A DNA stretch of 64,000 nucleotides from Pseudonocardia sp. SCN 73-27 (lineage in GTDB: Bacteria; Actinomycetota; Actinomycetes; Mycobacteriales; Pseudonocardiaceae). Every line of letters begins with the position of its first letter. The stretch's first letter is position 1. The DNA lies in contig MEGH01000023.1 of NCBI GenBank assembly GCA_001725415.1, forward strand, positions 1 through 64,000, in the 5' to 3' direction. The notes beneath the pieces were generated by a model. It was given only the letters and a program-made list of their open reading frames with translations, made no database searches and was not told the origin of the DNA. A program made the position numbers and the translations under genes. Positions 1 to 64,000 of this stretch are shown piece by piece.

Positions 1-164
1 CGGGCGTGATGGCCGGGCCGTTGGTGCGCTCGTCGTACCGGGCCGGGCGTCTGTACGCGCAGACCGTCGCCGCCCGTGGTGAGGAGCTGACCCCGGCGCT
101 GGCCCACCTCGCCGCCGAGGGTGCCGCCTCCCAGGAGGCTCGGTCCCTGCTCGCACGCAGCTGA
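1..164 (+). CDS. lipA: lipoyl synthase, C-terminal end (5' truncated by window)
   Basis: Only the last 53 codons are present, read from base 3 to the TGA at 162-164. The segment [20 protein letters not shown] is the characteristic C-terminal stretch of LipA, the radical-SAM enzyme that inserts two sulfurs into octanoyl groups on lipoyl domains of 2-oxoacid dehydrogenases and the glycine cleavage system. The catalytic cysteine motifs lie outside the window, so the call rests on this tail and on the neighbours: lipA followed by a DUF4191 gene, an RDD gene and glnA is the order known from mycobacteria and relatives. The gene ends 17 bases before the next start. Confidence 0.85.
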
Positions 165-181
165 CCCGTATCCTGGGACAC

Positions 182-916
182 ATGGCCGACAAGCCCGACA
201 AGGCAGCGAGAGCAGAGGCGAAGCGCGCCCGTCGCGCGGCGTCCAAGCAGCGACGTTCCCAGATCTTCGAGGCGTTCAAGATGCAGCGCCGCGAGGACAA
301 GCTGCTCATCCCGCTGATGGTCGGCTGCGTCCTGCTGGGCGCGGCGCTGGGCTTCGTCATCGGGCTGTTCTGGGGCCTGCAGTGGTTCACCCTGCCGCTG
401 GGTGTCGCCGTCGGCGCGCTCGCGGCCGTCAGCATCTTCGGCCGCCGGGTGCAGCGCACCGTCTACACCAAGGCCGACGGGCAGCCCGGCGCCGCCGGGT
501 GGGCGCTCGACAACCTGCGCGGCCAGTGGCGCGTCACCACGAGCATCGCCGGCACCACCCACCTCGACGCCGTGCACCGGGTCATCGGCCTGCCCGGGGT
601 CATCCTCGTCGCCGAGGGTGCGCCGCACCGGGTCAAGTCGCTGCTCGCGCAGGAGAAGAAGCGCACCGCGCGCGTCATCGGCAACGTCCCGATCTACGAC
701 GTCGTGGTCGGCAACGACGAGGGCCAGGTCCCGCTGTCGAAGTTGCACGTCCACCTGCGCAAGCTGCCCCGCAACATCCAGCGCAGCCAGATGGACTCGC
801 TGGAGACGCGCCTCGCCGCGCTGGGCTCCCGCACCGGCACGGCGGCGATGCCCAAGGGCCCGATGCCCCAGGGCGCCAAGATCCGTAGCGTCCAGCGCAC
901 CGTCCGTCGCCGCTGA
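182..916 (+). CDS. DUF4191 family membrane protein
   Basis: This 244-residue protein matches the DUF4191 family, which is conserved in actinobacteria directly after lipA and has no assigned reaction. A very basic N-terminus (residues 1-35, rich in Arg, Lys and Ala) is followed by two adjacent hydrophobic segments at about 42-63 and 66-87. The rest is a soluble, probably cytoplasmic domain, and the extreme C-terminus is again Arg-rich. The ATG at 182 is supported by a TATCCT hexamer at 169-174, seven bases upstream, which suggests a leaderless transcript starting within the lipA stop region. It may nevertheless be co-transcribed with lipA. Function unknown. Confidence 0.9.
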   Translation: MADKPDKAARAEAKRARRAASKQRRSQIFEAFKMQRREDKLLIPLMVGCVLLGAALGFVIGLFWGLQWFTLPLGVAVGALAAVSIFGRRVQRTVYTKADGQPGAAGWALDNLRGQWRVTTSIAGTTHLDAVHRVIGLPGVILVAEGAPHRVKSLLAQEKKRTARVIGNVPIYDVVVGNDEGQVPLSKLHVHLRKLPRNIQRSQMDSLETRLAALGSRTGTAAMPKGPMPQGAKIRSVQRTVRRR

Positions 917-933
917 CCCCCCGGGACGCGCGG

Positions 934-1407
934 TCAGCGCGTCCTGATGACGATGGTCGCGCCCGCGCGGTCGTGCCAGCCGCGGCCGTCGTCGTCGCGG
1001 ACCAGGGGCGGGATCACCAGCCCCAGCAGCAGCGTTCGGATCACCGCGCGCGGCACCCCGACGACGGCCCGTCCGTCGATCGGGGCTGCCCGCATGCCCA
1101 GCGCGAGCATGCCCGGCGTCGACCCGAACACCGCGACGGCCAGGGCCGTGATGCCGAACCAGACCAGCCAGATCGTCCAGCCGAACGTCGATCCGCGGCC
1201 GAACGAGTCGGCACCCACGAACAGCAGCGACACCAGGTAACCCAGCAGCCAGTCGATCGTGACACCACCGAACCGGCGCCAGAACCCGGCCACCGATCCC
1301 GGCCCCGACGCGGGCAGTCCGAACCTCTCACCCGGGTGCGTCTGCTCCTCGGCGGAGCCGGATCCGGTGGGTGAACCCGGCATCCAGGAGTCGATCCAAC
1401 GGCTCAT
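934..1407 (-). CDS. RDD family membrane protein
   Basis: This 157-residue protein belongs to the RDD family. The pattern seen is FWRRFGGVTIDWLLGYLV (an Arg and Asp near the start of the first membrane helix), a second hydrophobic helix, then FGSTPGMLALGMR and a final helix before a basic tail. RDD proteins are small integral membrane proteins, some linked to sodium or proton exchange, but no reaction can be assigned here. It is convergent with the DUF4191 gene and divergent from glnA, the arrangement found around mycobacterial glnA1. A TAGGCT hexamer lies seven bases before the ATG, so the transcript may be leaderless. Confidence 0.88.
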   Translation of the reverse strand: MSRWIDSWMPGSPTGSGSAEEQTHPGERFGLPASGPGSVAGFWRRFGGVTIDWLLGYLVSLLFVGADSFGRGSTFGWTIWLVWFGITALAVAVFGSTPGMLALGMRAAPIDGRAVVGVPRAVIRTLLLGLVIPPLVRDDDGRGWHDRAGATIVIRTR

Positions 1408-1456
1408 GCCCCCTAGCCTAGGCGGGCTGATGTGAGGTCAGTCCCAGGTCCGGCCG

Positions 1457-1494
1457 TTAACCTCGGTGAAACGAGAGGGTGACGGCCGGGCAAC
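1457..1494 (+). promoter_or_regulatory. GlnR-type operator with two a-b sites upstream of glnA
   Basis: Four 5-mers are spaced by exactly six bases: TTAAC (1457-1461), GAAAC (1468-1472), GTGAC (1479-1483) and GCAAC (1490-1494). This fits the tandem gTnAC-n6-GaAAC consensus known for GlnR operators of actinomycetes with only two deviations. It lies about 110 bases before the glnA start. GlnR at such sites controls glnA in response to nitrogen. The regulator gene itself is not in the window. Confidence 0.8.
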
Positions 1495-1603
1495 ACCGTC
1501 GCCATAGCGTCAACGACGAATTCGGTCGGCGTTTCCTCGTCGACACACGCGGGTCATCGCGGACTCGCCGGATCCCGAGCCCCATCCGAAGGAGCGAGTG
1601 AGC

Positions 1604-3025
1604 GTGTTCAGCAACTCCGAAGAGGTACTCAAGTACATCTCGGACGAGAAGGTCGAGTACGTCGACATCAGGTTCTGCGACCTGCCCGGCGTCATGCAGC
1701 ACCTCACCGTCCCCTCCCACACCGCCGCCGACCTGCTGCAGGACGGCGCGGCGTTCGACGGTTCGTCCGTGCGCGGCTTCCAGGCCATCAACGAGTCCGA
1801 CATGGCGCTGTTCCCGGACTCCACCACGGCGCGGCTCGACCCGTTCCGCAAGCACAAGACGCTGAACATCAACTTCTTCGTGCACGACCCGATCACGGGC
1901 GAGCCGTACAGCCGCGACCCGCGCAACGTCGCCCGCAAGGCTCAGGAGTACCTGACCGCCTCGGGCATTGCGGACACCGCGTACATGGCGCCCGAGGCCG
2001 AGTTCTACATCTTCGACTCGATCCGCTTCAACTCGAGCGCGCACGAGACCTACCACCACATCGACTCCGCCGAGGGTTGGTGGAACACCGGTCGTGAGGA
2101 GGAGGGCGGCAACCTCGGCTACAAGGTCAACTACAAGGGCGGCTACTTCCCCGTCCCGCCGGTCGACCACTACGCCGACCTGCGCGCCGACATCGTCTCG
2201 ACGATGACCGCCATGGGCTTCGACGTGGAGCGCGAGCACCACGAGGTCGGCACCGCCGGCCAGGCGGAGATCAACTACAAGTTCGACACGCTGCTGTCGG
2301 CCGCCGACGACATCATGCTGTTCAAGTACATCGTCAAGAACGTCGCCTGGCAGCAGGGCAAGACCGCGACCTTCATGCCCAAGCCGCTCTTCGGTGACAA
2401 CGGGTCCGGCATGCACGTGCACCAGTCGCTGTGGAAGGACGGCGCGCCGCTGTTCCACGACGAGTCCGGCTACGGCGGCCTGTCCGACATGGCCCGCTAC
2501 TACATCGGCGGCCTGCTGCACCACGCCCCGTCGCTGCTGGCGTTCACCAACCCGACGGTGAACTCGTACCACCGCCTGGTCCCCGGCTTCGAGGCCCCGG
2601 TCAACCTGGTCTACTCGGCCCGCAACCGCTCGGCCTGCATCCGCATCCCGCTGTCGGGCAACAACCCGAAGGCCAAGCGCATCGAGTTCCGCTGCCCGGA
2701 CTCGTCGGGCAACCCGTACCTGGCCTTCTCGGCCATGCTGATGGCGGGCCTCGACGGCATCAAGAACAAGATCGAGCCGCCGGCGCCGATCGACAAGGAC
2801 CTCTACGAGCTGCCGCCCGAGGAGGCCAAGGACATCGCCCAGGTCCCGGCCAGCCTGGACGCGGTCATCGACCGGCTCGAGGCCGACCACGACTACCTGC
2901 TCGAGGGTGGCGTCTTCACGTCCGACCTGATCGAGACGTGGATCGCCTTCAAGCGGGAGAACGAGATCGACCCGCTGCGGCTGCGCCCGCACCCGTACGA
3001 GTTCGCCATGTACTACGACGTCTGA
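1604..3025 (+). CDS. glnA: glutamine synthetase type I
   Basis: The protein (473 residues from the GTG at 1604) is a GSI-type glutamine synthetase that makes glutamine from glutamate, ammonia and ATP in the cytoplasm. Visible hallmarks are the N-terminal [14 protein letters not shown], the DGSSVRGF loop, the metal-ligand region [11 protein letters not shown], the ATP-binding [19 protein letters not shown], and [13 protein letters not shown], which carries the tyrosine adenylylated in beta-type GSI enzymes. AAGGAG at 1589-1594 sits nine bases before the GTG at 1604 but only three before the in-frame GTG at 1598, so 1604 is preferred. A GlnR-type operator lies upstream. The adenylylating enzyme GlnE is not in the window. 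Confidence 0.96.
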
Positions 3026-3040
3026 TCCGCAACGTCCGGC

Positions 3041-3080
3041 CGACGGCCCGGCACCCTTCCCGAGGGGTGCCGGGCCGTCG
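3041..3080 (+). terminator. hairpin terminator after glnA
   Basis: A perfect 16-base inverted repeat (3041-3056 with 3065-3080) with an 8-base loop begins 15 bases after the glnA stop. There is no clear U-run, as is common for actinobacterial terminators. It lies between convergent genes and may serve both. Confidence 0.8.
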
Positions 3081-3113
3081 TCGTGCAGCGGGTCGATCCC
3101 GCCGGAGCGATCC

Positions 3114-3767
3114 CTACGAGTGCAGGCGGCGGACCAGCGGGGCGACGGGGACGAAGGCCAGCAGCCAGCACAGCTGCGCGGCCGTCGTCGACGCGAACGC
3201 CACCGGGATCGAGACGACGAACGCCACGACCGAACCGCCCAGCCCGCCGGCGGCCTCCTCGATCATGGAACGCGGCGTCCCGGGCTGGAGGAGACCGCGT
3301 CGGGTGATCCACCACAGCATCACCAGCTGCAGCCCCGCGGTGATCGACACCATCCCCGCGTAGTAGACCGTCGGTTCGACGAGGTCGCCGTACTCGGCGA
3401 GCAGCGAGGTCGTGAACGGGATGAGGGCGATCGCCGCCAGCAGCGCGGTGTTGACGACGAGCAGCCCGCTGTCGGCGCCGCGGACCTGCCGCAGCATGTC
3501 GTGGTGCGACACCCAGAACCGGCCGATGACGGCGAAGCTCAGCAGCGCCGACAGGATCTGCGGCACCTGCCCGGCGAGCGCGACCTCGAGGCCGGCGGGG
3601 CTGAGGTCGTTCGGCACGGCGATGTCGAGGACGAGGATCGTGAACGCGATGGAGAAGACGCCGTCGCTGAACGCCAGCAGCCGTCCCACGCCGGCGGGTT
3701 CGACGGCGCCCTCGCCGGGCTCGTCGTCCTCCGGCTCGGCCCTCCTGGCCGGATCGTCACCGCTCAT
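3114..3767 (-). CDS. TMEM175-family potassium channel-like protein (DUF1211)
   Basis: This 217-residue integral membrane protein carries the family signature [17 protein letters not shown] near residues 33-49. In TMEM175 channels this first helix lines the pore. Further hydrophobic segments follow at roughly 70-88, 104-122, 132-152 and 172-207, giving a six-helix layout with one repeat, as in bacterial TMEM175 homologues that assemble as tetramers. The ATG at 3767 is chosen because the reading frame upstream is low-complexity antisense of selO and because residues 1-25 form a short acidic leader typical of the family. It diverges from selO with 86 bases between starts. Potassium selectivity is inferred from the family only. 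Confidence 0.85.
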
Positions 3768-3853
3768 CGCACTCCCCCTGCTCGACCGGCGTCCGCATCC
3801 TGGCCGATCACGGACCCCTGCGGCGAGCCCGATACGGCTCGTACGCTCGTGGG

Positions 3854-5302
3854 GTGACCACCGCACGCACCCTGCTCGAGTTCGACGCCACCTACGCCCG
3901 TGAGGTGCCGGGCATGTCGCTGCCGTGGTCGGCCGCCGACGCGCCCGCGCCGGCGCTGCTGGCGCTGAACGAGGAGCTGGCCGCGGAGCTGGGGGTCGAC
4001 CAGGCGGCCCTGCGCGAGCCCGACGGGGTGCGGTTCCTCGTCGGCCAGGGTCTGCCGGAGGGCGTGACGCCGGTCGCGCAGGTCTATGCGGGCCACCAGT
4101 TCGGCATGTACCAGCCGCGCCTCGGCGACGGGCGGGCATTGCTGCTGGGCGACGTCGTCGACCTCCACGGCCGCCGCCGGGACCTGCACCTCAAGGGGTC
4201 GGGCCGCACCCCGTTCGCGCGGGGTGGCGACGGGCTCGCCGTCGTCGGGCCCATGCTGCTGGAGTATCTGATGGGCGAGGCGATGCACGCGCTGGGCATC
4301 CCGACCACGCGGGCGCTGGCCGTCGTCGCGACCGGCACGACGGTGCAGCGGGAGCGGCTGCTGCCGGGCGCCGTGCTGTGCCGGGTCGCGGGCAGCCACC
4401 TGCGGGTGGGGACGTTCCAGTACGCCGCCGCGACCGGTGACCGCGACGTGCTGCGCGCCCTCGCCGACCACGCGATCGCCCGGCACCACCCCGAGGTCGC
4501 CGACGCCGACCAGCCCTACCTGGAGCTCTTCCGCCGGGTGTGCGCGGCCCAGGCCGACCTGGTGGCGCGGTGGATGCTCGTGGGCTTCGTGCACGGCGTC
4601 ATGAACACCGACAACACCACGATCTCGGGCGAGACGATCGACTACGGCCCGTGCGCGTTCATGGACCGCGTCGACCCGGCGACGGTGTTCAGCTCCATCG
4701 ACGCCCGCGGCCGCTACGCCTACGGCAACCAGCCGTCGATCGTGCAGTGGAACCTCGCGCGGCTCGGGGAGGCGCTGGTGCCGCTGCTGACCGACGACGA
4801 CGACCTCGACACCGCCGGCGCGGCTCTCAACGAGGTCCTCGCCGCGTTCCCGGACGTCTACGCGCAGCGCTGGGCCGAGGGGATGGCCGCCAAGCTCGGG
4901 ATCGCCGAGCCGGACCTGGAACTGGGCACCGACCTGATGACGATGCTGCACGCCCAGCGCATCGACTTCACGTCGTTCTTCCGGGCGCTCGCGGCAGGCA
5001 CGGCGCGCGACCTGTTCCTCGACCGCGACGCCTTCGACATCTGGGCCGCCCGTCGCGACGCACTGCTGCCCGCCGACCGGGACGCCGTCGCCGCCGGCAT
5101 GAACCGCCTCAACCCGGTGGTCATCCCACGCAACCATCACGTCGAGCCCGCGCTGCGCGCCGCCGAGCGTGGCGACCTCGCGCCGTTCCGGCGGTTGCTC
5201 GGCGCGGTGTCGTCGCCGTTCGAGGAGCGCGCCGATCTGGCCGACCTGGTTGGGCCGCCGCCCGAGGACGCGATCCCGCACGTCACGTACTGCGGGACGT
5301 GA
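3854..5302 (+). CDS. selO: SelO family protein AMPylase (YdiU/UPF0061)
   Basis: This 482-residue protein matches SelO, a pseudokinase-fold enzyme that transfers AMP to Ser, Thr or Tyr of target proteins and is linked to oxidative stress. Seen are [10 protein letters not shown] near residue 76, the nucleotide-binding [15 protein letters not shown] near 115-130, the helix region [16 protein letters not shown], and the metal-binding loop [20 protein letters not shown] near 249-268, which contains the catalytic Asn and Asp. Bacterial forms lack the C-terminal selenocysteine, and this one ends VTYCGT with a plain Cys near the end. The GTG at 3854 is preceded by TACGCT (3842-3847) with six bases between, so a leaderless start is likely. 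Confidence 0.93.
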
Positions 5303-5863
5303 CCCGGGCCCGCAGCCAGGAGCCCGCGGTCGTCAGTGCCTCGGCGGCCTCCGGGTAGCCGAGCCCGCCACCCGACGACTCCCCGGCGACCGCCAGGCCC
5401 TGCGCGGGAACGCCCTGGTCGAGCAGCCAGCCGTAGGCGGCGGTGGTGGTCTCGACATCGGCCGGGAAGAGGTGCTCGGGGCGAGCGGGTGGTCGAGCAG
5501 CAGCACCCGCGCGCCGGCCGCGAGCGCGAGGTGGCCGGCGAACTTGCGCCGGGCGTCGACGGAGGTGATGACGTGCCCGCCGCCGAAGGGGTGGAGCACC
5601 GCCCGGTCGACCGGGGCCGCGGGCGGCACCGCCCACACACCCCTGACCGGGTGCGCGTCGGAGACGTCCTCGAACTGCACACCGTCGGCGTCGAGCGGGG
5701 CGTCGGCGGTCAGGTCGACGCGCTCGTACCGGACGCCGGCGGGCTCGTCGGTGAGGTCCTCGGCGTGCTCGCCGGCGGCGCGTTGCGCGGACAGCGCCAT
5801 GTCGGCCATCCGCGGCGCCTACCGCAGCATGTCGGCGACGCGTTCGGCCTCGGGACTCGCCAC
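5283..5863 (-). pseudogene. alpha/beta hydrolase (HSL-type esterase) remnant
   Basis: Fragments of an esterase of the hormone-sensitive-lipase type are spread over two frames. The N-terminal part (ASPEAERVADMLR) is cut by an in-frame TAG at 5819-5821 and resumes as MADMALSAQRAAGEHAEDLT. The oxyanion-hole region appears as HPFGGGHVITS. A frameshift near 5480 moves the coding into another frame, where PEHLFPADVETTTAAYGWLLDQG and the nucleophile motif GESSGGGL are seen. Immediately after that the sequence jumps to a C-terminal-like YPEAAEALTTAGSWLRAR, so about 100 residues containing the catalytic Asp and His appear to be deleted. At least three lesions make this a dead gene. It ends convergent with, and overlapping, the selO stop region. 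Confidence 0.8.
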
Positions 5864-6251
5864 GGCAACCTCCGACGTCGGAAGACTCGTGCGGGGACTC
5901 GGCATCCACGCCAGATCCGTGAGCGCCGGGCCCTCGGACCTGGATCGATCCGGTGCTCGGAAGTGGAATCGATCAAGATCGTGTCGTTCGTCATTCCGTG
6001 ATCGCGCACACCCGCCGGCCACCGGACGGGCAGGTCGACGGGCCCGCACCGATCCCGACGCCGTCACCAGGGGCGGGGGGACATCAGGGCGACACGAAGG
6101 GGTCCCCGAGGTGTCGCAGAGTTGAGACGAGGGTGTCGCGACACCGTGGTGGCGGTGTTGAGTTGTGCGACGACGTCGGTTCTACTTCGTTCCCGCGCCC
6201 CCGCCGACCCGTGGGCCGGACAAACGACCCACGACGCCCTTTGGGGGAGCC
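5864..6251. other. intergenic region upstream of ppdK
   Basis: No credible gene was found in these 388 bases. The region separates the dead hydrolase from ppdK and should hold the ppdK promoter. It contains a perfect 14-base palindrome at 6132-6145 (listed separately) and several further copies of the half-site GTGTCG or CGACAC nearby. Confidence 0.5.
6132..6145. promoter_or_regulatory. perfect palindrome upstream of ppdK
   Basis: GGTGTCGCGACACC is a 14-base perfect palindrome 107 bases before the ppdK start. Half-sites of the same sequence occur at about 6091 and 6112, so this may be a cluster of binding sites for a dimeric repressor. No regulator gene is adjacent, and the identity of any binding protein is unknown. 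Confidence 0.4.
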
Positions 6252-8984
6252 ATGACAGCGGCGATGCGCGACCGCGCCCAGCTGGTGTACGACTTCGCCG
6301 ACGGCGACCGTACCCAGACCGATCTCCTCGGCGGCAAGGGTGCGAACCTCGCCGAGATGACCCGGCTCGGACTCCCGGTCCCGCCCGGCTTCACCATCAC
6401 CACGGAGGCCTGCAAGTTCTACCTCGACCGCGGCGAGGAACCACAGTCGCTGCGTGTCCAGGTGACCATGGCGCTGCGCCGCCTCGAGGACGGCCTCGGC
6501 CGGCGCCTCGGCGACGTCCAGGACCCGCTGCTGGTCTCGGTGCGCTCGGGCGCGAAGGTCTCGATGCCCGGGATGATGGAGACCGTCCTCAACGTCGGTC
6601 TCAACGACTACTCCGTGAAGGGCCTCGTCGAGGCCGCCAAGGACGAGCGCTTCGCCTGGGACTCCTACCGGCGGCTCATCCAGATGTTCGGCCGCACGGT
6701 GCTCGACATCCCGTCGGAACGCTTCGAGGACCGCCTCGACGAGGTCAAGGCCCGGGAGGGCGTCACGACCGACGTCGAGCTCACCCCGGTCGCGCTGCAG
6801 GGCCTGGTCGAGGACTTCAAGGGCATCGTCGCGGACGCCACCGGCCGCGAGTTCCCGCAGGACCCCCGCGAGCAGCTCGACCTCGCGATGCGCGCCGTGT
6901 TCGACTCCTGGAACACCGACCGCGCCCGGATCTACCGGCGCCGCGAACGCATTCCCCACGACCTCGGCACCGCCGTCAACGTCTGCGCGATGGTGTTCGG
7001 CAACATGGGCGAGGACTCCGGCACCGGCGTCTGCTTCACCCGCGACCCCGCGACCGGCAAGCAGGGCGTCTACGGCGACTACCTGGTCAACGCCCAGGGT
7101 GAGGACGTCGTCGCCGGTATCCGCAACACCCTCTCGCTGGAGGACTTCGCGCAGCTCGACCCGGCGTCGCACGCCGAGCTCACCCGTATCATGCGGCGGC
7201 TCGAGACCCACTACCGCGACCTCTGCGACATCGAGTTCACGGTCGAGCGCGGCAAGCTGTGGATGCTGCAGACCCGCGTCGGCAAGCGCACCGCGGGCGC
7301 GGCGTTCCGCATCGCCACCCAGCTCGTCGACGAGCAGCTCATCACCCGCGACGAGGCGCTCACCCGCGTCACCGGGCATCAGCTCGCGCAGCTGATGTTC
7401 CCGCAGTTCGACGCCGACGCCCCCCGCACCCTGCTCACCAAGGCCATGGCCGCCTCCCCCGGCGCCGCCGTCGGCGAGGTCGTGTTCGACTCCGCCACCG
7501 CCGTCGCCCGGGCCGCCGAGGGCCGCCGCGTCCTGCTGGTCCGTCGCGAGACCAACCCCGACGACCTCGAAGGCATGATCCACGCGACCGGCGTGCTCAC
7601 CAGCCGTGGCGGCAAGACCTCCCACGCCGCTGTCGTCGCCCGCGGCATGGGCCGTACCTGCGTGTGCGGCGCCGAGGAGATCGACGTCGACGCCGAGAAC
7701 AAGGTGCTGCGCGTCAACGGCACCACCGTCGCCGAGGGCGAGCTGCTCTCCATCGACGGCTCCACCGGCGAGGTCTTCGCAGGCGAGCTGCCCGTCGTCC
7801 CCTCGCCCGTCGTCACCTACCTGGAGAGCGGCCTCGACGCCGCCCTCGAAGGTGTCGACGAGGAGGCCGCCGACCTCGTCCGCTCCGTCGACCGGCTGCT
7901 CCGCCACGCCGACCGCACCCGCCGCCTCGCCGTGCGCGCCAACGCCGACAACGCCGAGGACGCCACCCGTGCCCGCTCGCTCGGCGCCCAGGGCATCGGG
8001 CTGTGCCGCACCGAGCACATGTTCCTCGGCGACCGCCGGGTCCTCATCGAGCGGCTCATCCTCGCCGAGGACGCCGCCTCCCGCGACGCCGCGCTCGCCG
8101 AGCTGCTCCCGCTGCAGCGCGCCGACTTCGTCGAGCTGCTCGAGGCCATGGACGGGTTGCCGACGACGATCCGGCTGCTCGACCCGCCGCTGCACGAGTT
8201 CCTGCCCGACCACACCGAGCTCGCCGTGAGGGTCGCCCTCGCCAAGGCCACCGGCGAAGGCTCCTCCGAGGACGACGAGCGCCTGCTCGCCGCCGTCGAG
8301 CGGCTCCACGAGTCCAACCCGATGCTCGGCCGCCGCGGCGTCCGCCTCGGGCTCCTCGTGCCGGGCCTCTACGGCATGCAGGTCCGCGCCATCACCGAGG
8401 CCGCCGCCGAACGGGCCCTCGCGGGCGGCAAGCCGCGCGTCGAGATCATGGTGCCGCTCGTCGGCTCCGTCATGGAGCTGCACCTCATCCGGGACGAGAT
8501 CGACGGCATCGTCGCCGACATCCTGGAGACCGCGGGCGTCTCCCTCGACATCCCGATCGGCACGATGATCGAGCTGCCGCGGGCGGCGCTGACGGCGAAG
8601 CGGATCGCGGAGTCGGCGGAGTTCTTCTCCTTCGGCACGAACGACCTCACGCAGACGACCTGGGGCTTCTCCCGCGACGACGTCGAGGCCGCGATCTTCG
8701 CCGCCTACCTGGAGAAGGGCGTCTTCACGGTGTCGCCGTTCGAGTCGCTCGACCGCGACGGCGTGGGCGCGCTGATCAAGACGGCCGTCGAGAAGGGCCG
8801 CGAGACCCGGCCGGGCATCAAGCTGGGTGTGTGCGGCGAGCACGGCGGTGACCCCGACTCGGTTCACTTCTTCCACTACGCGGGCGTCGACTACGTGTCC
8901 TGCTCACCGTTCCGCGTACCGGTCGCGCGTCTGGAGGCCGGCCGCGCGGCCCTCGTCGACGACACCGTGGGCGGCGAGCTGTAA
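6252..8984 (+). CDS. ppdK: pyruvate, phosphate dikinase
   Basis: This 910-residue enzyme interconverts pyruvate, ATP and phosphate with PEP, AMP and pyrophosphate. The N-terminal ATP-grasp region starts LLGGKGANLAEMTRLGLPVP (about 20-40). The mobile phosphohistidine domain carries GGKTSHAAVVARGMG, with the catalytic His at residue 458 and the dikinase-type GGKTSHA context. The C-terminal TIM barrel shows GLCRTEHMF, EIMVPLV, FSFGTNDLTQ and GVCGEHGGDP, whose Cys acts as the acid/base. The length fits PPDK and exceeds PEP synthase. The ATG at 6252 has GGGGGAG just upstream. The reading frame is open further back to 6165, but that part is Arg-rich and unlike the family. Confidence 0.95.
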   Translation: MTAAMRDRAQLVYDFADGDRTQTDLLGGKGANLAEMTRLGLPVPPGFTITTEACKFYLDRGEEPQSLRVQVTMALRRLEDGLGRRLGDVQDPLLVSVRSGAKVSMPGMMETVLNVGLNDYSVKGLVEAAKDERFAWDSYRRLIQMFGRTVLDIPSERFEDRLDEVKAREGVTTDVELTPVALQGLVEDFKGIVADATGREFPQDPREQLDLAMRAVFDSWNTDRARIYRRRERIPHDLGTAVNVCAMVFGNMGEDSGTGVCFTRDPATGKQGVYGDYLVNAQGEDVVAGIRNTLSLEDFAQLDPASHAELTRIMRRLETHYRDLCDIEFTVERGKLWMLQTRVGKRTAGAAFRIATQLVDEQLITRDEALTRVTGHQLAQLMFPQFDADAPRTLLTKAMAASPGAAVGEVVFDSATAVARAAEGRRVLLVRRETNPDDLEGMIHATGVLTSRGGKTSHAAVVARGMGRTCVCGAEEIDVDAENKVLRVNGTTVAEGELLSIDGSTGEVFAGELPVVPSPVVTYLESGLDAALEGVDEEAADLVRSVDRLLRHADRTRRLAVRANADNAEDATRARSLGAQGIGLCRTEHMFLGDRRVLIERLILAEDAASRDAALAELLPLQRADFVELLEAMDGLPTTIRLLDPPLHEFLPDHTELAVRVALAKATGEGSSEDDERLLAAVERLHESNPMLGRRGVRLGLLVPGLYGMQVRAITEAAAERALAGGKPRVEIMVPLVGSVMELHLIRDEIDGIVADILETAGVSLDIPIGTMIELPRAALTAKRIAESAEFFSFGTNDLTQTTWGFSRDDVEAAIFAAYLEKGVFTVSPFESLDRDGVGALIKTAVEKGRETRPGIKLGVCGEHGGDPDSVHFFHYAGVDYVSCSPFRVPVARLEAGRAALVDDTVGGEL

Positions 8985-9014
8985 CCACCCGCGGACCCGG
9001 CTCGGGCAGACACC

Positions 9015-9071
9015 CGCGCGCAACCTCACGGTTCCCGGAGTGGGCTGGGACAGCAGTGAGATTGCGCGCGG
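9015..9071. repeat. repeat family A, degenerate copy A1
   Basis: Imperfect inverted repeat between ppdK and the RND gene. The left arm CGCGCGCAACCTCACGGTTC (9015-9034) and the right arm ending TGAGATTGCGCGCG (to 9071) match the perfect copy at 45700-45753. It lies between two convergent genes and could act as a bidirectional terminator. Confidence 0.6.
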
Positions 9072-9083
9072 TGTGTTCGGGCC

Positions 9084-12000
9084 TCAGTTGGGGGTCGCGA
9101 CCGGGGCGGCGGGGACGTCGATCTCCGTGGAGACGGAACCGGTGGCCGGCACCGTGACCCGGGTGGTCGCGGAGGTGCCCGCCGCCGCGGCCAGCAGGTG
9201 GTACTCCCCCGCCGGCACGTCGCGCAGCTCGTAGCGGCCCGCGGTGTCGGTGCGGCCTGCGGCGACGACCTCGCCGCGGTCGTCGACGAGCGTCACCGTG
9301 CCGACGACGCCCTGACCGCCCGGGTCGCGGACGACACCGGTCACGGCGGCCTGGCCGTCGACGGTGAGGTCGTACCAGGCGGGCCCGCCGTTGACGGCGA
9401 CGAGCTCGGCGACGGGCTCGCGCTCGCCGGAGCGGGCGGCAACGACGTACTCGCCGCCGCTGTCGACGTCGATGCGGTAGGTGCCGTCGGAGGCGGTCTC
9501 GGTCGTCGTGAGGAGCTCGCCGGCGGTGTCGAACAGGGACACCTCGACGCCACGCAGAGCCCGGCCGGAGCGGTCGCCGACGCGGCCGTGCACGCCGGGG
9601 GCGACGGGCAGCGGGGCGGTCACGGGCTCGGTCCACGGGGACTCGCCGGCGGGCTCCTCGCGCGGCTCGTCGGCGACGGGCGCCGGAGCCGCACGGCGAC
9701 GCCGCAGCCGGTCGCGGAAGCGCTCGACCAGCGAGTACAGCACCGGGACGAGGACGAGCGTCAGCAGCGTCGAGCTGATCAGCCCGCCGATGACGACGAT
9801 CGCGAGCGGCTGGGAGATGAACACTCCGCCGCCGGTCAGCCCCAGGGCCATGGGCAGCAGCGCGAAGACGGTGGCGACGGCCGTCATGAGGATGGGCCGG
9901 AGACGTTGTCCCGCACCGTCGAGGATGGCCTCGCGCAGCGGCACGCCTGCGCGGCGGCGCTGGTTGACGAGGTCGATGAGCACGATGGCGTTGGTGACGA
10001 CGATGCCGACGAGCATCAGCATGCCGATCAGCGCGGGCACGCCCAGCGGGGTGTTGGTGACGCGGAGCAGGCCGAGCGCGCCGGTGGCGGCGAACGGGAT
10101 CGAGATGAGCAGGATGAGCGGCTGCAGGAGGCTGCCGAACGTCAGCACCATCACGAGGTAGACGACGGCGATCGCGACGAGCAGGGCGATCCCGAGCTGG
10201 GTGAACGCGTCGGACTGCTGCGTCGACACCCCGCCGATCTCCGCGGTCGCGCCCGCCGGCAGCTGGAGGCCGTCGAGGGTGGTGCGCAGGTCGCGGGTGA
10301 CGGCACCGAGGTCGTCGGCGGCGGGGCGGGCGGTGATCTGGGCGCTGCGGGAGCCGTCGGTGTGACTGATGCTCGGCGCGGTGCGGACCTCCGCGACGGT
10401 CGCGACGTCGGAGAGCCGCAGCGGCCCGGCGATGGGGAGGGCCTGCAGGGCGGCGAGGTCGGCGGGCGCGGTGCCGGAGCGGACGACGACGTCCTGCTGC
10501 ACCCCGTCGACGGTGACGGTGCCGATCGTGGTGCCGCGCAACGAAGCCGCGACGAGCTGGCCGACGGCGGCCTCGGTGAGGCCTGCGGCGGCGGCCTTCT
10601 GCCGGTCGACGGTGACGCGGATGGACGGCTGGGCGGCGGCGAGGTTGTTGCGGACGTCGGCGGCGCCGGGGATGTCGGCGACGGCCTGCTCGACCTGCCC
10701 GGCGGCCCTCTCGAGGACGGCGGGGTCCTCGGCGCGGACGGTGACCTGCAGCTGGTCGGAGCCGAACCCGCCCTGACCGCCCTGGACGGTCAGGTTGCCG
10801 ACCTCGTCGGGCCCGCCGAGGGCGTCGAGGCGAGTGCGGAGGTCGTCGGTGACGGCGGCGGAGTCGGCGCCGTCGGTGAGGGTGACGGAGAACCGGGTGG
10901 CTCCCCCACCGCCGGCGCCGGGGCGGCCGAGGCCTTGTGCGCCAGCGGGTGTGCCGACGGTGACCTGGTAGGTGGCGACGCCGGGGGTGTCACGCAGGAC
11001 GCCCTCGACCTGCTTGGCGGCGGCGTCTGCGGCGGGCAGTCCGGTGCCGGGGGGCAGCTCCTGGCTGATGGAGACGGTGTTGCCGCCGGCGTCGCCGAGG
11101 AAGTCGGTGCGCAGGCCGGGGACGAGCGCGACCGTGCCGGCGAGGATCAGGATCGCGACGCCGATCGACACGACGGGCCTGCGCAGCGCGCCGCGCAGGA
11201 CGGGCAGGTAGCCGCGCTGCAGCCGGGTCGGGTGGGTGAGCGGGCTGTCCTCGTGGTCGGGTTCCGCCGCCGGCGAAGGCGGGCGCACCTTCAGCACCGC
11301 CGACGCCAGAACCGGCACCACGGTGAGCGACACCAGAAGCGACGCCAGCAGCGCGGCGGTGACCGTGACGGCGAAGGGTCGGAACAGCTCCCCGACCTGC
11401 CCGCCGACCAGCCCGATCGGTGCGAACACCGCGACCGTCGTGATCGTCGACGCCGTGATCGCGCCCGCGACCTCCTTCACCGCGGCGACGATCGCGGGAC
11501 GGCGCGACCCACCTCTGGCCACGTGTCTGGTGATGTTCTCGATGACGACGATCGAGTCGTCGACGACGCGGCCGATCGCGATGGTCAGCGCGCCGAGGGT
11601 GAGGATGTTGAGCGTCTCACCGGTGAGGTCGAGGACGATCATCGCGACGAGCACCGACAGCGGGATCGACACCGCCGTGACGAGCGTGGCGCGCACCGAC
11701 AGCAGGAACCCGAGGATCACCAGGATCGCGAAGAGCAGGCCGAGCAGGCCCTCGGTGGTGAGGTCCTCGATGGAGCTCGAGATGAACGGCGCCTGGTCGA
11801 ACACCGTCGTGACCTGGGCGTTCTGGGCGGGCCCGCCGAGTGCGTCGATGATCGACGGGATGGCGTCGTGGACCGCGGCCGAGACGTCGACGGTGTTGGC
11901 GTCGGGCGCCTTGGTGACCGACAGGCCGATGCTGGCCTCACCGTTGGTGCGGGTGTAGCCGGTGGCGGGCGCGGGGGCCTGGGTGACGGTCGCGATGTCG

Positions 12001-12824
12001 CCGAGCCGGACGGGTGCCCCGGTGGCCGGGGCGGTCGGCGCGGCCGGGGTGCTGGGCCGACCGCCCCCGGCGGAGGCGCCGGCCGAGGCACCGGGCGTCA
12101 CGTACAGGTTGCGCAGGTCGTCGACCGACGTGATCGGGCCGCCGACCTCGACCGTCGTCGGGTTGCTGTCCGGGCTCAGCTGCCCGGCGGGGATCCGCAC
12201 GCCGTTGGACTGCAGCAGCGACGTCAGGCTCGCGAGCGACACCCCGCGGGCCGCGGCGGCCGCCGCGTCGACGGAGATCGTGACCTGCGGGTCGGCGACG
12301 CCGGACAGCGTCACCCCCGACACCCCGTCGATGCCGGCCAGCTGCGGCTGAACCTGGTCGCGCAGGACGGCGGCGACGCGGTCGGCGCCCAGGTTCGACG
12401 ACACCGCGAGCACGAGCACCGGGATGTCGTCGGTACTGCCCGTGACGACCTTGGCCGTCACCCCCGACGGCAGTGCCACGCCCTGCACGGCGCGCTGCAG
12501 CGCGGAGGTCAACGTCGACAGGTCGGTGCCGTAGGCCAGGTCGAGCGTGACCACCGACGACCCGCCCGTCGACGTCGACCGGCTGTCCTCGACGCCGTCC
12601 ACGCCGTCGACGGCCGCCTCGATCGGACTGGTGACCTGCTGCTCCACCACGTCCGGGGACGCACCGGGGTACGGGGTCAGGATCGTCGCGACGGGCGCGT
12701 CGAGCGACGGGAACAGCTCCTGGCGCAGCGACGTCGTCGCGAACAGACCGAAACCGATGACCAGGACCGTGACCAACCCGACGACCGCACGGTTGGCCAG
12801 GCTCAGACGCGCGAGCCACGACAT
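9084..12824 (-). CDS. RND-family efflux permease (AcrB/HAE1 type) with C-terminal Cna/carboxypeptidase-regulatory-like domains
   Basis: This 1246-residue protein has the two-fold RND layout. A first helix (about 10-30) is followed by a porter loop with RQELFPSLDAPVATILTPYPGASPDVVEQQV, then a block of helices from about 350 to 550 with VDDSIVVIENI, where the Asp is expected to be in the proton relay. A second helix (about 575) precedes a second loop, and a final helix block (about 905-1070) contains TNAIVLIDLVNQRRRAG. After a short linker, residues 1077-1246 form two beta-sandwich repeats of the carboxypeptidase-regulatory or Cna-B type (GRVGDRSGRALRGVEVSLFD and VTGVVRDPGGQGVVGTVTLVD), which would lie in the cytoplasm if topology is normal. 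No membrane-fusion partner is adjacent. Substrate unknown. Confidence 0.9.
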   Translation of the reverse strand: MSWLARLSLANRAVVGLVTVLVIGFGLFATTSLRQELFPSLDAPVATILTPYPGASPDVVEQQVTSPIEAAVDGVDGVEDSRSTSTGGSSVVTLDLAYGTDLSTLTSALQRAVQGVALPSGVTAKVVTGSTDDIPVLVLAVSSNLGADRVAAVLRDQVQPQLAGIDGVSGVTLSGVADPQVTISVDAAAAAARGVSLASLTSLLQSNGVRIPAGQLSPDSNPTTVEVGGPITSVDDLRNLYVTPGASAGASAGGGRPSTPAAPTAPATGAPVRLGDIATVTQAPAPATGYTRTNGEASIGLSVTKAPDANTVDVSAAVHDAIPSIIDALGGPAQNAQVTTVFDQAPFISSSIEDLTTEGLLGLLFAILVILGFLLSVRATLVTAVSIPLSVLVAMIVLDLTGETLNILTLGALTIAIGRVVDDSIVVIENITRHVARGGSRRPAIVAAVKEVAGAITASTITTVAVFAPIGLVGGQVGELFRPFAVTVTAALLASLLVSLTVVPVLASAVLKVRPPSPAAEPDHEDSPLTHPTRLQRGYLPVLRGALRRPVVSIGVAILILAGTVALVPGLRTDFLGDAGGNTVSISQELPPGTGLPAADAAAKQVEGVLRDTPGVATYQVTVGTPAGAQGLGRPGAGGGGATRFSVTLTDGADSAAVTDDLRTRLDALGGPDEVGNLTVQGGQGGFGSDQLQVTVRAEDPAVLERAAGQVEQAVADIPGAADVRNNLAAAQPSIRVTVDRQKAAAAGLTEAAVGQLVAASLRGTTIGTVTVDGVQQDVVVRSGTAPADLAALQALPIAGPLRLSDVATVAEVRTAPSISHTDGSRSAQITARPAADDLGAVTRDLRTTLDGLQLPAGATAEIGGVSTQQSDAFTQLGIALLVAIAVVYLVMVLTFGSLLQPLILLISIPFAATGALGLLRVTNTPLGVPALIGMLMLVGIVVTNAIVLIDLVNQRRRAGVPLREAILDGAGQRLRPILMTAVATVFALLPMALGLTGGGVFISQPLAIVVIGGLISSTLLTLVLVPVLYSLVERFRDRLRRRRAAPAPVADEPREEPAGESPWTEPVTAPLPVAPGVHGRVGDRSGRALRGVEVSLFDTAGELLTTTETASDGTYRIDVDSGGEYVVAARSGEREPVAELVAVNGGPAWYDLTVDGQAAVTGVVRDPGGQGVVGTVTLVDDRGEVVAAGRTDTAGRYELRDVPAGEYHLLAAAAGTSATTRVTVPATGSVSTEIDVPAAPVATPN

Positions 12825-12907
12825 GACGACGATTCAAGCGAACGTGACGGCGTGTCCCGCAGCCAGGTCCTGAGGGTTCGCTGAGCGCCCCAGGTCGGGG
12901 GCCGGGT

Positions 12908-13336
12908 TCAGGCGGCGCGGGTGAGCGTGATCACCGGGATGGTGCGGATGCCCTCGGTCTTCACCTCGTAGTCGGCGAAGCCCGGCATGATCGCGACCTG
13001 GCGCGCGTAGAGGTCGTCGCGCTCGGTGCCGGTGACCTCCTCGGCCTGCGCCGTCCACGTCTCGACCTGCCCCTTGCCGTCGCCCACGTCGACCGTCACG
13101 CGGGGGTTGGCCTTGAGGTTGTGGTACCAGGCCGGGTGGTTGGGGGCGCCCGCGGCGGAGGCGAAGATCGCGATCCGGTCGCCGTCGGGCAGGTAGACCA
13201 GCGGCGTCACACGTTCGGCGCCCGACTTCGCGCCCAGGTGGTGCACGAGCACCATCGGCGCGCCCTCGAAGGGCGGGCCGACCTTCCCGTCGTTGGTGCG
13301 GAACTCCTCGATGACCTTCGCGTTGAAGTCGCTCAA
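12908..13336 (-). CDS. nitroreductase/deazaflavin-dependent oxidoreductase family protein
   Basis: This 142-residue protein belongs to the split-barrel family that includes the mycobacterial nitroreductase Ddn and F420H2-dependent reductases. Characteristic segments are the N-terminal SDFNAKVIEEFR, GAPMVLVHHLGAKSGAERVTPLVY, HPAWYHNLKANPRVTVDVG, and a C-terminal TRTIPVITLTR-like end. The start is taken as TTG at 13336, which gives the family-typical LSDFNAK N-terminus. The same frame stays open far upstream but only as antisense of the next gene. The family reduces diverse substrates using the deazaflavin F420, and the physiological substrate here is unknown. It lies 20 bases downstream of the M50-like gene and may be co-transcribed. 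Confidence 0.85.
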   Translation of the reverse strand: MSDFNAKVIEEFRTNDGKVGPPFEGAPMVLVHHLGAKSGAERVTPLVYLPDGDRIAIFASAAGAPNHPAWYHNLKANPRVTVDVGDGKGQVETWTAQAEEVTGTERDDLYARQVAIMPGFADYEVKTEGIRTIPVITLTRAA

Positions 13337-13356
13337 CGGCCGTCCTCTCGCTCGTG

Positions 13357-14061
13357 TCAGCTGCGCAGCAGCAGGACCCAGACGGCGACGATCAACGCCG
13401 CCGCGAGCAACCAGAACAGCGCGGCCCATATTCCGCCGGAGACGCCCGTCAGCCGGGCGAGCTGGTCGGCGTCCGAATTGCCGCGCCGGCCCGTCCGGCG
13501 GCCCCGCTGCAGTTCCGCAACCGCGCGGAGCCCGCCGATCAGCAGGAACCACACCACCGCCGTCGCGAACGCCGTCCGCAGGTCCGGCGGGGCGGCGTAG
13601 GCGACCGCGGCGGTGGCGCCGCCCACCGCCAGCACGGCGAGCACGCCGAACGCGTTGCGGATGTGGACGAGCGTCACCAGCAGCAGCCCGGTCGCCACCC
13701 AGAGCGCGATGTCGGCGTGCCCCTGCGCGACGGCGAGCGCCCCCGCGAGGCCCAGCAGCGGCGGCGCCGGGTAACCGCCCAGGAACATCAGCACGACGCC
13801 CGGCCCGCTGCCCCGGCCTGTCGAGTGCGTGACGCCGGAGGTGTCGGCGTGCAGCCTGATGCCGGTCAGCCCGCGCCCGGTGACGACGGCCAGCAGTGCG
13901 TGCCCGCCCTCGTGCGCGATCGTCACGACGGTGCGGGTGAGCCGCCACGTCAACGTCCACACCACGACCGCCAGCGCCACCAGGCCCGGCACCAGCACCT
14001 CGGGGCGGTCGAGCGCCGTCTGGACGCCCGTCGTGACGACGGAGAACGGATCGGTGGTCAC
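13357..14061 (-). CDS. M50-like membrane metallopeptidase family protein
   Basis: This 234-residue membrane protein carries the zinc-protease motif HEGGH at residues 50-54, at the end of the first long hydrophobic segment, followed by GRGLTGIRLHADTSGVTHS. Helices follow at about 90-105, 115-130, 135-155 and 165-185, with a basic loop before a last helix at 215-232. This matches the short M50B-like proteins of actinobacteria that resemble site-2 proteases without a PDZ domain. Proteolytic function is inferred from the motif only, and the second metal-ligand motif is not obvious. The GTG at 14061 is adopted. It diverges from the MerR gene with 68 bases between starts. Confidence 0.8.
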   Translation of the reverse strand: MTTDPFSVVTTGVQTALDRPEVLVPGLVALAVVVWTLTWRLTRTVVTIAHEGGHALLAVVTGRGLTGIRLHADTSGVTHSTGRGSGPGVVLMFLGGYPAPPLLGLAGALAVAQGHADIALWVATGLLLVTLVHIRNAFGVLAVLAVGGATAAVAYAAPPDLRTAFATAVVWFLLIGGLRAVAELQRGRRTGRRGNSDADQLARLTGVSGGIWAALFWLLAAALIVAVWVLLLRS

Positions 14062-14092
14062 GCCGCCAGTGTGGCAGCGGCAGACAAGAGGC

Positions 14093-14123
14093 TTGACCTT
14101 CCACCCACTGGAAGGTCGAGGCT
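14093..14123 (+). promoter_or_regulatory. MerR-type operator within a 19-base promoter spacer
   Basis: TTGACC (14093-14098) and GAGGCT (14118-14123) are separated by 19 bases, the over-long spacer typical of MerR-regulated promoters. The spacer carries the perfect inverted repeat GACCTTCCA / TGGAAGGTC (14095-14103 and 14109-14117, 5-base centre). The -10 is followed by six bases and the ATG of the merR gene itself, so the gene is probably autoregulated and leaderless. Confidence 0.8.
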
Positions 14124-14129
14124 CTCCCC

Positions 14130-15011
14130 ATGACCACGTTGACCATCGGGGAGCTCGCCCGCCGCTCGGGGGTGCCCACGCGGACCATCCGCTTCTGGTC
14201 CGACGAGGGTGTTCTGCCCGAGACGGACCGTTCCGCGGGCGGCTACCGGCGCTACGACGCCGCCGCCGTGGCCCGGCTCGACCTGGTCCGGACGCTGCGC
14301 GAGCTCGGCATGGGCCTCGACGCCGTCCGCGCGGTCCTCGACCGCAGCCGCACCGTCGACGAGGTCGCCGCCGCCCACGTCCGCGCCATCGACGACCACA
14401 TCCGCGCCCTGCGGGTCCAGCGCGCCATCTGCACGCTGCTCGCCCGCGGGGGACACACCGAGAGGGAGACCGCACTGATGAACGACCTGGCCCGTCTGTC
14501 CGCCGCGCAGCGACAGCAGATGATCGACGAGTTCGTCGACGCCACCTTCGACGGCACCGACCCCGATGCCCCCGGCGCCGGGATCGCCGGTGCCATGCGC
14601 AGCCTGCCCGCCGAGCTGCCCGACGACCCGTCGACCGAGCAGGTCGAGGCCTGGGTGGAGCTGGCCGAGCTGGTCGGCGACAAGTCCTTCCGTGCCCGGG
14701 TGCGGGAGATGGCCGTCGCCGGGTCTCCGGACGACACCGGTCCGGACGCCTCCGCGATCCTCGAGCACTGCGGCGCCGCCCTGGCCGCCGGCATCGCGCC
14801 GGGGAGCACCGAGGCGTCGGACGTCCTCACGCGCGTCGGGGTCGGCGACCTCGACCCGACCGCCCGCGCCGCGCTGGCCGACCGCATCGCGACCTTCACC
14901 GACGCCCGCGTCGAGCGGTACTGGGCCCTGCTCGGGGTCCTCAACGGCTGGCCCGCCCGCGAGCCCGCCGTCCCGGCCTTCGACTGGTTCGTCGCGGCCC
15001 TGCGCGCATGA
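14130..15011 (+). CDS. MerR family transcriptional regulator
   Basis: This 293-residue regulator opens with a winged-helix MerR DNA-binding domain (residues 4-72), recognisable from LTIGELARRSGVPTRTIRFWSDEGVLP and GGYRRYDAAAVARL, then the dimerisation helix (about 75-115). The remaining 175 residues form an Ala-rich, mostly helical domain of unknown ligand. It lacks the clustered cysteines of the metal-sensing MerR proteins, so a small-molecule effector is more likely. An inverted repeat in a 19-base promoter spacer immediately upstream indicates autoregulation. The divergent M50-like gene may be its other target because its start is only 68 bases away. Confidence 0.9.
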   Translation: MTTLTIGELARRSGVPTRTIRFWSDEGVLPETDRSAGGYRRYDAAAVARLDLVRTLRELGMGLDAVRAVLDRSRTVDEVAAAHVRAIDDHIRALRVQRAICTLLARGGHTERETALMNDLARLSAAQRQQMIDEFVDATFDGTDPDAPGAGIAGAMRSLPAELPDDPSTEQVEAWVELAELVGDKSFRARVREMAVAGSPDDTGPDASAILEHCGAALAAGIAPGSTEASDVLTRVGVGDLDPTARAALADRIATFTDARVERYWALLGVLNGWPAREPAVPAFDWFVAALRA

Positions 15012-15015
15012 CCCT

Positions 15016-15055
15016 GTGAGCGGTAATGGTCGCTGTGGCGACCATTACCGCTCAC
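15016..15055. repeat. repeat family C, perfect copy C1
   Basis: An 18-base perfect inverted repeat (15016-15033 with 15038-15055; arm GTGAGCGGTAATGGTCGC) with a 4-base loop begins five bases after the merR stop. Related hairpins are found at 45640, 51930 and 59130. It lies between convergent genes and is likely to work as a bidirectional terminator. Confidence 0.85.
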
Positions 15056-15085
15056 AACGTCTGACCATGGCGGATGCCGGGTGGA

Positions 15086-17044
15086 TCAGCGCTCGATCTC
15101 GACCGGCTCGATGCCCTCGTCGGCGGGCAGGTCGAAGCCCAGGACCTGGCCGTAGAAGCTCAGCTCCGCGTCCATCGCGCGGCGGATGTTCTCCCCGCGC
15201 CGGAACCCGTGCTGCTCACCCTCGAACAGCAGGTAGGCGACGGGCACCTTCCGGAGGCGCAGCGCGTCGACGATCGCCTGCGACTGGTTGGGCGGCACGA
15301 TCGCGTCCTCGCTGCCCTGCAACACGATCAGCGGCCTCGTGAACCGCTCCACGTGGTGGATCGGCGAGCGCTCGACGTAGACGTCGCGCTCCTCGGGATA
15401 GCGCCCGACGAGGCCGTCGAGGTAGCGGCTCTCGAACTTGTGGGTGTCCGCGGCCAGCGCCTCGAGGTCGGCCACGCCGAAGTGGTCGGCACCGGCGGCG
15501 AAGGGGGTGTCGTCGCGGGCGAGGGCGGCGAGCGTCGTGTAGCCGCCTGCCGAGCCACCGCGGATCGCGAGCCGCTCCGGGTCGACCCGGCCCTGCTCTC
15601 CGAGCCAGCGGGCGGCGGCGATGCAGTCGGCGACGTCGACGATCCCCCACGTGCCCTTCAGCAGGTCACGGTAGGAGCGGCCATAGCCGGTGGAACCGCC
15701 GTAGTCGACGTCGACCACCGCGAAGCCGCGGCTCGTCCAGTACTGCACGCCGACCGACAGCACCGGCGACGCCGACGCCGTCGGCCCACCGTGGATGACG
15801 ACGAGCAGCGGCGGCAGCTCGCCGTCGCGACCGCGGTGGGTGGCGCTGGCGGGCGGGTAGAACAGGGCGTGGGCGGTGCGGGGTGCGCCGTCGCCGTCGG
15901 TCGACGGGAACTCGATCGGCTCCGGCACCGACAGATAGCCGTCGTCGACGCCCAGGTCGCGGGCGGGGCGCAGCACCTCGGGATCGCCGCCGCCGAGCGT
16001 GACCCGCCATACCGACGCCTCGCGGGTCGGACTCCCGACGACCAGCACGACGCTGTCCGGGCCCGCAGCCTGCAACGACCCGGCCGCAGACAGCGGGAGG
16101 TCCGGGCTGGACACGGAGCCGTCCGGGCTGCGGACGAGGAGCCGGTCGTAGCCGTCACGACGCGAGGCGGCGACGATCCGCCCGTCGGCCAGCGTGACGT
16201 ACCGCGACGTGCCGAGCGTCCAGCCGGGGACGCCGATCTCGGCCTCCTCGACCAGCACCGCGGTGATCCCGTCGGCGGGCGTCCAGCGGTAGAGGCTCCA
16301 CCAGCCGGTGCGGTCGGAGACGAACAGCAGCGAACCGTCGGCCTGCCAGCGCGGCTCCGACACCGACTCGCCCGCCCCACCGGCGACGACGGTGTCGGTG
16401 CCGGAGGCGAGGTCACGCACGGTGAGAACGGTGTCGTCCCACGGCATCGACGGGTGGTCCCACGAGACCCACGCCAGGCGCTCACCCGCGGCGTCGAGGC
16501 GGGGCGAGGTGACGAAGTCGGGGCCGCTGACCAGCACCTCGACACTGCCGTCGACGTCCAGGCGCGCGATCTCGTTGCGCACCTGCGCCGGGCCGGCGCC
16601 GACCGCGTGATGCTCGCGCACCAGCACCAGCGCCCCGTCGGGGGCGAGCACACCGTCGGCCCAGCGGTCGCCCCGCGGCGCCTCCGGCTCGGGGCTGACC
16701 GCGACCGGACCGGCCTCGTCGCAGAGCCGATGCAGGCGCTGGTCGGCCCAGTTGGCGAACCACACCGTGCCGCCGTGCACCCACCACGCGGCGCCCCCGT
16801 ACTCGTGGACGGCGGTGCGCGCGTCGTACCCCTCGGGGAGCAGGTCCGTCAGGGTGCCGTCGGGGTCGCGGCGCACGATCTGCGTGCGGCCGCCCTCGGC
16901 GGGGCGGCCCTCGGCCCACCAGACGGTGCCGGAGGTGGGGTCGGCGGGGTCGACCCGGACCTCGCCGAGCCGCACCGCGGCGGCCACGACGAGTTCCGAC
17001 GTGAGGGGGGTCGGCCAGGAGCCGAAGGGCGCGGGGGCGGTCAC
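15086..17044 (-). CDS. S9 family prolyl oligopeptidase-type peptidase
   Basis: This 652-residue protein has an N-terminal beta-propeller of about 380 residues (repeated WxxxG and S-P-R segments) and a C-terminal alpha/beta-hydrolase domain. The nucleophile motif is IRGGSAGGYTT (Ser near 497). The acid sits in QGSEDAIVPP (Asp near 575) and the His in EGEQHGFRRGENI (near 607). This is the dipeptidyl aminopeptidase / acylaminoacyl-peptidase type of the prolyl oligopeptidase family, which cleaves short peptides. No signal peptide is visible, so it is probably cytoplasmic. The GTG at 17044 has a CACAAT hexamer six bases upstream, consistent with a leaderless transcript. Confidence 0.93.
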   Translation of the reverse strand: MTAPAPFGSWPTPLTSELVVAAAVRLGEVRVDPADPTSGTVWWAEGRPAEGGRTQIVRRDPDGTLTDLLPEGYDARTAVHEYGGAAWWVHGGTVWFANWADQRLHRLCDEAGPVAVSPEPEAPRGDRWADGVLAPDGALVLVREHHAVGAGPAQVRNEIARLDVDGSVEVLVSGPDFVTSPRLDAAGERLAWVSWDHPSMPWDDTVLTVRDLASGTDTVVAGGAGESVSEPRWQADGSLLFVSDRTGWWSLYRWTPADGITAVLVEEAEIGVPGWTLGTSRYVTLADGRIVAASRRDGYDRLLVRSPDGSVSSPDLPLSAAGSLQAAGPDSVVLVVGSPTREASVWRVTLGGGDPEVLRPARDLGVDDGYLSVPEPIEFPSTDGDGAPRTAHALFYPPASATHRGRDGELPPLLVVIHGGPTASASPVLSVGVQYWTSRGFAVVDVDYGGSTGYGRSYRDLLKGTWGIVDVADCIAAARWLGEQGRVDPERLAIRGGSAGGYTTLAALARDDTPFAAGADHFGVADLEALAADTHKFESRYLDGLVGRYPEERDVYVERSPIHHVERFTRPLIVLQGSEDAIVPPNQSQAIVDALRLRKVPVAYLLFEGEQHGFRRGENIRRAMDAELSFYGQVLGFDLPADEGIEPVEIER

Positions 17045-17126
17045 CGCGTCATTGTGGACGGCCGCGTCCGCCCCGCGTGGGCGCCCCGCCGCAGGACGCG
17101 TGGGTGCTCGACCGGCTGGAGAACGC

Positions 17127-17184
17127 CGCGCGCACCCTCATTGCCGAACCAGAGGGGCCGAACACAGCAATGAGGTTGCGCGCG
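17127..17184. repeat. repeat family A, copy A2
   Basis: Inverted repeat with the left arm GCGCGCACCCTCATTGCCGAA and the right arm from about 17160, AACACAGCAATGAGGTTGCG followed by CGCG. It matches the perfect copy A3 at 45700-45753 with a few changes in the left arm. It lies in the 222-base gap between the S9 peptidase start and the end of the CxxC protein gene, where no gene was found. Confidence 0.75.
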
Positions 17185-17266
17185 ATCATCTGCACGGACC
17201 GGGCAGCATCAGCCTGGGCGGGGTGTCGGCGTCGCGGAGTCCAGCCGCTCCGAGGGCAGGCCGGGG

Positions 17267-17605
17267 TCAGCGGCCGCGGACGGCCTCGCGCAGCAGCGCC
17301 ACGGCACGCGGGCCCGCTCCGGGACGAAGGACCGGCAACACCCCGACCGCCCCACGCAGCCCCGTCCACCAGCGCACCGACCCGTCGACGCGCACCACCC
17401 CGATCGCGGGCGTCCCGCACGCGGCGACGGGCGCGGGCAGGTTGGGGTAGATGTCGGCGAGCCGGGGCTCGGAACAGGAGCGCACCCGCACCTTCACGGT
17501 GACGCAGTCGGGCAGCTCGTGCGCGATCCGCGAACACCTGGGGCAGCCGACGTCGAAGACGACGACGAGCTCTCGAACCCTGGCGGCCACCGGGTCAGCA
17601 TGCAC
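17267..17605 (-). CDS. small CxxC (thioredoxin-like) protein
   Basis: This 112-residue protein begins with a beta-strand and a redox motif, VVVFDVGCPRCSRIAHELP, with CPRC near residues 23-26. The arrangement resembles thioredoxin or glutaredoxin folds, and a later GTPAIGVV could supply the cis-proline loop. Three more cysteines lie at about 34, 45 and 63. The GTG at 17605 lies four bases after the stop of the upstream membrane-protein gene, so the two are almost certainly translated from one message. The likely role is thiol-disulfide exchange linked to that membrane protein, but no family could be named with confidence. Confidence 0.65.
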   Translation of the reverse strand: MHADPVAARVRELVVVFDVGCPRCSRIAHELPDCVTVKVRVRSCSEPRLADIYPNLPAPVAACGTPAIGVVRVDGSVRWWTGLRGAVGVLPVLRPGAGPRAVALLREAVRGR

Positions 17606-17609
17606 GGAA

Positions 17610-18335
17610 TCAGGATGCGCCGATCGAGATGGTCGTCGACACCCCGACGGCGACGCCGCAGACGAGCGCGAGCAGCAGCCGCACCCCGGCGGCGGGGACG
17701 AGGGTCCGGCCGGCGGGCCGGGCGGCGGTGCCGGCGATCGTGCCCGCGGCGTACCCGGCGGCGACGACGAACGCCATCCCGAACGGCACGGCGAGCAGCA
17801 TCGCGACGCCGAGCAGGTACGGCAGCCCCGACACGAGCCGCGGGGCGACCCCGCCCCGCATGAGCGTGGCGACGGCGAACCCGGTGCGGGCCTCGCCCCA
17901 CTCGTCGTCGTCGGGGATGTCCTTGGGGATGCGCAACGGGTTGGCGGGCAACGGGAACCGCAGGACGCCGGCCTCCCGGAGCACGGCGACGAGCGCCACG
18001 GCGCCGACGAGGATCTCCGCCGCGATCTCCGGCACGACGAGCCGGACCAGCGCCCCGACGCCACCGAGGACCGCGGCGGCGAGTGCCGCGCCGAACGCGA
18101 CCCCGACGGAGGCCCAGCGGGTCATCTGCGGGGAGCGGGCGTCGGCCACCGAGACGGCCGACGTGCCGCCCGCGGCGCCCGCGACGAGGGCGAGCAGCAG
18201 CGCGGAGGCAGCCGCGGCGAGGTCGCGTTCGGCGACGAGGGCGGTCGTGGCGGCGAAAGCGCACACGACGGCGAGTGCCGCGGCGCCGGTGAGCAGGCGT
18301 CGCGACCAGGTGGCGCGCGGCCCCGTGGTCGTCAT
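17610..18335 (-). CDS. uncharacterised integral membrane protein paired with a CxxC protein
   Basis: This 241-residue protein has about six hydrophobic segments (near 17-37, 40-60, 78-98, 103-120, 165-190 and 215-237). A polar stretch at about 122-145 contains FPLPANPLRIPKDIPDDDEWGEARTG, with prolines and acidic residues. It contains no Cys-pair of its own in the membrane part apart from isolated cysteines. The ATG at 18335 is preceded by CACAGT and six bases, suggesting a leaderless start. Directly downstream lies the CxxC protein, so a transporter or redox-relay pair is possible. No known family was recognised. Confidence 0.7.
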   Translation of the reverse strand: MTTTGPRATWSRRLLTGAAALAVVCAFAATTALVAERDLAAAASALLLALVAGAAGGTSAVSVADARSPQMTRWASVGVAFGAALAAAVLGGVGALVRLVVPEIAAEILVGAVALVAVLREAGVLRFPLPANPLRIPKDIPDDDEWGEARTGFAVATLMRGGVAPRLVSGLPYLLGVAMLLAVPFGMAFVVAAGYAAGTIAGTAARPAGRTLVPAAGVRLLLALVCGVAVGVSTTISIGAS

Positions 18336-18428
18336 GGCCGAACTGTGCCAGGACACACCGGGCGGCCACGCGCGGCACGCCGACCCCGTAGCGTGGCGCG
18401 CACGGACCGTCGGCACCCGGGAGCACTG

Positions 18429-18755
18429 ATGAGCAACGACCCGAACCGCGACGAGCAGCCCGCGGACACCGTTGACGCGGAGATCGTCGAGACCCCGGCG
18501 GGGGACGCGGCGGCGATCACGCCTGCGGTGCCGAACCCCGGTGCGGAGAACGCGAGCGGCTACACCGACCGCGGCGTCCCGACCCTCGACCACGTGCGCG
18601 ACAAGATCGAGGGCCGATTCGCGACGTCGCTGGGCGCTGCGGAGCTGGCGGGCGAGACCGAGGCGGGACGCTCGGTGGCCGAGCAGGAGGCCGAGCGCGA
18701 GAAGAAGGCCAAGGAGAAGCTGGACGAGATCCGCCGGTCCCTCGGCGGGGGCTGA
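18429..18755 (+). CDS. small protein related to the C-terminal segment of PspA
   Basis: This 108-residue protein has an acidic, disordered N-terminus (1-50) and then residues 52-105, which align without gaps to residues 185-238 of the PspA encoded at 46721-47539. I count 22 identical residues in 54 positions, including the block VRxKIExRxAxxLGxAELA and the end LxxIRxSL. In PspA this segment follows the main coiled coil. A free copy could bind PspA or its partners and modulate the envelope-stress response, but this is inference. It is followed by the convergent sdhB gene, and the ATG at 18429 is the only sensible start. Confidence 0.75.
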   Translation: MSNDPNRDEQPADTVDAEIVETPAGDAAAITPAVPNPGAENASGYTDRGVPTLDHVRDKIEGRFATSLGAAELAGETEAGRSVAEQEAEREKKAKEKLDEIRRSLGGG

Positions 18756-18809
18756 CACGCGAGAGGGCGACGACCGCGTGTGCGGCCGTCGCCCTCGTCG
18801 CGAAGACCG

Positions 18810-19580
18810 TCAGCGGTTCTTGTTCGCGGCCTCACCGCGGCGGAACAGCTTGTTGCCCAGCCAGACCACCGGGTCGTACTTGCGGTCGACCACGCGCTCC
18901 TTGAGCGGGATCAGCGCGTTGTCGGTGATCTTGATGTGCTCGGGGCACACCTCGGTGCAGCACTTGGTGATGTTGCAGTACCCGAGGCCGTGCTCCTCCT
19001 GGGCGGCCGTCTGCCGGTCGGCCGAGTCGAGCGGGTGCATGTCCAGCTCGGCGATGCGCATGAGGTAGCGGGGGCCGGCGAAGGCCTCCTTGTTCTCCTC
19101 GTGGTCGCGCACGACGTGGCAGGTGTTCTGGCACAGGTAGCACTCGATGCACTTGCGGAACTCCTGGCTCCGCTCGACGTCGACCTGCTGCATGCGGTAC
19201 TCGCCCGGCTCGACGCCCTCCGGGGGCGCGAAGCTGGGGATCTCGCGGGCCTTCGTGTAGTTGAACGACACGTCGGTGACGAGGTCCCGGATCACCGGGA
19301 ACGTCCGCAGCGGCGTGACCGTGACGACCTCGTCCTCGGCGAACGTGTTCATCCGGGTCATGCACGCCAGGCGCGGACGGCCGTTGATCTCCATGCTGCA
19401 GGAGCCGCACTTGCCGGCCTTGCAGTTCCAGCGGACGGCGAGGTCCTGGGCCTCGGTCTGCTGGAGCCGGTGGATGATGTCGAGGACGACCTCGCCCTCG
19501 TTCACCTCGGCCGGGTAGTCGACGAGCTCACCCTTCTCGGAGTCTCCCCGCCACACCCGGAAGTGGGCCCAGTAGCTCAT
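18810..19580 (-). CDS. sdhB: succinate dehydrogenase iron-sulfur subunit (Sdh1-type)
   Basis: This 256-residue protein carries electrons from the flavoprotein to quinone. The [2Fe-2S] ferredoxin-like domain shows CKAGKCGSCSMEING and a further Cys at ACMT. The C-terminal domain has CIECYLCQNTCH and CNITKCCTEVCPEHI, supplying ligands for the [4Fe-4S] and [3Fe-4S] centres. Its ATG overlaps the stop of the upstream flavoprotein gene by four bases (ATGA), so the two are translationally coupled. Gene order and sequence resemble the mycobacterial Sdh1 operon (Rv0249c-Rv0247c). It ends 55 bases from the convergent PspA-tail gene. Confidence 0.94.
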   Translation of the reverse strand: MSYWAHFRVWRGDSEKGELVDYPAEVNEGEVVLDIIHRLQQTEAQDLAVRWNCKAGKCGSCSMEINGRPRLACMTRMNTFAEDEVVTVTPLRTFPVIRDLVTDVSFNYTKAREIPSFAPPEGVEPGEYRMQQVDVERSQEFRKCIECYLCQNTCHVVRDHEENKEAFAGPRYLMRIAELDMHPLDSADRQTAAQEEHGLGYCNITKCCTEVCPEHIKITDNALIPLKERVVDRKYDPVVWLGNKLFRRGEAANKNR

Positions 19581-21526
19581 GCCTTTTCTCCCTGGTCGGC
19601 CCGGTGCCCGCCGAGCTCCTCGCCGGTGAAGTACTTCTTCAGCTCGTCCATCTCGAAGATGTCGAGCAGGTCGGGCCGCATCGGGATCTGCTCCTTGCGG
19701 ACCATCTCGACGTTGTCCTCGCCCAGCGCCGACAGCACCAGCAGCACGTGGCGCCAGTCGGCGTCCATGACCGGGAAGTCGTCGCGGGTGTGCCCGCCGC
19801 GGCTCTCCTGACGCTCCAGCGCCGCCTTCGCCACGCACATGGAGACGAGCAGCATGTTGCGCAGGTCGAGGGCAAGGTGCCAGTTCGGGTTGAACTTGCG
19901 GTCGCCCTGGACGGCGACGGTGCGCGTGCGGGTGGCGATGTCCTCGAGCTTCTTGAGGGCCATCTCCATCTCGTCGGCCTTGCGGATGATGCCGACGAGC
20001 TCGTGCATCGTCTTCTGCAGCTCCAGGTGCACGACGAACGGGTTCTCCCCGCCCTCCGCGGCCGTGGTGAACGGCAGGAGCGCCCGGTCGACGGCGGCCG
20101 CGGCGTCGGTCTCCACGACGGCCGGACGGCGCCCGGCCAGCCCGTCGATGTACTCCGACGCGCCGGCGCCGCAGCGGCGGCCGAACACCAGCAGGTCGGA
20201 CAGCGAGTTTCCGCCGAGCCGGTTGGAGCCGTGCATGCCGCCGGAGCACTCGCCCGCGGCGAACAGGCCCGGCACGCGCGACATGCCGGTGTCGGGGTCG
20301 ACCTCGACGCCACCCATCACGTAGTGACAGGTCGGCCCGACCTCCATGGGCTCCTTGGTGATGTCGACGTCGGCCAGCTCCTTGAACTGGTGGTGCATCG
20401 ACGGGAGCCGCTTGAGGATCTCCTCGGGCTTGAGCCGCGTGGAGACGTCGAGGAACACGCCGCCGTGCGGGGTCCCGCGACCGGCCTTGACCTCGGAGTT
20501 GATCGCGCGCGCGACCTCGTCACGGGGCAGCAGCTCCGGCGGGCGGCGGTTGTTGTCCGGGTCGGTGTACCAGCGGTCCGCCTCCTCCTCCGTCGTCGCG
20601 TACAGGTCCTTGAAGACGTCGGCGATGTAGTCGAACATGAACCGTTTGCCCTCGGAGTTGCGCAGGACGCCACCGTCACCGCGGACCGACTCCGTGACCA
20701 GGATTCCCTTGACCGACGGCGGCCAGACCATGCCCGTCGGGTGGAACTGCAGGAACTCCATGTTGATCAGCGTCGCGCCGGCGCGCAGGGCCAGGGCGTG
20801 GCCGTCGCCGGTGTACTCCCAGGAGTTCGACGTCACCGAGTAGCTCTTGCCGACGCCACCGGTGGCCAGCACGATCGCCGGCGCGTTGAACCGGACGAAC
20901 CGGCCCGTGGAACGGAAGTAGCCGAAGCAGCCGGCGATCGCGCCGTCGGCCTTGAAGAGGTCGGTGATCGTCGTCTCGTGGAAGACGCGGATGTTGGCCT
21001 CGTAGTCGCCCGTGGCCTTGAAGTCCTCCTGCTGCAGGGAGACGATCTTCTGCTGCAGGGTGCGGATCAGCTCCAGGCCGGTGCGGTCACCGACGTGCGC
21101 CAGCCTCGGGTAGGTGTGCCCGCCGAAGTTGCGCTGGCTGATCTTGCCGTCCTTGGTGCGGTCGAACAGCGCACCGTAGGTCTCCATCTCCCAGACCCGC
21201 TGCGGGGCCTCCTTGGCGTGGAGCTCGGCCATCCGCCAGTTGTTGAGGAACTTGCCGCCGCGCATCGTGTCGCCGAAGTGCACACGCCAGTTGTCGTTCG
21301 GGTTGGCGTTGCCCATCGCGGCGGCGCAGCCGCCCTCGGCCATGACCGTGTGGGCCTTGCCGAACAGCGACTTGGAGATGATCGCGGTCCGCTTCCCCTG
21401 GGCGCGCGCCTCGATGGCGGCGCGCAGCCCGGCACCACCGGCACCGATGACGACGACGTCGTAGTCGTGGATCTCCACGTCATGGTCGTCTGTGTGTACC
21501 TGCTGTGCAGTCGTCATGTCTGTCAC
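19577..21526 (-). CDS. sdhA: succinate dehydrogenase flavoprotein subunit (Sdh1-type)
   Basis: This protein of about 649 residues oxidises succinate using covalent FAD. The dinucleotide fold DYDVVVIGAGGAGLRAAIEA is near the N-terminus, and the FAD-linking His is in KAHTVMAEGGCAA. The substrate region shows LQFHPTGM and SVRGDGGVLRN, and the capping and FAD end GLFAAGECSGGMHGSNRLGGNSL is intact. The GTG at 21526 overlaps the stop of the membrane-anchor gene by four bases (GTGA), and ATG 21517 is an alternative three codons in. The downstream sdhB ATG overlaps its stop. This places it as the middle gene of a three-gene Sdh1 operon. Confidence 0.94.
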   Translation of the reverse strand: MTDMTTAQQVHTDDHDVEIHDYDVVVIGAGGAGLRAAIEARAQGKRTAIISKSLFGKAHTVMAEGGCAAAMGNANPNDNWRVHFGDTMRGGKFLNNWRMAELHAKEAPQRVWEMETYGALFDRTKDGKISQRNFGGHTYPRLAHVGDRTGLELIRTLQQKIVSLQQEDFKATGDYEANIRVFHETTITDLFKADGAIAGCFGYFRSTGRFVRFNAPAIVLATGGVGKSYSVTSNSWEYTGDGHALALRAGATLINMEFLQFHPTGMVWPPSVKGILVTESVRGDGGVLRNSEGKRFMFDYIADVFKDLYATTEEEADRWYTDPDNNRRPPELLPRDEVARAINSEVKAGRGTPHGGVFLDVSTRLKPEEILKRLPSMHHQFKELADVDITKEPMEVGPTCHYVMGGVEVDPDTGMSRVPGLFAAGECSGGMHGSNRLGGNSLSDLLVFGRRCGAGASEYIDGLAGRRPAVVETDAAAAVDRALLPFTTAAEGGENPFVVHLELQKTMHELVGIIRKADEMEMALKKLEDIATRTRTVAVQGDRKFNPNWHLALDLRNMLLVSMCVAKAALERQESRGGHTRDDFPVMDADWRHVLLVLSALGEDNVEMVRKEQIPMRPDLLDIFEMDELKKYFTGEELGGHRADQGEKA

Positions 21527-22329
21527 CCCACGATCCGGGGGTCGCCCCACCAACCGGCGGACACGGCCATGATGTAGAAGTCGGTGATCGCCAGGCTGGC
21601 CAGCGTCGTCCAGGCCAGCTGCATGTGCTTGCCGTTGAGGATCGACACCTGGCCCCACAGCTTGTAGCGCAACGGGTGCTTGCTGAAGTGGTTCAGCCGG
21701 CCGCCGATGATGCTGCGGCACGAGTGGCACGACGCCGTGTACAGCCAGAGCAGCACGACGTTGGCGACCAGGATGATGTTGCCGAGCCCGAAGCCGAACG
21801 AGCCGTCCTTGTTGATGAACGCGACGACGGCGTCGTAGGTGTTGACCAGCGAGATCAGCGCCGCGATGTAGAAGAAGTAGCGGTGCAGGTTCTGCGCCAG
21901 CAGCGGGAAGCGGGTCTCACCGGTGTACTTCTTGTGCGGCTCGGCCACTGCGCACGCGGGCGGCGACAGGTAGAAGGCGCGGTAGTAGGCCTTCCGGTAG
22001 TAGTAGCAGGTGAGCCGGAACAGCAGCAGGAACGGCAGCGAGACCGCGGCGTACGGCAGCCACCACACGTCCGGCAGGAACTGCCCGAAGTGCGACGCCT
22101 CCGGGTAGCAGCCGACGGAGAAGCACGGCGAGTAGAACGGCGTCAGATAGCTGTAGTTCTGATCGGCCGTGAAGTAGAAGGCCTGCATGAACGCGCGCAC
22201 GGTCGCGTAGATGACCCACGCACCGAGTCCGGCGACGTTCAGCAGGGGCGGCAGCCACCACCGGTCGGTGCGCAGCGTCCGCTCGCTGATCTGCGCCCTA
22301 CCGGTGGACGCGTCTGTGGTGGATGACAC
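21523..22329 (-). CDS. sdhC: succinate dehydrogenase membrane anchor subunit (Sdh1-type)
   Basis: This 268-residue membrane protein corresponds to the large anchor of mycobacterial Sdh1 (Rv0249c-like, similar length). Five hydrophobic segments are visible. Two Cys/His motifs stand out: SPCFSVGCYPEASH in the first extracytoplasmic loop, and YTASCHSCRSIIGGRLNHFSKH near residues 195-215. Published structural work on mycobacterial Sdh1 reported a membrane-embedded Rieske-type cluster, and these motifs are candidates for its ligands. The GTG at 22329 is preceded by GATGAGGAT at a suitable distance. The frame is open further upstream but there is low-complexity and lacks a ribosome site. It leads the three-gene operon. 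Confidence 0.88.
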   Translation of the reverse strand: MSSTTDASTGRAQISERTLRTDRWWLPPLLNVAGLGAWVIYATVRAFMQAFYFTADQNYSYLTPFYSPCFSVGCYPEASHFGQFLPDVWWLPYAAVSLPFLLLFRLTCYYYRKAYYRAFYLSPPACAVAEPHKKYTGETRFPLLAQNLHRYFFYIAALISLVNTYDAVVAFINKDGSFGFGLGNIILVANVVLLWLYTASCHSCRSIIGGRLNHFSKHPLRYKLWGQVSILNGKHMQLAWTTLASLAITDFYIMAVSAGWWGDPRIVG

Positions 22330-22514
22330 GTCGGGATCCTCATCTGTTCCAGGCGTCGCCGCTGACTCTGACCAGACTTTCGCCGCGACGCCGGGGCTGT
22401 TGGATTTGCCGGAGCCTACGACGTCGGACGTCCGGCCGTGTCGTCGGGCCGACGGAACTCCGCAGGTCGAGACACGGGTCACACCACTGTCGGTGATCAC
22501 CGGGAACGCCGAGC

Positions 22515-22541
22515 AGCCCGGCCCCTCCGGAGGGTCGGGCT
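22515..22541 (-). terminator. hairpin terminator between the two succinate dehydrogenase operons
   Basis: Arms AGCCCGGCCC (22515-22524) and GGGTCGGGCT (22532-22541) pair with one G-U, around a 7-base loop. It lies 32 bases downstream of the stop of the second sdhB and separates the two operons. The rest of the 243-base gap, which should hold the Sdh1 promoter, shows a possible TAGGCT hexamer on the minus strand near 22417. Confidence 0.6.
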
Positions 22542-22572
22542 CTCGTCGCGCGGCGCCCTGCGCCGCCCTCGG

Positions 22573-23328
22573 TCAGGCGCTGCGCCTCCGCGCCTTCCGC
22601 GCCGCGAGGTAGTCACGGTTCAGCTGGGAGATCACGTCGAGCGGGATCTCCTTGGGGCATGCGACCGCGCACTCGCCGGTGTTGGTGCAGCCGCCGAAGC
22701 CCGACGCGTCGTGCTCCTCGACCATGGCGAGCACCCGGCTGTTGCGCTCCGGCCGGCCCTGCGGCATCTCGCCGAGGTGGGTGATCTTGGCGCCGAGGAA
22801 CAGCGATCCCGACCCATTGGGGCAGGCTGCGACGCACGCGCCGCAGCCGATGCAGGCCGCCGCGGTGAACGCGCGGTCGGCCTGGTCCTTGGGCACCGGG
22901 ACGGCGTGGGCGTCGGGCGCCGAACCCGTCGGCGCGGAGATGTAGCCGCCGGCGGCGATGATGCGGTCGAACGCGCCCCGGTCGACGACCAGGTCCTTCA
23001 CGACGGGGAACGCCCCCGCCCGGAACGGCTCCACCGTGATCGTGTCGCCGTCCTTGAAATGCCGCAGGTGCAGCTGGCACGTCGTGGTGGCCTTCTCCGG
23101 GCCGTGCGGCTGTCCGTCGATGACCATGCTGCACGCGCCGCAGATGCCCTCGCGACAGTCGTGGTCGAACGCGACCGGCTCCTCGCCGTCGACCGTCAGC
23201 TTCTCGTTGAGCACGTCGAGCAGCTCGAGGAACGACATGTCCGGCGACGCGTCGTCGACGTCGTAGCGCTTCATGGAGCCACGGTCGTCGGCGTCGTGTT
23301 GGCGCCAGACCTTCAGGTGCAACCTCAC
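22573..23328 (-). CDS. sdhB: succinate dehydrogenase/fumarate reductase iron-sulfur subunit (SdhCAB type)
   Basis: This 251-residue subunit belongs to the second, unrelated complex. The ferredoxin domain shows [23 protein letters not shown] with a fourth Cys at TTCQLH. The C-terminal domain has [17 protein letters not shown] and [21 protein letters not shown]. Compared with the Sdh1 paralogue in this window, the cluster spacing and the N-terminus ([10 protein letters not shown]) differ clearly, so the two are not recent duplicates. The GTG at 23328 lies 16 bases after the stop of the flavoprotein gene. It is the last gene of its operon and is followed by a hairpin. Confidence 0.92.
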
Positions 23329-23344
23329 TCGTAGCTCCGCCGGA

Positions 23345-25291
23345 TCATTTGTAGCTCCGTTGTGTGGGGGCCACGTACTCGAACGTCAGGTCCTCCTTGT
23401 GCAGGACCGGCGCCTCGCCGCGGCCGGTGAACTCCCACGCCGCGGCGTAGGAGAAGTGCTCGTCGTCGCGGGCGGCCTCGCCGTCGGGCGTCTGGCTCTC
23501 CGCGCGGAAGTGGCCGCCGCAGGACTCGTTGCGGTGCAACGCGTCCAGGCACATGAGCTCGGCCAGCTCGAAGAAGTCGCCGACGCGGCCCGCGCGCTCC
23601 AGGCTCTGGTTGAGCTCGACGCCGGTGCCCGGCACCAGGACGTTCTCCCAGAACTCCTTGCGCAGCTCCGGGATCCGGTCGAGCGCCTTGCGCAGCCCGG
23701 CCTCGGTGCGCTCCATGCCGCAGTGCTCCCACATGAGGTGGCCGAGCTCACGGTGGAAGGAGTCGACGGTCCGCGTCCCGTTGATCGACAGCAGCGTGTC
23801 GATCCGTTGCGCCACTTCCTCCTCGGCCGCCTTCACGGCCGGGTGGTCGGGGTCGACGGGGTCGTGGTCGGACGTCGCCAGATAGTCGCCGATCGTCGAC
23901 GGCAGCACGAAGTAGCCGTCGGCCAGACCCTGCATCAGCGCCGAGGCGCCGAGCCGGTTCGCACCGTGGTCGGAGAAGTTCGCCTCACCGACGACGAAAA
24001 GCCCGGGGATCGTCGACTGCAGGTCGTAGTCGACCCACAGGCCACCCATCGTGTAGTGCACGGCCGGGTAGATGCGCATCGGGACCTGGTAGGGGTCCTC
24101 ACCGGTGATGCGCTGGTACATCTGGAAGAGGTTCCCGTACCTGGCCTCCACCGCCGGCCGCCCCAGACGGCGGATGACCTCGGCGAAGTCCAGGAACACA
24201 CCCAGCCCGCCGGGGCCGACGCCGCGGCCCTCGTCGCACACGTTCTTCGCCGCGCGCGACGCGATGTCACGCGGGACCAGGTTTCCGAACGCCGGGTACT
24301 GACGCTCCAGGAAGTAGTCGCGCTCCGCCTCCGGGATCAGGTTCGGATCGCGGTCGTCGCCCTTCTCCAGCGGGACCCAGACGCGGCCGTCGTTGCGCAG
24401 CGACTCCGACATCAGCGTCAGCTTCGACTGGTGGTCACCGCTCACCGGGATGCACGTCGGGTGGATCTGGGTGAAGCACGGGTTGGCGAACAGCGCGCCC
24501 TTGCGGTGCGCCCGCCACGACGCGGTGACGTTGCAGCCCTTGGCGTTCGTCGACAGGAAGAAGACGTTGCCGTACCCACCCGACGCCAGGACGACGGCGT
24601 CGGCCAGGTGGCTGCGGGTCTCACCGGTGATCAGGTCGCGCGCCACGATGCCGCGGGCGTGCCCGTCGACGACGATCAGCTCCAGCATCTCGTGCCGCGG
24701 GTACATGGTGACCCCGCCGGCGTCGACCTGCCGCTCCAGCGCCTGGTAGGCGCCAAGCAGCAACTGCTGGCCCGTCTGACCGCGCGCGTAGAACGTCCGG
24801 GACACCTGCGCGCCACCGAACGAACGGTTGTCGAGCAGGCCGCCGTACTCGCGGGCGAACGGGACGCCCTGCGCGACGCACTGGTCGATGATCTGGCGGC
24901 TGATCTCGGCGAGGCGGTGGACGTTGGACTCCCGCGCCCGGAAGTCGCCGCCCTTCACCGTGTCGTAGAACAGCCGGTGGACGCTGTCGCCGTCGTTGCG
25001 GTAGTTCTTCGCGGCGTTGATGCCGCCCTGCGCCGCGATCGAGTGCGCGCGCCGCGGGCTGTCCTGGTAGCAGAACGAGCTGACCCGGTAGCCGAGCTCG
25101 GCCAGCGTCGCCGACGCCGAACCGCCCGCCAGACCCGTGCCGACGACGATCACGTGCATCTTGCGCTTGTTCGCCGGGTTGACCAGCTTCACGCCGAAGC
25201 GGCGGCGTTCCCAGCGCGTCTCGATGGGGCCGTCGGGCGCGGCGCGGTCGGCGACCGGCTCGCCGATGGTGAAGTCCGAGTAAGTGGTCAT
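23345..25291 (-). CDS. sdhA: succinate dehydrogenase/fumarate reductase flavoprotein subunit (SdhCAB type)
   Basis: This 648-residue flavoprotein starts with a short leader and the FAD-binding segment [21 protein letters not shown]. The His for covalent FAD is in [17 protein letters not shown]. The active-site region shows [13 protein letters not shown] and [14 protein letters not shown], and the C-terminal FAD contact [23 protein letters not shown] is complete. The sequence is of the type found with a single five-helix cytochrome b, as in Bacillus and in many actinobacteria. The ATG at 25291 is preceded by GAGGAGGGACT, a strong ribosome site. It lies between the cytochrome b gene (stop 12 bases upstream) and sdhB. 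Confidence 0.93.
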
Positions 25292-25302
25292 GGAGTCCCT
25301 CC

Positions 25303-26040
25303 TCAGACCAGGCCGAACGTCGCGGCGAACGGCACCGACAGGAATCCGACGACCAGCACCGCCGCGAACACGAACGCGAACGTCTTCAGCGCGCGCTGGG
25401 TGAGGGCGTTGGAGCGGCCGAACGTCTGCAGCCCGCTCCACAGCCCGTGCCGGACGTGAAAGCCGACCGTGAGCACGGCGAGCGTGTAGAACAGCGTCAG
25501 GTACCAGCGCGACGGGTCGAAGTCGGCCACGACGTTGGCGTGGACCGCGCCGTGGACGCCGTTCGGGTTGAGCGTTCCCGTCGTCAGGTCCAGCACGTGG
25601 TAGATCGCGAACAGCAGGATGATCACGCCGCCCCAGCGCATCGTGCGGGCCGCGTAGCTGCCCTGCACCGGCTGACGGTGGACGTAGCGGACCGGGCGGG
25701 CCGCGCGGGCCCGGCGGGCCAGCACGATCGCCGACACCACGTGCGCGACGAGCGCGACCGTCAGGATCACGCGGATCGCCCACAGCACCCCGGCGTAGGG
25801 GACAGCCGGCTCCAGCAGGGTGCGCAGCCAGGCCGAGTAGGAGTCGAGGGCGTCGGCACCGAAGAAGATCTTCAGGTTGCCGATCATGTGGAGCACGAGG
25901 TACAGCAGCATCGCGGCACCGGAAGCCGCCATCACGTACTTGAGGACCACCGACGGCACTCGCCGACGGCGGCGAACGGGGACCGGCCGCTTCGCGGGGG
26001 TGGTCCCCACGGTGGTGGGCCGATCGGCAGTCGTCGTCAC
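25303..26040 (-). CDS. sdhC: succinate dehydrogenase cytochrome b subunit (five-helix, type B)
   Basis: This 245-residue protein anchors the second complex and is expected to bind two hemes and quinone. Five hydrophobic helices are seen at about 32-53, 80-103, 133-152, 177-198 and 218-240. Histidines placed for heme binding occur in [25 protein letters not shown] and [12 protein letters not shown], one pair on each side. The N-terminus (1-30) is basic and proline-rich. The GTG at 26040 is the first gene of the operon. A LysR gene diverges 77 bases away and is the likely regulator of the operon. Confidence 0.92.
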
Positions 26041-26117
26041 GGGTCAAGTGGACGTCCCACAGGGGCTAAAGGTCCAATGCATGAGAACGACGACACCGAT
26101 GCACGTAGGGTATAGCC

Positions 26118-27062
26118 GTGACGCTGCAGCAGCTTGCGTACTTCCTCGCCCTCGCCGACGTGCGCAGCTTCACTCGTGCGGCGGATCGGATGGGTGTCGC
26201 CCAACCCACACTGTCGCGCCAGCTCAAGGCCCTCGAGGACAGCCTCGGCGCCCCGCTCGTCAACCGCTCCCAGGGCCGGCTCACCCTCACCCCCGCCGGT
26301 GAGGCCATCCTCCCGCTGGCCCGGCGCATGGTCGCCGACGCCGAGAACGCCCGCGCCGCCGTCGCGGAGGTCGTCGGGCTGCGCCGCGGCCGCGTCCGCG
26401 TCGGCGCCACCCCGTCGCTGTGCATCGGCGTCCTCGCCGACGCCATCCCCGTCTTCCACGGCCGCTACCCCGAGCTGTCGATCGAGCTGTCCGAGAACGG
26501 CTCCCAGCTGCTCGTCGGTGGCCTCGAACGCGGCGAGCTCGACGTCGCCGTCCTCGTCGTCCCCCGCCAGGGGCTCGACCCCTCCCTCGAGGTGACGCCA
26601 CTGCTGCGCGAACGGCTCTCCGTCGCCTCGCCGCGCTCCGAGCCCCCGCCGTCGGGCCGCGGCACGATGAGCATCACCGAGCTGTCCCGGCGGGCGCTGG
26701 TGATGTTCCGGCGCGGGTACGACCTGCGAGAGGTCACCCTGCGCGCCTACGCCGACGCCGGGGTCGAGCCGCGGTTCGCCGTCGAGGGCGGGGAGATGGA
26801 CGCCGTGCTCCGGCTCGTCGAGACCGGCACCGGCGTCGCCGTGGTACCCGACCTGGTGTTCGCGGGCCGGCCACGGCTGCGCCGCACCGCCCTCACCCCG
26901 CCGCTCTACCGGACCGTGGCCCTGACGCGGCGGACCGACGTGTCCCCCACCCCCGCGGTACAGGCGTTCCAGGACACCCTGCTCGGGTTCCTCGCCGAGG
27001 CCGAGACGATCGGCGACCTGGGTACCGACGTGCAGGTCCTGCACCGCTCTCCGGCCCCCTGA
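26118..27062 (+). CDS. LysR family transcriptional regulator
   Basis: This 314-residue protein has the classical LysR layout. The N-terminal winged helix (1-62) contains LQQLAYFLALADVRSFTRAADRMGVAQPTLSRQLKALEDSLG. A linker helix and an effector-binding domain (about 90-295) follow, starting RVGATPSLCIGVLADAIPVFHGRYP. It diverges from the sdhCAB operon, and the usual LysR behaviour would be to control that operon and itself from the shared 77-base gap. The gap contains TAGGGT (26106-26111) six bases before the GTG, so the transcript is probably leaderless. The effector is unknown; a dicarboxylate would be sensible but is speculation. Confidence 0.92.
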   Translation: MTLQQLAYFLALADVRSFTRAADRMGVAQPTLSRQLKALEDSLGAPLVNRSQGRLTLTPAGEAILPLARRMVADAENARAAVAEVVGLRRGRVRVGATPSLCIGVLADAIPVFHGRYPELSIELSENGSQLLVGGLERGELDVAVLVVPRQGLDPSLEVTPLLRERLSVASPRSEPPPSGRGTMSITELSRRALVMFRRGYDLREVTLRAYADAGVEPRFAVEGGEMDAVLRLVETGTGVAVVPDLVFAGRPRLRRTALTPPLYRTVALTRRTDVSPTPAVQAFQDTLLGFLAEAETIGDLGTDVQVLHRSPAP

Positions 27063-27086
27063 CCCGCCCGCCCTCGCGGCTGCCGC

Positions 27087-27160
27087 GACTCCGCCGAGTT
27101 CGACCTCACGCCGGCCGCGACCATGATCGACGCAATCCGACGTCGAACTCGGCGCGGAGT
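27087..27160. repeat. repeat family B, copy B1
   Basis: Inverted repeat with the left arm ACTCCGCCGAGTTCGAC (27088-27104) and the right arm GTCGAACTCGGCGCGGAGT (27142-27160) around a centre containing CCATGATCGACGCAATCC. Copies B2 (36666) and B3 (39798) share both arms and the CCATGATCGA core. It lies between the convergent lysR and recX genes. Confidence 0.8.
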
Positions 27161-27180
27161 GATGGGCCGTGCGAGAGGGC

Positions 27181-28197
27181 TCAGTCGTCGCCGTCGGGGA
27201 TCTGGTCGGCCAGTTCCGCCGCGTGCTCCGCGACGGCCTCCTTGACGACGCGGTACGCGATCCCCGCCGGGTAACCCTTGCGCGCCAGCATGCCCAGCAG
27301 CCGCCGGGCCATCGCCTCGTCGGGGACGCCACTGCGGGTGCGGAGCTTGCGGTCGACCAGGGCGCGGGCGCGGGCCTCCTCGGAGGCGTCGTCGATCTCG
27401 GCGAGGGCCTCCCCCGCCGCCTCGGAGTCGACACCCTTGCGGCGCAGCTCGACGGCGATCGCGCGACGGCCCAGGCCGCTGTAGGTGTGCCGGGAGCGGA
27501 CCCACTGGTCGGCGAAGGCCTTGTCGTCGATGAGGCCGACCTCGCCGAAGCGTTCGAGGACCTGGTCGGCGGCGTCGTCGGGGATGCCCTTGCGGCGCAA
27601 CGTCTGGGCGAGCTCCTGCCGCGTGCGCGACCGGACCTCCAGCTGCCGCAGGCAGATCGTCTTGGCCTCGGCCACGGGATCGGCAGGAGGTTCGGGCGGT
27701 CCGCTACGTCGGCTGCGCTCACCCGAGCGTCTCCGGCGGCTCGCCCGTTCGTCCTCCGGCGCAGCAGCAGCCGGTTCGTCGAGCGTCGGCGTTGTCCGGA
27801 CCCGTTCCCGCTGGGGCCGACTCCCACCGGTGCGACCGCCCCGGCCGGCGGGGCGGGCCAGGTCGGCGGCCCGGACCACGACCGGTGCCTCGTCGCCCTC
27901 CACAGCAACGGCCGAACGGTCCGAGCTCATGTCGGCGACCCGCGGCACGATCCGCTCCGCGCCGGTCGAGCCCGGCCGCTCCGACAGCTCGACGACGGCG
28001 ACCTCGTGCCCAGCCTCGGGCTCGTCGTCCCCGAGGCTCGCGAACCCGACGGCGCCGCCGGCCTCGTCGTCGGCATCCGGGTCGGAGTCGAAGTCGAAGC
28101 CGGCGACCGCGATCACGCGGCGCGGGCCGTCGGAGTCCTCGTAAGCGTCGGGCCGGCGGTGCTGTTCGACGGGCTCGGGGTCGTGCGGGTCGGGCAT
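27181..28197 (-). CDS. recX: RecX regulatory protein with long N-terminal extension
   Basis: This 338-residue protein ends in a RecX domain (about 175-338) made of three-helix repeats. Recognisable segments are LRQLEVRSRTRQELAQTLRRKGIP, LIDDKAFADQWVRSRHTYSGLGRRAIAVELRRKGV and MARRLLGMLARKGYPAGIAYRVVKEAV. RecX binds RecA filaments and inhibits recombination. The first 170 residues are an acidic then Arg/Pro-rich, probably disordered region not found in typical RecX (about 150-175 residues). The ATG at 28197 lies four bases after the recA stop, so recA-recX are one operon. The antisense frame further upstream, within recA, is excluded. Confidence 0.9.
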   Translation of the reverse strand: MPDPHDPEPVEQHRRPDAYEDSDGPRRVIAVAGFDFDSDPDADDEAGGAVGFASLGDDEPEAGHEVAVVELSERPGSTGAERIVPRVADMSSDRSAVAVEGDEAPVVVRAADLARPAGRGGRTGGSRPQRERVRTTPTLDEPAAAAPEDERASRRRRSGERSRRSGPPEPPADPVAEAKTICLRQLEVRSRTRQELAQTLRRKGIPDDAADQVLERFGEVGLIDDKAFADQWVRSRHTYSGLGRRAIAVELRRKGVDSEAAGEALAEIDDASEEARARALVDRKLRTRSGVPDEAMARRLLGMLARKGYPAGIAYRVVKEAVAEHAAELADQIPDGDD

Positions 28198-28201
28198 CCG
28201 A

Positions 28202-29245
28202 TCAGAAGTCGACCGGCGCCGGGAGCGGCTCGACCGCCTCGGCGTCGAGCACCGCACCGATGCCGAGCTTCTCCTTGATGCGCTTCTCGACCTCGGCCGC
28301 GATGTCGGGGTTCTCCTTGAGGAACTTGCGGGCGTTCTCCTTGCCCTGCCCCATCTGGTCGCCCTCGTAGGTGTACCAGGCACCCGACTTGCGGATGATC
28401 CCCTGCTCGACGCCCACGTCGATCAAGGAGCCCTCGCGGCTGATGCCGACGCCGTAGAGCACGTCGAACTCGGCCTGCTTGAAGGGCGGCGCCACCTTGT
28501 TCTTGACGACCTTGACCCGGGTCCGGCTGCCGACCATGTCGGTGCCGTCCTTCAGGGTCTCGATACGGCGGATGTCGAGACGCACGGAGGCATAGAACTT
28601 CAGCGCCTTGCCACCGGTCGTGGTCTCCGGCGAGCCGAACATGACGCCGATCTTCTCGCGCAGCTGGTTGATGAAGATCGCGGTGGTGCCGGAGTTGCTC
28701 AGCGCACCGGTGATCTTGCGCAGCGCCTGGCTCATGAGGCGGGCCTGCAGACCGACGTGGCTGTCACCCATCTCGCCCTCGATCTCGGCGCGGGGCACGA
28801 GTGCAGCCACCGAGTCGATGACGATGATGTCGAGCGCGCCGGAGCGGATCAGCATGTCGGCGATCTCGAGCGCCTGCTCACCGGTGTCGGGCTGCGAGAC
28901 GAGCAGCGCGTCGGTGTCGACCCCCAGGGCCTTGGCGTACTCGGGGTCGAGCGCGTGCTCCGCGTCGATGAAGGCGGCGATGCCGCCGGCGGCCTGGGCG
29001 CTGGCCACGGCGTGCAGCGCGACCGTGGTCTTACCGCTGGACTCCGGGCCGTAGATCTCGACGACACGGCCGCGGGGCAGACCACCGACGCCCAGCGCCA
29101 CGTCGAGCGCGATGGAGCCGGTGGGGATCACGCCGATGGGCGGGCGCGTGTCGTCGCCCAGGCGCATCACGGAGCCCTTGCCGTGGTTCTTCTCGATCTG
29201 GGCGAGGGCGAGCTCGAGGGCCTTCTCGCGGTCGGGTGCGGTCAT
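28202..29245 (-). CDS. recA: RecA recombinase
   Basis: This 347-residue protein is the DNA-strand-exchange and SOS co-protease enzyme. Seen are the Walker A motif [12 protein letters not shown], the Walker B segment [23 protein letters not shown], loop L1/L2 residues around [44 protein letters not shown], and a lysine-rich C-terminal domain. The normal length and uninterrupted motifs show that there is no intein, unlike in Mycobacterium tuberculosis. The ATG at 29245 gives the family-typical [19 protein letters not shown]. The open frame upstream is not conserved. An SOS box lies about 165 bases upstream. Confidence 0.97.
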
Positions 29246-29409
29246 CTCGGTCTGCCACCTCGCTGATGCGCTGTCGGTGCGGGATCGGTCCGGCGTCTTG
29301 GCCGATGTCTTGCGGGGAGCCACGGACGAACCGTATTGGGTCCGACCGACAGTTCCGGCGTGCACGCCCCCCGCTGTGGACAACCGGGGTCGTTGTGGAC
29401 GGAGGCTAT

Positions 29410-29425
29410 ACGAACAGGTGTTCGA
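29410..29425 (-). promoter_or_regulatory. LexA (SOS) box upstream of recA
   Basis: ACGAACAGGTGTTCGA matches the actinobacterial SOS consensus TCGAAC-N4-GTTCGA at all conserved positions except the first base. It is about 165 bases upstream of the recA start. On the minus strand it is followed by TATAGCCT, which could be the -10. LexA would repress recA-recX here until DNA damage. Confidence 0.8.
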
Positions 29426-29485
29426 GTTCCGGATCCGACACGCCGATCGGCTAGCGTGCCGCGCCGAGCGGTGCGCGAGCCCCTG

Positions 29486-29680
29486 TCAGCGACGATCCAC
29501 GGGCACGTCGTAGGCCTCGCACACCACGCGCCACACGCGCTTGGGGTCGATCCCCGCCTCGATGGCCTCCTCGACCGTGCGGCCGTCGAGCTCGGCGAAC
29601 ACGTGGTCCTTGGCCAGCGACCCCGCGCGGACGACGCCGAACTCCCCCTCCATCAACTCCCGGAAGTGACTCAGTCGCAC
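29486..29680 (-). CDS. DUF3046 family protein
   Basis: This 64-residue protein matches DUF3046, found next to recA-recX throughout actinobacteria (Rv2738c in M. tuberculosis) and without known function. Conserved segments are VRLSHFRELMEGEFG at the start, KDHVFAELDGRTVEEAIEAGIDPKRVWRVVCEAYDVP, and a short basic end. The GTG at 29680 gives the family N-terminus, and TACTCT seven bases upstream points to a leaderless transcript. It diverges from the CoA-transferase gene. The SOS box lies between this gene and recA, about 60 bases downstream of its stop. Confidence 0.9.
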   Translation of the reverse strand: MRLSHFRELMEGEFGVVRAGSLAKDHVFAELDGRTVEEAIEAGIDPKRVWRVVCEAYDVPVDRR

Positions 29681-29717
29681 GGCGGCGAGAGTACCGGCCG
29701 CGTGCCAGCCTGGAGCC

Positions 29718-31085
29718 GTGCGCGACGAGCTGACCCGACAGGTGTGGGACCTCCTCGGCGGTGTGCCCGGGGAGCTGCGGAGGTTGACGATCACCGGACC
29801 GCCCACCACGCTGACCTCGCGGTTCCCGGTCACCGACGTCTCCGCGGCGGTCGTCGGGGCGGCACTGCTGGCCGCCACCGCGGACGACGGCACCGGCGGC
29901 GCGGGCCCGGAGGTCGGCATCGACACGCGGCAGCTGGCCGTCGCCATGCGGTCCGAGCGGTACCTGCGCCGCGACGGCGCGAGCCCGGGAGATCCGTTCG
30001 ACCCGCTGTCGGCCTTCCACCGCACGGCCGACGGCTGGCTGCGGCTGCACGCCAACTACCCGTGGCACCGGGCGGCGGCGCGGCGCGTGCTCGACCTCCC
30101 CGACGACGCCGGTCCCGGCGACGTCGCCGCCGCGGCCCGGCACTGGCACGCGGAGGAGCTGGAGACGGCGGTGCACGCGAACGGTGGCGTCGCGGCGGCC
30201 GTCCGCACGCAGGAGCAGTGGCGCGCGACCCCGGCCGGGAAAGCTGCGGCGGCGCTGCCGCTCGTCGCCACGCAGGTCCTGGGCGAGGCCGCGCCCCGGC
30301 CCGCGCGGCGCCCGCGGGTGCTGGACCTGACGCGGGTCATCGCGGGTCCCGTCGCCACCCGGACGCTCGCCGCGCACGGCGCCGAGGTGGTCCGCCTCGA
30401 CGCTCCCGACCGGCCCGAGCTGCCCGCACAGGCGTGGGAGACGTTGACGGGGAAGCACAGCGCCCTGCTCGACCTGGCGACGGGCGGCGACCAGCTGGAA
30501 GCCCTGCTCGCCGGAGCGGACGTCGTCGTCACCGGGTACCGGCCGGGTGCGCTCGACCGGTTCGGGCTCGCGCCGCGGACACTGGCCGAGCGGTTCCCGG
30601 GGCTGGTCGTGGTGACGCTGTCGGCGTGGGGCGAGCCCGGGCCGTGGGCGGGGCGGCGGGGGTTCGACAGCCTCGTCCAGGCGGCGTGCGGGATCGGGGA
30701 GACCGAGCGTCGCTACCCGGATCCGGCGAACGTGCCGGGGGCACTGCCCGCGCAGGTCCTCGACCACGCGACGGGGTATCTGGGTGCGGCGGCCGCGCTG
30801 CTCGCGCTGGCCCGGCAACGGCGCGAGGGCGGCACGCCGCACGTGCGGCTGGCGCTGGCGGGGACGGCGTCATGGCTGCAGTCGCTGCCGCGCACCACGG
30901 AACCGACGACGGCCGAGGACGTCGACCCGGCACCGTGGACCGAGGACGTCGCGACGCCCGACGGGGTGCTGACGCTCGCCTCGCCGCCGGGCACCGTCGA
31001 CGGTGAGGGTCTGCGCTGGCCGGCTCCCCCGCCGGCGTACGGCGCGGCACCCGCGACGTGGCCGACGGCGGCGGAGGCGACGTAA
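29718..31085 (+). CDS. CoA-transferase family III (CaiB/BaiF) protein
   Basis: This 455-residue protein has a full family III signature in its second half: RPRVLDLTRVIAGPVATRTLAAHGAEVVRLD, LLAGADVVVTGYRPGALDRFGL, VVVTLSAWGEPGPWAGRRGFDSLVQAACGI, and VLDHATGYLGAAAALLAL. The first 180 residues also contain an HRTADGWLRLHANYPWHRAAA segment typical of the part following the active domain in other members, so the order of segments is unusual, as in several long actinobacterial homologues. These enzymes move CoA between carboxylic acids. The substrate cannot be told. CAGCCT lies six bases before the GTG. It has no operon partner other than the tiny ORF that follows. Confidence 0.85.
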   Translation: MRDELTRQVWDLLGGVPGELRRLTITGPPTTLTSRFPVTDVSAAVVGAALLAATADDGTGGAGPEVGIDTRQLAVAMRSERYLRRDGASPGDPFDPLSAFHRTADGWLRLHANYPWHRAAARRVLDLPDDAGPGDVAAAARHWHAEELETAVHANGGVAAAVRTQEQWRATPAGKAAAALPLVATQVLGEAAPRPARRPRVLDLTRVIAGPVATRTLAAHGAEVVRLDAPDRPELPAQAWETLTGKHSALLDLATGGDQLEALLAGADVVVTGYRPGALDRFGLAPRTLAERFPGLVVVTLSAWGEPGPWAGRRGFDSLVQAACGIGETERRYPDPANVPGALPAQVLDHATGYLGAAAALLALARQRREGGTPHVRLALAGTASWLQSLPRTTEPTTAEDVDPAPWTEDVATPDGVLTLASPPGTVDGEGLRWPAPPPAYGAAPATWPTAAEAT

Positions 31086-31095
31086 CCTGTCCGTT

Positions 31096-31233
31096 GTGTC
31101 CGTTCCACTGCACCTCGCCCAGGGCGACCCCACCGGCATGTCGTCGACGGTCGGCCAGGTCGTCGTGCTGCTGGCGCTCCTGGCGTCGCTGGTGATGCTG
31201 CTGCGCTGGTGGATCCAGCAGCGCAAGCGCTGA
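31096..31233 (+). CDS. small single-helix membrane protein
   Basis: This 45-residue ORF has a short polar N-terminus, one hydrophobic helix at about 19-37 (VGQVVVLLALLASLVMLLRWW), and a basic end QQRKR, a layout with the C-terminus in the cytoplasm. The GTG at 31096 is preceded by TAACCT (31083-31088) and seven bases, the same promoter geometry as other genes here, which supports its being expressed. It follows the CoA-transferase stop by ten bases. No family was recognised. Confidence 0.55.
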   Translation: MSVPLHLAQGDPTGMSSTVGQVVVLLALLASLVMLLRWWIQQRKR

Positions 31234-31302
31234 TCAGGCCCCGCCGACGACACGGGCGGCCGCGGCTCGCGCGGCGGTGAGCACCGCGGGGTCTCCGCCT
31301 GC
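31234..31302 (-). pseudogene. 3' remnant of an unidentified minus-strand gene
   Basis: Read on the minus strand, the 22 codons before the TGA at 31234-31236 encode GGDPAVLTAARAAAARVVGGA, which looks like an intact protein C-terminus. Upstream the sequence changes at about 31300 into a plus-strand transporter remnant with no start for this frame. It is probably the end of a gene removed by a deletion. The identity is unknown. Confidence 0.3.
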
Positions 31303-31931
31303 GGCCGCCCGCGCTGCGCCGCCACGTCCCGCTCGGCGGGCTCAGCCGGTTCCTCTACCTCGGCGGGACGGTCACCGGCGTCGCGCTCGGCGTCCCGGCG
31401 GGCACGACCGCGCTGATCGCCGCCGCGCGGCCGCTGGTCGTCGCGACGCTCGCGGGTCCGCTGCTCGGGGAGCGCCTGCGGCGGCGCCGGCAGGTGGGGC
31501 TGCTGGTCGGGCCGGCCGGGGTGGCGCTCGTCGTCGGCGGGGACGTGCACGCCGACGGGGCGCCGCGGTGGGCGTCCTGCTGCCGGTCGCGAGCATGCTC
31601 GTGCTGTCGGTCGGGACGTTGCTGACGCGCCGTGCCGGGACGACGGAGTCGCCGCCGGAGTCGCTGACGATCCAGAGCGTCACGACGGCGGCGCTGTTCT
31701 CGGCCGTGGCCGCGGTGGGTGGGCGGCTCGTCCCGCCGGCCGACCCCGGATTCTGGTGGTCGGTGGCGTGGGTGGTCGGGCTCTCGACGTTCGGCGGCTA
31801 CGGCGTCCACCTGTTCGTGGTACGCCGCAGCGGCCCGACGCGGGCGAGCACGCTGCTCTACCTGACCCCGCCGACCACGATGATCTGGGCGTACCTGATC
31901 GTCGACAGGCGAATTGTCGGTGCCGGGTCGC
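31296..31931 (+). pseudogene. DMT/EamA-family transporter remnant
   Basis: The sequence from about 31296 encodes SRFLYLGGTVTGVALGVPAG, then TTALIAAARPLVVATLAGPL and LLGERLRRRRQVGLLVGPAG, the middle of an EamA-type drug/metabolite transporter. Near 31570 the frame shifts by one, and the rest continues as VLLPVASMLVLSVGTLLTRR, WWSVAWVVGLSTFGGYGVHL and STLLYLTPPTTMIWAYLIVD. The first helices are missing, there is no start, and the end runs into the lhr start region. The gene is therefore truncated and frameshifted. Together with the neighbouring minus-strand remnant it fills the 698-base gap between the tiny membrane ORF and lhr. Confidence 0.75.
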
Positions 31932-34900
31932 ATGATGGTCGACGTGAGCGCGCTCGACGGTTTCTCGCCCGCCACCCGTGACTGGTTCACGGGTGCCTTC
32001 GCCGCGCCCACACCCGCCCAGGAAGGCGCCTGGACCGCGGCGCAGGCAGGCAGGAACGCGCTGGTCGTGGCCCCGACCGGGTCCGGCAAGACGCTCGCGG
32101 CCTTCCTCTGGGCGCTCGACAGGCTGGCCACCGAGCCGGTCCCGGAGGACCCGCGGCGGCGTTGCCGCATCCTCTACGTCTCCCCGCTCAAAGCACTCGC
32201 GGTCGACGTGCAGCGCAACCTCCGCTCGCCCCTCACCGGCATCCGGCAGGCCGCGCAGCGGCTGGGCCTGCCCGTCCCCGACGTCACGGTCGGCATGCGC
32301 ACGGGCGACACCCCGGCCGAGGAGCGCCGCCGCTTCGGCCGCACCCCGCCCGACGTGCTGGTCACCACCCCGGAGTCGCTGTTCCTGATCCTCACCTCGG
32401 CGGCGCGCGAGTCGCTGCTCGGTGTCGAGACCGTCGTGATCGACGAGGTGCACGCCGTCGCCGGGACGAAGCGCGGCGCGCACATGGCCCTGTCGCTGGA
32501 GCGGCTCGACGAGCTGCTCACCCGGCAGGGCAACGGCCCTGCGCAGCGCATCGGCCTGTCGGCCACGGTCCGCCCGCTCGACGAGGTGTCCACGTTCCTG
32601 GCGGGTGCGCGGCCCGTCGAGATCGTGCAGCCGAAGACGCCGAAGACCATCGAGGTCGACGTCCAGGTCCCGGTCCCCGACCTCGCGGCGCTCGACGAGC
32701 AGCCGGCCCCCGGCAGCGCCGACGAGGAGGTCATCGGCTCGGCCGCGGGCACCGCGCGCAAACCGTCGATCTGGCCCGCGGTGGAGCGGCGGCTACTGGA
32801 GCTGGTGCGCGAGCACCGGTCGACGATCGTGTTCTCAAACTCGCGACGCCTCGCCGAGCGCCTCACGTCCCGGCTCAACGAGCTGGCCGCGGAGGAGGCC
32901 GAGGCCGCCGACGCCGTCGATCTCGACGAGGTCACCGACGGCACGGCCTTCCCCGCCGAGGCCATCGGGCAGTCCGGGATCGGCGGTGGCGCCCCGCCCA
33001 CGGTCGCACGTGCCCACCACGGCTCCATGTCCCGCGAGCAGCGCACCCAGGTCGAGGAGGAGCTCAAGAGCGGGCTCCTGCCCTGCGTGGTCGCGACGTC
33101 CAGCCTGGAGCTGGGCATCGACATGGGCGCGGTCGACCTCGTCGTCCAGGTCGAGGCCCCGCCCAGCGTCGCGTCGGGGCTGCAGCGCGTCGGCCGGGCC
33201 GGGCACCAGGTCGGCGCGGTGTCGCGCGGAGTCGTGTTCCCCAAGTACCGCGGCGATCTCGTGTCGTGCGCGGTCGTCGCCGAGCGGATGGCCAGCGGCG
33301 CGATCGAGTCGATGCGCTACCCCCGCAACCCCCTCGACGTGCTGGCCCAGCAGATCGTGGCCATGGTCGCCATGGAGACGTGGACGCTGTCGGATCTCGC
33401 GGCCGTCGTCCGCCGGGCGGCGCCGTTCGCGGCGCTGCCCGACTCGGCGCTGCACTCGGTCCTCGACATGCTGTCCGGGCGCTACCCGTCGGAGGAGTTC
33501 GGCGAGCTGCGCGCCCGCATCACCTGGGACCGCGTCACCGACGAGCTGGCCGGACGCCCCGGCGCGCAACGCCTCGCCGTCACCTCCGGCGGCACGATCC
33601 CCGACCGCGGCCTGTTCACCGTCATGACGCCGGGGGGTGCCGACGGCGCCGGGTCGCGCGTCGGCGAGCTGGACGAGGAGATGGTCTACGAGTCGCGGGT
33701 GGGCGACACGTTCCTGCTCGGCACGTCGAGCTGGCGGGTCGAGGACATCACCCACGACCGCGTCATCGTCACGCCCGCGCCCGGGGAGCCGGCGCGGATG
33801 CCGTTCTGGAAGGGCGAGTCGATCGGCCGGCCCCTGGAACTGGGCCGGGCAGTGGGAGCGTTCGTCCGCGAGATGGCCGGCCTGCCCGACGCACAGGCAC
33901 GCGAGCGGGCCGCCGCAGCGGGTCTCGACGAGTGGGCCATCGACAACCTCGTGGCCTACCTGCACGAACAGCGCGACTCCACCCGCCACGTCCCGTCCGA
34001 CCGCACGATCCTCGTCGAACGCTTCCGCGACGAGCTGGGCGACTGGCGCCTCGTCGTCCACTCCCCCTTCGGCTCCCAGGTCAACGGGCCGTGGGCGCTC
34101 GCCATCGCGGCCCGGATGCGGGAGCGCCGCGGTGTCGAGGTCAGCGCCGCCGGTGCCGACGACGGGATCGTGCTGCGCCTGCCCGACGCGGTCGACGACA
34201 ACGGCTCCGAGGTCGTGCCCACCGCCGAGGACGTGCTGCTCGACCCGGCCGAGGTGGAGCAGATCGTCGTCGGGGAGCTGGGCGGGTCGTCGCTGTACGC
34301 GTCACGGTTCCGCGAGTGCGCGGCCCGCGCGTTGCTGCTGCCGCGCCGCGACCCCAAGCGGCGCAGCCCGTTGTGGCAGCAGCGGCAGAAGTCGGCGCAG
34401 CTGTTGTCGGTCGCGGGCAAGTACGAGCAGTTCCCGATCACGCTCGAGGCGATGCGCGAGTGCGTGCAGGACGTCTACGACCTCCCGGGCCTGCGTGAGC
34501 TGATGAGCGACGTCGGGTCGCGCAAGGTCAAGGTCGTCGAGGTGGCGACGTCGCAGCCGTCGCCGTTCGCGCGCAGCCTGCTGTTCGGCTACGTCGGGAT
34601 GTTCCTCTACGAGGCCGACGCCCCGCTGGCCGAACGCCGGGCGGCGGCGCTGTCGCTCGACTCGACGCTGCTCGCCGAGTTGCTCGGGTCGGAGGCCATC
34701 CGCGAGCTGCTCGACCCGGAGGTGCTCGCCGAGGTCGAGGCCTCGCTGCAACGCACGGCCGACGACCGGCACGCCCGCGACGCCGAGGGCGCTGCCGACC
34801 TGCTGCGCTTCCTGGGCGACCTCACCGAGGAGGAGGCTGCCGCCCGCGGCGTGGAGGCCGCGTGGCTCACCGAGCTGGAGGCGGCGCGCCGCGCCATCCG

Positions 34901-36662
34901 CGTCCGCATCGGCGGCGAGCAGCGCTGGCTCGCGATCGAGGACGCGGGCCGAATCCGCGACGCGCTGGGCGCCGCGCTGCCCGTCGGCGTGCCCGAGACG
35001 TTCACCGAACCCGTCCCGGACCCCTTGGGCGACCTGGTGATCCGCTACGCCCGCTCGCACGGCCCGTTCCCGGCCGCCGACGTCGCGGCCCGGTTCGGGC
35101 TGGGCGTCGCGGTCGTCGCCGGGGTGCTCGACCGGCTCACCGGCACCGGTCGGCTCGTCCGCGGGGAGCTGCGCCCGGGCGCCGAGGGCATCGAGTACTG
35201 CGACGCCGAGGTCCTGCGCCGGCTGCGCCGGGCGTCGCTCGCGCGGCTGCGGTCCGAGGTCGAGCCCGTCGAACAACGGGCACTCGGCCGGTTCCTGCCG
35301 GCCTGGCAGGGTGTGAGGGCCGCGACCGCGGCGCCGGGCCGGCGCGGCCGCTTCCGCGGCGCACCCGGACCCGAGGACGTCATGGGCGTCGTCGAGCAGC
35401 TGGCCGGGGCGCCGCTGCCGGCGAGTGCGCTGGAGTCGCTGATCCTGCCCGCCCGGTTGCCCGGCTACGGGTCCGCGCTGCTCGACGAGCTGACAGCCGC
35501 GGGCGAGGTCACCTGGACCGGGTGCGGCACCCTCGCCGGTGCCGACGGCTGGCTCGCCGTGGCCCCCGCCGACGTCGCCGACCTCCTGCTGCCCGAACCC
35601 GAACCCGACGTGGCGGCCACCCCGCTGCACCGGGCGATCCTGGGCGCGCTCGGCATGCCGCCCGACGCCACCGAGCTGCCCGCCCACCCCGGCGCCGCGC
35701 TGTTCTTCCGCGGCCTCGCCGGCGCCGCCTCCCGTACCCTGCTCGACCAGGACGAACAGGCCCCCACCGACGACGCCGTCGTCACCGCGATCTGGGACCT
35801 GGTGTGGGCGGGGCTGCTCACCAACGACACCCTGGGCCCGTTGCGCGCCAAGCTGTCCGGCGGCCGGGGTGGTGCGCACAAGCAGCGCCGCCAGGCCCCC
35901 CGGGGCCGGTACGCCCAGCTCCGCGCGGGCCGGCCCGCGATGCCGACGCGCGGCGGCCCGCCGTCCGTCGGCGGCCACCTCGAACGCCACGGCGTCCTCA
36001 CCCGCGGAGCGCTGTCGACCGAACGCGGCAAGGGCGGGTTCGCCGCCGTCTACCGGGTGCTCCGCGCGATGGAGGACTCGGGACGGTGCCGGCGCGGGTA
36101 CGTCGTCGACGGGCTCGGGGCCGCCCAGTTCGCGGTCCCGGGGGCGATCGACCGGCTGCGGGCACTGTCGCGTCCCGACGGGTCGGCAGCCCCGTCCGCT
36201 CCGGACGAGCCGGCCGAGCTCGAGTTCGGCGACGGCCCCACCGGCCCGGGGATGACCCGTCGTGCCGGACGTGGGCGGCAGGAACCGTCCGGCCCGTCGG
36301 CCGTCGTGCTCGCCGCCGCCGATCCCGCCCAGCCCTACGGCGCCGCGCTCGACTGGCCGTCGACGGTCGGCGAGTCGTCACACCGGCCCGGCCGCAAGGC
36401 GGGCGCGCTGGTGGTGCTCGTCGACGGGGCCCCCGCGCTGTACGTGGAGCGTGGCGGCCGGTCGTTGCTGTCGTTCACCGACGACCGGACGGAGCTCCGC
36501 GCCGGGGCCGACGCCTTGGCCGGGGCGGTGCACGAGGGCTGGCTCGGCTCGTTGGCGGTGGAGAAGGCCGACGGGGTGGGCTCGCTCGCGTCGGACCTGA
36601 CGGACGTCCTCACCGAGGCGGGATTCCGCGTGACGCCGAAGGGCCTGCGCCTGCGCGCCTGA
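31932..36662 (+). CDS. lhr: Lhr family ATP-dependent helicase
   Basis: This protein of about 1576 residues is the Lhr superfamily-2 helicase, a 3'-5' enzyme active on RNA:DNA hybrids and linked to DNA repair. The core shows Walker A VVAPTGSGKTLAAFL, VSPLKALAVDVQRNL, TTPESLFLIL, the DEVH box VVIDEVHAVAGTKRGAH, LSATVRPLDEV, and motifs V-VI VATSSLELGIDMGAVDLVVQ and QRVGRAGHQVG. The remaining 1000 residues are the winged-helix and Lhr-CTD regions. ATG 31932 or 31935 is the start; the two are adjacent. In mycobacteria nei lies beside lhr, but here nei is 9 kb away. The gene follows decayed transporter DNA. Confidence 0.95.
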   Translation: MMVDVSALDGFSPATRDWFTGAFAAPTPAQEGAWTAAQAGRNALVVAPTGSGKTLAAFLWALDRLATEPVPEDPRRRCRILYVSPLKALAVDVQRNLRSPLTGIRQAAQRLGLPVPDVTVGMRTGDTPAEERRRFGRTPPDVLVTTPESLFLILTSAARESLLGVETVVIDEVHAVAGTKRGAHMALSLERLDELLTRQGNGPAQRIGLSATVRPLDEVSTFLAGARPVEIVQPKTPKTIEVDVQVPVPDLAALDEQPAPGSADEEVIGSAAGTARKPSIWPAVERRLLELVREHRSTIVFSNSRRLAERLTSRLNELAAEEAEAADAVDLDEVTDGTAFPAEAIGQSGIGGGAPPTVARAHHGSMSREQRTQVEEELKSGLLPCVVATSSLELGIDMGAVDLVVQVEAPPSVASGLQRVGRAGHQVGAVSRGVVFPKYRGDLVSCAVVAERMASGAIESMRYPRNPLDVLAQQIVAMVAMETWTLSDLAAVVRRAAPFAALPDSALHSVLDMLSGRYPSEEFGELRARITWDRVTDELAGRPGAQRLAVTSGGTIPDRGLFTVMTPGGADGAGSRVGELDEEMVYESRVGDTFLLGTSSWRVEDITHDRVIVTPAPGEPARMPFWKGESIGRPLELGRAVGAFVREMAGLPDAQARERAAAAGLDEWAIDNLVAYLHEQRDSTRHVPSDRTILVERFRDELGDWRLVVHSPFGSQVNGPWALAIAARMRERRGVEVSAAGADDGIVLRLPDAVDDNGSEVVPTAEDVLLDPAEVEQIVVGELGGSSLYASRFRECAARALLLPRRDPKRRSPLWQQRQKSAQLLSVAGKYEQFPITLEAMRECVQDVYDLPGLRELMSDVGSRKVKVVEVATSQPSPFARSLLFGYVGMFLYEADAPLAERRAAALSLDSTLLAELLGSEAIRELLDPEVLAEVEASLQRTADDRHARDAEGAADLLRFLGDLTEEEAAARGVEAAWLTELEAARRAIRVRIGGEQRWLAIEDAGRIRDALGAALPVGVPETFTEPVPDPLGDLVIRYARSHGPFPAADVAARFGLGVAVVAGVLDRLTGTGRLVRGELRPGAEGIEYCDAEVLRRLRRASLARLRSEVEPVEQRALGRFLPAWQGVRAATAAPGRRGRFRGAPGPEDVMGVVEQLAGAPLPASALESLILPARLPGYGSALLDELTAAGEVTWTGCGTLAGADGWLAVAPADVADLLLPEPEPDVAATPLHRAILGALGMPPDATELPAHPGAALFFRGLAGAASRTLLDQDEQAPTDDAVVTAIWDLVWAGLLTNDTLGPLRAKLSGGRGGAHKQRRQAPRGRYAQLRAGRPAMPTRGGPPSVGGHLERHGVLTRGALSTERGKGGFAAVYRVLRAMEDSGRCRRGYVVDGLGAAQFAVPGAIDRLRALSRPDGSAAPSAPDEPAELEFGDGPTGPGMTRRAGRGRQEPSGPSAVVLAAADPAQPYGAALDWPSTVGESSHRPGRKAGALVVLVDGAPALYVERGGRSLLSFTDDRTELRAGADALAGAVHEGWLGSLAVEKADGVGSLASDLTDVLTEAGFRVTPKGLRLRA

Positions 36663-36665
36663 CGT

Positions 36666-36733
36666 GACCGCCGAGTTCGACCGGACACTGCGCCGGACCA
36701 TGATCGACGCAGTCCGGTGTCGAACTGGGCGGT
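36666..36733. repeat. repeat family B, copy B2
   Basis: Inverted repeat with the left arm ACCGCCGAGTTCGAC (36667-36681) and the right arm GTCGAACTGGGCGGT (36719-36733) around GGACCATGATCGACGCAGTCC. It begins four bases after the lhr stop. It shares arms and core with B1 and B3. Confidence 0.8.
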
Positions 36734-36809
36734 TGCCCGGTCGGCGACGGCCGCAGCATCCTGGGTTCCCGGCGCGACGCCGCGCCGACCTGCGTTCCGG
36801 GAGCGTCGG

Positions 36810-37769
36810 ATGTCTCGCCGGCCGTCGAGCACGTGCGTGGTGTGGCTCGCGGTCGTCCTGGCAGTCCTGTCCGCGGCGGCGTGCAGCGGCGCGCCGTCCG
36901 GCAACCGGAGCTTCGACGTCCACTCCCCCGGTGACCTGGCGTTGTCGCCGGACGGGGGCACGGCCTACGTCGTCGACCAGGCCGACGGGGTGGTCCGCGC
37001 CGTCGACACGGGCAACGGGCGGGAGCGGCTGCCCGTCGACGCCCCGTTCACCGACTCCCTGGCCGCCGACCACGCCGGGACCCGGCTGTTCGCGTTCTCC
37101 CGCTCGGCCGGCGCGGTCACGGAGATCGACCTGCTGTCGATGGCGGTGGTCGCCCGCATCTCCGCGGACGACCCCGTCGCGGTGGCGATCGCGCCCGACG
37201 ACTCCCGGGCCTACGTCGCGAGCGGTCGCGGCGGGTCGCTGACGGTCCTGGACCTGGCGTCGGGGGCGGCGGTGGTGCGCCCGGTGGGTGTCTCACCGAG
37301 CGACGTCGTCGCGGCGGGCGGGCACGTGTACGTCGCGCTGGCGGCGACCCGCACCGTCGCGGTGCTCAGCCCCGACGGTGTCGCGGTGGGCGAGGTCCGG
37401 CTCCCGATGAGTGCCGTGACCAGAGGGAACCCGATCCGGATCGCCGTCACCCCCGACGGGTCGACGTTGCTGGCGCTCGACCCGGTGCGCAGCGAGCTGT
37501 ACGTCGTCGATCCGCGGTCGTCGGAGCTGCTCTCGACGCTCGGCGCCGCCGAGGGCTCGTCGGAGCTGCGGATGTCGGCGGACGGGGCGCGCGCGTACGT
37601 GGTCGGGACGACGGCGACGGACATCGCGGAGATCGACGTCCGGACCCGGGCCCGGACGACGACGGTGTCGCTGGGGTGCACCCCGGGTGGGATCGCGGAG
37701 ACGCCGGACGGCCGTGCGCTGGTCGCGACGTGCCCGGGGCTCGACACCGTCGTGCTGCGGGCGCGGTGA
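36810..37769 (+). CDS. YncE-like beta-propeller lipoprotein
   Basis: This 319-residue protein begins MSRRPSSTCVVWLAVVLAVL and has a lipobox LSAAACSG, so it should be exported and lipid-anchored with Cys near residue 29 at its mature start. The body consists of repeated beta-propeller blades of the YncE/cytochrome-D1-like kind, each with a pattern such as LALSPDGGTAYVVDQADGVVRAVD, VAIAPDDSRAYVASG and IAVTPDGSTLLALDPVRSELYVVD. Such proteins are often scaffolds and no reaction is implied. The ATG at 36810 is preceded by CCGGGAGCG. The frame is open upstream but passes through repeat B2. Its stop overlaps a GTG of the next gene frame. Confidence 0.82.
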   Translation: MSRRPSSTCVVWLAVVLAVLSAAACSGAPSGNRSFDVHSPGDLALSPDGGTAYVVDQADGVVRAVDTGNGRERLPVDAPFTDSLAADHAGTRLFAFSRSAGAVTEIDLLSMAVVARISADDPVAVAIAPDDSRAYVASGRGGSLTVLDLASGAAVVRPVGVSPSDVVAAGGHVYVALAATRTVAVLSPDGVAVGEVRLPMSAVTRGNPIRIAVTPDGSTLLALDPVRSELYVVDPRSSELLSTLGAAEGSSELRMSADGARAYVVGTTATDIAEIDVRTRARTTTVSLGCTPGGIAETPDGRALVATCPGLDTVVLRAR

Positions 37770-37816
37770 CCCGCTCTTCGGATGACAAGGGGACCGTCGC
37801 GTCGGATGATCGGGCC

Positions 37817-39787
37817 ATGCGCGACGACGCCCAGGGTCCTGTCATGCGGCGTCCCGCCGCCGATGTCCTCGACACGACCGGGATCGGTCGCTACGTCGGA
37901 TGGCTCGCCGCGGAACGGGACCTGCGCTTCGACGACTACGACGCACTCTGGGAGTGGTCCGTCGCGGAGCCGGAGGACTTCTGGGAGTCGATCTGGGACC
38001 ACTTCGCCGTCGACGGCGACCACGAGCAGGTGCTGGGCTCGACGGAGATGCCGGGGGCGCAGTGGTTCCCGGGTTCGCGGGTCAACTACGCGCGTCACAT
38101 GCTGCGCCACGCCCTGTCCGGCGACGCGGACGACGACGTCGCGATCATCGCCCGCTCCCAGACCCGGGACCCGGTGGAGCTGACGTTCGCCGAGCTGGCC
38201 GACCAGGTCGGGCGGGCGCGAGCCGGGCTGCAGCGGCTGGGGGTGCAGGCCGGCGACCGCGTCGTCGCCTACCTGCCCAACATCCCCGAGGCGCTGGTCG
38301 CGTTCCTGGCGGCGGCGAGCCTGGGGGCGACGTGGGCGTCGTGCGCGCCGGAGTTCGGGTCACGGTCGGTGGTCGACCGGTTCGCGCAGGTCGAGCCGAC
38401 GGTGCTGTTGACCGTCGGCGGATACACCCACGGCGCCAAGGCGATCGACAAGAGCACGGAGGTCGCGGCGATCCGGGCGGGCCTGCCGAGCGTGCGGCAC
38501 GTCGTCGCGGTGCCGTTCGGTCCGGTCGAGGTGCCGGACGCGATGCCGTGGGGCGATCTCCTCGCCGAGCCCGGCCCGCTCGAGTTCGACCCGGTGCCGT
38601 TCGATCAGCCGCTCTACGTGCTGTTCTCGTCGGGGACGACGGGCCTGCCCAAGGTGATCGTCCACTCCCACGGCGGCATCCTGCTCGAGCACCTCAAGCT
38701 GCACGCCCTGCATCTCGACACCCGCCCCGGCGACCGGGCCCTCTGGTTCACGACGACGGCCTGGGCGATGTGGAACATCACGATCTCGGCGATGCTCGTC
38801 GGCGGTTCACTGGTGCTGCTCGACGGCAACCCGCTCTACCCGGACCTCGAGGAGCAGTGGCGGATCGTCGCCGAGACGGGGGCGTCGCTGCTCGGGACCA
38901 GCCCCGGCTACCTGATGGCGTGCCGCGCGCAGGGCGTGCGCCCGACCGAGCTGCTCGGCGGCAGCGCCGGGACGCTGCGGCAGATCGGGGTGACGGGTGC
39001 GCCACTGCCCGCGGAGGCGTTCGACTGGCTCTCCGAGCAGTTCGGCGACGACGTCCTGATCAACTCGATCAGCGGCGGCACCGACGTGTGCAGCGCGTTC
39101 GTCGGCGGCGGGCCGTGGCAGCCGGTGTACCGGGGCGAGATCGCCGGGCCGTGCCTGGGCGTCGACGTCACCGCGTTCGACCCCGACGGCAAGGAGATCG
39201 TCGACGAGTTGGGCGAGCTGGTGGTGCGGGCGCCGATGCCGTCGATGCCGGTGCGGTTCTGGGACGACCCGGGCGACGAGCGCTACCGCGAGGCCTACTT
39301 CGACACCTACCCCGGCGTGTGGCGCCATGGGGACTGGGTCATCCGCACGCGGTACCGCAGCTTCGTGGTGACGGGCCGCTCCGACGCGACGCTCAACCGC
39401 GGCGGGGTGCGGCTGGGCACCGCGGAGTTCTACTCCGTGGTCGAGGACCTGCCGGAGATCGACGACAGCCTCGTCGTGCACCTGGAGGATGCCACGGGCG
39501 CGACGTCGGGGAACCTGGTGCTGTTCGTGGTGCTGGACGAGGGCGCCGAGCTCGACGACGCGCTGCGCCAGAAGATCCGCGGCACCCTGCGCGCGGAGCT
39601 GTCGCCGCGGCACGCACCCGACCACATCGCGGCCGTCCCCGCGGTGCCGCGGACCCTGACGGGCAAGAAGCTGGAGAAGCCGATCAAGCAGGTGCTGCTC
39701 GGGAAGGAACCGGGGGACGTCATCAGCGCGGACGCGGTGAGCGACTTCGACGCCGTCGCGGCCTACCGGGACGCGGCTCGCACCTGA
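37817..39787 (+). CDS. acetoacetyl-CoA synthetase
   Basis: This 656-residue acyl-CoA synthetase matches acetoacetate-CoA ligase, which activates acetoacetate with ATP and CoA. The N-terminal family segment LRFDDYDALWEWSVAEPEDFWESIWDHF is seen, then the AMP-binding core LYVLFSSGTTGLPKVIVHSHGG, TAWAMWNITISAML, SISGGTDVCSAFVGG, and the C-terminal SFVVTGRSDATLNRGGVRLGTAEFY and PRTLTGKKLEKPIKQ, whose Lys is the usual acetylation-controlled residue. ATG 37817 is preferred by length. A GTG at 37766 overlapping the stop of the lipoprotein gene (GTGA) is possible, adding 17 residues. It would let the cell use acetoacetate as a source of acetyl-CoA. Confidence 0.9.
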   Translation: MRDDAQGPVMRRPAADVLDTTGIGRYVGWLAAERDLRFDDYDALWEWSVAEPEDFWESIWDHFAVDGDHEQVLGSTEMPGAQWFPGSRVNYARHMLRHALSGDADDDVAIIARSQTRDPVELTFAELADQVGRARAGLQRLGVQAGDRVVAYLPNIPEALVAFLAAASLGATWASCAPEFGSRSVVDRFAQVEPTVLLTVGGYTHGAKAIDKSTEVAAIRAGLPSVRHVVAVPFGPVEVPDAMPWGDLLAEPGPLEFDPVPFDQPLYVLFSSGTTGLPKVIVHSHGGILLEHLKLHALHLDTRPGDRALWFTTTAWAMWNITISAMLVGGSLVLLDGNPLYPDLEEQWRIVAETGASLLGTSPGYLMACRAQGVRPTELLGGSAGTLRQIGVTGAPLPAEAFDWLSEQFGDDVLINSISGGTDVCSAFVGGGPWQPVYRGEIAGPCLGVDVTAFDPDGKEIVDELGELVVRAPMPSMPVRFWDDPGDERYREAYFDTYPGVWRHGDWVIRTRYRSFVVTGRSDATLNRGGVRLGTAEFYSVVEDLPEIDDSLVVHLEDATGATSGNLVLFVVLDEGAELDDALRQKIRGTLRAELSPRHAPDHIAAVPAVPRTLTGKKLEKPIKQVLLGKEPGDVISADAVSDFDAVAAYRDAART

Positions 39788-39797
39788 CGGCCGTTCA

Positions 39798-39860
39798 CGC
39801 CGAGTTCGACATCAGCCTGGACGCGTCCATGATCGAACCAGCGTGGCGTCGAACTCGGCG
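39798..39860. repeat. repeat family B, copy B3
   Basis: Perfect 13-base arms CGCCGAGTTCGAC (39798-39810) and GTCGAACTCGGCG (39848-39860) flank a centre containing TCCATGATCGAACCA. It lies between the convergent acetoacetyl-CoA synthetase and lipoprotein genes, ten bases after the former's stop. Confidence 0.85.
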
Positions 39861-39871
39861 GGGTTCGGTGC

Positions 39872-40357
39872 TCAGGACCCGAACGCCGACCTCAGCGCGC
39901 GCAGGGCGTCCTGCAGCGAGGCCAGCGCGGGTCCGCACACCGCGGGGTCCGGGGCCGGGCCCTGGCCGGGTGGGAGCAGGCAGCCACCCTTGGTGAGCCG
40001 GTCGACCGCGCCGTCGACGGAGTTCGCCGCCGCGGTGACCGCGGCCTGCTCGGCGGGGCCGTGGGCAGCGGCGCGGGCGGCGACGGTCGCGTTGGCGACC
40101 TCCCGGACGAACCGCGCGCACTGCGGGTAGACCCGCGTGGCGTCCTGGGTGGCGCACTCGTCCTTGCCGAACACCGTCAGCTTGTCGACGACGTCCGCGC
40201 GCTGCGCGGTCGGAGAGGCGTCGCGGGAGGCCTGGGCCGCGTTCGACGAGGTCTGCGGCGTCTGGGCGCAGCCGGCGGTCAGCGCGGCGACGGCGGCGAG
40301 CCCGCAGAGGAACAGCCGCAGCCGGGGACCGACGGGACCTCGCACAGACACCGGCAC
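39872..40357 (-). CDS. putative lipoprotein of unknown function
   Basis: This 161-residue protein has a basic start (VPVSVRGPVGPRLRLF), a hydrophobic stretch CGLAAVAALTAG and a lipobox ending in Cys near residue 30 (LTAGCAQ). The mature part is Ala-rich and helical, with four more cysteines (KDECATQ, YPQCARF, KGGCLLP, AVCGPA) that could form two disulfides. No family was recognised. The GTG at 40357 is preceded by TAGGGT and seven bases; in-frame GTGs lie two and four codons downstream. It sits 89 bases downstream of the YidC paralogue on the same strand. Confidence 0.65.
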   Translation of the reverse strand: MPVSVRGPVGPRLRLFLCGLAAVAALTAGCAQTPQTSSNAAQASRDASPTAQRADVVDKLTVFGKDECATQDATRVYPQCARFVREVANATVAARAAAHGPAEQAAVTAAANSVDGAVDRLTKGGCLLPPGQGPAPDPAVCGPALASLQDALRALRSAFGS

Positions 40358-40446
40358 GGGGTCGACCCTATGCCCGACACCGTTTCCGCCGGCGCCCACC
40401 CGCCGCCGCCCCCGCACGAACGACCCCGGCCCTGACGAACGGCAGC

Positions 40447-41523
40447 TCAGTGCCGCCCACCCTTGCGGGCACCCGGCTTGCGACGGCCCGCGGCCGCCTT
40501 CCCCGACGTCCCGGCCGGCCGGCGCGGCCCACCGACCCCCGACGACGCCTGTGCCTGACCACCACGACGGGGACCCGCCTGCACGGGCTTGGCGCCGGGC
40601 TTGCGCGTCGGCGTCGCGGGCCTGGACCCGGGTCGTGGCGCGCTGTCCGCAGCCGTCACCGCGGCGGCGGCCCGTTGCTCGGCGAGTTGTTCGTCCTCGC
40701 GGTCCATCGCCTTGTGGACGAGGTGCTGCTGAACCATCGTCCAGCAGTTGTTGGTCAGCCAGTACAGCAGGATCGCGATCGGGAACGTGAAGAACAGCCC
40801 GCCGAGGATCACGCCGAGCGGGAAGATCCACGGCGTCAGCTTCATGAACCCGGCCATCTGCGCGGCCTGAGTCCCGGGCTCGGGCACCACGGTCTGCGTG
40901 GCGAGCTGCTGGCGCTGCGAGTTGCGCGCGGTGATGTGGGTGGCGACGGCCGCGAGCAGCATCAGCGGCACCGCGACGACGATCACCTCCCAGCGGTCGA
41001 CGTGCGTGCCGAAGGAGTCGAGCAGCGACTGGGGCATCCGCACCCACGACGACAGCGGCGCCCCGAAGAGCCGCGCCTCCAGGAAGGAGCGCACCTCGTC
41101 GGGACCGAAGACGTAGTTGCCGATGGCGGCGTTCTGCTCGAACGTCAGCCCGGGCCGGTTGAAGTAGCGCAGCACGTGCAGCAGCGCGAGGAACACCGGC
41201 ATCTGGATGAGCAGCGGCAGGCAGCCGCCCATCATGGAGACGCCGTGCTCCTTCTGGAGCTTCTGGGTCTCCTCGGCCATCTTCTGCTTGTCGCCGGCGT
41301 GGCGTTTGCGGATCTCGGCGAGCTGCGGGGCGATGACGCGCATCCGCCGCCCGGACCGCACCTGCGACAGGAACGGCTTGATCATGACGGCGCGCAGCGT
41401 CAGTACCAGGAAGACGACCGACAACGCCCAGGCGAACCCGCTCGACGGGCCCAGGACCAGCGCGAACGCCTGGTGCCAGAACCACATGACGGCGGAGACG
41501 GGGTAGTAGAGGAAGTTCAGCAC
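40447..41523 (-). CDS. yidC: YidC/Oxa1 family membrane protein insertase (paralogue)
   Basis: This 358-residue protein inserts membrane proteins. It begins VLNFLYYPVSAVMWFWHQAF (first helix), and the Oxa1 core follows: RAVMIKPFLSQVRSGRRMRVIAPQLAEIRKRH, KLQKEHGVSMMGGCLPLLIQMPVFLALLHVL, and a last pair of helices with IFPLGVILGGLFFTFPIAILLYWLTNNCWTMVQQHLV. The C-terminal 80 residues are basic and rich in Pro, Gly and Arg, suited to ribosome contact. The usual actinobacterial yidC lies in the rpmH-rnpA-yidC-jag cluster near the origin. None of those genes is here, so this is probably a second copy. GTG 41523 is chosen by similarity. Confidence 0.88.
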   Translation of the reverse strand: MLNFLYYPVSAVMWFWHQAFALVLGPSSGFAWALSVVFLVLTLRAVMIKPFLSQVRSGRRMRVIAPQLAEIRKRHAGDKQKMAEETQKLQKEHGVSMMGGCLPLLIQMPVFLALLHVLRYFNRPGLTFEQNAAIGNYVFGPDEVRSFLEARLFGAPLSSWVRMPQSLLDSFGTHVDRWEVIVVAVPLMLLAAVATHITARNSQRQQLATQTVVPEPGTQAAQMAGFMKLTPWIFPLGVILGGLFFTFPIAILLYWLTNNCWTMVQQHLVHKAMDREDEQLAEQRAAAAVTAADSAPRPGSRPATPTRKPGAKPVQAGPRRGGQAQASSGVGGPRRPAGTSGKAAAGRRKPGARKGGRH

Positions 41524-41614
41524 AGCGAACCACGGGGAACGGACACGGAAGGACTCCAGGAGGACCAGGGACGGGGGACACGGGTGTCCCGGCGGTCGGT
41601 CCGTGGAGCAGGCG

Positions 41615-41905
41615 TCAGACCGCCGGGAGCGGTCCCGACGGGGCTCGTGCCCGGGAGTGCCCTGCGGCGTCCGGGTCGTCCTGGCGCGGTGGCGCACTGC
41701 GTGACCGGGCCTGGCGCAGGGCGCGGGCGGTGACCGCGTGCAGCGGTGCGGCGGCGACGCGCAGGACGGCGGACGCGTGCCGCGCCATCCCCCACGCCCA
41801 CAGGGCGGCACCGAGGACACCGATGACGACGCCGGGCTCGCCGGCGAGCAGCGCGTAGCCCAGGACGAGCAGGACGAGTGCCTGCACCATCGGCTCGCCG
41901 CGCAT
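41615..41905 (-). CDS. small membrane protein
   Basis: This 96-residue protein has two hydrophobic segments close together (about 5-35, ALVLLVLGYALLAGEPGVVIGVLGAALWAWG), an Ala/Arg amphipathic region, and a polar Pro/Arg/Ser end. It lies 91 bases upstream of the yidC paralogue on the same strand and 44 bases downstream of the response-regulator stop. The ATG at 41905 is the likely start; a GTG two codons earlier is possible. No family was recognised. Confidence 0.6.
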   Translation of the reverse strand: MRGEPMVQALVLLVLGYALLAGEPGVVIGVLGAALWAWGMARHASAVLRVAAAPLHAVTARALRQARSRSAPPRQDDPDAAGHSRARAPSGPLPAV

Positions 41906-41949
41906 CGTCACCCCCTCACCGCAGACGACGGTACCGGACACCGCGCGCG

Positions 41950-42588
41950 TCAGGTCGTCAGCAGTCCGCGCCGGTAGGCGGCCGACACGGCGCTGGCACG
42001 GTCGCGGACGTCGAGCTTGGCGTAGATGTGGAGCAGGTGGGTCTTGATCGTCGCCTCGCTGATGAACAGCTTGCGGGCGGCCTCACGGTTGGTGGCACCG
42101 CCGGCGACGAGCTGCAGCACCTCCAGCTCGCGGGCCGACAGTGCCTCCTCGGCGGGGCTGCGGACCTGACCCATGAGCCGGCCGGCGACCGCGGGTGAGA
42201 GCACGGCCTCGCCGCGGTGGGCGGCGCGGACGGCGCGCAGCAGCTCCTCGCGCGGGGTGTCCTTGAGCAGGTAGCCGGTGGCGCCGGCTTCGATGGCGGG
42301 CAGGACGTCGCGGTCGGTGTCGAACGTCGTCAGCACGAGGACGCGTGGGCCGGACCCGGTGCGGCGCAGCTGCTTGATGGCCTCGACGCCGCCCATGACG
42401 GGCATCCGCAGGTCCATGAGGACGACGTCGACGGGGTCGTCCGACGCCGCGACCCGCGCCAGCGCCTCGGCGCCGTCGCCCGCCTCCCCGACCACGGCCA
42501 AATCCGGTTCGGCGGACAGCACGCCGCGCAACCCGTCGCGGACCACGGGGTGGTCGTCCACGATCAGGATCCGGATGGGCGGATTCAC
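41950..42588 (-). CDS. NarL/LuxR-type response regulator
   Basis: This 212-residue regulator has a receiver domain (4-120) with the acidic pocket VDDHP, the phosphoacceptor Asp59 in VVLMDLRMP, and the conserved Thr and Lys in VLTTFD and YLLKDT. A LuxR-type helix-turn-helix follows (about 148-208), with LSARELEVLQLVAGGATNREAARKLFISEATIKTHLLHIYAKL. Its GTG overlaps the stop of the histidine kinase gene by four bases (GTGA), so the two are a coupled pair. The kinase lies eight bases after an ABC permease gene, so this system probably controls that exporter. Confidence 0.93.
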   Translation of the reverse strand: MNPPIRILIVDDHPVVRDGLRGVLSAEPDLAVVGEAGDGAEALARVAASDDPVDVVLMDLRMPVMGGVEAIKQLRRTGSGPRVLVLTTFDTDRDVLPAIEAGATGYLLKDTPREELLRAVRAAHRGEAVLSPAVAGRLMGQVRSPAEEALSARELEVLQLVAGGATNREAARKLFISEATIKTHLLHIYAKLDVRDRASAVSAAYRRGLLTT

Positions 42589-43832
42589 AGGGTCACCTCC
42601 GCCGGGATCGCCGGCACGCTCGCGCTCAGCGCGGTCCCTTCACCGGGCGCGCTCTCCACCGTCAGCGTGCCCGACACCCGGTGCACGCGTTGCTCCATCG
42701 CCGTCAGCCCGAAGCCACCGCCGGCGCGGTCGGGCGGGTCGAAGCCGCGGCCGTCGTCGCGGACGTCGAGAACCACCACGTCGTCCATGTAGGACAACGT
42801 GATGCCGACGGTCGTCGCGTCGGAATGCTTGGCGACGTTGGCCAGCGCCTCCTGTGCCACCCGGAACAGCGCGACCTCCACGTCGGGCAGCAGTGGCCGG
42901 GTCGCGCCCGTGGTCTCGCGGCGGACCCGGATGCCGGTGGTCTCCGACCAGCGCTCGACGAGGTCGCCCAGCGCCTCGGGCAGCTGCGCGTCCTCCAGCG
43001 GTTCGGGGCGCAGCGCGTCGACCGAGCGGCGGGCCTCGGTGAGGCTCTCCCGGGCCAGGCCGCGGGCGATCCGCATCCGTTCACGGACGTCGGCGTCGGT
43101 GGTGGCGGCGTCGGCGGCCTCGAGCTGGGTGACGATCCCGGTGAGGCCCTGGGCGATCGTGTCGTGGATCTCCCGGGCCATCCGGGTACGTTCGTCCTGC
43201 ACACCGGCCTGCCGGGCCTGTGCGACGAGCTGGGCGTGGAGCTGCACGTTCTCCGCCAGCGCCGTCTCGAGCTCGGCGATCATCTTCTTGCGACGTTCGG
43301 TCTGCTGCGCGCTCATCGTGGAGAACCAGACGAACCCGCCCGCGATGAGCGAGTTCCCCAGGATCAGCGCCGCCAACGCCCACCACCAGCCGGGGCTCCA
43401 CGGCAGCGCCAGCCGCCCGCCCATCTGGGAGAACGCGGCGCACGCCGCGGCGACGCCGATCGCCGGGCACCGCCACGTCCCGTACAGGTAGCAGGCGGCG
43501 TGGCCGTAGGCGCCGATCGTCATGAATGCGAAGAACGGCGAGAACCAGGTCAACGCGGCCATGAGGACCAGCAGCCCGACCACGTAGACCGCGCCGATCC
43601 ACGGGGTGAGGGCGAGGACGGGTCTGCGGACCGACAGCACCACGATCCAGACGAACGCGACCGCGCAGAGCGTGCCGATCCAGGACCAGTCGAGTGTCCC
43701 CGGGTCGTCGCCGAGGGCGACAGCCGTGAGGATCGCGCCGAGCGCGAGGCCGACGAGCGCGGCGAAGCGGTCGATGAAGCTGTCCACCCGCTCCTCGACG
43801 GCGTCGAGACGGTCCTGCTCCCGCGTCGTCAT
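42585..43832 (-). CDS. sensor histidine kinase (HisKA_3 type)
   Basis: This 415-residue kinase has five or six N-terminal helices between about 22 and 175, a short coiled coil, and the dimerisation/phosphoacceptor motif RMAREIHDTIAQGLTGIV with His223. The ATPase domain shows RVAQEALANVAKHSDA, VVLDVRDDGRGFDP and GGFGLTAMEQRVHRVSG. No extracytoplasmic sensor domain of any size is present, so it probably senses a signal within the membrane, as kinases for cell-envelope-active compounds do. It lies directly after an ABC-2 exporter operon and is coupled to the response regulator. Confidence 0.93.
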   Translation of the reverse strand: MTTREQDRLDAVEERVDSFIDRFAALVGLALGAILTAVALGDDPGTLDWSWIGTLCAVAFVWIVVLSVRRPVLALTPWIGAVYVVGLLVLMAALTWFSPFFAFMTIGAYGHAACYLYGTWRCPAIGVAAACAAFSQMGGRLALPWSPGWWWALAALILGNSLIAGGFVWFSTMSAQQTERRKKMIAELETALAENVQLHAQLVAQARQAGVQDERTRMAREIHDTIAQGLTGIVTQLEAADAATTDADVRERMRIARGLARESLTEARRSVDALRPEPLEDAQLPEALGDLVERWSETTGIRVRRETTGATRPLLPDVEVALFRVAQEALANVAKHSDATTVGITLSYMDDVVVLDVRDDGRGFDPPDRAGGGFGLTAMEQRVHRVSGTLTVESAPGEGTALSASVPAIPAEVTL

Positions 43833-43840
43833 CGCGCCCC

Positions 43841-44629
43841 CTACTCCCAGCGGAAGAACCTAGTCGCGAGCGCCGCCGTCAGCACGGCCCAGCCCGCGAG
43901 GACGACCAGGTGCAGCAGCTGCGGCCACCCGCCCGCGGCCGCCGCCTGCAGCGACCCGGCGCCCGCGCCGAGCGGGGTGACGTCGCTGATCCCGCGCAGT
44001 ACCTCGGGCATCACGTCACGCGGCAGCCACAGCCCGCCGAAGAACATCAGCGGGAAGAACAGCACGGTGCCGATGGCGTTGCCGGCCCGCCCGCTCGGCG
44101 CGACCGCCGCGACCAGCAGCCCCAGCCCGTAGACGGCGGCGCCGGTGAACAGCAACGCCACCAGGTACGCGAGCGGCGACTGCGGGAACGGCACCCCGAA
44201 CGCCAGCCGGGCCACGACCAGCACGAGGACCGTCGACACCAGGGTGACGCCCATCATCGTGGCCATGATCGCGAGCAGCAGCGTCTGCGGGCGGACCGGC
44301 GTGGTCCGCATGCGGCGCAGCACACCCTGCTCGCGGTAGGTCGCCACCACGGCGGGCAGCCCCTGCACCGCCGACGTCGACAGCACCATGGCGACGATGA
44401 TCGGCGTGTAGACGTCGATCAGCCGTGGCCCGCCCGGCGCGAGCGGCTCCTTGAACGACGGGATCAGCCCCAGCACGAGGAGCAGTACCGTCGGGAAGGC
44501 GAGTGTGAAGAAGGCGCCGACCCGGTCGCGGGCGAACAGCCGCGACTCCGACAGCGTCAGGGCGGCGAGCCCGGCGAACGGTCCGCGGCTGCGCCGGCGC
44601 GCGGTGGTCGGCACGGTGGTGGTGGTCAT
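43841..44629 (-). CDS. ABC-2 type exporter permease
   Basis: This 262-residue permease has six hydrophobic helices with the ABC-2 signature between them: LRRMRTTPVRPQTLLLA after the second helix, and FFPLMFFGGLWLPRDVMPEVLRGISDVTPLGAG before the last. It pairs with the ATPase encoded upstream, whose stop overlaps this ATG (ATGA). The family exports drugs, lipids or peptides, and the DrrB type is closest by look. Eight bases separate its stop from the kinase start, suggesting one four-gene message: ATPase, permease, kinase, regulator. Confidence 0.92.
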   Translation of the reverse strand: MTTTTVPTTARRRSRGPFAGLAALTLSESRLFARDRVGAFFTLAFPTVLLLVLGLIPSFKEPLAPGGPRLIDVYTPIIVAMVLSTSAVQGLPAVVATYREQGVLRRMRTTPVRPQTLLLAIMATMMGVTLVSTVLVLVVARLAFGVPFPQSPLAYLVALLFTGAAVYGLGLLVAAVAPSGRAGNAIGTVLFFPLMFFGGLWLPRDVMPEVLRGISDVTPLGAGAGSLQAAAAGGWPQLLHLVVLAGWAVLTAALATRFFRWE

Positions 44630-45534
44630 CGGGTCCCCTCCCCCGTGAGCGCGACGAACGCGTCGTCGAGCCGTGGCTGGGTGACGCGCAGCTCCGCGGC
44701 GATGATCCGCTCGTGCGCGAGTGCGGTGGTGACGGTGGCGAGGACGTCGCCGGTGCCGGTGATCTCGACCCGGCCGTCGCGGTGCGTGACGACGGACCCG
44801 ACCTCGGGCAGCGCCCGCAGCATGTCCTCGTCGACCGGCTCGGACGGCCGGAACCGGATCACCTGCGGCGCCCGGGTGCGCTCCACCAGCCCGGACGGGG
44901 TGTCGATGGCGACGACCCGCCCCGCGTCGATGAGCGCGATCCGGTCGCAGAGCCGCTCGGCCTCCTCCATGAAGTGCGTGACCAGCACGACCGTGACGCC
45001 GTCGTCGCGGATCTGCTCGACCAGCTCCCAGGTGTGCCTGCGCGACTGCGGGTCCAGCCCCGTCGTCAGCTCGTCGAGCACCGCGACCCGGGGCCGGCCG
45101 AGCAGCGCCAGCACGATCGCCAGCCGCTGCTGCTGCCCGCCCGACAGGTTCCCGAACCGGGTGTCGCGCTGCCGCGCCAGGTTCAGCCTGTCGACGAGCG
45201 CGTCGCCGTCGGCGGGGTCGTCGTAGAACGTGGAGTACAGCGAGACGGCCTCCGCGACCGTCATGCGCTCGGGCAGCTTGCTGTCCTGCAGCTGCACGCC
45301 GAGCACCTGGCGCAGCGCGACCACGTCGTGCTGCGGGTCGAGCCCCAGCACCCGGATCGTGCCGCCGTCGGGGACGCGCAGGCCCTCGACGCACTCGACC
45401 GTCGTCGTCTTGCCGGCCCCGTTCGGGCCCAGCACGCCGAAGATCTCCCCCTCCTGCACCTCGAAGGACACGTCGGCCACGGCGACATGCTCACCGTAGC
45501 GCTTCTGCAGGCCGTTGACCTCGATGACCGTCAT
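44626..45534 (-). CDS. ABC transporter ATP-binding protein
   Basis: This 302-residue ATPase (DrrA-like) energises the downstream permease. It has Walker A VLGPNGAGKTTTVE, Q-loop VQLQDSKLP, signature LSGGQQQRLAI, Walker B VAVLDELTTGLDPQSR and the switch His in VLVTHFMEEAE. The Walker B neighbourhood reads DELTTGLD where most members have DEPTTGLD, which is a mild oddity. The C-terminal 80 residues form the usual DrrA-type domain. The ATG at 45534 gives MTVIEVNGLQKRYG; the open frame upstream is not conserved. A perfect 20-base palindrome lies 79 bases upstream. Confidence 0.93.
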   Translation of the reverse strand: MTVIEVNGLQKRYGEHVAVADVSFEVQEGEIFGVLGPNGAGKTTTVECVEGLRVPDGGTIRVLGLDPQHDVVALRQVLGVQLQDSKLPERMTVAEAVSLYSTFYDDPADGDALVDRLNLARQRDTRFGNLSGGQQQRLAIVLALLGRPRVAVLDELTTGLDPQSRRHTWELVEQIRDDGVTVVLVTHFMEEAERLCDRIALIDAGRVVAIDTPSGLVERTRAPQVIRFRPSEPVDEDMLRALPEVGSVVTHRDGRVEITGTGDVLATVTTALAHERIIAAELRVTQPRLDDAFVALTGEGTR

Positions 45535-45612
45535 GCATGAAGCGTGTCGCGACGGCGGCGCCGGCGGATCGGACGCGAGGCTGCCCTGCCCGCCGTCCGT
45601 GGTGGATGAGCC

Positions 45613-45632
45613 GGTCAACCGATCGGTTGACC
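45613..45632. promoter_or_regulatory. perfect 20-base palindrome upstream of the ABC operon
   Basis: GGTCAACCGATCGGTTGACC is a perfect palindrome 79 bases upstream of the ATPase start. Its length and symmetry suit a TetR-family operator. No TetR gene is nearby, so the regulator would act from elsewhere. It may control the ABC exporter in addition to the linked two-component system. Confidence 0.65.
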
Positions 45633-45639
45633 CGACCCT

Positions 45640-45678
45640 GTGCGCGGCCTGGTCGCTATGGCGACCTCAGCCGCTCAC
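45640..45678. repeat. repeat family C, degenerate copy C4
   Basis: Imperfect hairpin with a central GTCGCTATGGCGAC and the right arm GCGACCTCAGCCGCTCAC, related to copies C1 to C3. It lies between the palindrome at 45613 and repeat A3. Confidence 0.5.
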
Positions 45679-45699
45679 GAGGGCTGACCTGCGAGGTTC

Positions 45700-45753
45700 G
45701 CGCGCAACCTCATTGCTGTTCTCCCGTCGCGGAACAGCAATGAGGTTGCGCGC
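45700..45753. repeat. repeat family A, perfect copy A3
   Basis: A 22-base perfect inverted repeat (45700-45721 with 45732-45753; the arm begins GCGCGCAACCTCATTGCTG) with a 10-base loop. It is the best-preserved member of the family, which also occurs at 9015 and 17127. It lies upstream of both divergent genes (ABC operon and nei), so here it is not a simple end-of-gene terminator. Confidence 0.9.
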
Positions 45754-45801
45754 CAATGGTGGCGGGAGGCGCGGGGCGGCGTGGCGGGATACCGTCGGAG
45801 C

Positions 45802-46656
45802 GTGCCCGAGGGCGACACCGTCTTCCTCGCCGGGAAGCGGCTGCACGCCGCCCTCGCCGGCAAGCTGCTGCTGCGCGGCGAGCTCCGCCACCCCCGCTGG
45901 GCCGAGTACGACCTGGCCGGGCTGACCGTCACGGGAGTGAAGAGCGTCGGCAAGCATCTCTTCACGCGCTTCGACGACGGCACCAGCCTGCACAGCCACT
46001 TCCGGATGGACGGCTCCTGGCACCTCTACAAGCCGGGGATGCGCTGGCGCCGACCGGATCACGAGGCCCGCGCGGTGCTGGGCGTCGAGGAACGGGTGGC
46101 GGTGGGGTTCGCGCTGCACGACCTCGAACTGCTCCCCACCGACGACGAGGACCGGCTGGTCGGCCACCTCGGCCCCGACCTCCTCGACCCCGCCTGGGAC
46201 GACGAGATGGCCGCGGAGGCGTTGCGCCGCTTCACCTCCCGGCCCGACCACGAGGTGGGCCTGGTGCTGCTGGAGCAGCGGGTGATGGCCGGCGTCGGCA
46301 ACCTCTACAAGACGGAGGCGTGTTTTCTGCTGGGCGTCTCGCCGTGGACGAAGGTCCGCGACCTGGCCGAACCGGCGGAGGTGATCACGTTGTCGCGCAA
46401 GCTGTTGCTGGCCAACGCCGACCGACCCGAGCAGACGACGACGGGGTCGACACGGATGGGCGAGGCGCACTGGGTGTTCGAGCGCGGCGGGCGGGAGTGC
46501 CGGCGCTGCGGCACCCGGATCCTGACGGCGAACCAGGGCGACGGCGTCTACGCGCGCATCGCGTACTGGTGCCCGCACTGCCAGCCCGGACCTGCACCGG
46601 CGCCGATGCCCCGCCCGTCGCGCCGCCGCACCGGCCCCGGCTCCCGACGGTACTGA
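45802..46656 (+). CDS. nei: Fpg/Nei family DNA glycosylase (endonuclease VIII-like)
   Basis: This 284-residue base-excision-repair enzyme removes oxidised bases and nicks the strand. The start is fixed by chemistry: after Met removal the GTG at 45802 gives PEGDTVFLAGKRL, exposing the catalytic Pro and Glu. Later are the SVGKHLFTRFDDG region with the conserved Lys, VMAGVGNLYKTEACF (helix-two-turn-helix), and the zinc finger CRRCGTRILTANQGDG...YWCPHCQ. TACCGT (45790-45795) lies six bases before the start. In mycobacteria the nei2-type gene adjoins lhr; here it sits 9 kb downstream. It ends convergent with pspA. Confidence 0.94.
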   Translation: MPEGDTVFLAGKRLHAALAGKLLLRGELRHPRWAEYDLAGLTVTGVKSVGKHLFTRFDDGTSLHSHFRMDGSWHLYKPGMRWRRPDHEARAVLGVEERVAVGFALHDLELLPTDDEDRLVGHLGPDLLDPAWDDEMAAEALRRFTSRPDHEVGLVLLEQRVMAGVGNLYKTEACFLLGVSPWTKVRDLAEPAEVITLSRKLLLANADRPEQTTTGSTRMGEAHWVFERGGRECRRCGTRILTANQGDGVYARIAYWCPHCQPGPAPAPMPRPSRRRTGPGSRRY

Positions 46657-46672
46657 GCCGCACGACACACGA

Positions 46673-46706
46673 CAGCGCCCGCCCCGGTGAACCGGAGCGG
46701 GCGCTG
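46673..46706. terminator. bidirectional hairpin between nei and pspA
   Basis: Arms CAGCGCCCGC (46673-46682) and GCGGGCGCTG (46697-46706) pair perfectly, with an inner CCGGT/ACCGG extension around GA. It is 16 bases after the nei stop and 15 bases from the pspA stop. Confidence 0.75.
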
Positions 46707-46720
46707 CGTGGAAATGCCGA

Positions 46721-47539
46721 TCAGTTGGTGCCGGGCTGCTTCTGGATCGACGGACCCGTCTGCGGCTGGGCCGGCGCCGGAGCGGTCTGCCCCGAGGTGA
46801 CCTCGCCTGCGACCGGGGTGCCGTGCAGCGACGCGCGGATCTGCTCGAGGCGGCTTGCCCCGGCCATGTCCACGGTCGACTGCTGGACCTCGAGCATGCG
46901 GCCCTGCACCGAGTTCTGCGCGAGCTCCGCCGACCCGAGGGCGTTGGCGTAGCGACGCTCGATCTTCTCGCGGACCTCCTCCAGCGACGGGGTGTTGCCC
47001 GGCGCGGAGAGCTCGCTCATCTGCCGCAGCGACGCCGCAGCCTGCTCCTGCATCTTGGCCTGCTCGAGCTGGCTGAGCAGCTTGGTGCGCTCGGCGATCT
47101 TCTGCTGCAGCATCATCGAGTTGCGCTCGACGGCCTGCTTGGCCTGCTGCGCCGCGCCGATCGACTGGTCGTGCAACGTCTTCAGGTCCTCGACCGACTG
47201 CTCGGCCGTGACCAGCTGCGTGGCGAAAGCCTGGGCGGACTGCTCGTACTGCCCGGCCTTCTGCTCGTCGCCGCTCGCCCGCGCCTGGTCGGCCAGGACG
47301 AGCGCCTGACGCGCCGACGCCTGCAGCTTCTCGATCTCCCCGAGCTGCCGATTGAGCTTCATCTCGAGCTGGCGCTGGTTGCCGATGACGGCCGCCGCCT
47401 GCTGCGAGAGAGCCTGATGCTGACGCTGGGCGTCCTCGATGGCCTGCTGGATCTGCACCTTCGGGTCGGCGTACTCGTCGACCTTCGACGAGAACAGCGC
47501 CATCAGGTAGTTCCAGGCCTTCGCGAAACCGTTGGCCAT
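46721..47539 (-). CDS. pspA: PspA/IM30 family envelope-stress protein
   Basis: This 272-residue protein has an N-terminal amphipathic helix ([37 protein letters not shown]) and a long coiled coil (about 25-170), then a C-terminal helix segment (185-238) and a Pro/Gln-rich tail. PspA oligomers bind and stabilise stressed membranes. In mycobacteria the order is clgR-pspA-Rv2743c-Rv2742c. Here clgR is upstream, but the membrane partner genes that should follow are missing and nei is convergent instead. A separate protein at 18429-18755 copies residues 185-238. The 333-base gap to clgR should hold its promoter. Confidence 0.94.
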
Positions 47540-47872
47540 CTGCTCCGCCTTACCTCCGAGTGCGACACCGATCAGTCACCGCGCCGTTCCGGACATCTGC
47601 CCCGGTGCGCGCTGCGGCCCCCATCGTGGCACCGCGCACGACCGATGTGCCAGCGCGGGACGACGATATCGGGGATCGTCCGGAGGCCGCCGTCCGGGCG
47701 ACCCGGGGGCCAGGCTACCGAATCCCGGGACATCCCGGAGGCCGGGCGCCGACGCACACCACCAGCACGAATCCGGCAGGCCCGCCGCTGCGGGCGGACG
47801 GGTACCCGTGCGGGGGCGCACGCCCGCGGAGATCCGGTGGAAGATCAGGCGGCGCCTGTCACGCTGCGACGA
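47540..47872. other. intergenic region between clgR and pspA
   Basis: These 333 bases hold no credible gene. They should contain the pspA promoter and perhaps a ClgR-binding site, but I could not recognise a convincing one. A short symmetric element GACGATATCGGGGATCGTC lies at about 47662-47680. Confidence 0.4.
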
Positions 47873-48244
47873 TCAGGCTGCGGCGCTGACACTCGCGACC
47901 GGCGAGGCCGGGGCCGCGACCGGCTGCGGGCTGACGACGGCGGACGCGGAGCCCGCGATCCGAAGGTCGGCGTGGCGCTGGCCGATCGGCACGATCATCT
48001 GCGGCCGCATCGACTGGACCATCTCCTCGGCCGCCGCGGTCAACAGGTCGGGCAACGAGATGTCGAGCGCCTCGCAGATCGACGCCAGCAGCTCGCTGGA
48101 CGCCTCCTTGACGCCGCGTTCGACCTCGGAGAGGTAGCCGAGGCTGACCCGGGCCTGCCGGGACACCTCGCGCAGCGTCCGGCGGCGGGCGGTCCGGGCG
48201 CGCCGAAGGCTGCCGCCGATCGCCTCACGCAGCAGCACAGCCAT
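47873..48244 (-). CDS. clgR: ClgR-like helix-turn-helix regulator
   Basis: This 123-residue regulator has a compact HTH (about 12-70): [48 protein letters not shown]. This is the ClgR sequence type, which in actinobacteria activates clp protease and psp genes after envelope or proteotoxic stress. The C-terminal 45 residues are Ala/Pro/Val-rich and end SVSAAA, resembling the hydrophobic Ala-Ala ends that mark ClgR for Clp degradation. The ATG at 48244 is used. It lies between pgsA and pspA as in mycobacteria (Rv2745c). Confidence 0.92.
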
Positions 48245-48453
48245 GCGACCCTCCTCGTCCACACGTGCCGCGACCCCCGCCGGTCGCCCCGAACGGGCGG
48301 GCCTGTGGAACCGCGCCCGGGTCGCGGACGACCCGGTGGCCTCACCGTACCGACTGGGGGCGTGCCGCGTCGCCTGCCGGGCCGGTCGGACGTGTCCGCC
48401 GAGGGCGAACACCGCCCGGCCGAGGGACGTCGCCGCCGGTGGGGAACCCGGGT

Positions 48454-49074
48454 TCAGGGCACCTCGTCGTGTACCGCGGCGCGGGCGGCGCGACGCAGCT
48501 TGATCGCGCGCACGACGTAGTCGACGCCGGTCGCGACGGTGAGGACCAGTGCGAGCCCGAGAACGGCCCAGCGCAGGCCCGTCAGGGTGGCCGACGGGCC
48601 GAGCAGCTCCTCCAACGGCAGCACGTACAGCCCGATCGCGAGGCTCTGCACGAACGTCTTCGCCTTGCCCCCGCGGCTCGCGGCGATCACGCCGTGCCGG
48701 ATCACCCAGAACCGCAGCAACGTGATCGCGACCTCGCGGCCGATGATGACGATCGTCACCCACCACGGCATCAGGTCGAGCAGCGACAGCCCGACCCAGG
48801 CGGCGCCGGTGAGGGCCTTGTCGGCGATGGGGTCGGCGACCGCGCCGAAGTCCGTGACCAGCCCGCGGCTGCGGGCGAGCTGCCCGTCGAGCCGGTCGGT
48901 GATCGCGGCGACGGCGAACACCCCCGCGGCGACGAGCCGCCACGCGACGGAGTGCCCGTCGTCGACGAACAGCACGACGAGGAAGACAGGGACGAGCAGC
49001 AGCCGGACGACGGTGAGGACGTTGGCGATGTTGAGCACCGGCGGCGACGACGCGTCCGCCGGTGACGTGCTCAT
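48454..49074 (-). CDS. pgsA: CDP-alcohol phosphatidyltransferase (phosphatidylglycerophosphate synthase-like)
   Basis: This 206-residue membrane enzyme condenses CDP-diacylglycerol with an alcohol phosphate, probably glycerol-3-phosphate. The family signature D-x2-D-G-x2-A-R-x8-G-x3-D-x3-D is complete in [26 protein letters not shown] (residues 60-85). About six hydrophobic helices surround it. The position next to clgR matches mycobacterial pgsA3 (Rv2746c). The ATG at 49074 lies 13 bases after the rimO stop, so it is likely co-transcribed with rimO. Confidence 0.9.
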
Positions 49075-49087
49075 CGCCGGCCTCGCG

Positions 49088-50575
<1,488 letters not shown>

Positions 50576-50619
50576 GTACCACAGGGTATCCCGGGCCCAT
50601 TGATCTATTCTGACCCGTC

Positions 50620-51120
50620 GTGGCAGACGTGCTCGTCCGGCGGGCCCGGACCGCCGACGTGACGATGATCAAGACCCTCGTGGACGGCTACGCGGGCCGT
50701 GTCCTGCTGGCCAAGGAGATCATCACTCTCTACGAGGCGGTGCAGGAGTTCCTGGTCGCGGAGGTCGACGGGAAGGTCGTCGGCTGCGGGGCGCTGCACG
50801 TCCTGTGGGAGGACCTTGGCGAGATCCGCACCGTCGCCGTCGACCCGGCGACGCTCGGGCGCGGCGTCGGGCACGCGATCGTCGCGGCCCTCATCGACGG
50901 CGCCCGCGAGCTGGGACTGCGGCGGCTGTTCGTGCTGACGTTCGAGAAGCACTTCTTCGGCAAGCACGGCTTCGCCGAGATCGACGGCACCCCCGTCTCG
51001 CAGGAGGTGTTCGCCGCGATGCTGCGCTCCTACGACACCGGCGTCGCCGAGTTCCTCGACCTGGCACACGTCAAGCCGAACACCCTCGGCAACGTGCGGA
51101 TGCTGCTCAACCTGCAATAA
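50620..51120 (+). CDS. argA: amino-acid N-acetyltransferase (GNAT, ArgA-like)
   Basis: This 166-residue GNAT enzyme resembles the short mycobacterial N-acetylglutamate synthase (Rv2747), which starts arginine synthesis by acetylating glutamate. Segments seen are [62 protein letters not shown] (the acetyl-CoA-binding strand) and [39 protein letters not shown]. Synteny with pspA-clgR-pgsA and ftsK supports the name. TATTCT at 50606-50611 lies eight bases before the GTG, so the message may be leaderless. An AraC-type gene follows within nine bases of the stop. Confidence 0.9.
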
Positions 51121-51129
51121 CCTGCGGTC

Positions 51130-51933
51130 GTGGCGGGCGACGAGCTGGTCTGGCGGCGGCCGCCCCCTCCCCTGCGTCCCTACGTCGACCTCTGCTCCGG
51201 CTACCGGATGTCGGCCACTCCGCCGGGCACGCACCAGGGTGTCCCGGGCGCGCACCTGACGTTCCTGTTCTGTCTCGACGGCAGCGTCGACGTGCTGGAG
51301 AAACCCGACCCCGCGCACGGGCCCGGCAGTTTCGACGTGATGGTCGCCGGCCTGCACGACCGGCCCGCCGTGATGGCGCAGGGCCCCGCCCAGACGGGCA
51401 TCCAGCTGCGGCTGACGTGGCGCGGTGCCCGGGTGCTGTTCGGGGCGCCCGCGGCGGTGCTGGCGGGCGACGTCGTCGACCTGCGGGCGCTGCTCGGTGC
51501 CCGGGCGGGCCGGCTGCTGGAGCGACTGGCCGAGGCGCCGACCTGGGCGGCCCGGTTCGCGCTGCTCGACGGCGCGCTGGCTCGGCTGGCGGCCGACTCC
51601 CCCCGCGGCGAGCCGGCCCCGGAGGTCGGCCGGGCCTGGGACCTGCTGATCGCCTCCGGTGGGACGACGCGCGTCGAGGAACTGGCCCGTGACGTCGGCT
51701 GGAGCCGTCGACACCTGGCGAACCGGTTCACCGCGGAGTTGGGCGTCGGCCCGAAGACCGCGGCCCGGGTGATCCGCTTCGAACGGGCCTGCGACCTGCT
51801 GCGCTCCCCGCCCCGCCCCGCGCTCGCCGACGTGGCCGCCACCTGCGGCTACGCCGACCAGCCGCACCTGGCCCGCGACTTCCGCGACCTCGCCGGCCTG
51901 ACCGCGACGGAGTGGTTGCGCGAGCGCCCGTGA
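51130..51933 (+). CDS. AraC family transcriptional regulator
   Basis: This 267-residue regulator has an N-terminal ligand-binding part (1-165) with PGAHLTFLFCLDGSVDVL and QLRLTWRGARVLFG, and a C-terminal double HTH (about 175-265): TRVEELARDVGWSRRHLANRFTAELGVGPKTAARVIRFERACDLL and LADVAATCGYADQPHLARDFRDLAGLTATEW. TAACCT at 51118-51123, overlapping the argA stop, lies six bases before the GTG, the leaderless pattern. The effector is unknown. Its TGA lies inside repeat C2. Confidence 0.88.
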   Translation: MAGDELVWRRPPPPLRPYVDLCSGYRMSATPPGTHQGVPGAHLTFLFCLDGSVDVLEKPDPAHGPGSFDVMVAGLHDRPAVMAQGPAQTGIQLRLTWRGARVLFGAPAAVLAGDVVDLRALLGARAGRLLERLAEAPTWAARFALLDGALARLAADSPRGEPAPEVGRAWDLLIASGGTTRVEELARDVGWSRRHLANRFTAELGVGPKTAARVIRFERACDLLRSPPRPALADVAATCGYADQPHLARDFRDLAGLTATEWLRERP

Positions 51934-51969
51934 GCGGCGTTATTGGCTATAGCCAATAACGCCACTCAC
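51930..51969. repeat. repeat family C, copy C2
   Basis: Arms of 19 bases (51930-51948 and 51951-51969; left arm GTGAGCGGCGTTATTGGCT) with one mismatch and a 2-base loop. The TGA of the AraC gene (51931-51933) is inside the left arm. It shares the outer GTGAGCGG/CACTCAC-type ends with C1 and C3, while the inner part differs. Confidence 0.8.
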
Positions 51970-52044
51970 GAGGGGCGCAGCCCTGCCTGTCGCGCCGCGC
52001 ACCCCGGGTGTGCGCCCCGGCCGCCGCGGGGCCAGGATCGGACC

Positions 52045-52518
52045 GTGTTCCGGATCGTGCTGCTGACCCCCGAGATCCCGCAGAACGCCGGGGCGATCAT
52101 CCGGCTCGCGGCCAACACCGGCGCGCAGCTGCACCTCGTCGAGCCGCTCGGGTTCTCCCTCGACGCCCGCCACGTCCGCCGCGCGGGCCTCGACTACCAC
52201 GAGCTGGCCGACGTCCGGGTGCACCGCGACCTCGACGCCGCCTGGGCGGAGCTGCTGCCCGCCCGCGTGCACGCCTTCACCACGACCGGCGCCGACCACC
52301 ACACCGAGGTCGGCTACGAGCCGGGCGACGTGCTGCTGTTCGGCCGGGAGTCGACGGGACTGCCCGCCGACGTCCAGGACTCACCGCAGGTCACACACAG
52401 GGTGCGGCTGCCGATGGTACCGGGGTCGCGGTCGCTGAACCTCGCCAACGCCGTGTCGGTCGCGGTCTACGAGGCGTGGCGGCACCACGACTTCGCCGGG
52501 GCGCGTCAGCCCTTGTAG
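52045..52518 (+). CDS. trmL: tRNA (cytidine(34)-2'-O)-methyltransferase TrmL-like
   Basis: This 157-residue SPOUT enzyme methylates the ribose of the wobble base of tRNA-Leu. It is the minimal form without an RNA-binding extension. Motif 1 is TPEIPQNAGAIIRLAANTGAQLHLVEPLGFSL, motif 2 LLFGRESTGLPADV and motif 3 RLPMVPGSRSLNLANAVSVAVYEAWR, forming the trefoil knot. The GTG at 52045 is preceded by CAGGAT and six bases. Its stop overlaps the 3' end of the convergent YceI gene by 13 bases. Confidence 0.92.
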   Translation: MFRIVLLTPEIPQNAGAIIRLAANTGAQLHLVEPLGFSLDARHVRRAGLDYHELADVRVHRDLDAAWAELLPARVHAFTTTGADHHTEVGYEPGDVLLFGRESTGLPADVQDSPQVTHRVRLPMVPGSRSLNLANAVSVAVYEAWRHHDFAGARQPL

Positions 52519-53378
52519 ACGGCCTGGACGTCGAGCTCGATCTCGATCGTCGAGCCCACGACGGGCACGCCACGCGAGAGCACCTGCTGCCAGTTGAGGG
52601 TGAAGTGCTCGCGGTGCAGCTCGGTGGTGGCCAGCACCCCGGCGCGGACGCCGTTCCACTCCTGGGTGCCGAGGAACATGGTGTCGAGCTGGACGTCGCT
52701 GGTGAGGCCGTGGAGCGTCAGCTCGCCGTCGACCAGCCAGTTGTTGCCGGTGCGGCGGGTGAAGCGGGTGCTGGTGAAGCGCAGCTGCGGGAAGCGCTCG
52801 ACGTCGAGGAAGTCGGCCGAGCGCAGGTGCGCGTCGCGGGCCTCGACGTTGGTGTCGACGCTCGCCGCGTCGATCACGACCTCGACCATCGAGTCCTCGA
52901 AGGGCTCCTCGATGTGCACGGTGCCGCGGAAGTCGTTGAACCGGCCGTAGACCTTGGACAGTGCGATGTGGCGGGCGACGAACCGGACCGAGGAGTGGTC
53001 GGAGTCGATCTCGTAGACGCCGGGCGCCGGCGGTTCGAGACTGGGGTCGGGGAGCATCGTGATGTCGCCGAGCTCGGCGTGGCGACCCCACTCGACCTCG
53101 ACCGAGTTGGCGACGCTCTGGAAGCCGCCGTACTCGGCGCGGACCCGGTAGTCGCCGGGGACGACGGCGGCGGTGAAGTAGCCGAACGGGTCGCTGTCGG
53201 AGTGGGCGACGCGGCGGTTGGACCGGTCGAAGACCGAGATCTCGGCGCCCGGCACGGGCCGGCCGTCCTCGTCACGAATCTGGCCGCTGAGCAGCCCACC
53301 GGTGAGCGGGATCGGCATGAGCGCGCTGCGGGCCGCACCGCGCCCGGATCCAGCCCCCCGGCGCTTGAAACCGAACAT
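52506..53378 (-). CDS. YceI family protein with N-terminal Cna/carboxypeptidase-regulatory-like domain
   Basis: This 290-residue protein joins two modules. Residues about 25-105 form a beta-sandwich of the carboxypeptidase-regulatory kind (LLSGQIRDEDGRPVPGAEISVFD, then DPFGYFTAAVVPGDYRVRAEY). Residues about 118-290 are a YceI lipocalin-like barrel (GVYEIDSDHSSVRFVARHIALSKVYGRF, then FRGTVHIEEPF and TLHGLTSDVQL), a family that binds isoprenoid-type lipids. No signal peptide is seen; the N-terminus is basic. The ATG at 53378 has AAGGG nine bases upstream. A similar beta-sandwich occurs at the C-terminus of the RND pump in this window. Confidence 0.9.
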   Translation of the reverse strand: MFGFKRRGAGSGRGAARSALMPIPLTGGLLSGQIRDEDGRPVPGAEISVFDRSNRRVAHSDSDPFGYFTAAVVPGDYRVRAEYGGFQSVANSVEVEWGRHAELGDITMLPDPSLEPPAPGVYEIDSDHSSVRFVARHIALSKVYGRFNDFRGTVHIEEPFEDSMVEVVIDAASVDTNVEARDAHLRSADFLDVERFPQLRFTSTRFTRRTGNNWLVDGELTLHGLTSDVQLDTMFLGTQEWNGVRAGVLATTELHREHFTLNWQQVLSRGVPVVGSTIEIELDVQAVYKG

Positions 53379-53531
53379 GCGACACCCTTTCGCCCAAACG
53401 GCGGACGGTGTCCGCGCGACCGGCTCCACGATGACACGAGGCGTAGTCACTCACCTGTCGAATCGTGCGAGATCCCACACATTGGCGACGCAGAGTAGCC
53501 GAGAGTGACGGCCGGACCCGAACGGGTTATC

Positions 53532-56114
53532 TCACTCGTCGATCTCGTCGTCCGGGCCGGGGCCGCCGCCGCGCATCAGCCAGATGACGTTCTCCAGCTC
53601 GTCGGGCTTGATCAGCACGTCGCGCGCCTTCGAGCCCTCGGACGGGCCGACGACGCCACGCGTCTCCAGCAGGTCCATGAGCCGACCGGCCTTGGCGAAG
53701 CCGACGCGGAGCTTGCGCTGCAGCATCGACGTCGACCCGAACTGCGACGTCACGATCAGCTCGGTGGCCTGCACGAGCAGCTCGAGGTCGTCGCCGATGT
53801 CGGCGTCGATCTCCTTCTTCTCGCCCGCCTTCTGCGCGGTGACGCCCTCGGTGTAGCTGGGCTCCGCCTGGTCCTTGGTGAACCCGACGACGTCGGCGAT
53901 CTCCTCGTCGGACACGTAGGCGCCCTGCATGCGGACCGGCTTGCCCGCACCCATCGGCAGGTACAGCCCGTCGCCCATGCCGATCAGCTTCTCGGCGCCC
54001 GGCTGGTCGAGGATGACCCGGCTGTCGGTCAGCGACGACGTCGCGAACGCCAGCCGCGACGGCACGTTCGTCTTGATCAGGCCGGTGACGACGTCGACCG
54101 ACGGCCGCTGCGTCGCCAGCACCAGATGGATGCCTGCAGCACGCGCCTTCTGCGTGATCCGCACGACCGCGTCCTCGACGTCACGCGGCGCCGTCATCAT
54201 GAGGTCGGCCAGCTCGTCGACGATGCACAGGATGTACGGGTAGGGCCGGTACTCCCGCTCGGACCCCAGCGGCGCCGTGATCTCGCCGGAGCGGACCTTG
54301 CGGTTGAAGTCGTCGACATGGCGGACCTTGTTGGCCTGCATGTCCTGGTAGCGCTGCTCCATCTCCTCCACCAGCCAGGTCAGCGCCGAGGCCGCCTTCT
54401 TGGGCTGGGTGATGATGGGGGTGATCAGGTGCGGGATGCCCTCGTAGGGCGTCAGCTCGACCATCTTCGGGTCGATGAGGATCATGCGCACCTCCTCGGG
54501 CGTGGCCCGGGAGAGCAGCGAGACGAGCATCGAGTTGACGAAGCTCGACTTGCCGGAACCCGTGGAGCCCGCCACCAGCAGGTGCGGCATCTTCGCCAGG
54601 TTCGCGCAGAGGAAGTGGCCCTCGATGTCCTTGCCGAGGCCGATGACCATGGGGTGCTGCTCGTTGCGCGCGTTGGCCGAGCGCAGCACGTCGCCGAGGC
54701 GGACCATCTCGCGGTCGGTGTTGGGCACCTCGATGCCGACGGCCGACTTGCCCGGGATGGGCGCCAGCAGTCGCACGTTGTCGGTGGCGACGGCGTAGGC
54801 GATGTTGCGGGTGAGCTGCGTGATCTTCTCGACCTTCACCGCGGGGCCGAGCTCGATCTCGTAGCGGGTGACCGTCGGGCCGCGGGTGAAGCCGGTGACC
54901 TGCGCGTCGACGTTGAACTGGTCGAGCACGCCGGTGATCGCCTCGATCATGGCGTCGTTCGCACTGCTGCGGGTCTTCGGCACCGGGCCGGTGGGCAGCA
55001 TGTCCGGTGGCGGGAGCTTGTACTCGGTCTCGCCGATCGGCTCGCGGATCGCCAGCGACATCTGCTCGCCCGTGGGCGGGTTGTCGGGCTCCGACGCGGG
55101 CTCGATGACGCGGATCGGCTTGCGCGGCACCCGCTTCGGTGGCGCAGGCTCGTCCTCCGCCTCCTGGGACACAGCCTCCCGGGACACAGCCTCCGGTTCC
55201 GGCGGCGCCTCGTCCTCGCGGTAGGCGTCCGCGGCGCTCTGCCGGCGACGAGACGGGCGCCGCAGCCGCGCCGGGGCGGGCTCGTCGTCGCGCTGCTCCT
55301 CCTCCGCGGCGCCGGCCTCGACCTCGTCGGCGTCGTCCTCGGCGTCGTCGACCGGCTTGCCCATCAGACGACGCACCCGGTTGGGCAGCTCGCGCACCGG
55401 CGTCCCGGTGAGGACCAGGAAGCCGTAGCCGGTGAGCAGCACCAGCACCGGGACGGCGACGAACGCGCTCAGCCCGCTGGCCAGCGGCGTCCCCGCCAGG
55501 TACCCGAGCCCGCCACCGGCGCCCGACCACTGGCCCGGCTCCGTCGGCGACCCCGAGAACAGGTGCACCAACCCGAGCACGCCCAGGACCATCAGCAACG
55601 TGCCCACCGCGACCCGTGGCCGCGACTCCGGGTTGGCCTCCGTGGTCATCAGCACGATGCCGACGACCACCAGCAGCAGCGGCAGCAGCACTCCCGGCGT
55701 CCCGAACACGGCTCCGACCGCGGCGGAGAACCCGCGCCCGACCGGGCCGCCCGCGCCCCACCAGATCCCGGCCGCCGAGATGACGGCCAGCACGATGAAC
55801 CCGACACCCAGGCCGTCGCGACGGTGCGCCGGGTCGATCTCGCGGGTCCGCCCGGCCGCCTTGCCGGCCGACCTCCCCAGCTTGACGACGCCACGACCGA
55901 CCGCGTCGATGCCCTTGTCGATGAGGTCGGGGCTCTTCTTCGCCGGAGCGGGCTTGCGCGCCGCGGGCCTGCGCGCCGACGAACCGCCACGCGACGAACC
56001 GCCGCGGGACGACGAGCCGCTGCGGGAACGCGAGGAGCCGGAGGATGTACGTCCCGACCCGGCGGCCGCCCGCGTCGTTCCGCGGGCACCACCGGTCGAC
56101 GCTCCTCCTGCCAT
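53532..56114 (-). CDS. ftsK: DNA translocase FtsK
   Basis: This 860-residue protein pumps DNA at the division septum. The N-terminus (1-50) is a Ser/Gly/Arg-rich low-complexity region. Four helices lie between about 105 and 255, and an acidic/proline linker runs to about 390. The motor shows Walker [32 protein letters not shown], Walker [15 protein letters not shown] and [18 protein letters not shown] gamma winged helix (about 780-850) with [41 protein letters not shown] would read orienting DNA sequences. The ATG at 56114 is chosen over the longer frame. The position matches Rv2748c. Confidence 0.95.
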
Positions 56115-56248
56115 GTCCGACACGGTAACCGGGCCGGACCCCCGAACCGGGGACCGACGCACCCCCACCCGGTGGCGGACCTTTCGGCCCTCCCATCCCA
56201 TCTCGGGCACGCGTACCGTCCGGGCCCCGTCGGACAGGGAGGTAGCAG

Positions 56249-56590
56249 ATGCACACGTTCATCGAGCTGTGGAAGCCGCGGCCCGCCTGGCTCGCGCTCG
56301 GCGCCGACGAGAGGCAGGCCTACCTCGACAAGGTCGGGCCCGCGATCGGCCAGCTGCTCGCCGCCGGCGTCGAGATCGTCGGCTGGGGCAGGATCGAGGA
56401 CGAGCCCGACGGGCACACCGGCACCGGCCACCGCTGGGTCGCGGTCTGGCGGATGCCGTCACCCGACGAGGTCACCCTGCTGCGCGACCTCGTCGCCGGG
56501 GCCGGCTGGTACGACTACTTCGAGCAGGTCAACGTCGTGTCAGAGCTCGCAGATCCGGAGGCGGCGCTGCGCGACCACGTGACGGTCTGA
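56249..56590 (+). CDS. small protein of unknown function (DUF6616-like)
   Basis: This 113-residue protein begins [47 protein letters not shown] and contains aromatic-rich strands [12 protein letters not shown] and [14 protein letters not shown]. It resembles a family of small ferredoxin-like-fold proteins (DUF6616 is my best guess) of unknown role. GGGAGG eight bases before the ATG is a clear ribosome site, so it is not leaderless. It is convergent with the DUF2249 gene and divergent from ftsK. Confidence 0.7.
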
Positions 56591-56647
56591 CCGCACCGGC
56601 TCGCCGGGCCCGGGCCGTCACGGCGCCGGGCCGGCCCGCGCTGCGCC

Positions 56648-57262
56648 TCAGCGCGCGGGCCGAGGCGGCGCCGGGTCGAGCACGAGTGCCTCCCGCCGCC
56701 GGTGCACGGTGAGGTAGCGCAGGCCGTCGGGGCCCGCGTCGAAGGCCCGTCGCGACCGCCGGGGCAGCCACAGCAGCGCGCCGGCGTGCAGCTCGACCGT
56801 CCCGGTCTCGGTGGTGACCGTCCCGGTCCCGTCGAGGACGGCGAGGAGGACGTCGAGGTCGGGGCCTCGATGGGTGTCGATGCGTCCGCCCGCGCGCAGC
56901 CGCACGACGTTGGAGTCCAGGTCCCGCTCGCGCATCCGCAGCGCCCACTCGACACCGGCGGCGTTCCGGGTGTCCTCGGCGTCGCGGGCCGGGCCGGCCG
57001 GGGACACGTCGCCCACGATGCGGGGCAGCGAGGTCTCCGCGAGCCGCTCGATGCGCACCCGCCACTCGGGGCCGCGTTCGAGGTACTCCCAACCGAAGCT
57101 GCCGGCATGGTCGGTCTCGAACTCGTCGCGCAGGTGCCTGGGGTCGTGGTTGTTGACGAGGACGAACGACTCGCCCACGGCCAGTTCGTCGAACGCACGG
57201 AAGATCGTCGGGTGCTTGTCGGGCTTGCGCAGGGGCCGGACGTCGAGCTCGATGAGAGGCAT
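56648..57262 (-). CDS. DUF2249-cupin fusion protein
   Basis: This 204-residue protein joins a DUF2249 domain (residues 1-75: MPLIELDVRPLRKPDKHPTIFRAFDELAVGESFVLVNNHDPRHL, then FGWEYLERGPEWRVRIER) to a cupin domain (about 110-195, with GGRIDTHRGPDLDVLLAVLDGTGTV and GALLWLPRRSRRAF). DUF2249 proteins often accompany nitric-oxide or redox genes, and the cupin half would bind a metal or small ligand. The -10 TATAAA (57274-57269 on the minus strand) is exactly six bases before the ATG, so the transcript is leaderless and overlaps the operator shared with the divergent regulator. Confidence 0.82.
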   Translation of the reverse strand: MPLIELDVRPLRKPDKHPTIFRAFDELAVGESFVLVNNHDPRHLRDEFETDHAGSFGWEYLERGPEWRVRIERLAETSLPRIVGDVSPAGPARDAEDTRNAAGVEWALRMRERDLDSNVVRLRAGGRIDTHRGPDLDVLLAVLDGTGTVTTETGTVELHAGALLWLPRRSRRAFDAGPDGLRYLTVHRRREALVLDPAPPRPAR

Positions 57263-57268
57263 GCCGGG

Positions 57269-57293
57269 TTTATACAACCGAGCGTTGTGTAAA
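57269..57293. promoter_or_regulatory. divergent operator between DUF2249-cupin and HTH regulator
   Basis: Ten-base arms TTTATACAAC (57269-57278) and GTTGTGTAAA (57284-57293), with one mismatch and a 5-base centre. The outer parts of the arms coincide with both divergent -10 elements (TATAAA leftward, TAAAAT at 57290-57295 rightward). A protein bound here would cover both promoters. The adjacent HTH protein is the obvious candidate. Confidence 0.8.
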
Positions 57294-57301
57294 ATCGAGC
57301 C

Positions 57302-57346
57302 ATGGCGATCCGGATCGCATCCGACGGCCCCTCCGCCGCGCCGTGA
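57302..57346 (+). CDS. 14-codon leader ORF overlapping the HTH regulator start
   Basis: ATG at 57302, six bases after the -10 TAAAAT, opens a 14-codon ORF (MAIRIASDGPSAAP) whose TGA (57344-57346) overlaps the GTG start of the regulator (57343-57345) in the GTGA manner. The regulator has no obvious ribosome site of its own, so its translation would depend on ribosomes that finish this leader. The peptide may have no function beyond coupling. Confidence 0.55.
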   Translation: MAIRIASDGPSAAP

Positions 57347-58005
57347 GCGGGCGTCGCGGCGAGGTCTTCGAGCTGCTGCGTGCCGCCGGGACGCCCCTCG
57401 GTGTCGCCGACATCGCGCAGCGCCTCGACGTGCACCCCAACACCGTCCGCTTCCATCTCGACGCCCTCGCCGCCGACGGCCGTGCCGAGCGTGTCGCCGC
57501 CCCTCCCACGGGCCCCGGCCGCCCACCCCTCGCCTACCGGGCCCGCCCCGGCATGGACCCCACCGGCCCCCGCAACTACCCGCTGCTCGCCGGTGCCCTC
57601 GCCGGCGCCGTCGCCGCGGGACCCGACCCGGTCGCGACCGCGACCGAGGCCGGTCGCCGCTGGGGCGCGCAGCTCGTCCCCGGCACACCGCACCCGCCCA
57701 CCGACAGCGGCTCGGCTGGACCCGCCGGCTCCGTCTCGGCGCTCGTCGCGGTGCTCGACGACGCCGGGTTCGCCCCCCGCTGGCCCTCCCCGCTCGCCGA
57801 CGACGCGATCGGCCTGCGGCACTGCCCGTTCCTCGAGGTCGTGCACGACGCCGCCGACGTCGTCTGCTCCCTGCACCTCGGTCTCATGCGCGGGGTGGCC
57901 GCGGCGCTGGACGTGCCCGTCGCCGTGGAGCGGCTCGAACCGTTCGCCGCCCCCGACGAGTGCCTCGCACACCTGTCGTTCTCACACCGGAAGGACCTGG
58001 CCTGA
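57343..58005 (+). CDS. HTH transcriptional regulator with cysteine-containing C-terminal domain (SufR/ArsR-like)
   Basis: This 220-residue protein has an N-terminal winged helix (1-65) with FELLRAAGTPLGVADIAQRLDVHPNTVRFHLDALAADGRAERV. A C-terminal domain follows with Cys161, Cys175 and Cys207, each near a His (160, 178, 210), in the sequence LRHCPFLEVVHDAADVVCSLHLGLMRGV. The pattern resembles iron-sulfur-binding regulators of the SufR type, though the spacing (13 and 31) differs from SufR. It probably senses redox state, NO or iron-sulfur status and binds the inverted repeat at 57269-57293. Its stop overlaps the next ATG (TGATG). Confidence 0.82.
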   Translation: MSGRRGEVFELLRAAGTPLGVADIAQRLDVHPNTVRFHLDALAADGRAERVAAPPTGPGRPPLAYRARPGMDPTGPRNYPLLAGALAGAVAAGPDPVATATEAGRRWGAQLVPGTPHPPTDSGSAGPAGSVSALVAVLDDAGFAPRWPSPLADDAIGLRHCPFLEVVHDAADVVCSLHLGLMRGVAAALDVPVAVERLEPFAAPDECLAHLSFSHRKDLA

Positions 58006-58436
58006 TGCCCGCAGCACCGGCCGTCGCCGTCGCCCTCACCTTCGTCTGGCTCGGGATGGTGCTGGCCATCTCGTTCCTCGAGGCACCGCTCAAGTTCCGG
58101 GCGCCCGACGTCACGATCAGGATCGGGCTGGGCATCGGGAGACTGGTCTTCACGGCGCTCAACGCCGTCGAGACGGTCCTGGCCGCCGGCTTGGTCGTCA
58201 CCGCGGTGATCGTCGCGCCTCCGACCACGGCCGCTGTCGCCGGAGCGGTCGCCGTGGCGGTGCTGCTGATCCAGCTCGCCGCGGTCCGGCCGCGGCTCAC
58301 CCGCAGGTCGAACGCCGTGCTCGCCGGCGCCGGGTCCGACGCACCCCGCTCCCACGCGCACCTCGTCTACGTGGCGTTCGAGATCGTCAAGGTCGCGGCG
58401 CTCGTCGTCGCCGGCGTCGCGCTGCTGGCGGGCTGA
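58005..58436 (+). CDS. four-helix integral membrane protein
   Basis: This 143-residue protein has four hydrophobic helices (about 5-25, 47-70, 72-92 and 122-141). Its conserved-looking features are FVWLGMVLAISFLEAPLKFRAP after the first helix, the Glu in ALNAVETVLAAG and SHAHLVYVAFEIVKV in the last helix. It resembles small TMEM205/DUF4149-like proteins in layout, but I am not certain. It starts within the stop of the regulator (TGATG), and a cupin gene follows six bases after its stop. A decayed near-duplicate lies at 58788-59133. Confidence 0.75.
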   Translation: MPAAPAVAVALTFVWLGMVLAISFLEAPLKFRAPDVTIRIGLGIGRLVFTALNAVETVLAAGLVVTAVIVAPPTTAAVAGAVAVAVLLIQLAAVRPRLTRRSNAVLAGAGSDAPRSHAHLVYVAFEIVKVAALVVAGVALLAG

Positions 58437-58441
58437 TCCCT

Positions 58442-58783
58442 GTGGCCGCCGACCCGATCTCCCTCGACGTCCTCGCCGACGAGCAGCTCGCCGCGGCGCG
58501 CCGCGCGTCCGCGGGCCGCAGCGCCCGCACCGTCCACGGTGGCAGCGACGCCACACTGCGGCAGACGCTGCTCGCCATCGCCGCGGGCCACGGCCTCGCC
58601 GAGCACGGCAACCCCGGCGAGGCGACGCTGCTCGTGCTGCGCGGCCGCATCGAGCTCGGCACGAGCGGCGGGCCGGTCACCGGGGTCGCCGGCGACCTGC
58701 TCGTCATCCCGCCGGAGCAGCACGACCTGCGGGCCGTCGAGGACTCCGCGGTCCTGCTGACGACCGTCGCCCGCCCAGGCTGA
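58442..58783 (+). CDS. cupin domain protein
   Basis: This 113-residue single-domain cupin shows GHGLAEHGNPGEATLLVLRGRIELG (motif 1) and GDLLVIPPEQHDLRAVEDSAVLLTTVA (motif 2), with two His and a Glu able to bind a metal. The GTG at 58442 lies six bases after the stop of the membrane-protein gene. It is the third gene of a small operon led by the HTH regulator. Together with the cupin half of the divergent DUF2249 protein it suggests two sensors or scavengers of the same stress. Reaction unknown. Confidence 0.8.
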   Translation: MAADPISLDVLADEQLAAARRASAGRSARTVHGGSDATLRQTLLAIAAGHGLAEHGNPGEATLLVLRGRIELGTSGGPVTGVAGDLLVIPPEQHDLRAVEDSAVLLTTVARPG

Positions 58784-58787
58784 CCGT

Positions 58788-59133
58788 CAGGCTGAAGTTC
58801 CGGGCGCCCGACGTCACGGTCAAGATCGGGCTGGGCATCGGGCGGCTGGTGTTCAAGGCGCTCAACGCCGTCGAGACGCTGCTGGCGATCGGGCTCGTGG
58901 TGACCGCCGTTGTCGTGGCGCCGCCGACCCTCGCCGCCGTCGCCGGAGCGGTGGCCGTGGCTGTGCTGCTCGTGCAGTTGGGCGCGGTCCGGCCACTGCT
59001 GACGCGCCGGTCGAACGCAGCGCTCGCAGGCTCCGACGCGCCCCGCTCCCACGCGCACCTCGTCTATGTCGCACTGGAGGTCGTGAAGGTGGCGGCGCTC
59101 GTCGTCGCCGGAGTTGCACTGCTTGGGTCGTGA
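58788..59133 (+). pseudogene. truncated duplicate of the four-helix membrane protein
   Basis: From about 58792 the sequence encodes LKFRAPDVTVKIGLGIGRLVFKALNAVETLLAIG and continues to the TGA at 59131-59133, matching residues 29-143 of the protein at 58005-58436 with moderate divergence and a two-residue gap. The first helix and any start codon are missing; the junction follows the cupin stop directly. A GTG at 58849 could start a shorter product with two or three helices. It is a partial tandem duplication whose 5' end was lost or never copied. Confidence 0.8.
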
Positions 59134-59169
59134 GCGGCAATAGTCGCCCCAGCGACCATTGCCGCTCAG
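59130..59169. repeat. repeat family C, copy C3
   Basis: Left arm GTGAGCGGCAATAGTCGC (59130-59147) and right arm GCGACCATTGCCGCTCAG (59152-59169) with two mismatches and a 4-base loop. The TGA of the preceding frame (59131-59133) is inside the left arm, the same position as in C2. It lies between convergent genes. Confidence 0.8.
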
Positions 59170-59174
59170 CGGGT

Positions 59175-59360
59175 TTACGGCAGGGCCCGGAAGATCACGC
59201 AGGGCTCCTCGTAGCGGGCGGCCTCGACCGCCCAGAGGGCCTCGATCTGCTCGGCGCGGGCGGGGTACTCGGCGATCATCACCGCGACCTCCTCCGTCGA
59301 CGGCTGCAGGCCGGCGGCGGAGAGCAGGGCGGGGACGACGACCGTGGGATCAGCGCTCAT
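59175..59360 (-). CDS. AtzG-like small amidase partner
   Basis: This 61-residue protein (MSADPTVVVPALLSAAGLQP, then EEVAVMIAEYPARAEQIEALW and YEEPCVIF) has the short helical layout of AtzG/GatC-like proteins, which pack against amidases and help them fold or work. It lies 23 bases after the stop of the first amidase gene on the same strand, the usual place for such a partner. The final EEPCVIF resembles the E-P-x-x-F end of the family. The ATG at 59360 has AGGAGACACC before it. Confidence 0.65.
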   Translation of the reverse strand: MSADPTVVVPALLSAAGLQPSTEEVAVMIAEYPARAEQIEALWAVEAARYEEPCVIFRALP

Positions 59361-59383
59361 GGTGTCTCCTTCGACCAGTGGGG

Positions 59384-60781
59384 TCAGGCCGCGACGGCGT
59401 TTCCGACCATGGCCGGGACGTGGGTGTGCCAGTCGGTGCGCAGCTGGAACGCGTGCCCGGCGGCGAGGACGGCGGCCTCCTCGAACGGGCGCCCGACGAT
59501 CTGCATGCCCAGCGGCAGGCCCTCGCGGGTGTAGCCCATCGGCACCGACATGGCCGGGTTGCCGGTCGCGTTCCAGTACGGGGTGTGCACGGCCCCGGAG
59601 ATCTGCTCGAACGTCAGCTTCTCCAGCGCGGGCGCCCCACCCGCCGACGTCGGCGTCACGATGAGGTCGACCTGGGTGAACAGCTCGGCGACGAGCTTCT
59701 GCCCGACCCGGCGCACGCGCTGGGCCTGGGCGAAGTCGCCCGCGGTGATCAGTGCGCCGGTGGCGACGGCCATGCGGGTGCCGGAGCCGTAGTCGGCCCA
59801 GCGTTCCCGTAGGTCGGGGCGGTGGTAGGCGTATGCCTCGCCGAGGAAGCCGATCATCGTCGACGACGACAGCTCCTTGTAGAGCGGCAGCTCGACCGGG
59901 ACGACGGTCGCGCCGGCGGCGGTCAGCTCGGCCGTCGCGGCGGCGAGGACCTCCTCCAGCGCGGGGTCGGTCAGGTCGGACGCGGTCAGCAGCGGGTCGA
60001 CGCCGATCCGGACGCCTTCCAGCGACCCCGTCAGCCCGGAGACGTAGTCGTCGACGGGACGGTCGACGGAACAGGCGTCGCGGGCATCGTGACCTGCGAG
60101 GACGGTGAGCATCGCGGCGCAGTCGGCGGCGGTGCGGGCCATCGGGCCGATGTGGTCGTAGCTGTAGCCCAGCGGGACGCAGCCGTACTTGGGCACGCGA
60201 CCGAAGGTCTGCTTGAGCCCGGTGATGCCGCAGCTGGTAGCCGGGTAGCGGATACTGCCGCCGGTGTCGGTGCCCAGCCCGCCGAGGAACATGCCTGCGG
60301 CGACGCCGTTGCCGGTGCCGGAGCTGGAGCCGCCCGGGTAGTGGTCGGTGTTCCACGGGTTGCGCGGGACCGGGAACGGCTTCTCGACGTCCGGGATGCC
60401 GATGGCGTACTCCATCGTCGTGAGCTTCCCGGTGACCACCGCGCCCGCGGCGCGCAGCCGGGCGACGACGGGCGCGTCGCCCATGGTCCCCCAGTCGCGG
60501 TCGAGGATGAGGCTCTGCGCGGTGGTCTCGCCCTCGTCGGTGGCGATGATGTCCTTGACGCCCACCGGGATCCCGTGCAGCGGGCCCTTGTCGACGCCCG
60601 CGGCGAGCTCCTCGTCTGCCTTGGCGGCGGCGGCCAGAGCGGTCTCGTCGAAACGCTGGAGGTAGACGCCGAGGGCCTCGTCGTGGGCGTCGGCGAGGGC
60701 GTAGCCGGCCCGGGTGAGCTCGACCGAGGTGGTCTCACCGGACCGCAAGGCGGCCGCGGCGTCGGTGATCGAGAGATACAT
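59384..60781 (-). CDS. amidase (amidase-signature family)
   Basis: This 465-residue hydrolase has the Ser-cisSer-Lys triad in recognisable places: Lys76 in GIPVGVKDIIAT, the serines 152-154 in PGGSSSGTGNG and the nucleophile Ser176 in GTDTGGSIRYPA. The family cleaves amides to acid and ammonia, and the substrate cannot be read from sequence. The ATG at 60781 has GGAGAAGCAG directly upstream. It lies ten bases after the stop of the second amidase and is followed by a small AtzG-like gene. It is part of a five-gene operon running leftward. Confidence 0.92.
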   Translation of the reverse strand: MYLSITDAAAALRSGETTSVELTRAGYALADAHDEALGVYLQRFDETALAAAAKADEELAAGVDKGPLHGIPVGVKDIIATDEGETTAQSLILDRDWGTMGDAPVVARLRAAGAVVTGKLTTMEYAIGIPDVEKPFPVPRNPWNTDHYPGGSSSGTGNGVAAGMFLGGLGTDTGGSIRYPATSCGITGLKQTFGRVPKYGCVPLGYSYDHIGPMARTAADCAAMLTVLAGHDARDACSVDRPVDDYVSGLTGSLEGVRIGVDPLLTASDLTDPALEEVLAAATAELTAAGATVVPVELPLYKELSSSTMIGFLGEAYAYHRPDLRERWADYGSGTRMAVATGALITAGDFAQAQRVRRVGQKLVAELFTQVDLIVTPTSAGGAPALEKLTFEQISGAVHTPYWNATGNPAMSVPMGYTREGLPLGMQIVGRPFEEAAVLAAGHAFQLRTDWHTHVPAMVGNAVAA

Positions 60782-60791
60782 CTGCTTCTCC

Positions 60792-62228
60792 TCAGTGAAC
60801 GGCGCCGAGGACCGGCGGCCGGCGCAGGTGGTGGTCGGTTGCGGCCTGGTAGGCGGTGCCGAGGGCGAAGAGCGTCGCCTCGTCACGCGGGTGTCCGACG
60901 AGTTGCATGCTCACCGGCAGCCCGTCGACCAGGCCGGACGGCAGCACCAGGGCGGGGCTGCCGGTGAGGTTGAACGGGACGGTGGTGCGGCACGCGGCCT
61001 CCAGCCACGGCACCTCACGACCGCCGAGGTCGGACGTCATCGACGGCGCGATCAGCGGCGGCAGCGACGTCATCGCCGGGGTGACGAGCGCGTCGCAGCC
61101 CGCCATGGCGTCCTCGAGCTCGCGCATGAACAGCGGCCGCAGCCGCAGCGCCCGCAGGTAGTCGGCGGCGCTGACGAAGGGCGCGGCGCCGAGCAGGGAG
61201 GCGCCCATCTCGTCGCGGTCCTCGATGAGGTCGGCGTGCTCCTCGTGCAGCGAGAGCATCTCCGCGTAGATGATCCACCAGCTCGCGACGGCGGCGAGGT
61301 CGAACGTCGGCAGCTCGACGTCGACGATCTCGACGCCGGTGGCGGCCAGTTCGGCGAGCGCGGTCTCGTGCGCGGCCGCGACGGCAGGGTGCATCTCCTG
61401 CTCGAGGAACCCGCGCGGCCTCGCGACCCGCATGCCGGTGACGTCGCGGCCGATCGCGGCGGCGAACGGGGTGTCCTCCAGTGGGATCGACGTCGGGTCG
61501 CGCGGATCGGGCCCGGCGATGACGTCGAGCATCAGTGCGCAGTCGGCGACGCTTCGCGCCATCGGCCCGGCGTGGTCCATCGTCCACGACAGGCCCATGA
61601 CGCCGTGTCGCGGAACGCGGCCGTGGGTGGCCTTGATCCCGGTCAGCCCGCAGAACGACGCCGGGATGCGGATGGAGCCGCCGGTGTCGGTGCCGATCGC
61701 GAGCGGCACCTGGCCGAGCGCCAGTGCTGCCCCGGACCCGGACGACGACCCACCCGTCGTGCGGGTCGGGTCCCACGGGTTGCGGGTGGGCCCGAAGGTG
61801 CGGTTGACCGCGCCGCCGCAGGCGAACTCGAACGTCGAGAGCTTGGCGACCAGGACGCCGCCGGCCTCGTGGAGCCGGGCGGCGAGCGCGGCGTCCTCGG
61901 TGGGGACGAAGTCGCGGTAGAGCGACGAGCCGCCGGTCGTCGTGATGCCCGCGGTGGCGACGATGTCCTTGAGCCCGAACGGGACGCCCTCCAGCGGGCG
62001 GGCGGTGCCGGCGGCCCAGCGGGCGTCGGACTCCGCTGCCGCGGCGCGCGCCTGGTCGGCGAGCAGGAGCAGGACGGCGTTGTGCGCGTCGTCGGTGGCG
62101 GCGATCCGGGCCAGGCAGGCGTCGACGGCCTGGCTCGGTGTGGCCTCGCCGGCGGCGAAGGCAGCCAACAACTCCGTGGCGGTCAGGTCGGCCAGATCCG
62201 TCGATTTCCGAGACAGGACGCCGGTCAC
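60792..62228 (-). CDS. amidase (amidase-signature family)
   Basis: This second amidase has 478 residues from the GTG at 62228, which overlaps the stop of the MFS gene (GTGA). The triad is Lys87 in GVPFGLKDIVAT, the serines 161-163 in TGGSSSGSGAA and the nucleophile Ser185 in GTDTGGSIRIPA. It is clearly different from the first amidase outside these motifs, so the two probably act on different substrates or steps. An upstream in-frame GTG at 62252 is less likely. It lies between the MFS permease and the first amidase. Confidence 0.92.
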   Translation of the reverse strand: MTGVLSRKSTDLADLTATELLAAFAAGEATPSQAVDACLARIAATDDAHNAVLLLLADQARAAAAESDARWAAGTARPLEGVPFGLKDIVATAGITTTGGSSLYRDFVPTEDAALAARLHEAGGVLVAKLSTFEFACGGAVNRTFGPTRNPWDPTRTTGGSSSGSGAALALGQVPLAIGTDTGGSIRIPASFCGLTGIKATHGRVPRHGVMGLSWTMDHAGPMARSVADCALMLDVIAGPDPRDPTSIPLEDTPFAAAIGRDVTGMRVARPRGFLEQEMHPAVAAAHETALAELAATGVEIVDVELPTFDLAAVASWWIIYAEMLSLHEEHADLIEDRDEMGASLLGAAPFVSAADYLRALRLRPLFMRELEDAMAGCDALVTPAMTSLPPLIAPSMTSDLGGREVPWLEAACRTTVPFNLTGSPALVLPSGLVDGLPVSMQLVGHPRDEATLFALGTAYQAATDHHLRRPPVLGAVH

Positions 62229-63607
62229 GACCGGCCCCCGTTCGCGATCCACGCCGACGCCGTCGCCGGTTCTGTCACGGGTTCGGTGTAGGGCAACGGC
62301 AGGGCGCGCAACCGCATCAGGTCCGGGTGGTAGCCGGTGTAGGTGGCGTGGGCCTGGGCGATCCGGTCGGGCGCCAGGGTGATGTCCTGGGCCGCCGCGA
62401 TCGCGGCGAACCCGTCGAGGTCAGGCAGGGGCACGACTACCTCCGATACGAGGACCGGCCGGCGGGTCTCGCCGACCGTGAACAACAGGACGAGAGCGAC
62501 CACGAGCAGACCTGTGGTCCCCCACAGGGCGCCGTGCAGGCCGCCGACGGCGATGCCGACGCCCGCGAGCAGGCCGCCGGCGAGCATCCCGACGTCGCTC
62601 GCGATGCGGTACGCGGCGAGCCCGGCCTCGGGGTCGGGCGCGAGGTCGACCGTCATCGCCGCGGGGATGACCCACGTGGCGCCGACGACGACTCCCGCCG
62701 CGAGGGCGCCGAGCCCGAACCCGACGGGCCCGGCGACGGCGGTGAGCGCGACCGTTGCGAGCAGTCCCCAGGCCAGGGCGAGCGCGAGGGGCACGAAGCG
62801 GCCGCGGCGGTCGGTGAAGCGGGCGCCGTAGTGCATGACGGCGACGTCGGTGATCGCGAGGGCGAACAGCGCCACGCCCAGCGGCACCCACGCCATCCCG
62901 AGCTCCTCGCCGAGCAGCGGGATGATCGTCATCGCCAGCCCGGACCGCAGGGCCTGGCCGATCCCGGACAGCACGAGCGACGCCCAGGCCCGGGCCCCGC
63001 GCACCCCCAGTCCGCGGGGCAGGCCCAGCCGTGGCCGCGCCGCCGAGCGCAGCCGGGGCGCGAACACCCAGGCGGCGAGGGCGCCGAGCAGGTTGACCGC
63101 GGCACACACCCCGAAGAGCAGGCGCAGCCCGTCGACACCCGGCCGTAGGGCGACGACGAGCCCGCCGCCGAGCGGGCCCGTCGCGATCCCCGCGAACCAG
63201 GCGGCGTTGAACGAGCCGATGGCACCGCCTCGCTGGTGGGCGCGGGCCAGCCGGACCGCCGCCTGGACACCGCCGCCCATGAACAGCGCGCCGCCGAACC
63301 CCTGCAGCACCCGGGCCAGGCCGACGACGACCCAGTCCGTCGTGACCGCCGAGAGCAGCGACCCGATCCCGAACACGAGCATCGAGACCGTCAGCGCGAT
63401 CCGGGAGTCGAGCCGGGGCACGTACCGGGTGCCGAGGAAGTCGACGAGCAGCAGCGACAGCCCCATCGAGGCGACGACGTACGCCGCCCACTCGGGCCGG
63501 GCGCCGAGCCCGACGACCAGCAGTGCCGTGAAGGGCGCGGTGAGCCCGAACCCGATCCCGGCGACGACGACGAGCGCGTGGAAGGTGCGCCGCGGGCTCG
63601 CGGTCAC
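62225..63607 (-). CDS. MFS transporter with AtzG-like C-terminal extension
   Basis: This 460-residue protein has about 385 residues with 12 hydrophobic helices, including LARVLQGFGGALFMGGGVQAAVRL, a major-facilitator pattern. After the last helix a soluble tail of about 75 residues (from VPLPDLDGFAAIAAAQDITLAP, with LMRLRALPLPYTEP) resembles AtzG-like amidase partners. GTG 63607 overlaps the stop of a third amidase gene, and its own stop overlaps the second amidase start, so uptake and hydrolysis are coupled in one operon. The tail may hold an amidase at the membrane. The transported compound is unknown. Confidence 0.85.
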   Translation of the reverse strand: MTASPRRTFHALVVVAGIGFGLTAPFTALLVVGLGARPEWAAYVVASMGLSLLLVDFLGTRYVPRLDSRIALTVSMLVFGIGSLLSAVTTDWVVVGLARVLQGFGGALFMGGGVQAAVRLARAHQRGGAIGSFNAAWFAGIATGPLGGGLVVALRPGVDGLRLLFGVCAAVNLLGALAAWVFAPRLRSAARPRLGLPRGLGVRGARAWASLVLSGIGQALRSGLAMTIIPLLGEELGMAWVPLGVALFALAITDVAVMHYGARFTDRRGRFVPLALALAWGLLATVALTAVAGPVGFGLGALAAGVVVGATWVIPAAMTVDLAPDPEAGLAAYRIASDVGMLAGGLLAGVGIAVGGLHGALWGTTGLLVVALVLLFTVGETRRPVLVSEVVVPLPDLDGFAAIAAAQDITLAPDRIAQAHATYTGYHPDLMRLRALPLPYTEPVTEPATASAWIANGGRS

Positions 63608-64000
63608 GCCTGCGCGACAGCAGCAGGCGAGCCGGTGCCCGGCATCACTCCGACCGCCGCCTCGACGACCGCCCCCGCGCGGAAGGTGCGTGCGTCCTCC
63701 CAGTGCGGCGCGACGATCTGGATCGACGCCGGCATCCCCGTCGCCGGGTCGACGCCGCTGGGAACGGCCAGCGACGGGTGCCCCGACAGGTTGGTGACGC
63801 ACGTGTTGGCGACCATGGTCGTGCCCCGCGACAGGATCTCCGGGTCCTCGGCCGGGCGGTCGAGCAGCACCGGCGCGACCTGCGGCGTCGTCGGCGTGAC
63901 GAGCAGGTCGCACGTCTGCAGGGCGACGTCGATCTCCGCGGTGAGCGCGCGGCGGAGGTTGGCGGCCTTGGCGAAGTACGTCGAGAAGTAGCTGTCGTGC
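63604..64000 (-). CDS. amidase, C-terminal part (5' truncated by window)
   Basis: The last 131 codons of a third amidase are present, from SYFSTYFAKAANLRRALTAEI to the TGA at 63604-63606. The family segments CDLLVTPTTPQVAP and TCVTNLSGHPSLAVPSG, then MPASIQIVAPHWED, are seen. These form the substrate-pocket half, and the catalytic triad lies beyond the window edge. Its stop overlaps the GTG of the MFS permease. It is the most upstream operon member visible, and more genes may precede it. Confidence 0.88.
   Translation of the reverse strand, partial: HDSYFSTYFAKAANLRRALTAEIDVALQTCDLLVTPTTPQVAPVLLDRPAEDPEILSRGTTMVANTCVTNLSGHPSLAVPSGVDPATGMPASIQIVAPHWEDARTFRAGAVVEAAVGVMPGTGSPAAVAQA

Follow-up and report, generated by a model that had tools for sequence, protein, structure and literature searches.

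A DUF2249-cupin gene module around one divergent operator, with a probable ArnR-type regulator, in Pseudonocardia and other Actinomycetota

What is the task of a small gene set in Pseudonocardia sp. SCN 73-27 that is divided by a single inverted repeat, and which signal would its regulator sense? We addressed this question in a window of 64,000 nucleotides, the whole stretch of DNA that was analysed, which lies on contig C23 of the 6.95-Mb host genome. A previous sequence-only reading had placed four genes around a 25-base divergent operator, and direct reading of 57269-57293 and of the open reading frames agrees with this arrangement. The 25-bp inverted repeat (TTTATACAAC-CGAGC-GTTGTGTAAA, 57269-57293, arms agreeing at 9 of 10 positions) divides a DUF2249-cupin gene on the minus strand from regulator, membrane-protein and cupin genes on the plus strand (57343-58783). 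The DUF2249-cupin gene (56648-57262, minus strand, 204 aa), identified by direct reading and Pfam, is the divergent predicted target; the earlier span of 57262-58783 left out its body. On the plus strand, the gene for an HTH regulator of predicted ArnR type (57343-58005, 220 aa, GTG start) is followed by that for a membrane protein with four predicted helices (58005-58436, 143 aa), the ATG of which shares one base with the regulator stop, an overlap that had been proposed before, and then by that for a small cupin (58442-58783, 113 aa, GTG start). Two further features had been overlooked, a 14-codon mini-ORF (see below) and a second copy of the membrane-protein gene (58791-59133, plus strand), which is 5'-truncated, lacks the first helix and has 82-86% DNA identity to the first. 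Directly after this copy and before a convergent amidase-like gene is a 17-bp inverted repeat (59131-59168), which is a possible transcription end.

We examined the predicted effector proteins for domains and conserved residues. The DUF2249 domain (PF10006) scored 94.5 bits against a cut-off of 29.5 (E=3.4e-27), and its H17, H39 and H43 are invariant in 24 sequences. The claim that the module encodes two cupins held for the small cupin, which at 28.3 bits is slightly above the Pfam cut-off, whereas the cupin half of the DUF2249 fusion is a weak match (Cupin_2, 23.0 bits versus a gathering value of 27.2). Metal-binding cupins use His and Glu residues of two cupin motifs as ligands. The fused cupin retains H131 and D137, and its motif 2 is without His. 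In the small cupin, H55 and H94 are invariant and E60 is almost always present (16 sequences), and the three residues could form a metal site. A sequence-based search of solved structures returned cupin relatives only, and no significant relative of the DUF2249 part. The DUF2249 half alone was matched in L064-L069 and the cupin half alone in L016 and L019; because both halves also occur as separate proteins, the fusion suggests that they share one task. No Pfam family was found for the membrane protein. Its hydropathy profile has three stretches, the long middle one of which could hold two helices, and the four helices proposed earlier fit this profile. Although 12 of 17 members of the membrane-protein family touch DUF4149 weakly, membership in the DUF4149/DUF2269-like family of L045, L051 and L057 was rejected (profile comparison probability 0.1).

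The operator lies close to both divergent start codons. By eye, we assigned a -10 element TATAAA within the operator (57269-57274, minus strand), 6 nt before the DUF2249 ATG, and a second, TAAAAT, over its right arm (57290-57295, plus strand), 6 nt before an ATG at 57302; a scan of the region for sigma-70 consensus promoters found none. If these elements, which the two operator arms overlap, are right, both divergent mRNAs would be leaderless and both promoters would be closed by a dimer on the operator.

To find relatives of the module, we scanned the DUF2249-cupin protein against reference genomes and obtained 39 loci (L032-L070), all in Actinomycetota. Of these, 21 come from one genus, Mycobacterium, 4 from Pseudonocardia, and 14 from others, including Nocardioides, Saccharopolyspora, Spongiactinospora, Nonomuraea, Nocardiopsis, Aeromicrobium, Flexivirga, Amycolatopsis, Antrihabitans and further genera. 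In 37 of the 39 loci, no more than 6 kb separates the regulator gene from the DUF2249 gene, in keeping with the expectation that the genes are kept together in several actinobacterial genera. Of the other genes, FdxA was found within 6 kb in 29 loci; the L065 copy sits beside a regulator paralogue and the L060 copy is eroded. At the same distance, 24 loci have the membrane-protein gene, 20 have a nitronate-monooxygenase-like gene, and 26 by ORF or 29 by tblastn have the small-cupin gene. The inverted repeat at the shared promoter is likewise conserved. Of the 39 loci, 37 carry a palindrome TTTACACAA-N6/7-TTGTnnAAA (at least 14 of 18 positions) upstream of the DUF2249 gene, as against 2 of 3900 resampled sequences scoring as well (first-order Markov), and at this threshold it is absent in L045 and L047. 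The consensus was derived from the scored sites, so the scores lean towards it; resampled and control sequences were scored identically. On the regulator side, 31 of the 39 loci have 8-9 nt between the operator and the first start codon. Within the order, the DUF2249-cupin protein or one of its halves was matched in 28 of 200 genomes, 19 of which have the regulator on the same contig at about 6 kb or less (two tables compared).

Most relatives have a ferredoxin gene directly behind the operator on the regulator side, and this gene is missing from the window and from L032, among others. The module in the window is therefore incomplete, and the earlier description of it as self-contained is not supported. 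The ferredoxin of L038, a locus of Pseudonocardia dioxanivorans, is FdxA_Actino by NCBIfam (178.7 bits, cut-off 125), and ferredoxins of this type match ferredoxins of known structure, some of them 7Fe. In L033 and L038 the ferredoxin stop overlaps the regulator GTG. The place of fdxA is occupied in the window by the 14-codon mini-ORF (57302-57346, plus strand), the TGA of which overlaps the regulator GTG. Because the mini-ORF begins at the ferredoxin start place and ends with the same GTGA overlap, it is probably the leftover of an fdxA deletion. Eight FdxA-like matches occur elsewhere in the host genome.

To which class does the regulator belong? It matches Pfam HTH_20 (29.1 bits, cut-off 27) and contains exactly three cysteines, each with a His nearby, as had been noted from the sequence (C161-x13-C175-x2-H178-x28-C207). 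Two alignments, each of 28 sequences, show no variation at C161, C175, H178 or C207; H210 is present in at least 90% of the sequences in one alignment only, and the His preceding C161 is variable. The available sections of PMC12343034 describe ArnR of Corynebacterium glutamicum as a [4Fe-4S] NO-sensing repressor, which NO frees from DNA; the protein is a dimer with one [4Fe-4S] cluster per subunit, binds DNA tightly and reacts slowly with O2. Like ArnR, the module regulator has an N-terminal winged HTH and three conserved C-terminal cysteines with a conserved His nearby, here H178 (PMC12343034). Its Cys spacing is 14/32, compared with 14/30 reported for ArnR (Cys179, Cys193, Cys223; PMC12343034) and 13/28 for Mycobacterium tuberculosis SufR (C203, C216, C244; PMC6034842), the last gap thus being 32 rather than the 30 of ArnR. 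We aligned a profile of 28 sequences to the L158 regulator, which is encoded between narG and a narK-like gene, with hhalign and found a match over the full length (probability 99.6, E 1e-24). In a tree of 52 family members, the window regulator grouped with 30 others (SH-aLRT 97, a quick method without bootstrap), its nearest named relatives being from Pseudonocardia, and the L047 regulator fell outside this main module group. A sequence-based search of solved structures found no significant relative of the C-terminal part. Set beside ArnR by the reported Cys positions, the regulator belongs with the ArnR type, and by analogy it probably carries a [4Fe-4S] cluster.

The regulator also differs from ArnR. 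The reported targets of ArnR are narKGHJI and hmp, whereas the apparent targets here are the DUF2249-cupin, the membrane protein and the cupin, with FdxA in relatives, and the tree places most module regulators in a single group. The operator has a single match in the 6.95-Mb host genome at up to 3 mismatches (reversed pattern, 0). With no second operator in the genome, and so none at the Hmp-like match, we consider the regulator to be an ArnR-type relative and not ArnR.

We then asked which genes surround the regulator family at other loci. From 74 matches we hand-picked 20 family members, avoiding DUF2249-cupin loci, although two of them (L145, L148) still carry FdxA, regulator and membrane protein; the controls were 20 regions at hand-picked round coordinates on the same contigs. 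Both sets were searched with N-oxide, NO and respiration proteins. A gene for N-oxide or NO metabolism, DUF2249 or a haem-copper protein was found near 16 of 20 family members and in 0 of 20 controls, one NMO match in the controls being left out of the count. Six of the context loci supplied query proteins; without them the count is 10 of 14, one of which rests on an oxidase fragment 3.8 kb away. The neighbours were NarG (L140, L147, L150, L151, L158), Hmp-like proteins (L139, L145, L149), NirK-like proteins (L141, L150, L154), NorB with DUF2249 (L142), hemerythrin-DUF2249 (L150, L155), DUF2249 (L157) and aa3-type oxidase (L145, L146, L148; an edge fragment in L153), and none of the searched genes was found in L143, L144, L152 and L156. 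Neighbour families were checked for representatives with Pfam and NCBIfam: narG (L147) and an aa3 subunit (L128) were above the NCBIfam cut-offs, and the Hmp-like (L139), NirK-like (L141) and NarK-like (L158) proteins were below them. In L145, the aa3 oxidase, FdxA, regulator, membrane-protein and Hmp-like genes stand in a row, without an operator of the module type; in L149, an Rrf2 gene lies beside the Hmp-like gene.

Operator-like sites (at least 13 of 18 positions) were present in 4 of the 20 context loci (L142, L143, L146, L149) and in none of the 20 controls; L139, L140, L145, L147, L151 and L158 were among those without such a site. Because just 4 of 20 loci have one, distant family members probably use diverged operator sites. 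A larger count, 15 sites in 340 kb versus 0 in 181 kb of controls, is biased, since L127-L138 were fetched largely for their operator or DUF2249 gene, and its unbiased part is the 4 of 20 versus 0 of 20.

Rv2621c of M. tuberculosis is presumably the orthologue of the module regulator, and Rv2619c-Rv2622 may be counterparts of the module genes one by one, Rv2619c included. In the available sections of published work, Rv2621c is called ArnR-like (PMC12343034), and Rv2620c-Rv2622 are treated as one locus of a transmembrane protein, a regulator and a methylase (PMC10470581). The expression data for Rv2621c point in various directions: it was up during nitrite exposure at day 1 (PMC6593118), given as 2.59 in a csoR study in which dosR was up too (PMC4801387), and induced in a non-culturable state (PMC4221891), and Rv2620c-Rv2622 were lower in a copper/aldehyde study (PMC10470581).

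Taken together, these results make it fairly probable that an ArnR-type, NO-responsive repressor governs a compact DUF2249/cupin/membrane-protein regulon. A regulator dimer with intact [4Fe-4S] clusters would occupy the 25-bp palindrome and repress two divergent leaderless transcripts, one for the DUF2249-cupin and the other for the regulator, membrane protein and cupin (with FdxA in relatives). NO would nitrosylate the clusters, the regulator would leave the DNA, and all genes would be turned on, including that of the regulator itself, giving negative feedback. Around the module, the window showed no gene of NO or nitrogen-oxide metabolism, so NO as the signal rests on the family context and the ArnR parallel. 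The gene set, operator, conservation, Cys/His pattern and family context can be read from the sequences directly; we infer the cluster, NO as the signal and repression. The effector roles are the least certain part of this reading; the induced products might guard or repair NO-sensitive respiratory or metal centres. We propose only tentatively that the DUF2249-cupin, the small cupin, FdxA and the membrane protein with four helices make up a new effector system for NO scavenging or for repair of nitrosylated Fe-S or haem-copper centres. Such a system would occur widely in actinobacteria, answer to an ArnR-type sensor of its own and act independently of Hmp and NsrR.

The regulator could instead be a SufR-like sensor of Fe-S or iron status that runs an Fe-S repair set and is not specific for NO. 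SufR likewise has an HTH and three C-terminal cysteines (PMC6034842), its reported operator CAAC-N6-GTTG resembles the CAAC-N5-GTTG of the window, and autoregulation is a further likeness (PMC6034842, PMC8593673, PMC11995493). FdxA in the operon of most relatives would also suit such a sensor, and so would the few iron genes met close to family members: the regulator adjoins Fur in L060, is followed by FeoB in L142 and has IucA/IucC nearby in L132. The home of SufR, however, is the suf operon, and we rejected SufR as the identity of the regulator because the genome has its own SufR at another place, next to sufB (L073), and that protein differs, with 29% identity over part of the sequence and a C-x12-C motif. 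The cyanobacterial NCBIfam SufR model TIGR02702 gave 14.4 bits against a cut-off of 178.8, in the HTH part only; Pfam found no suf gene among the module genes; and family members have nar, nor, Hmp-like and oxidase genes as neighbours. We therefore regard a SufR-like sensor as unlikely. The earlier reading had named nitrosative or iron-sulfur stress; the nitrosative part agrees with the family context and the ArnR parallel, and a role in iron-sulfur supply is less likely because a separate SufR sits at sufB.

A sensor of oxygen or the respiratory chain that adjusts expression of the terminal oxidase, NO being incidental, would explain why aa3 oxidase subunit I often adjoins (L127, L128, L134, L145, L146, L148). 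The oxidase gene (COX1) is the operator's divergent partner in L127 and L128, with FdxA-regulator on the other side, and hemerythrins are nearby in L051, L129 and L134, the operator preceding the hemerythrin gene on the regulator's strand in L129. NarG, NorB, NirK-like and Hmp-like neighbours also occur, however, and the ArnR cluster is reported to degrade slowly with O2 (PMC12343034), and we judge this explanation quite improbable. Even the Cys-Cys-His-Cys set could hold a single copper or zinc ion: Rv2621c changed in copper-related experiments (PMC10470581, PMC4801387) and ArnR preparations contained some zinc (PMC12343034), but the same copper tables list many other genes, and FeoB in L142 is the sole metal transporter met incidentally. 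We hold such a metal sensor to be very unlikely.

Returning to the NO-responsive ArnR-type repressor, we compared the module with published systems. The view that it matches no described system did not survive for the regulator, which is of a known kind (ArnR of Corynebacterium), but it stood for the gene set and regulon, for which we found no description in open PMC literature, including the available parts on Rv2621c, Rv2620c and Rv2619c. For DUF2249, on which there is almost no literature within open PMC (two papers), DrpA and DrpB of Thermus offer a parallel: these DUF2249 proteins tune nitrate respiration, tying the domain to nitrogen-oxide respiration, but they act with other regulators, are proposed nitrate sensors, and have no cupin fusion mentioned in the available sections (PMC6282519). 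The family has about 3,500 proteins (PMC6282519), and DUF2249 genes are induced during haloarchaeal denitrification (PMC11218638). In open PMC, the literature covered here, no paper was found on DUF2249 and cupin together. Through the module, DUF2249 gains a defined operator, fixed partners and a probable signal, which makes its role testable. These results also suggest that NO control of the ArnR type is not confined to nitrate respiration but covers a compact regulon of many actinobacteria, among them genomes with the same operator before aa3-oxidase or hemerythrin genes.

Isolated operator sites elsewhere are weak evidence, because the 25-bp pattern and its reversed control, each with up to 3 mismatches allowed, were equally frequent across 12 genomes (9 sites each); for a 24-bp pattern with at most 2 mismatches, 19 genomes yielded 9 sites versus 1 for the control. 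Extra sites were seen in L081, in L095 beside an enolase-like gene (named by eye) and in L096 beside a gene without a Pfam family, and in L094 the operator precedes cupin and NMO genes.

We found a second, truncated copy of the membrane-protein gene at 58791-59133, directly behind the small cupin gene that ends the module, and its DNA is 82-86% identical to that of the first copy (58005-58436, forward strand), which encodes a four-helix product. Comparison of the second copy with the first gave a dN/dS of approximately 0.17, and constraint acted on most of the divergence in both copies. The duplicate looks as if recombination had brought in a second module. A strong 17-bp hairpin without a T run (59131-59168; z = -3.76) separates the module from an amidase-like gene that converges on it. 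At its other end the module adjoins a DUF6616 gene (56249-56590), which had no match in the other loci fetched up to that search.

The same genome encodes a second member of the regulator family (C29:16188-16766, locus L072), which is 38-41% identical and retains the three cysteines and the histidine. Allowing up to 3 mismatches, the window's own operator is the only one of the module type in this genome. At two DUF2249-cupin loci, L137 (genome G136) and L138 (G074), the ferredoxin gene fdxA adjoins the DUF2249-cupin gene, and both a regulator match and an operator site are absent within 13-14 kb.

Operator-like sites were also detected away from the module. A second near-perfect predicted operator, with one mismatch (L130 4865-4889, G108), is far from the module, and the product of the gene downstream is hydrophobic and belongs to no Pfam family. 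Another site, with two mismatches (L096 1501-1524, G200), is about 20 nt upstream of where a large gene begins; that gene has no Pfam match.

Among the 39 actinomycetotal DUF2249-cupin loci (L032-L070), the palindrome occurs with two spacings: 24 bp, mainly in mycobacteria and also in L032, and 25 bp, in the window and most other genera. A regulator dimer should feel this one-base shift.
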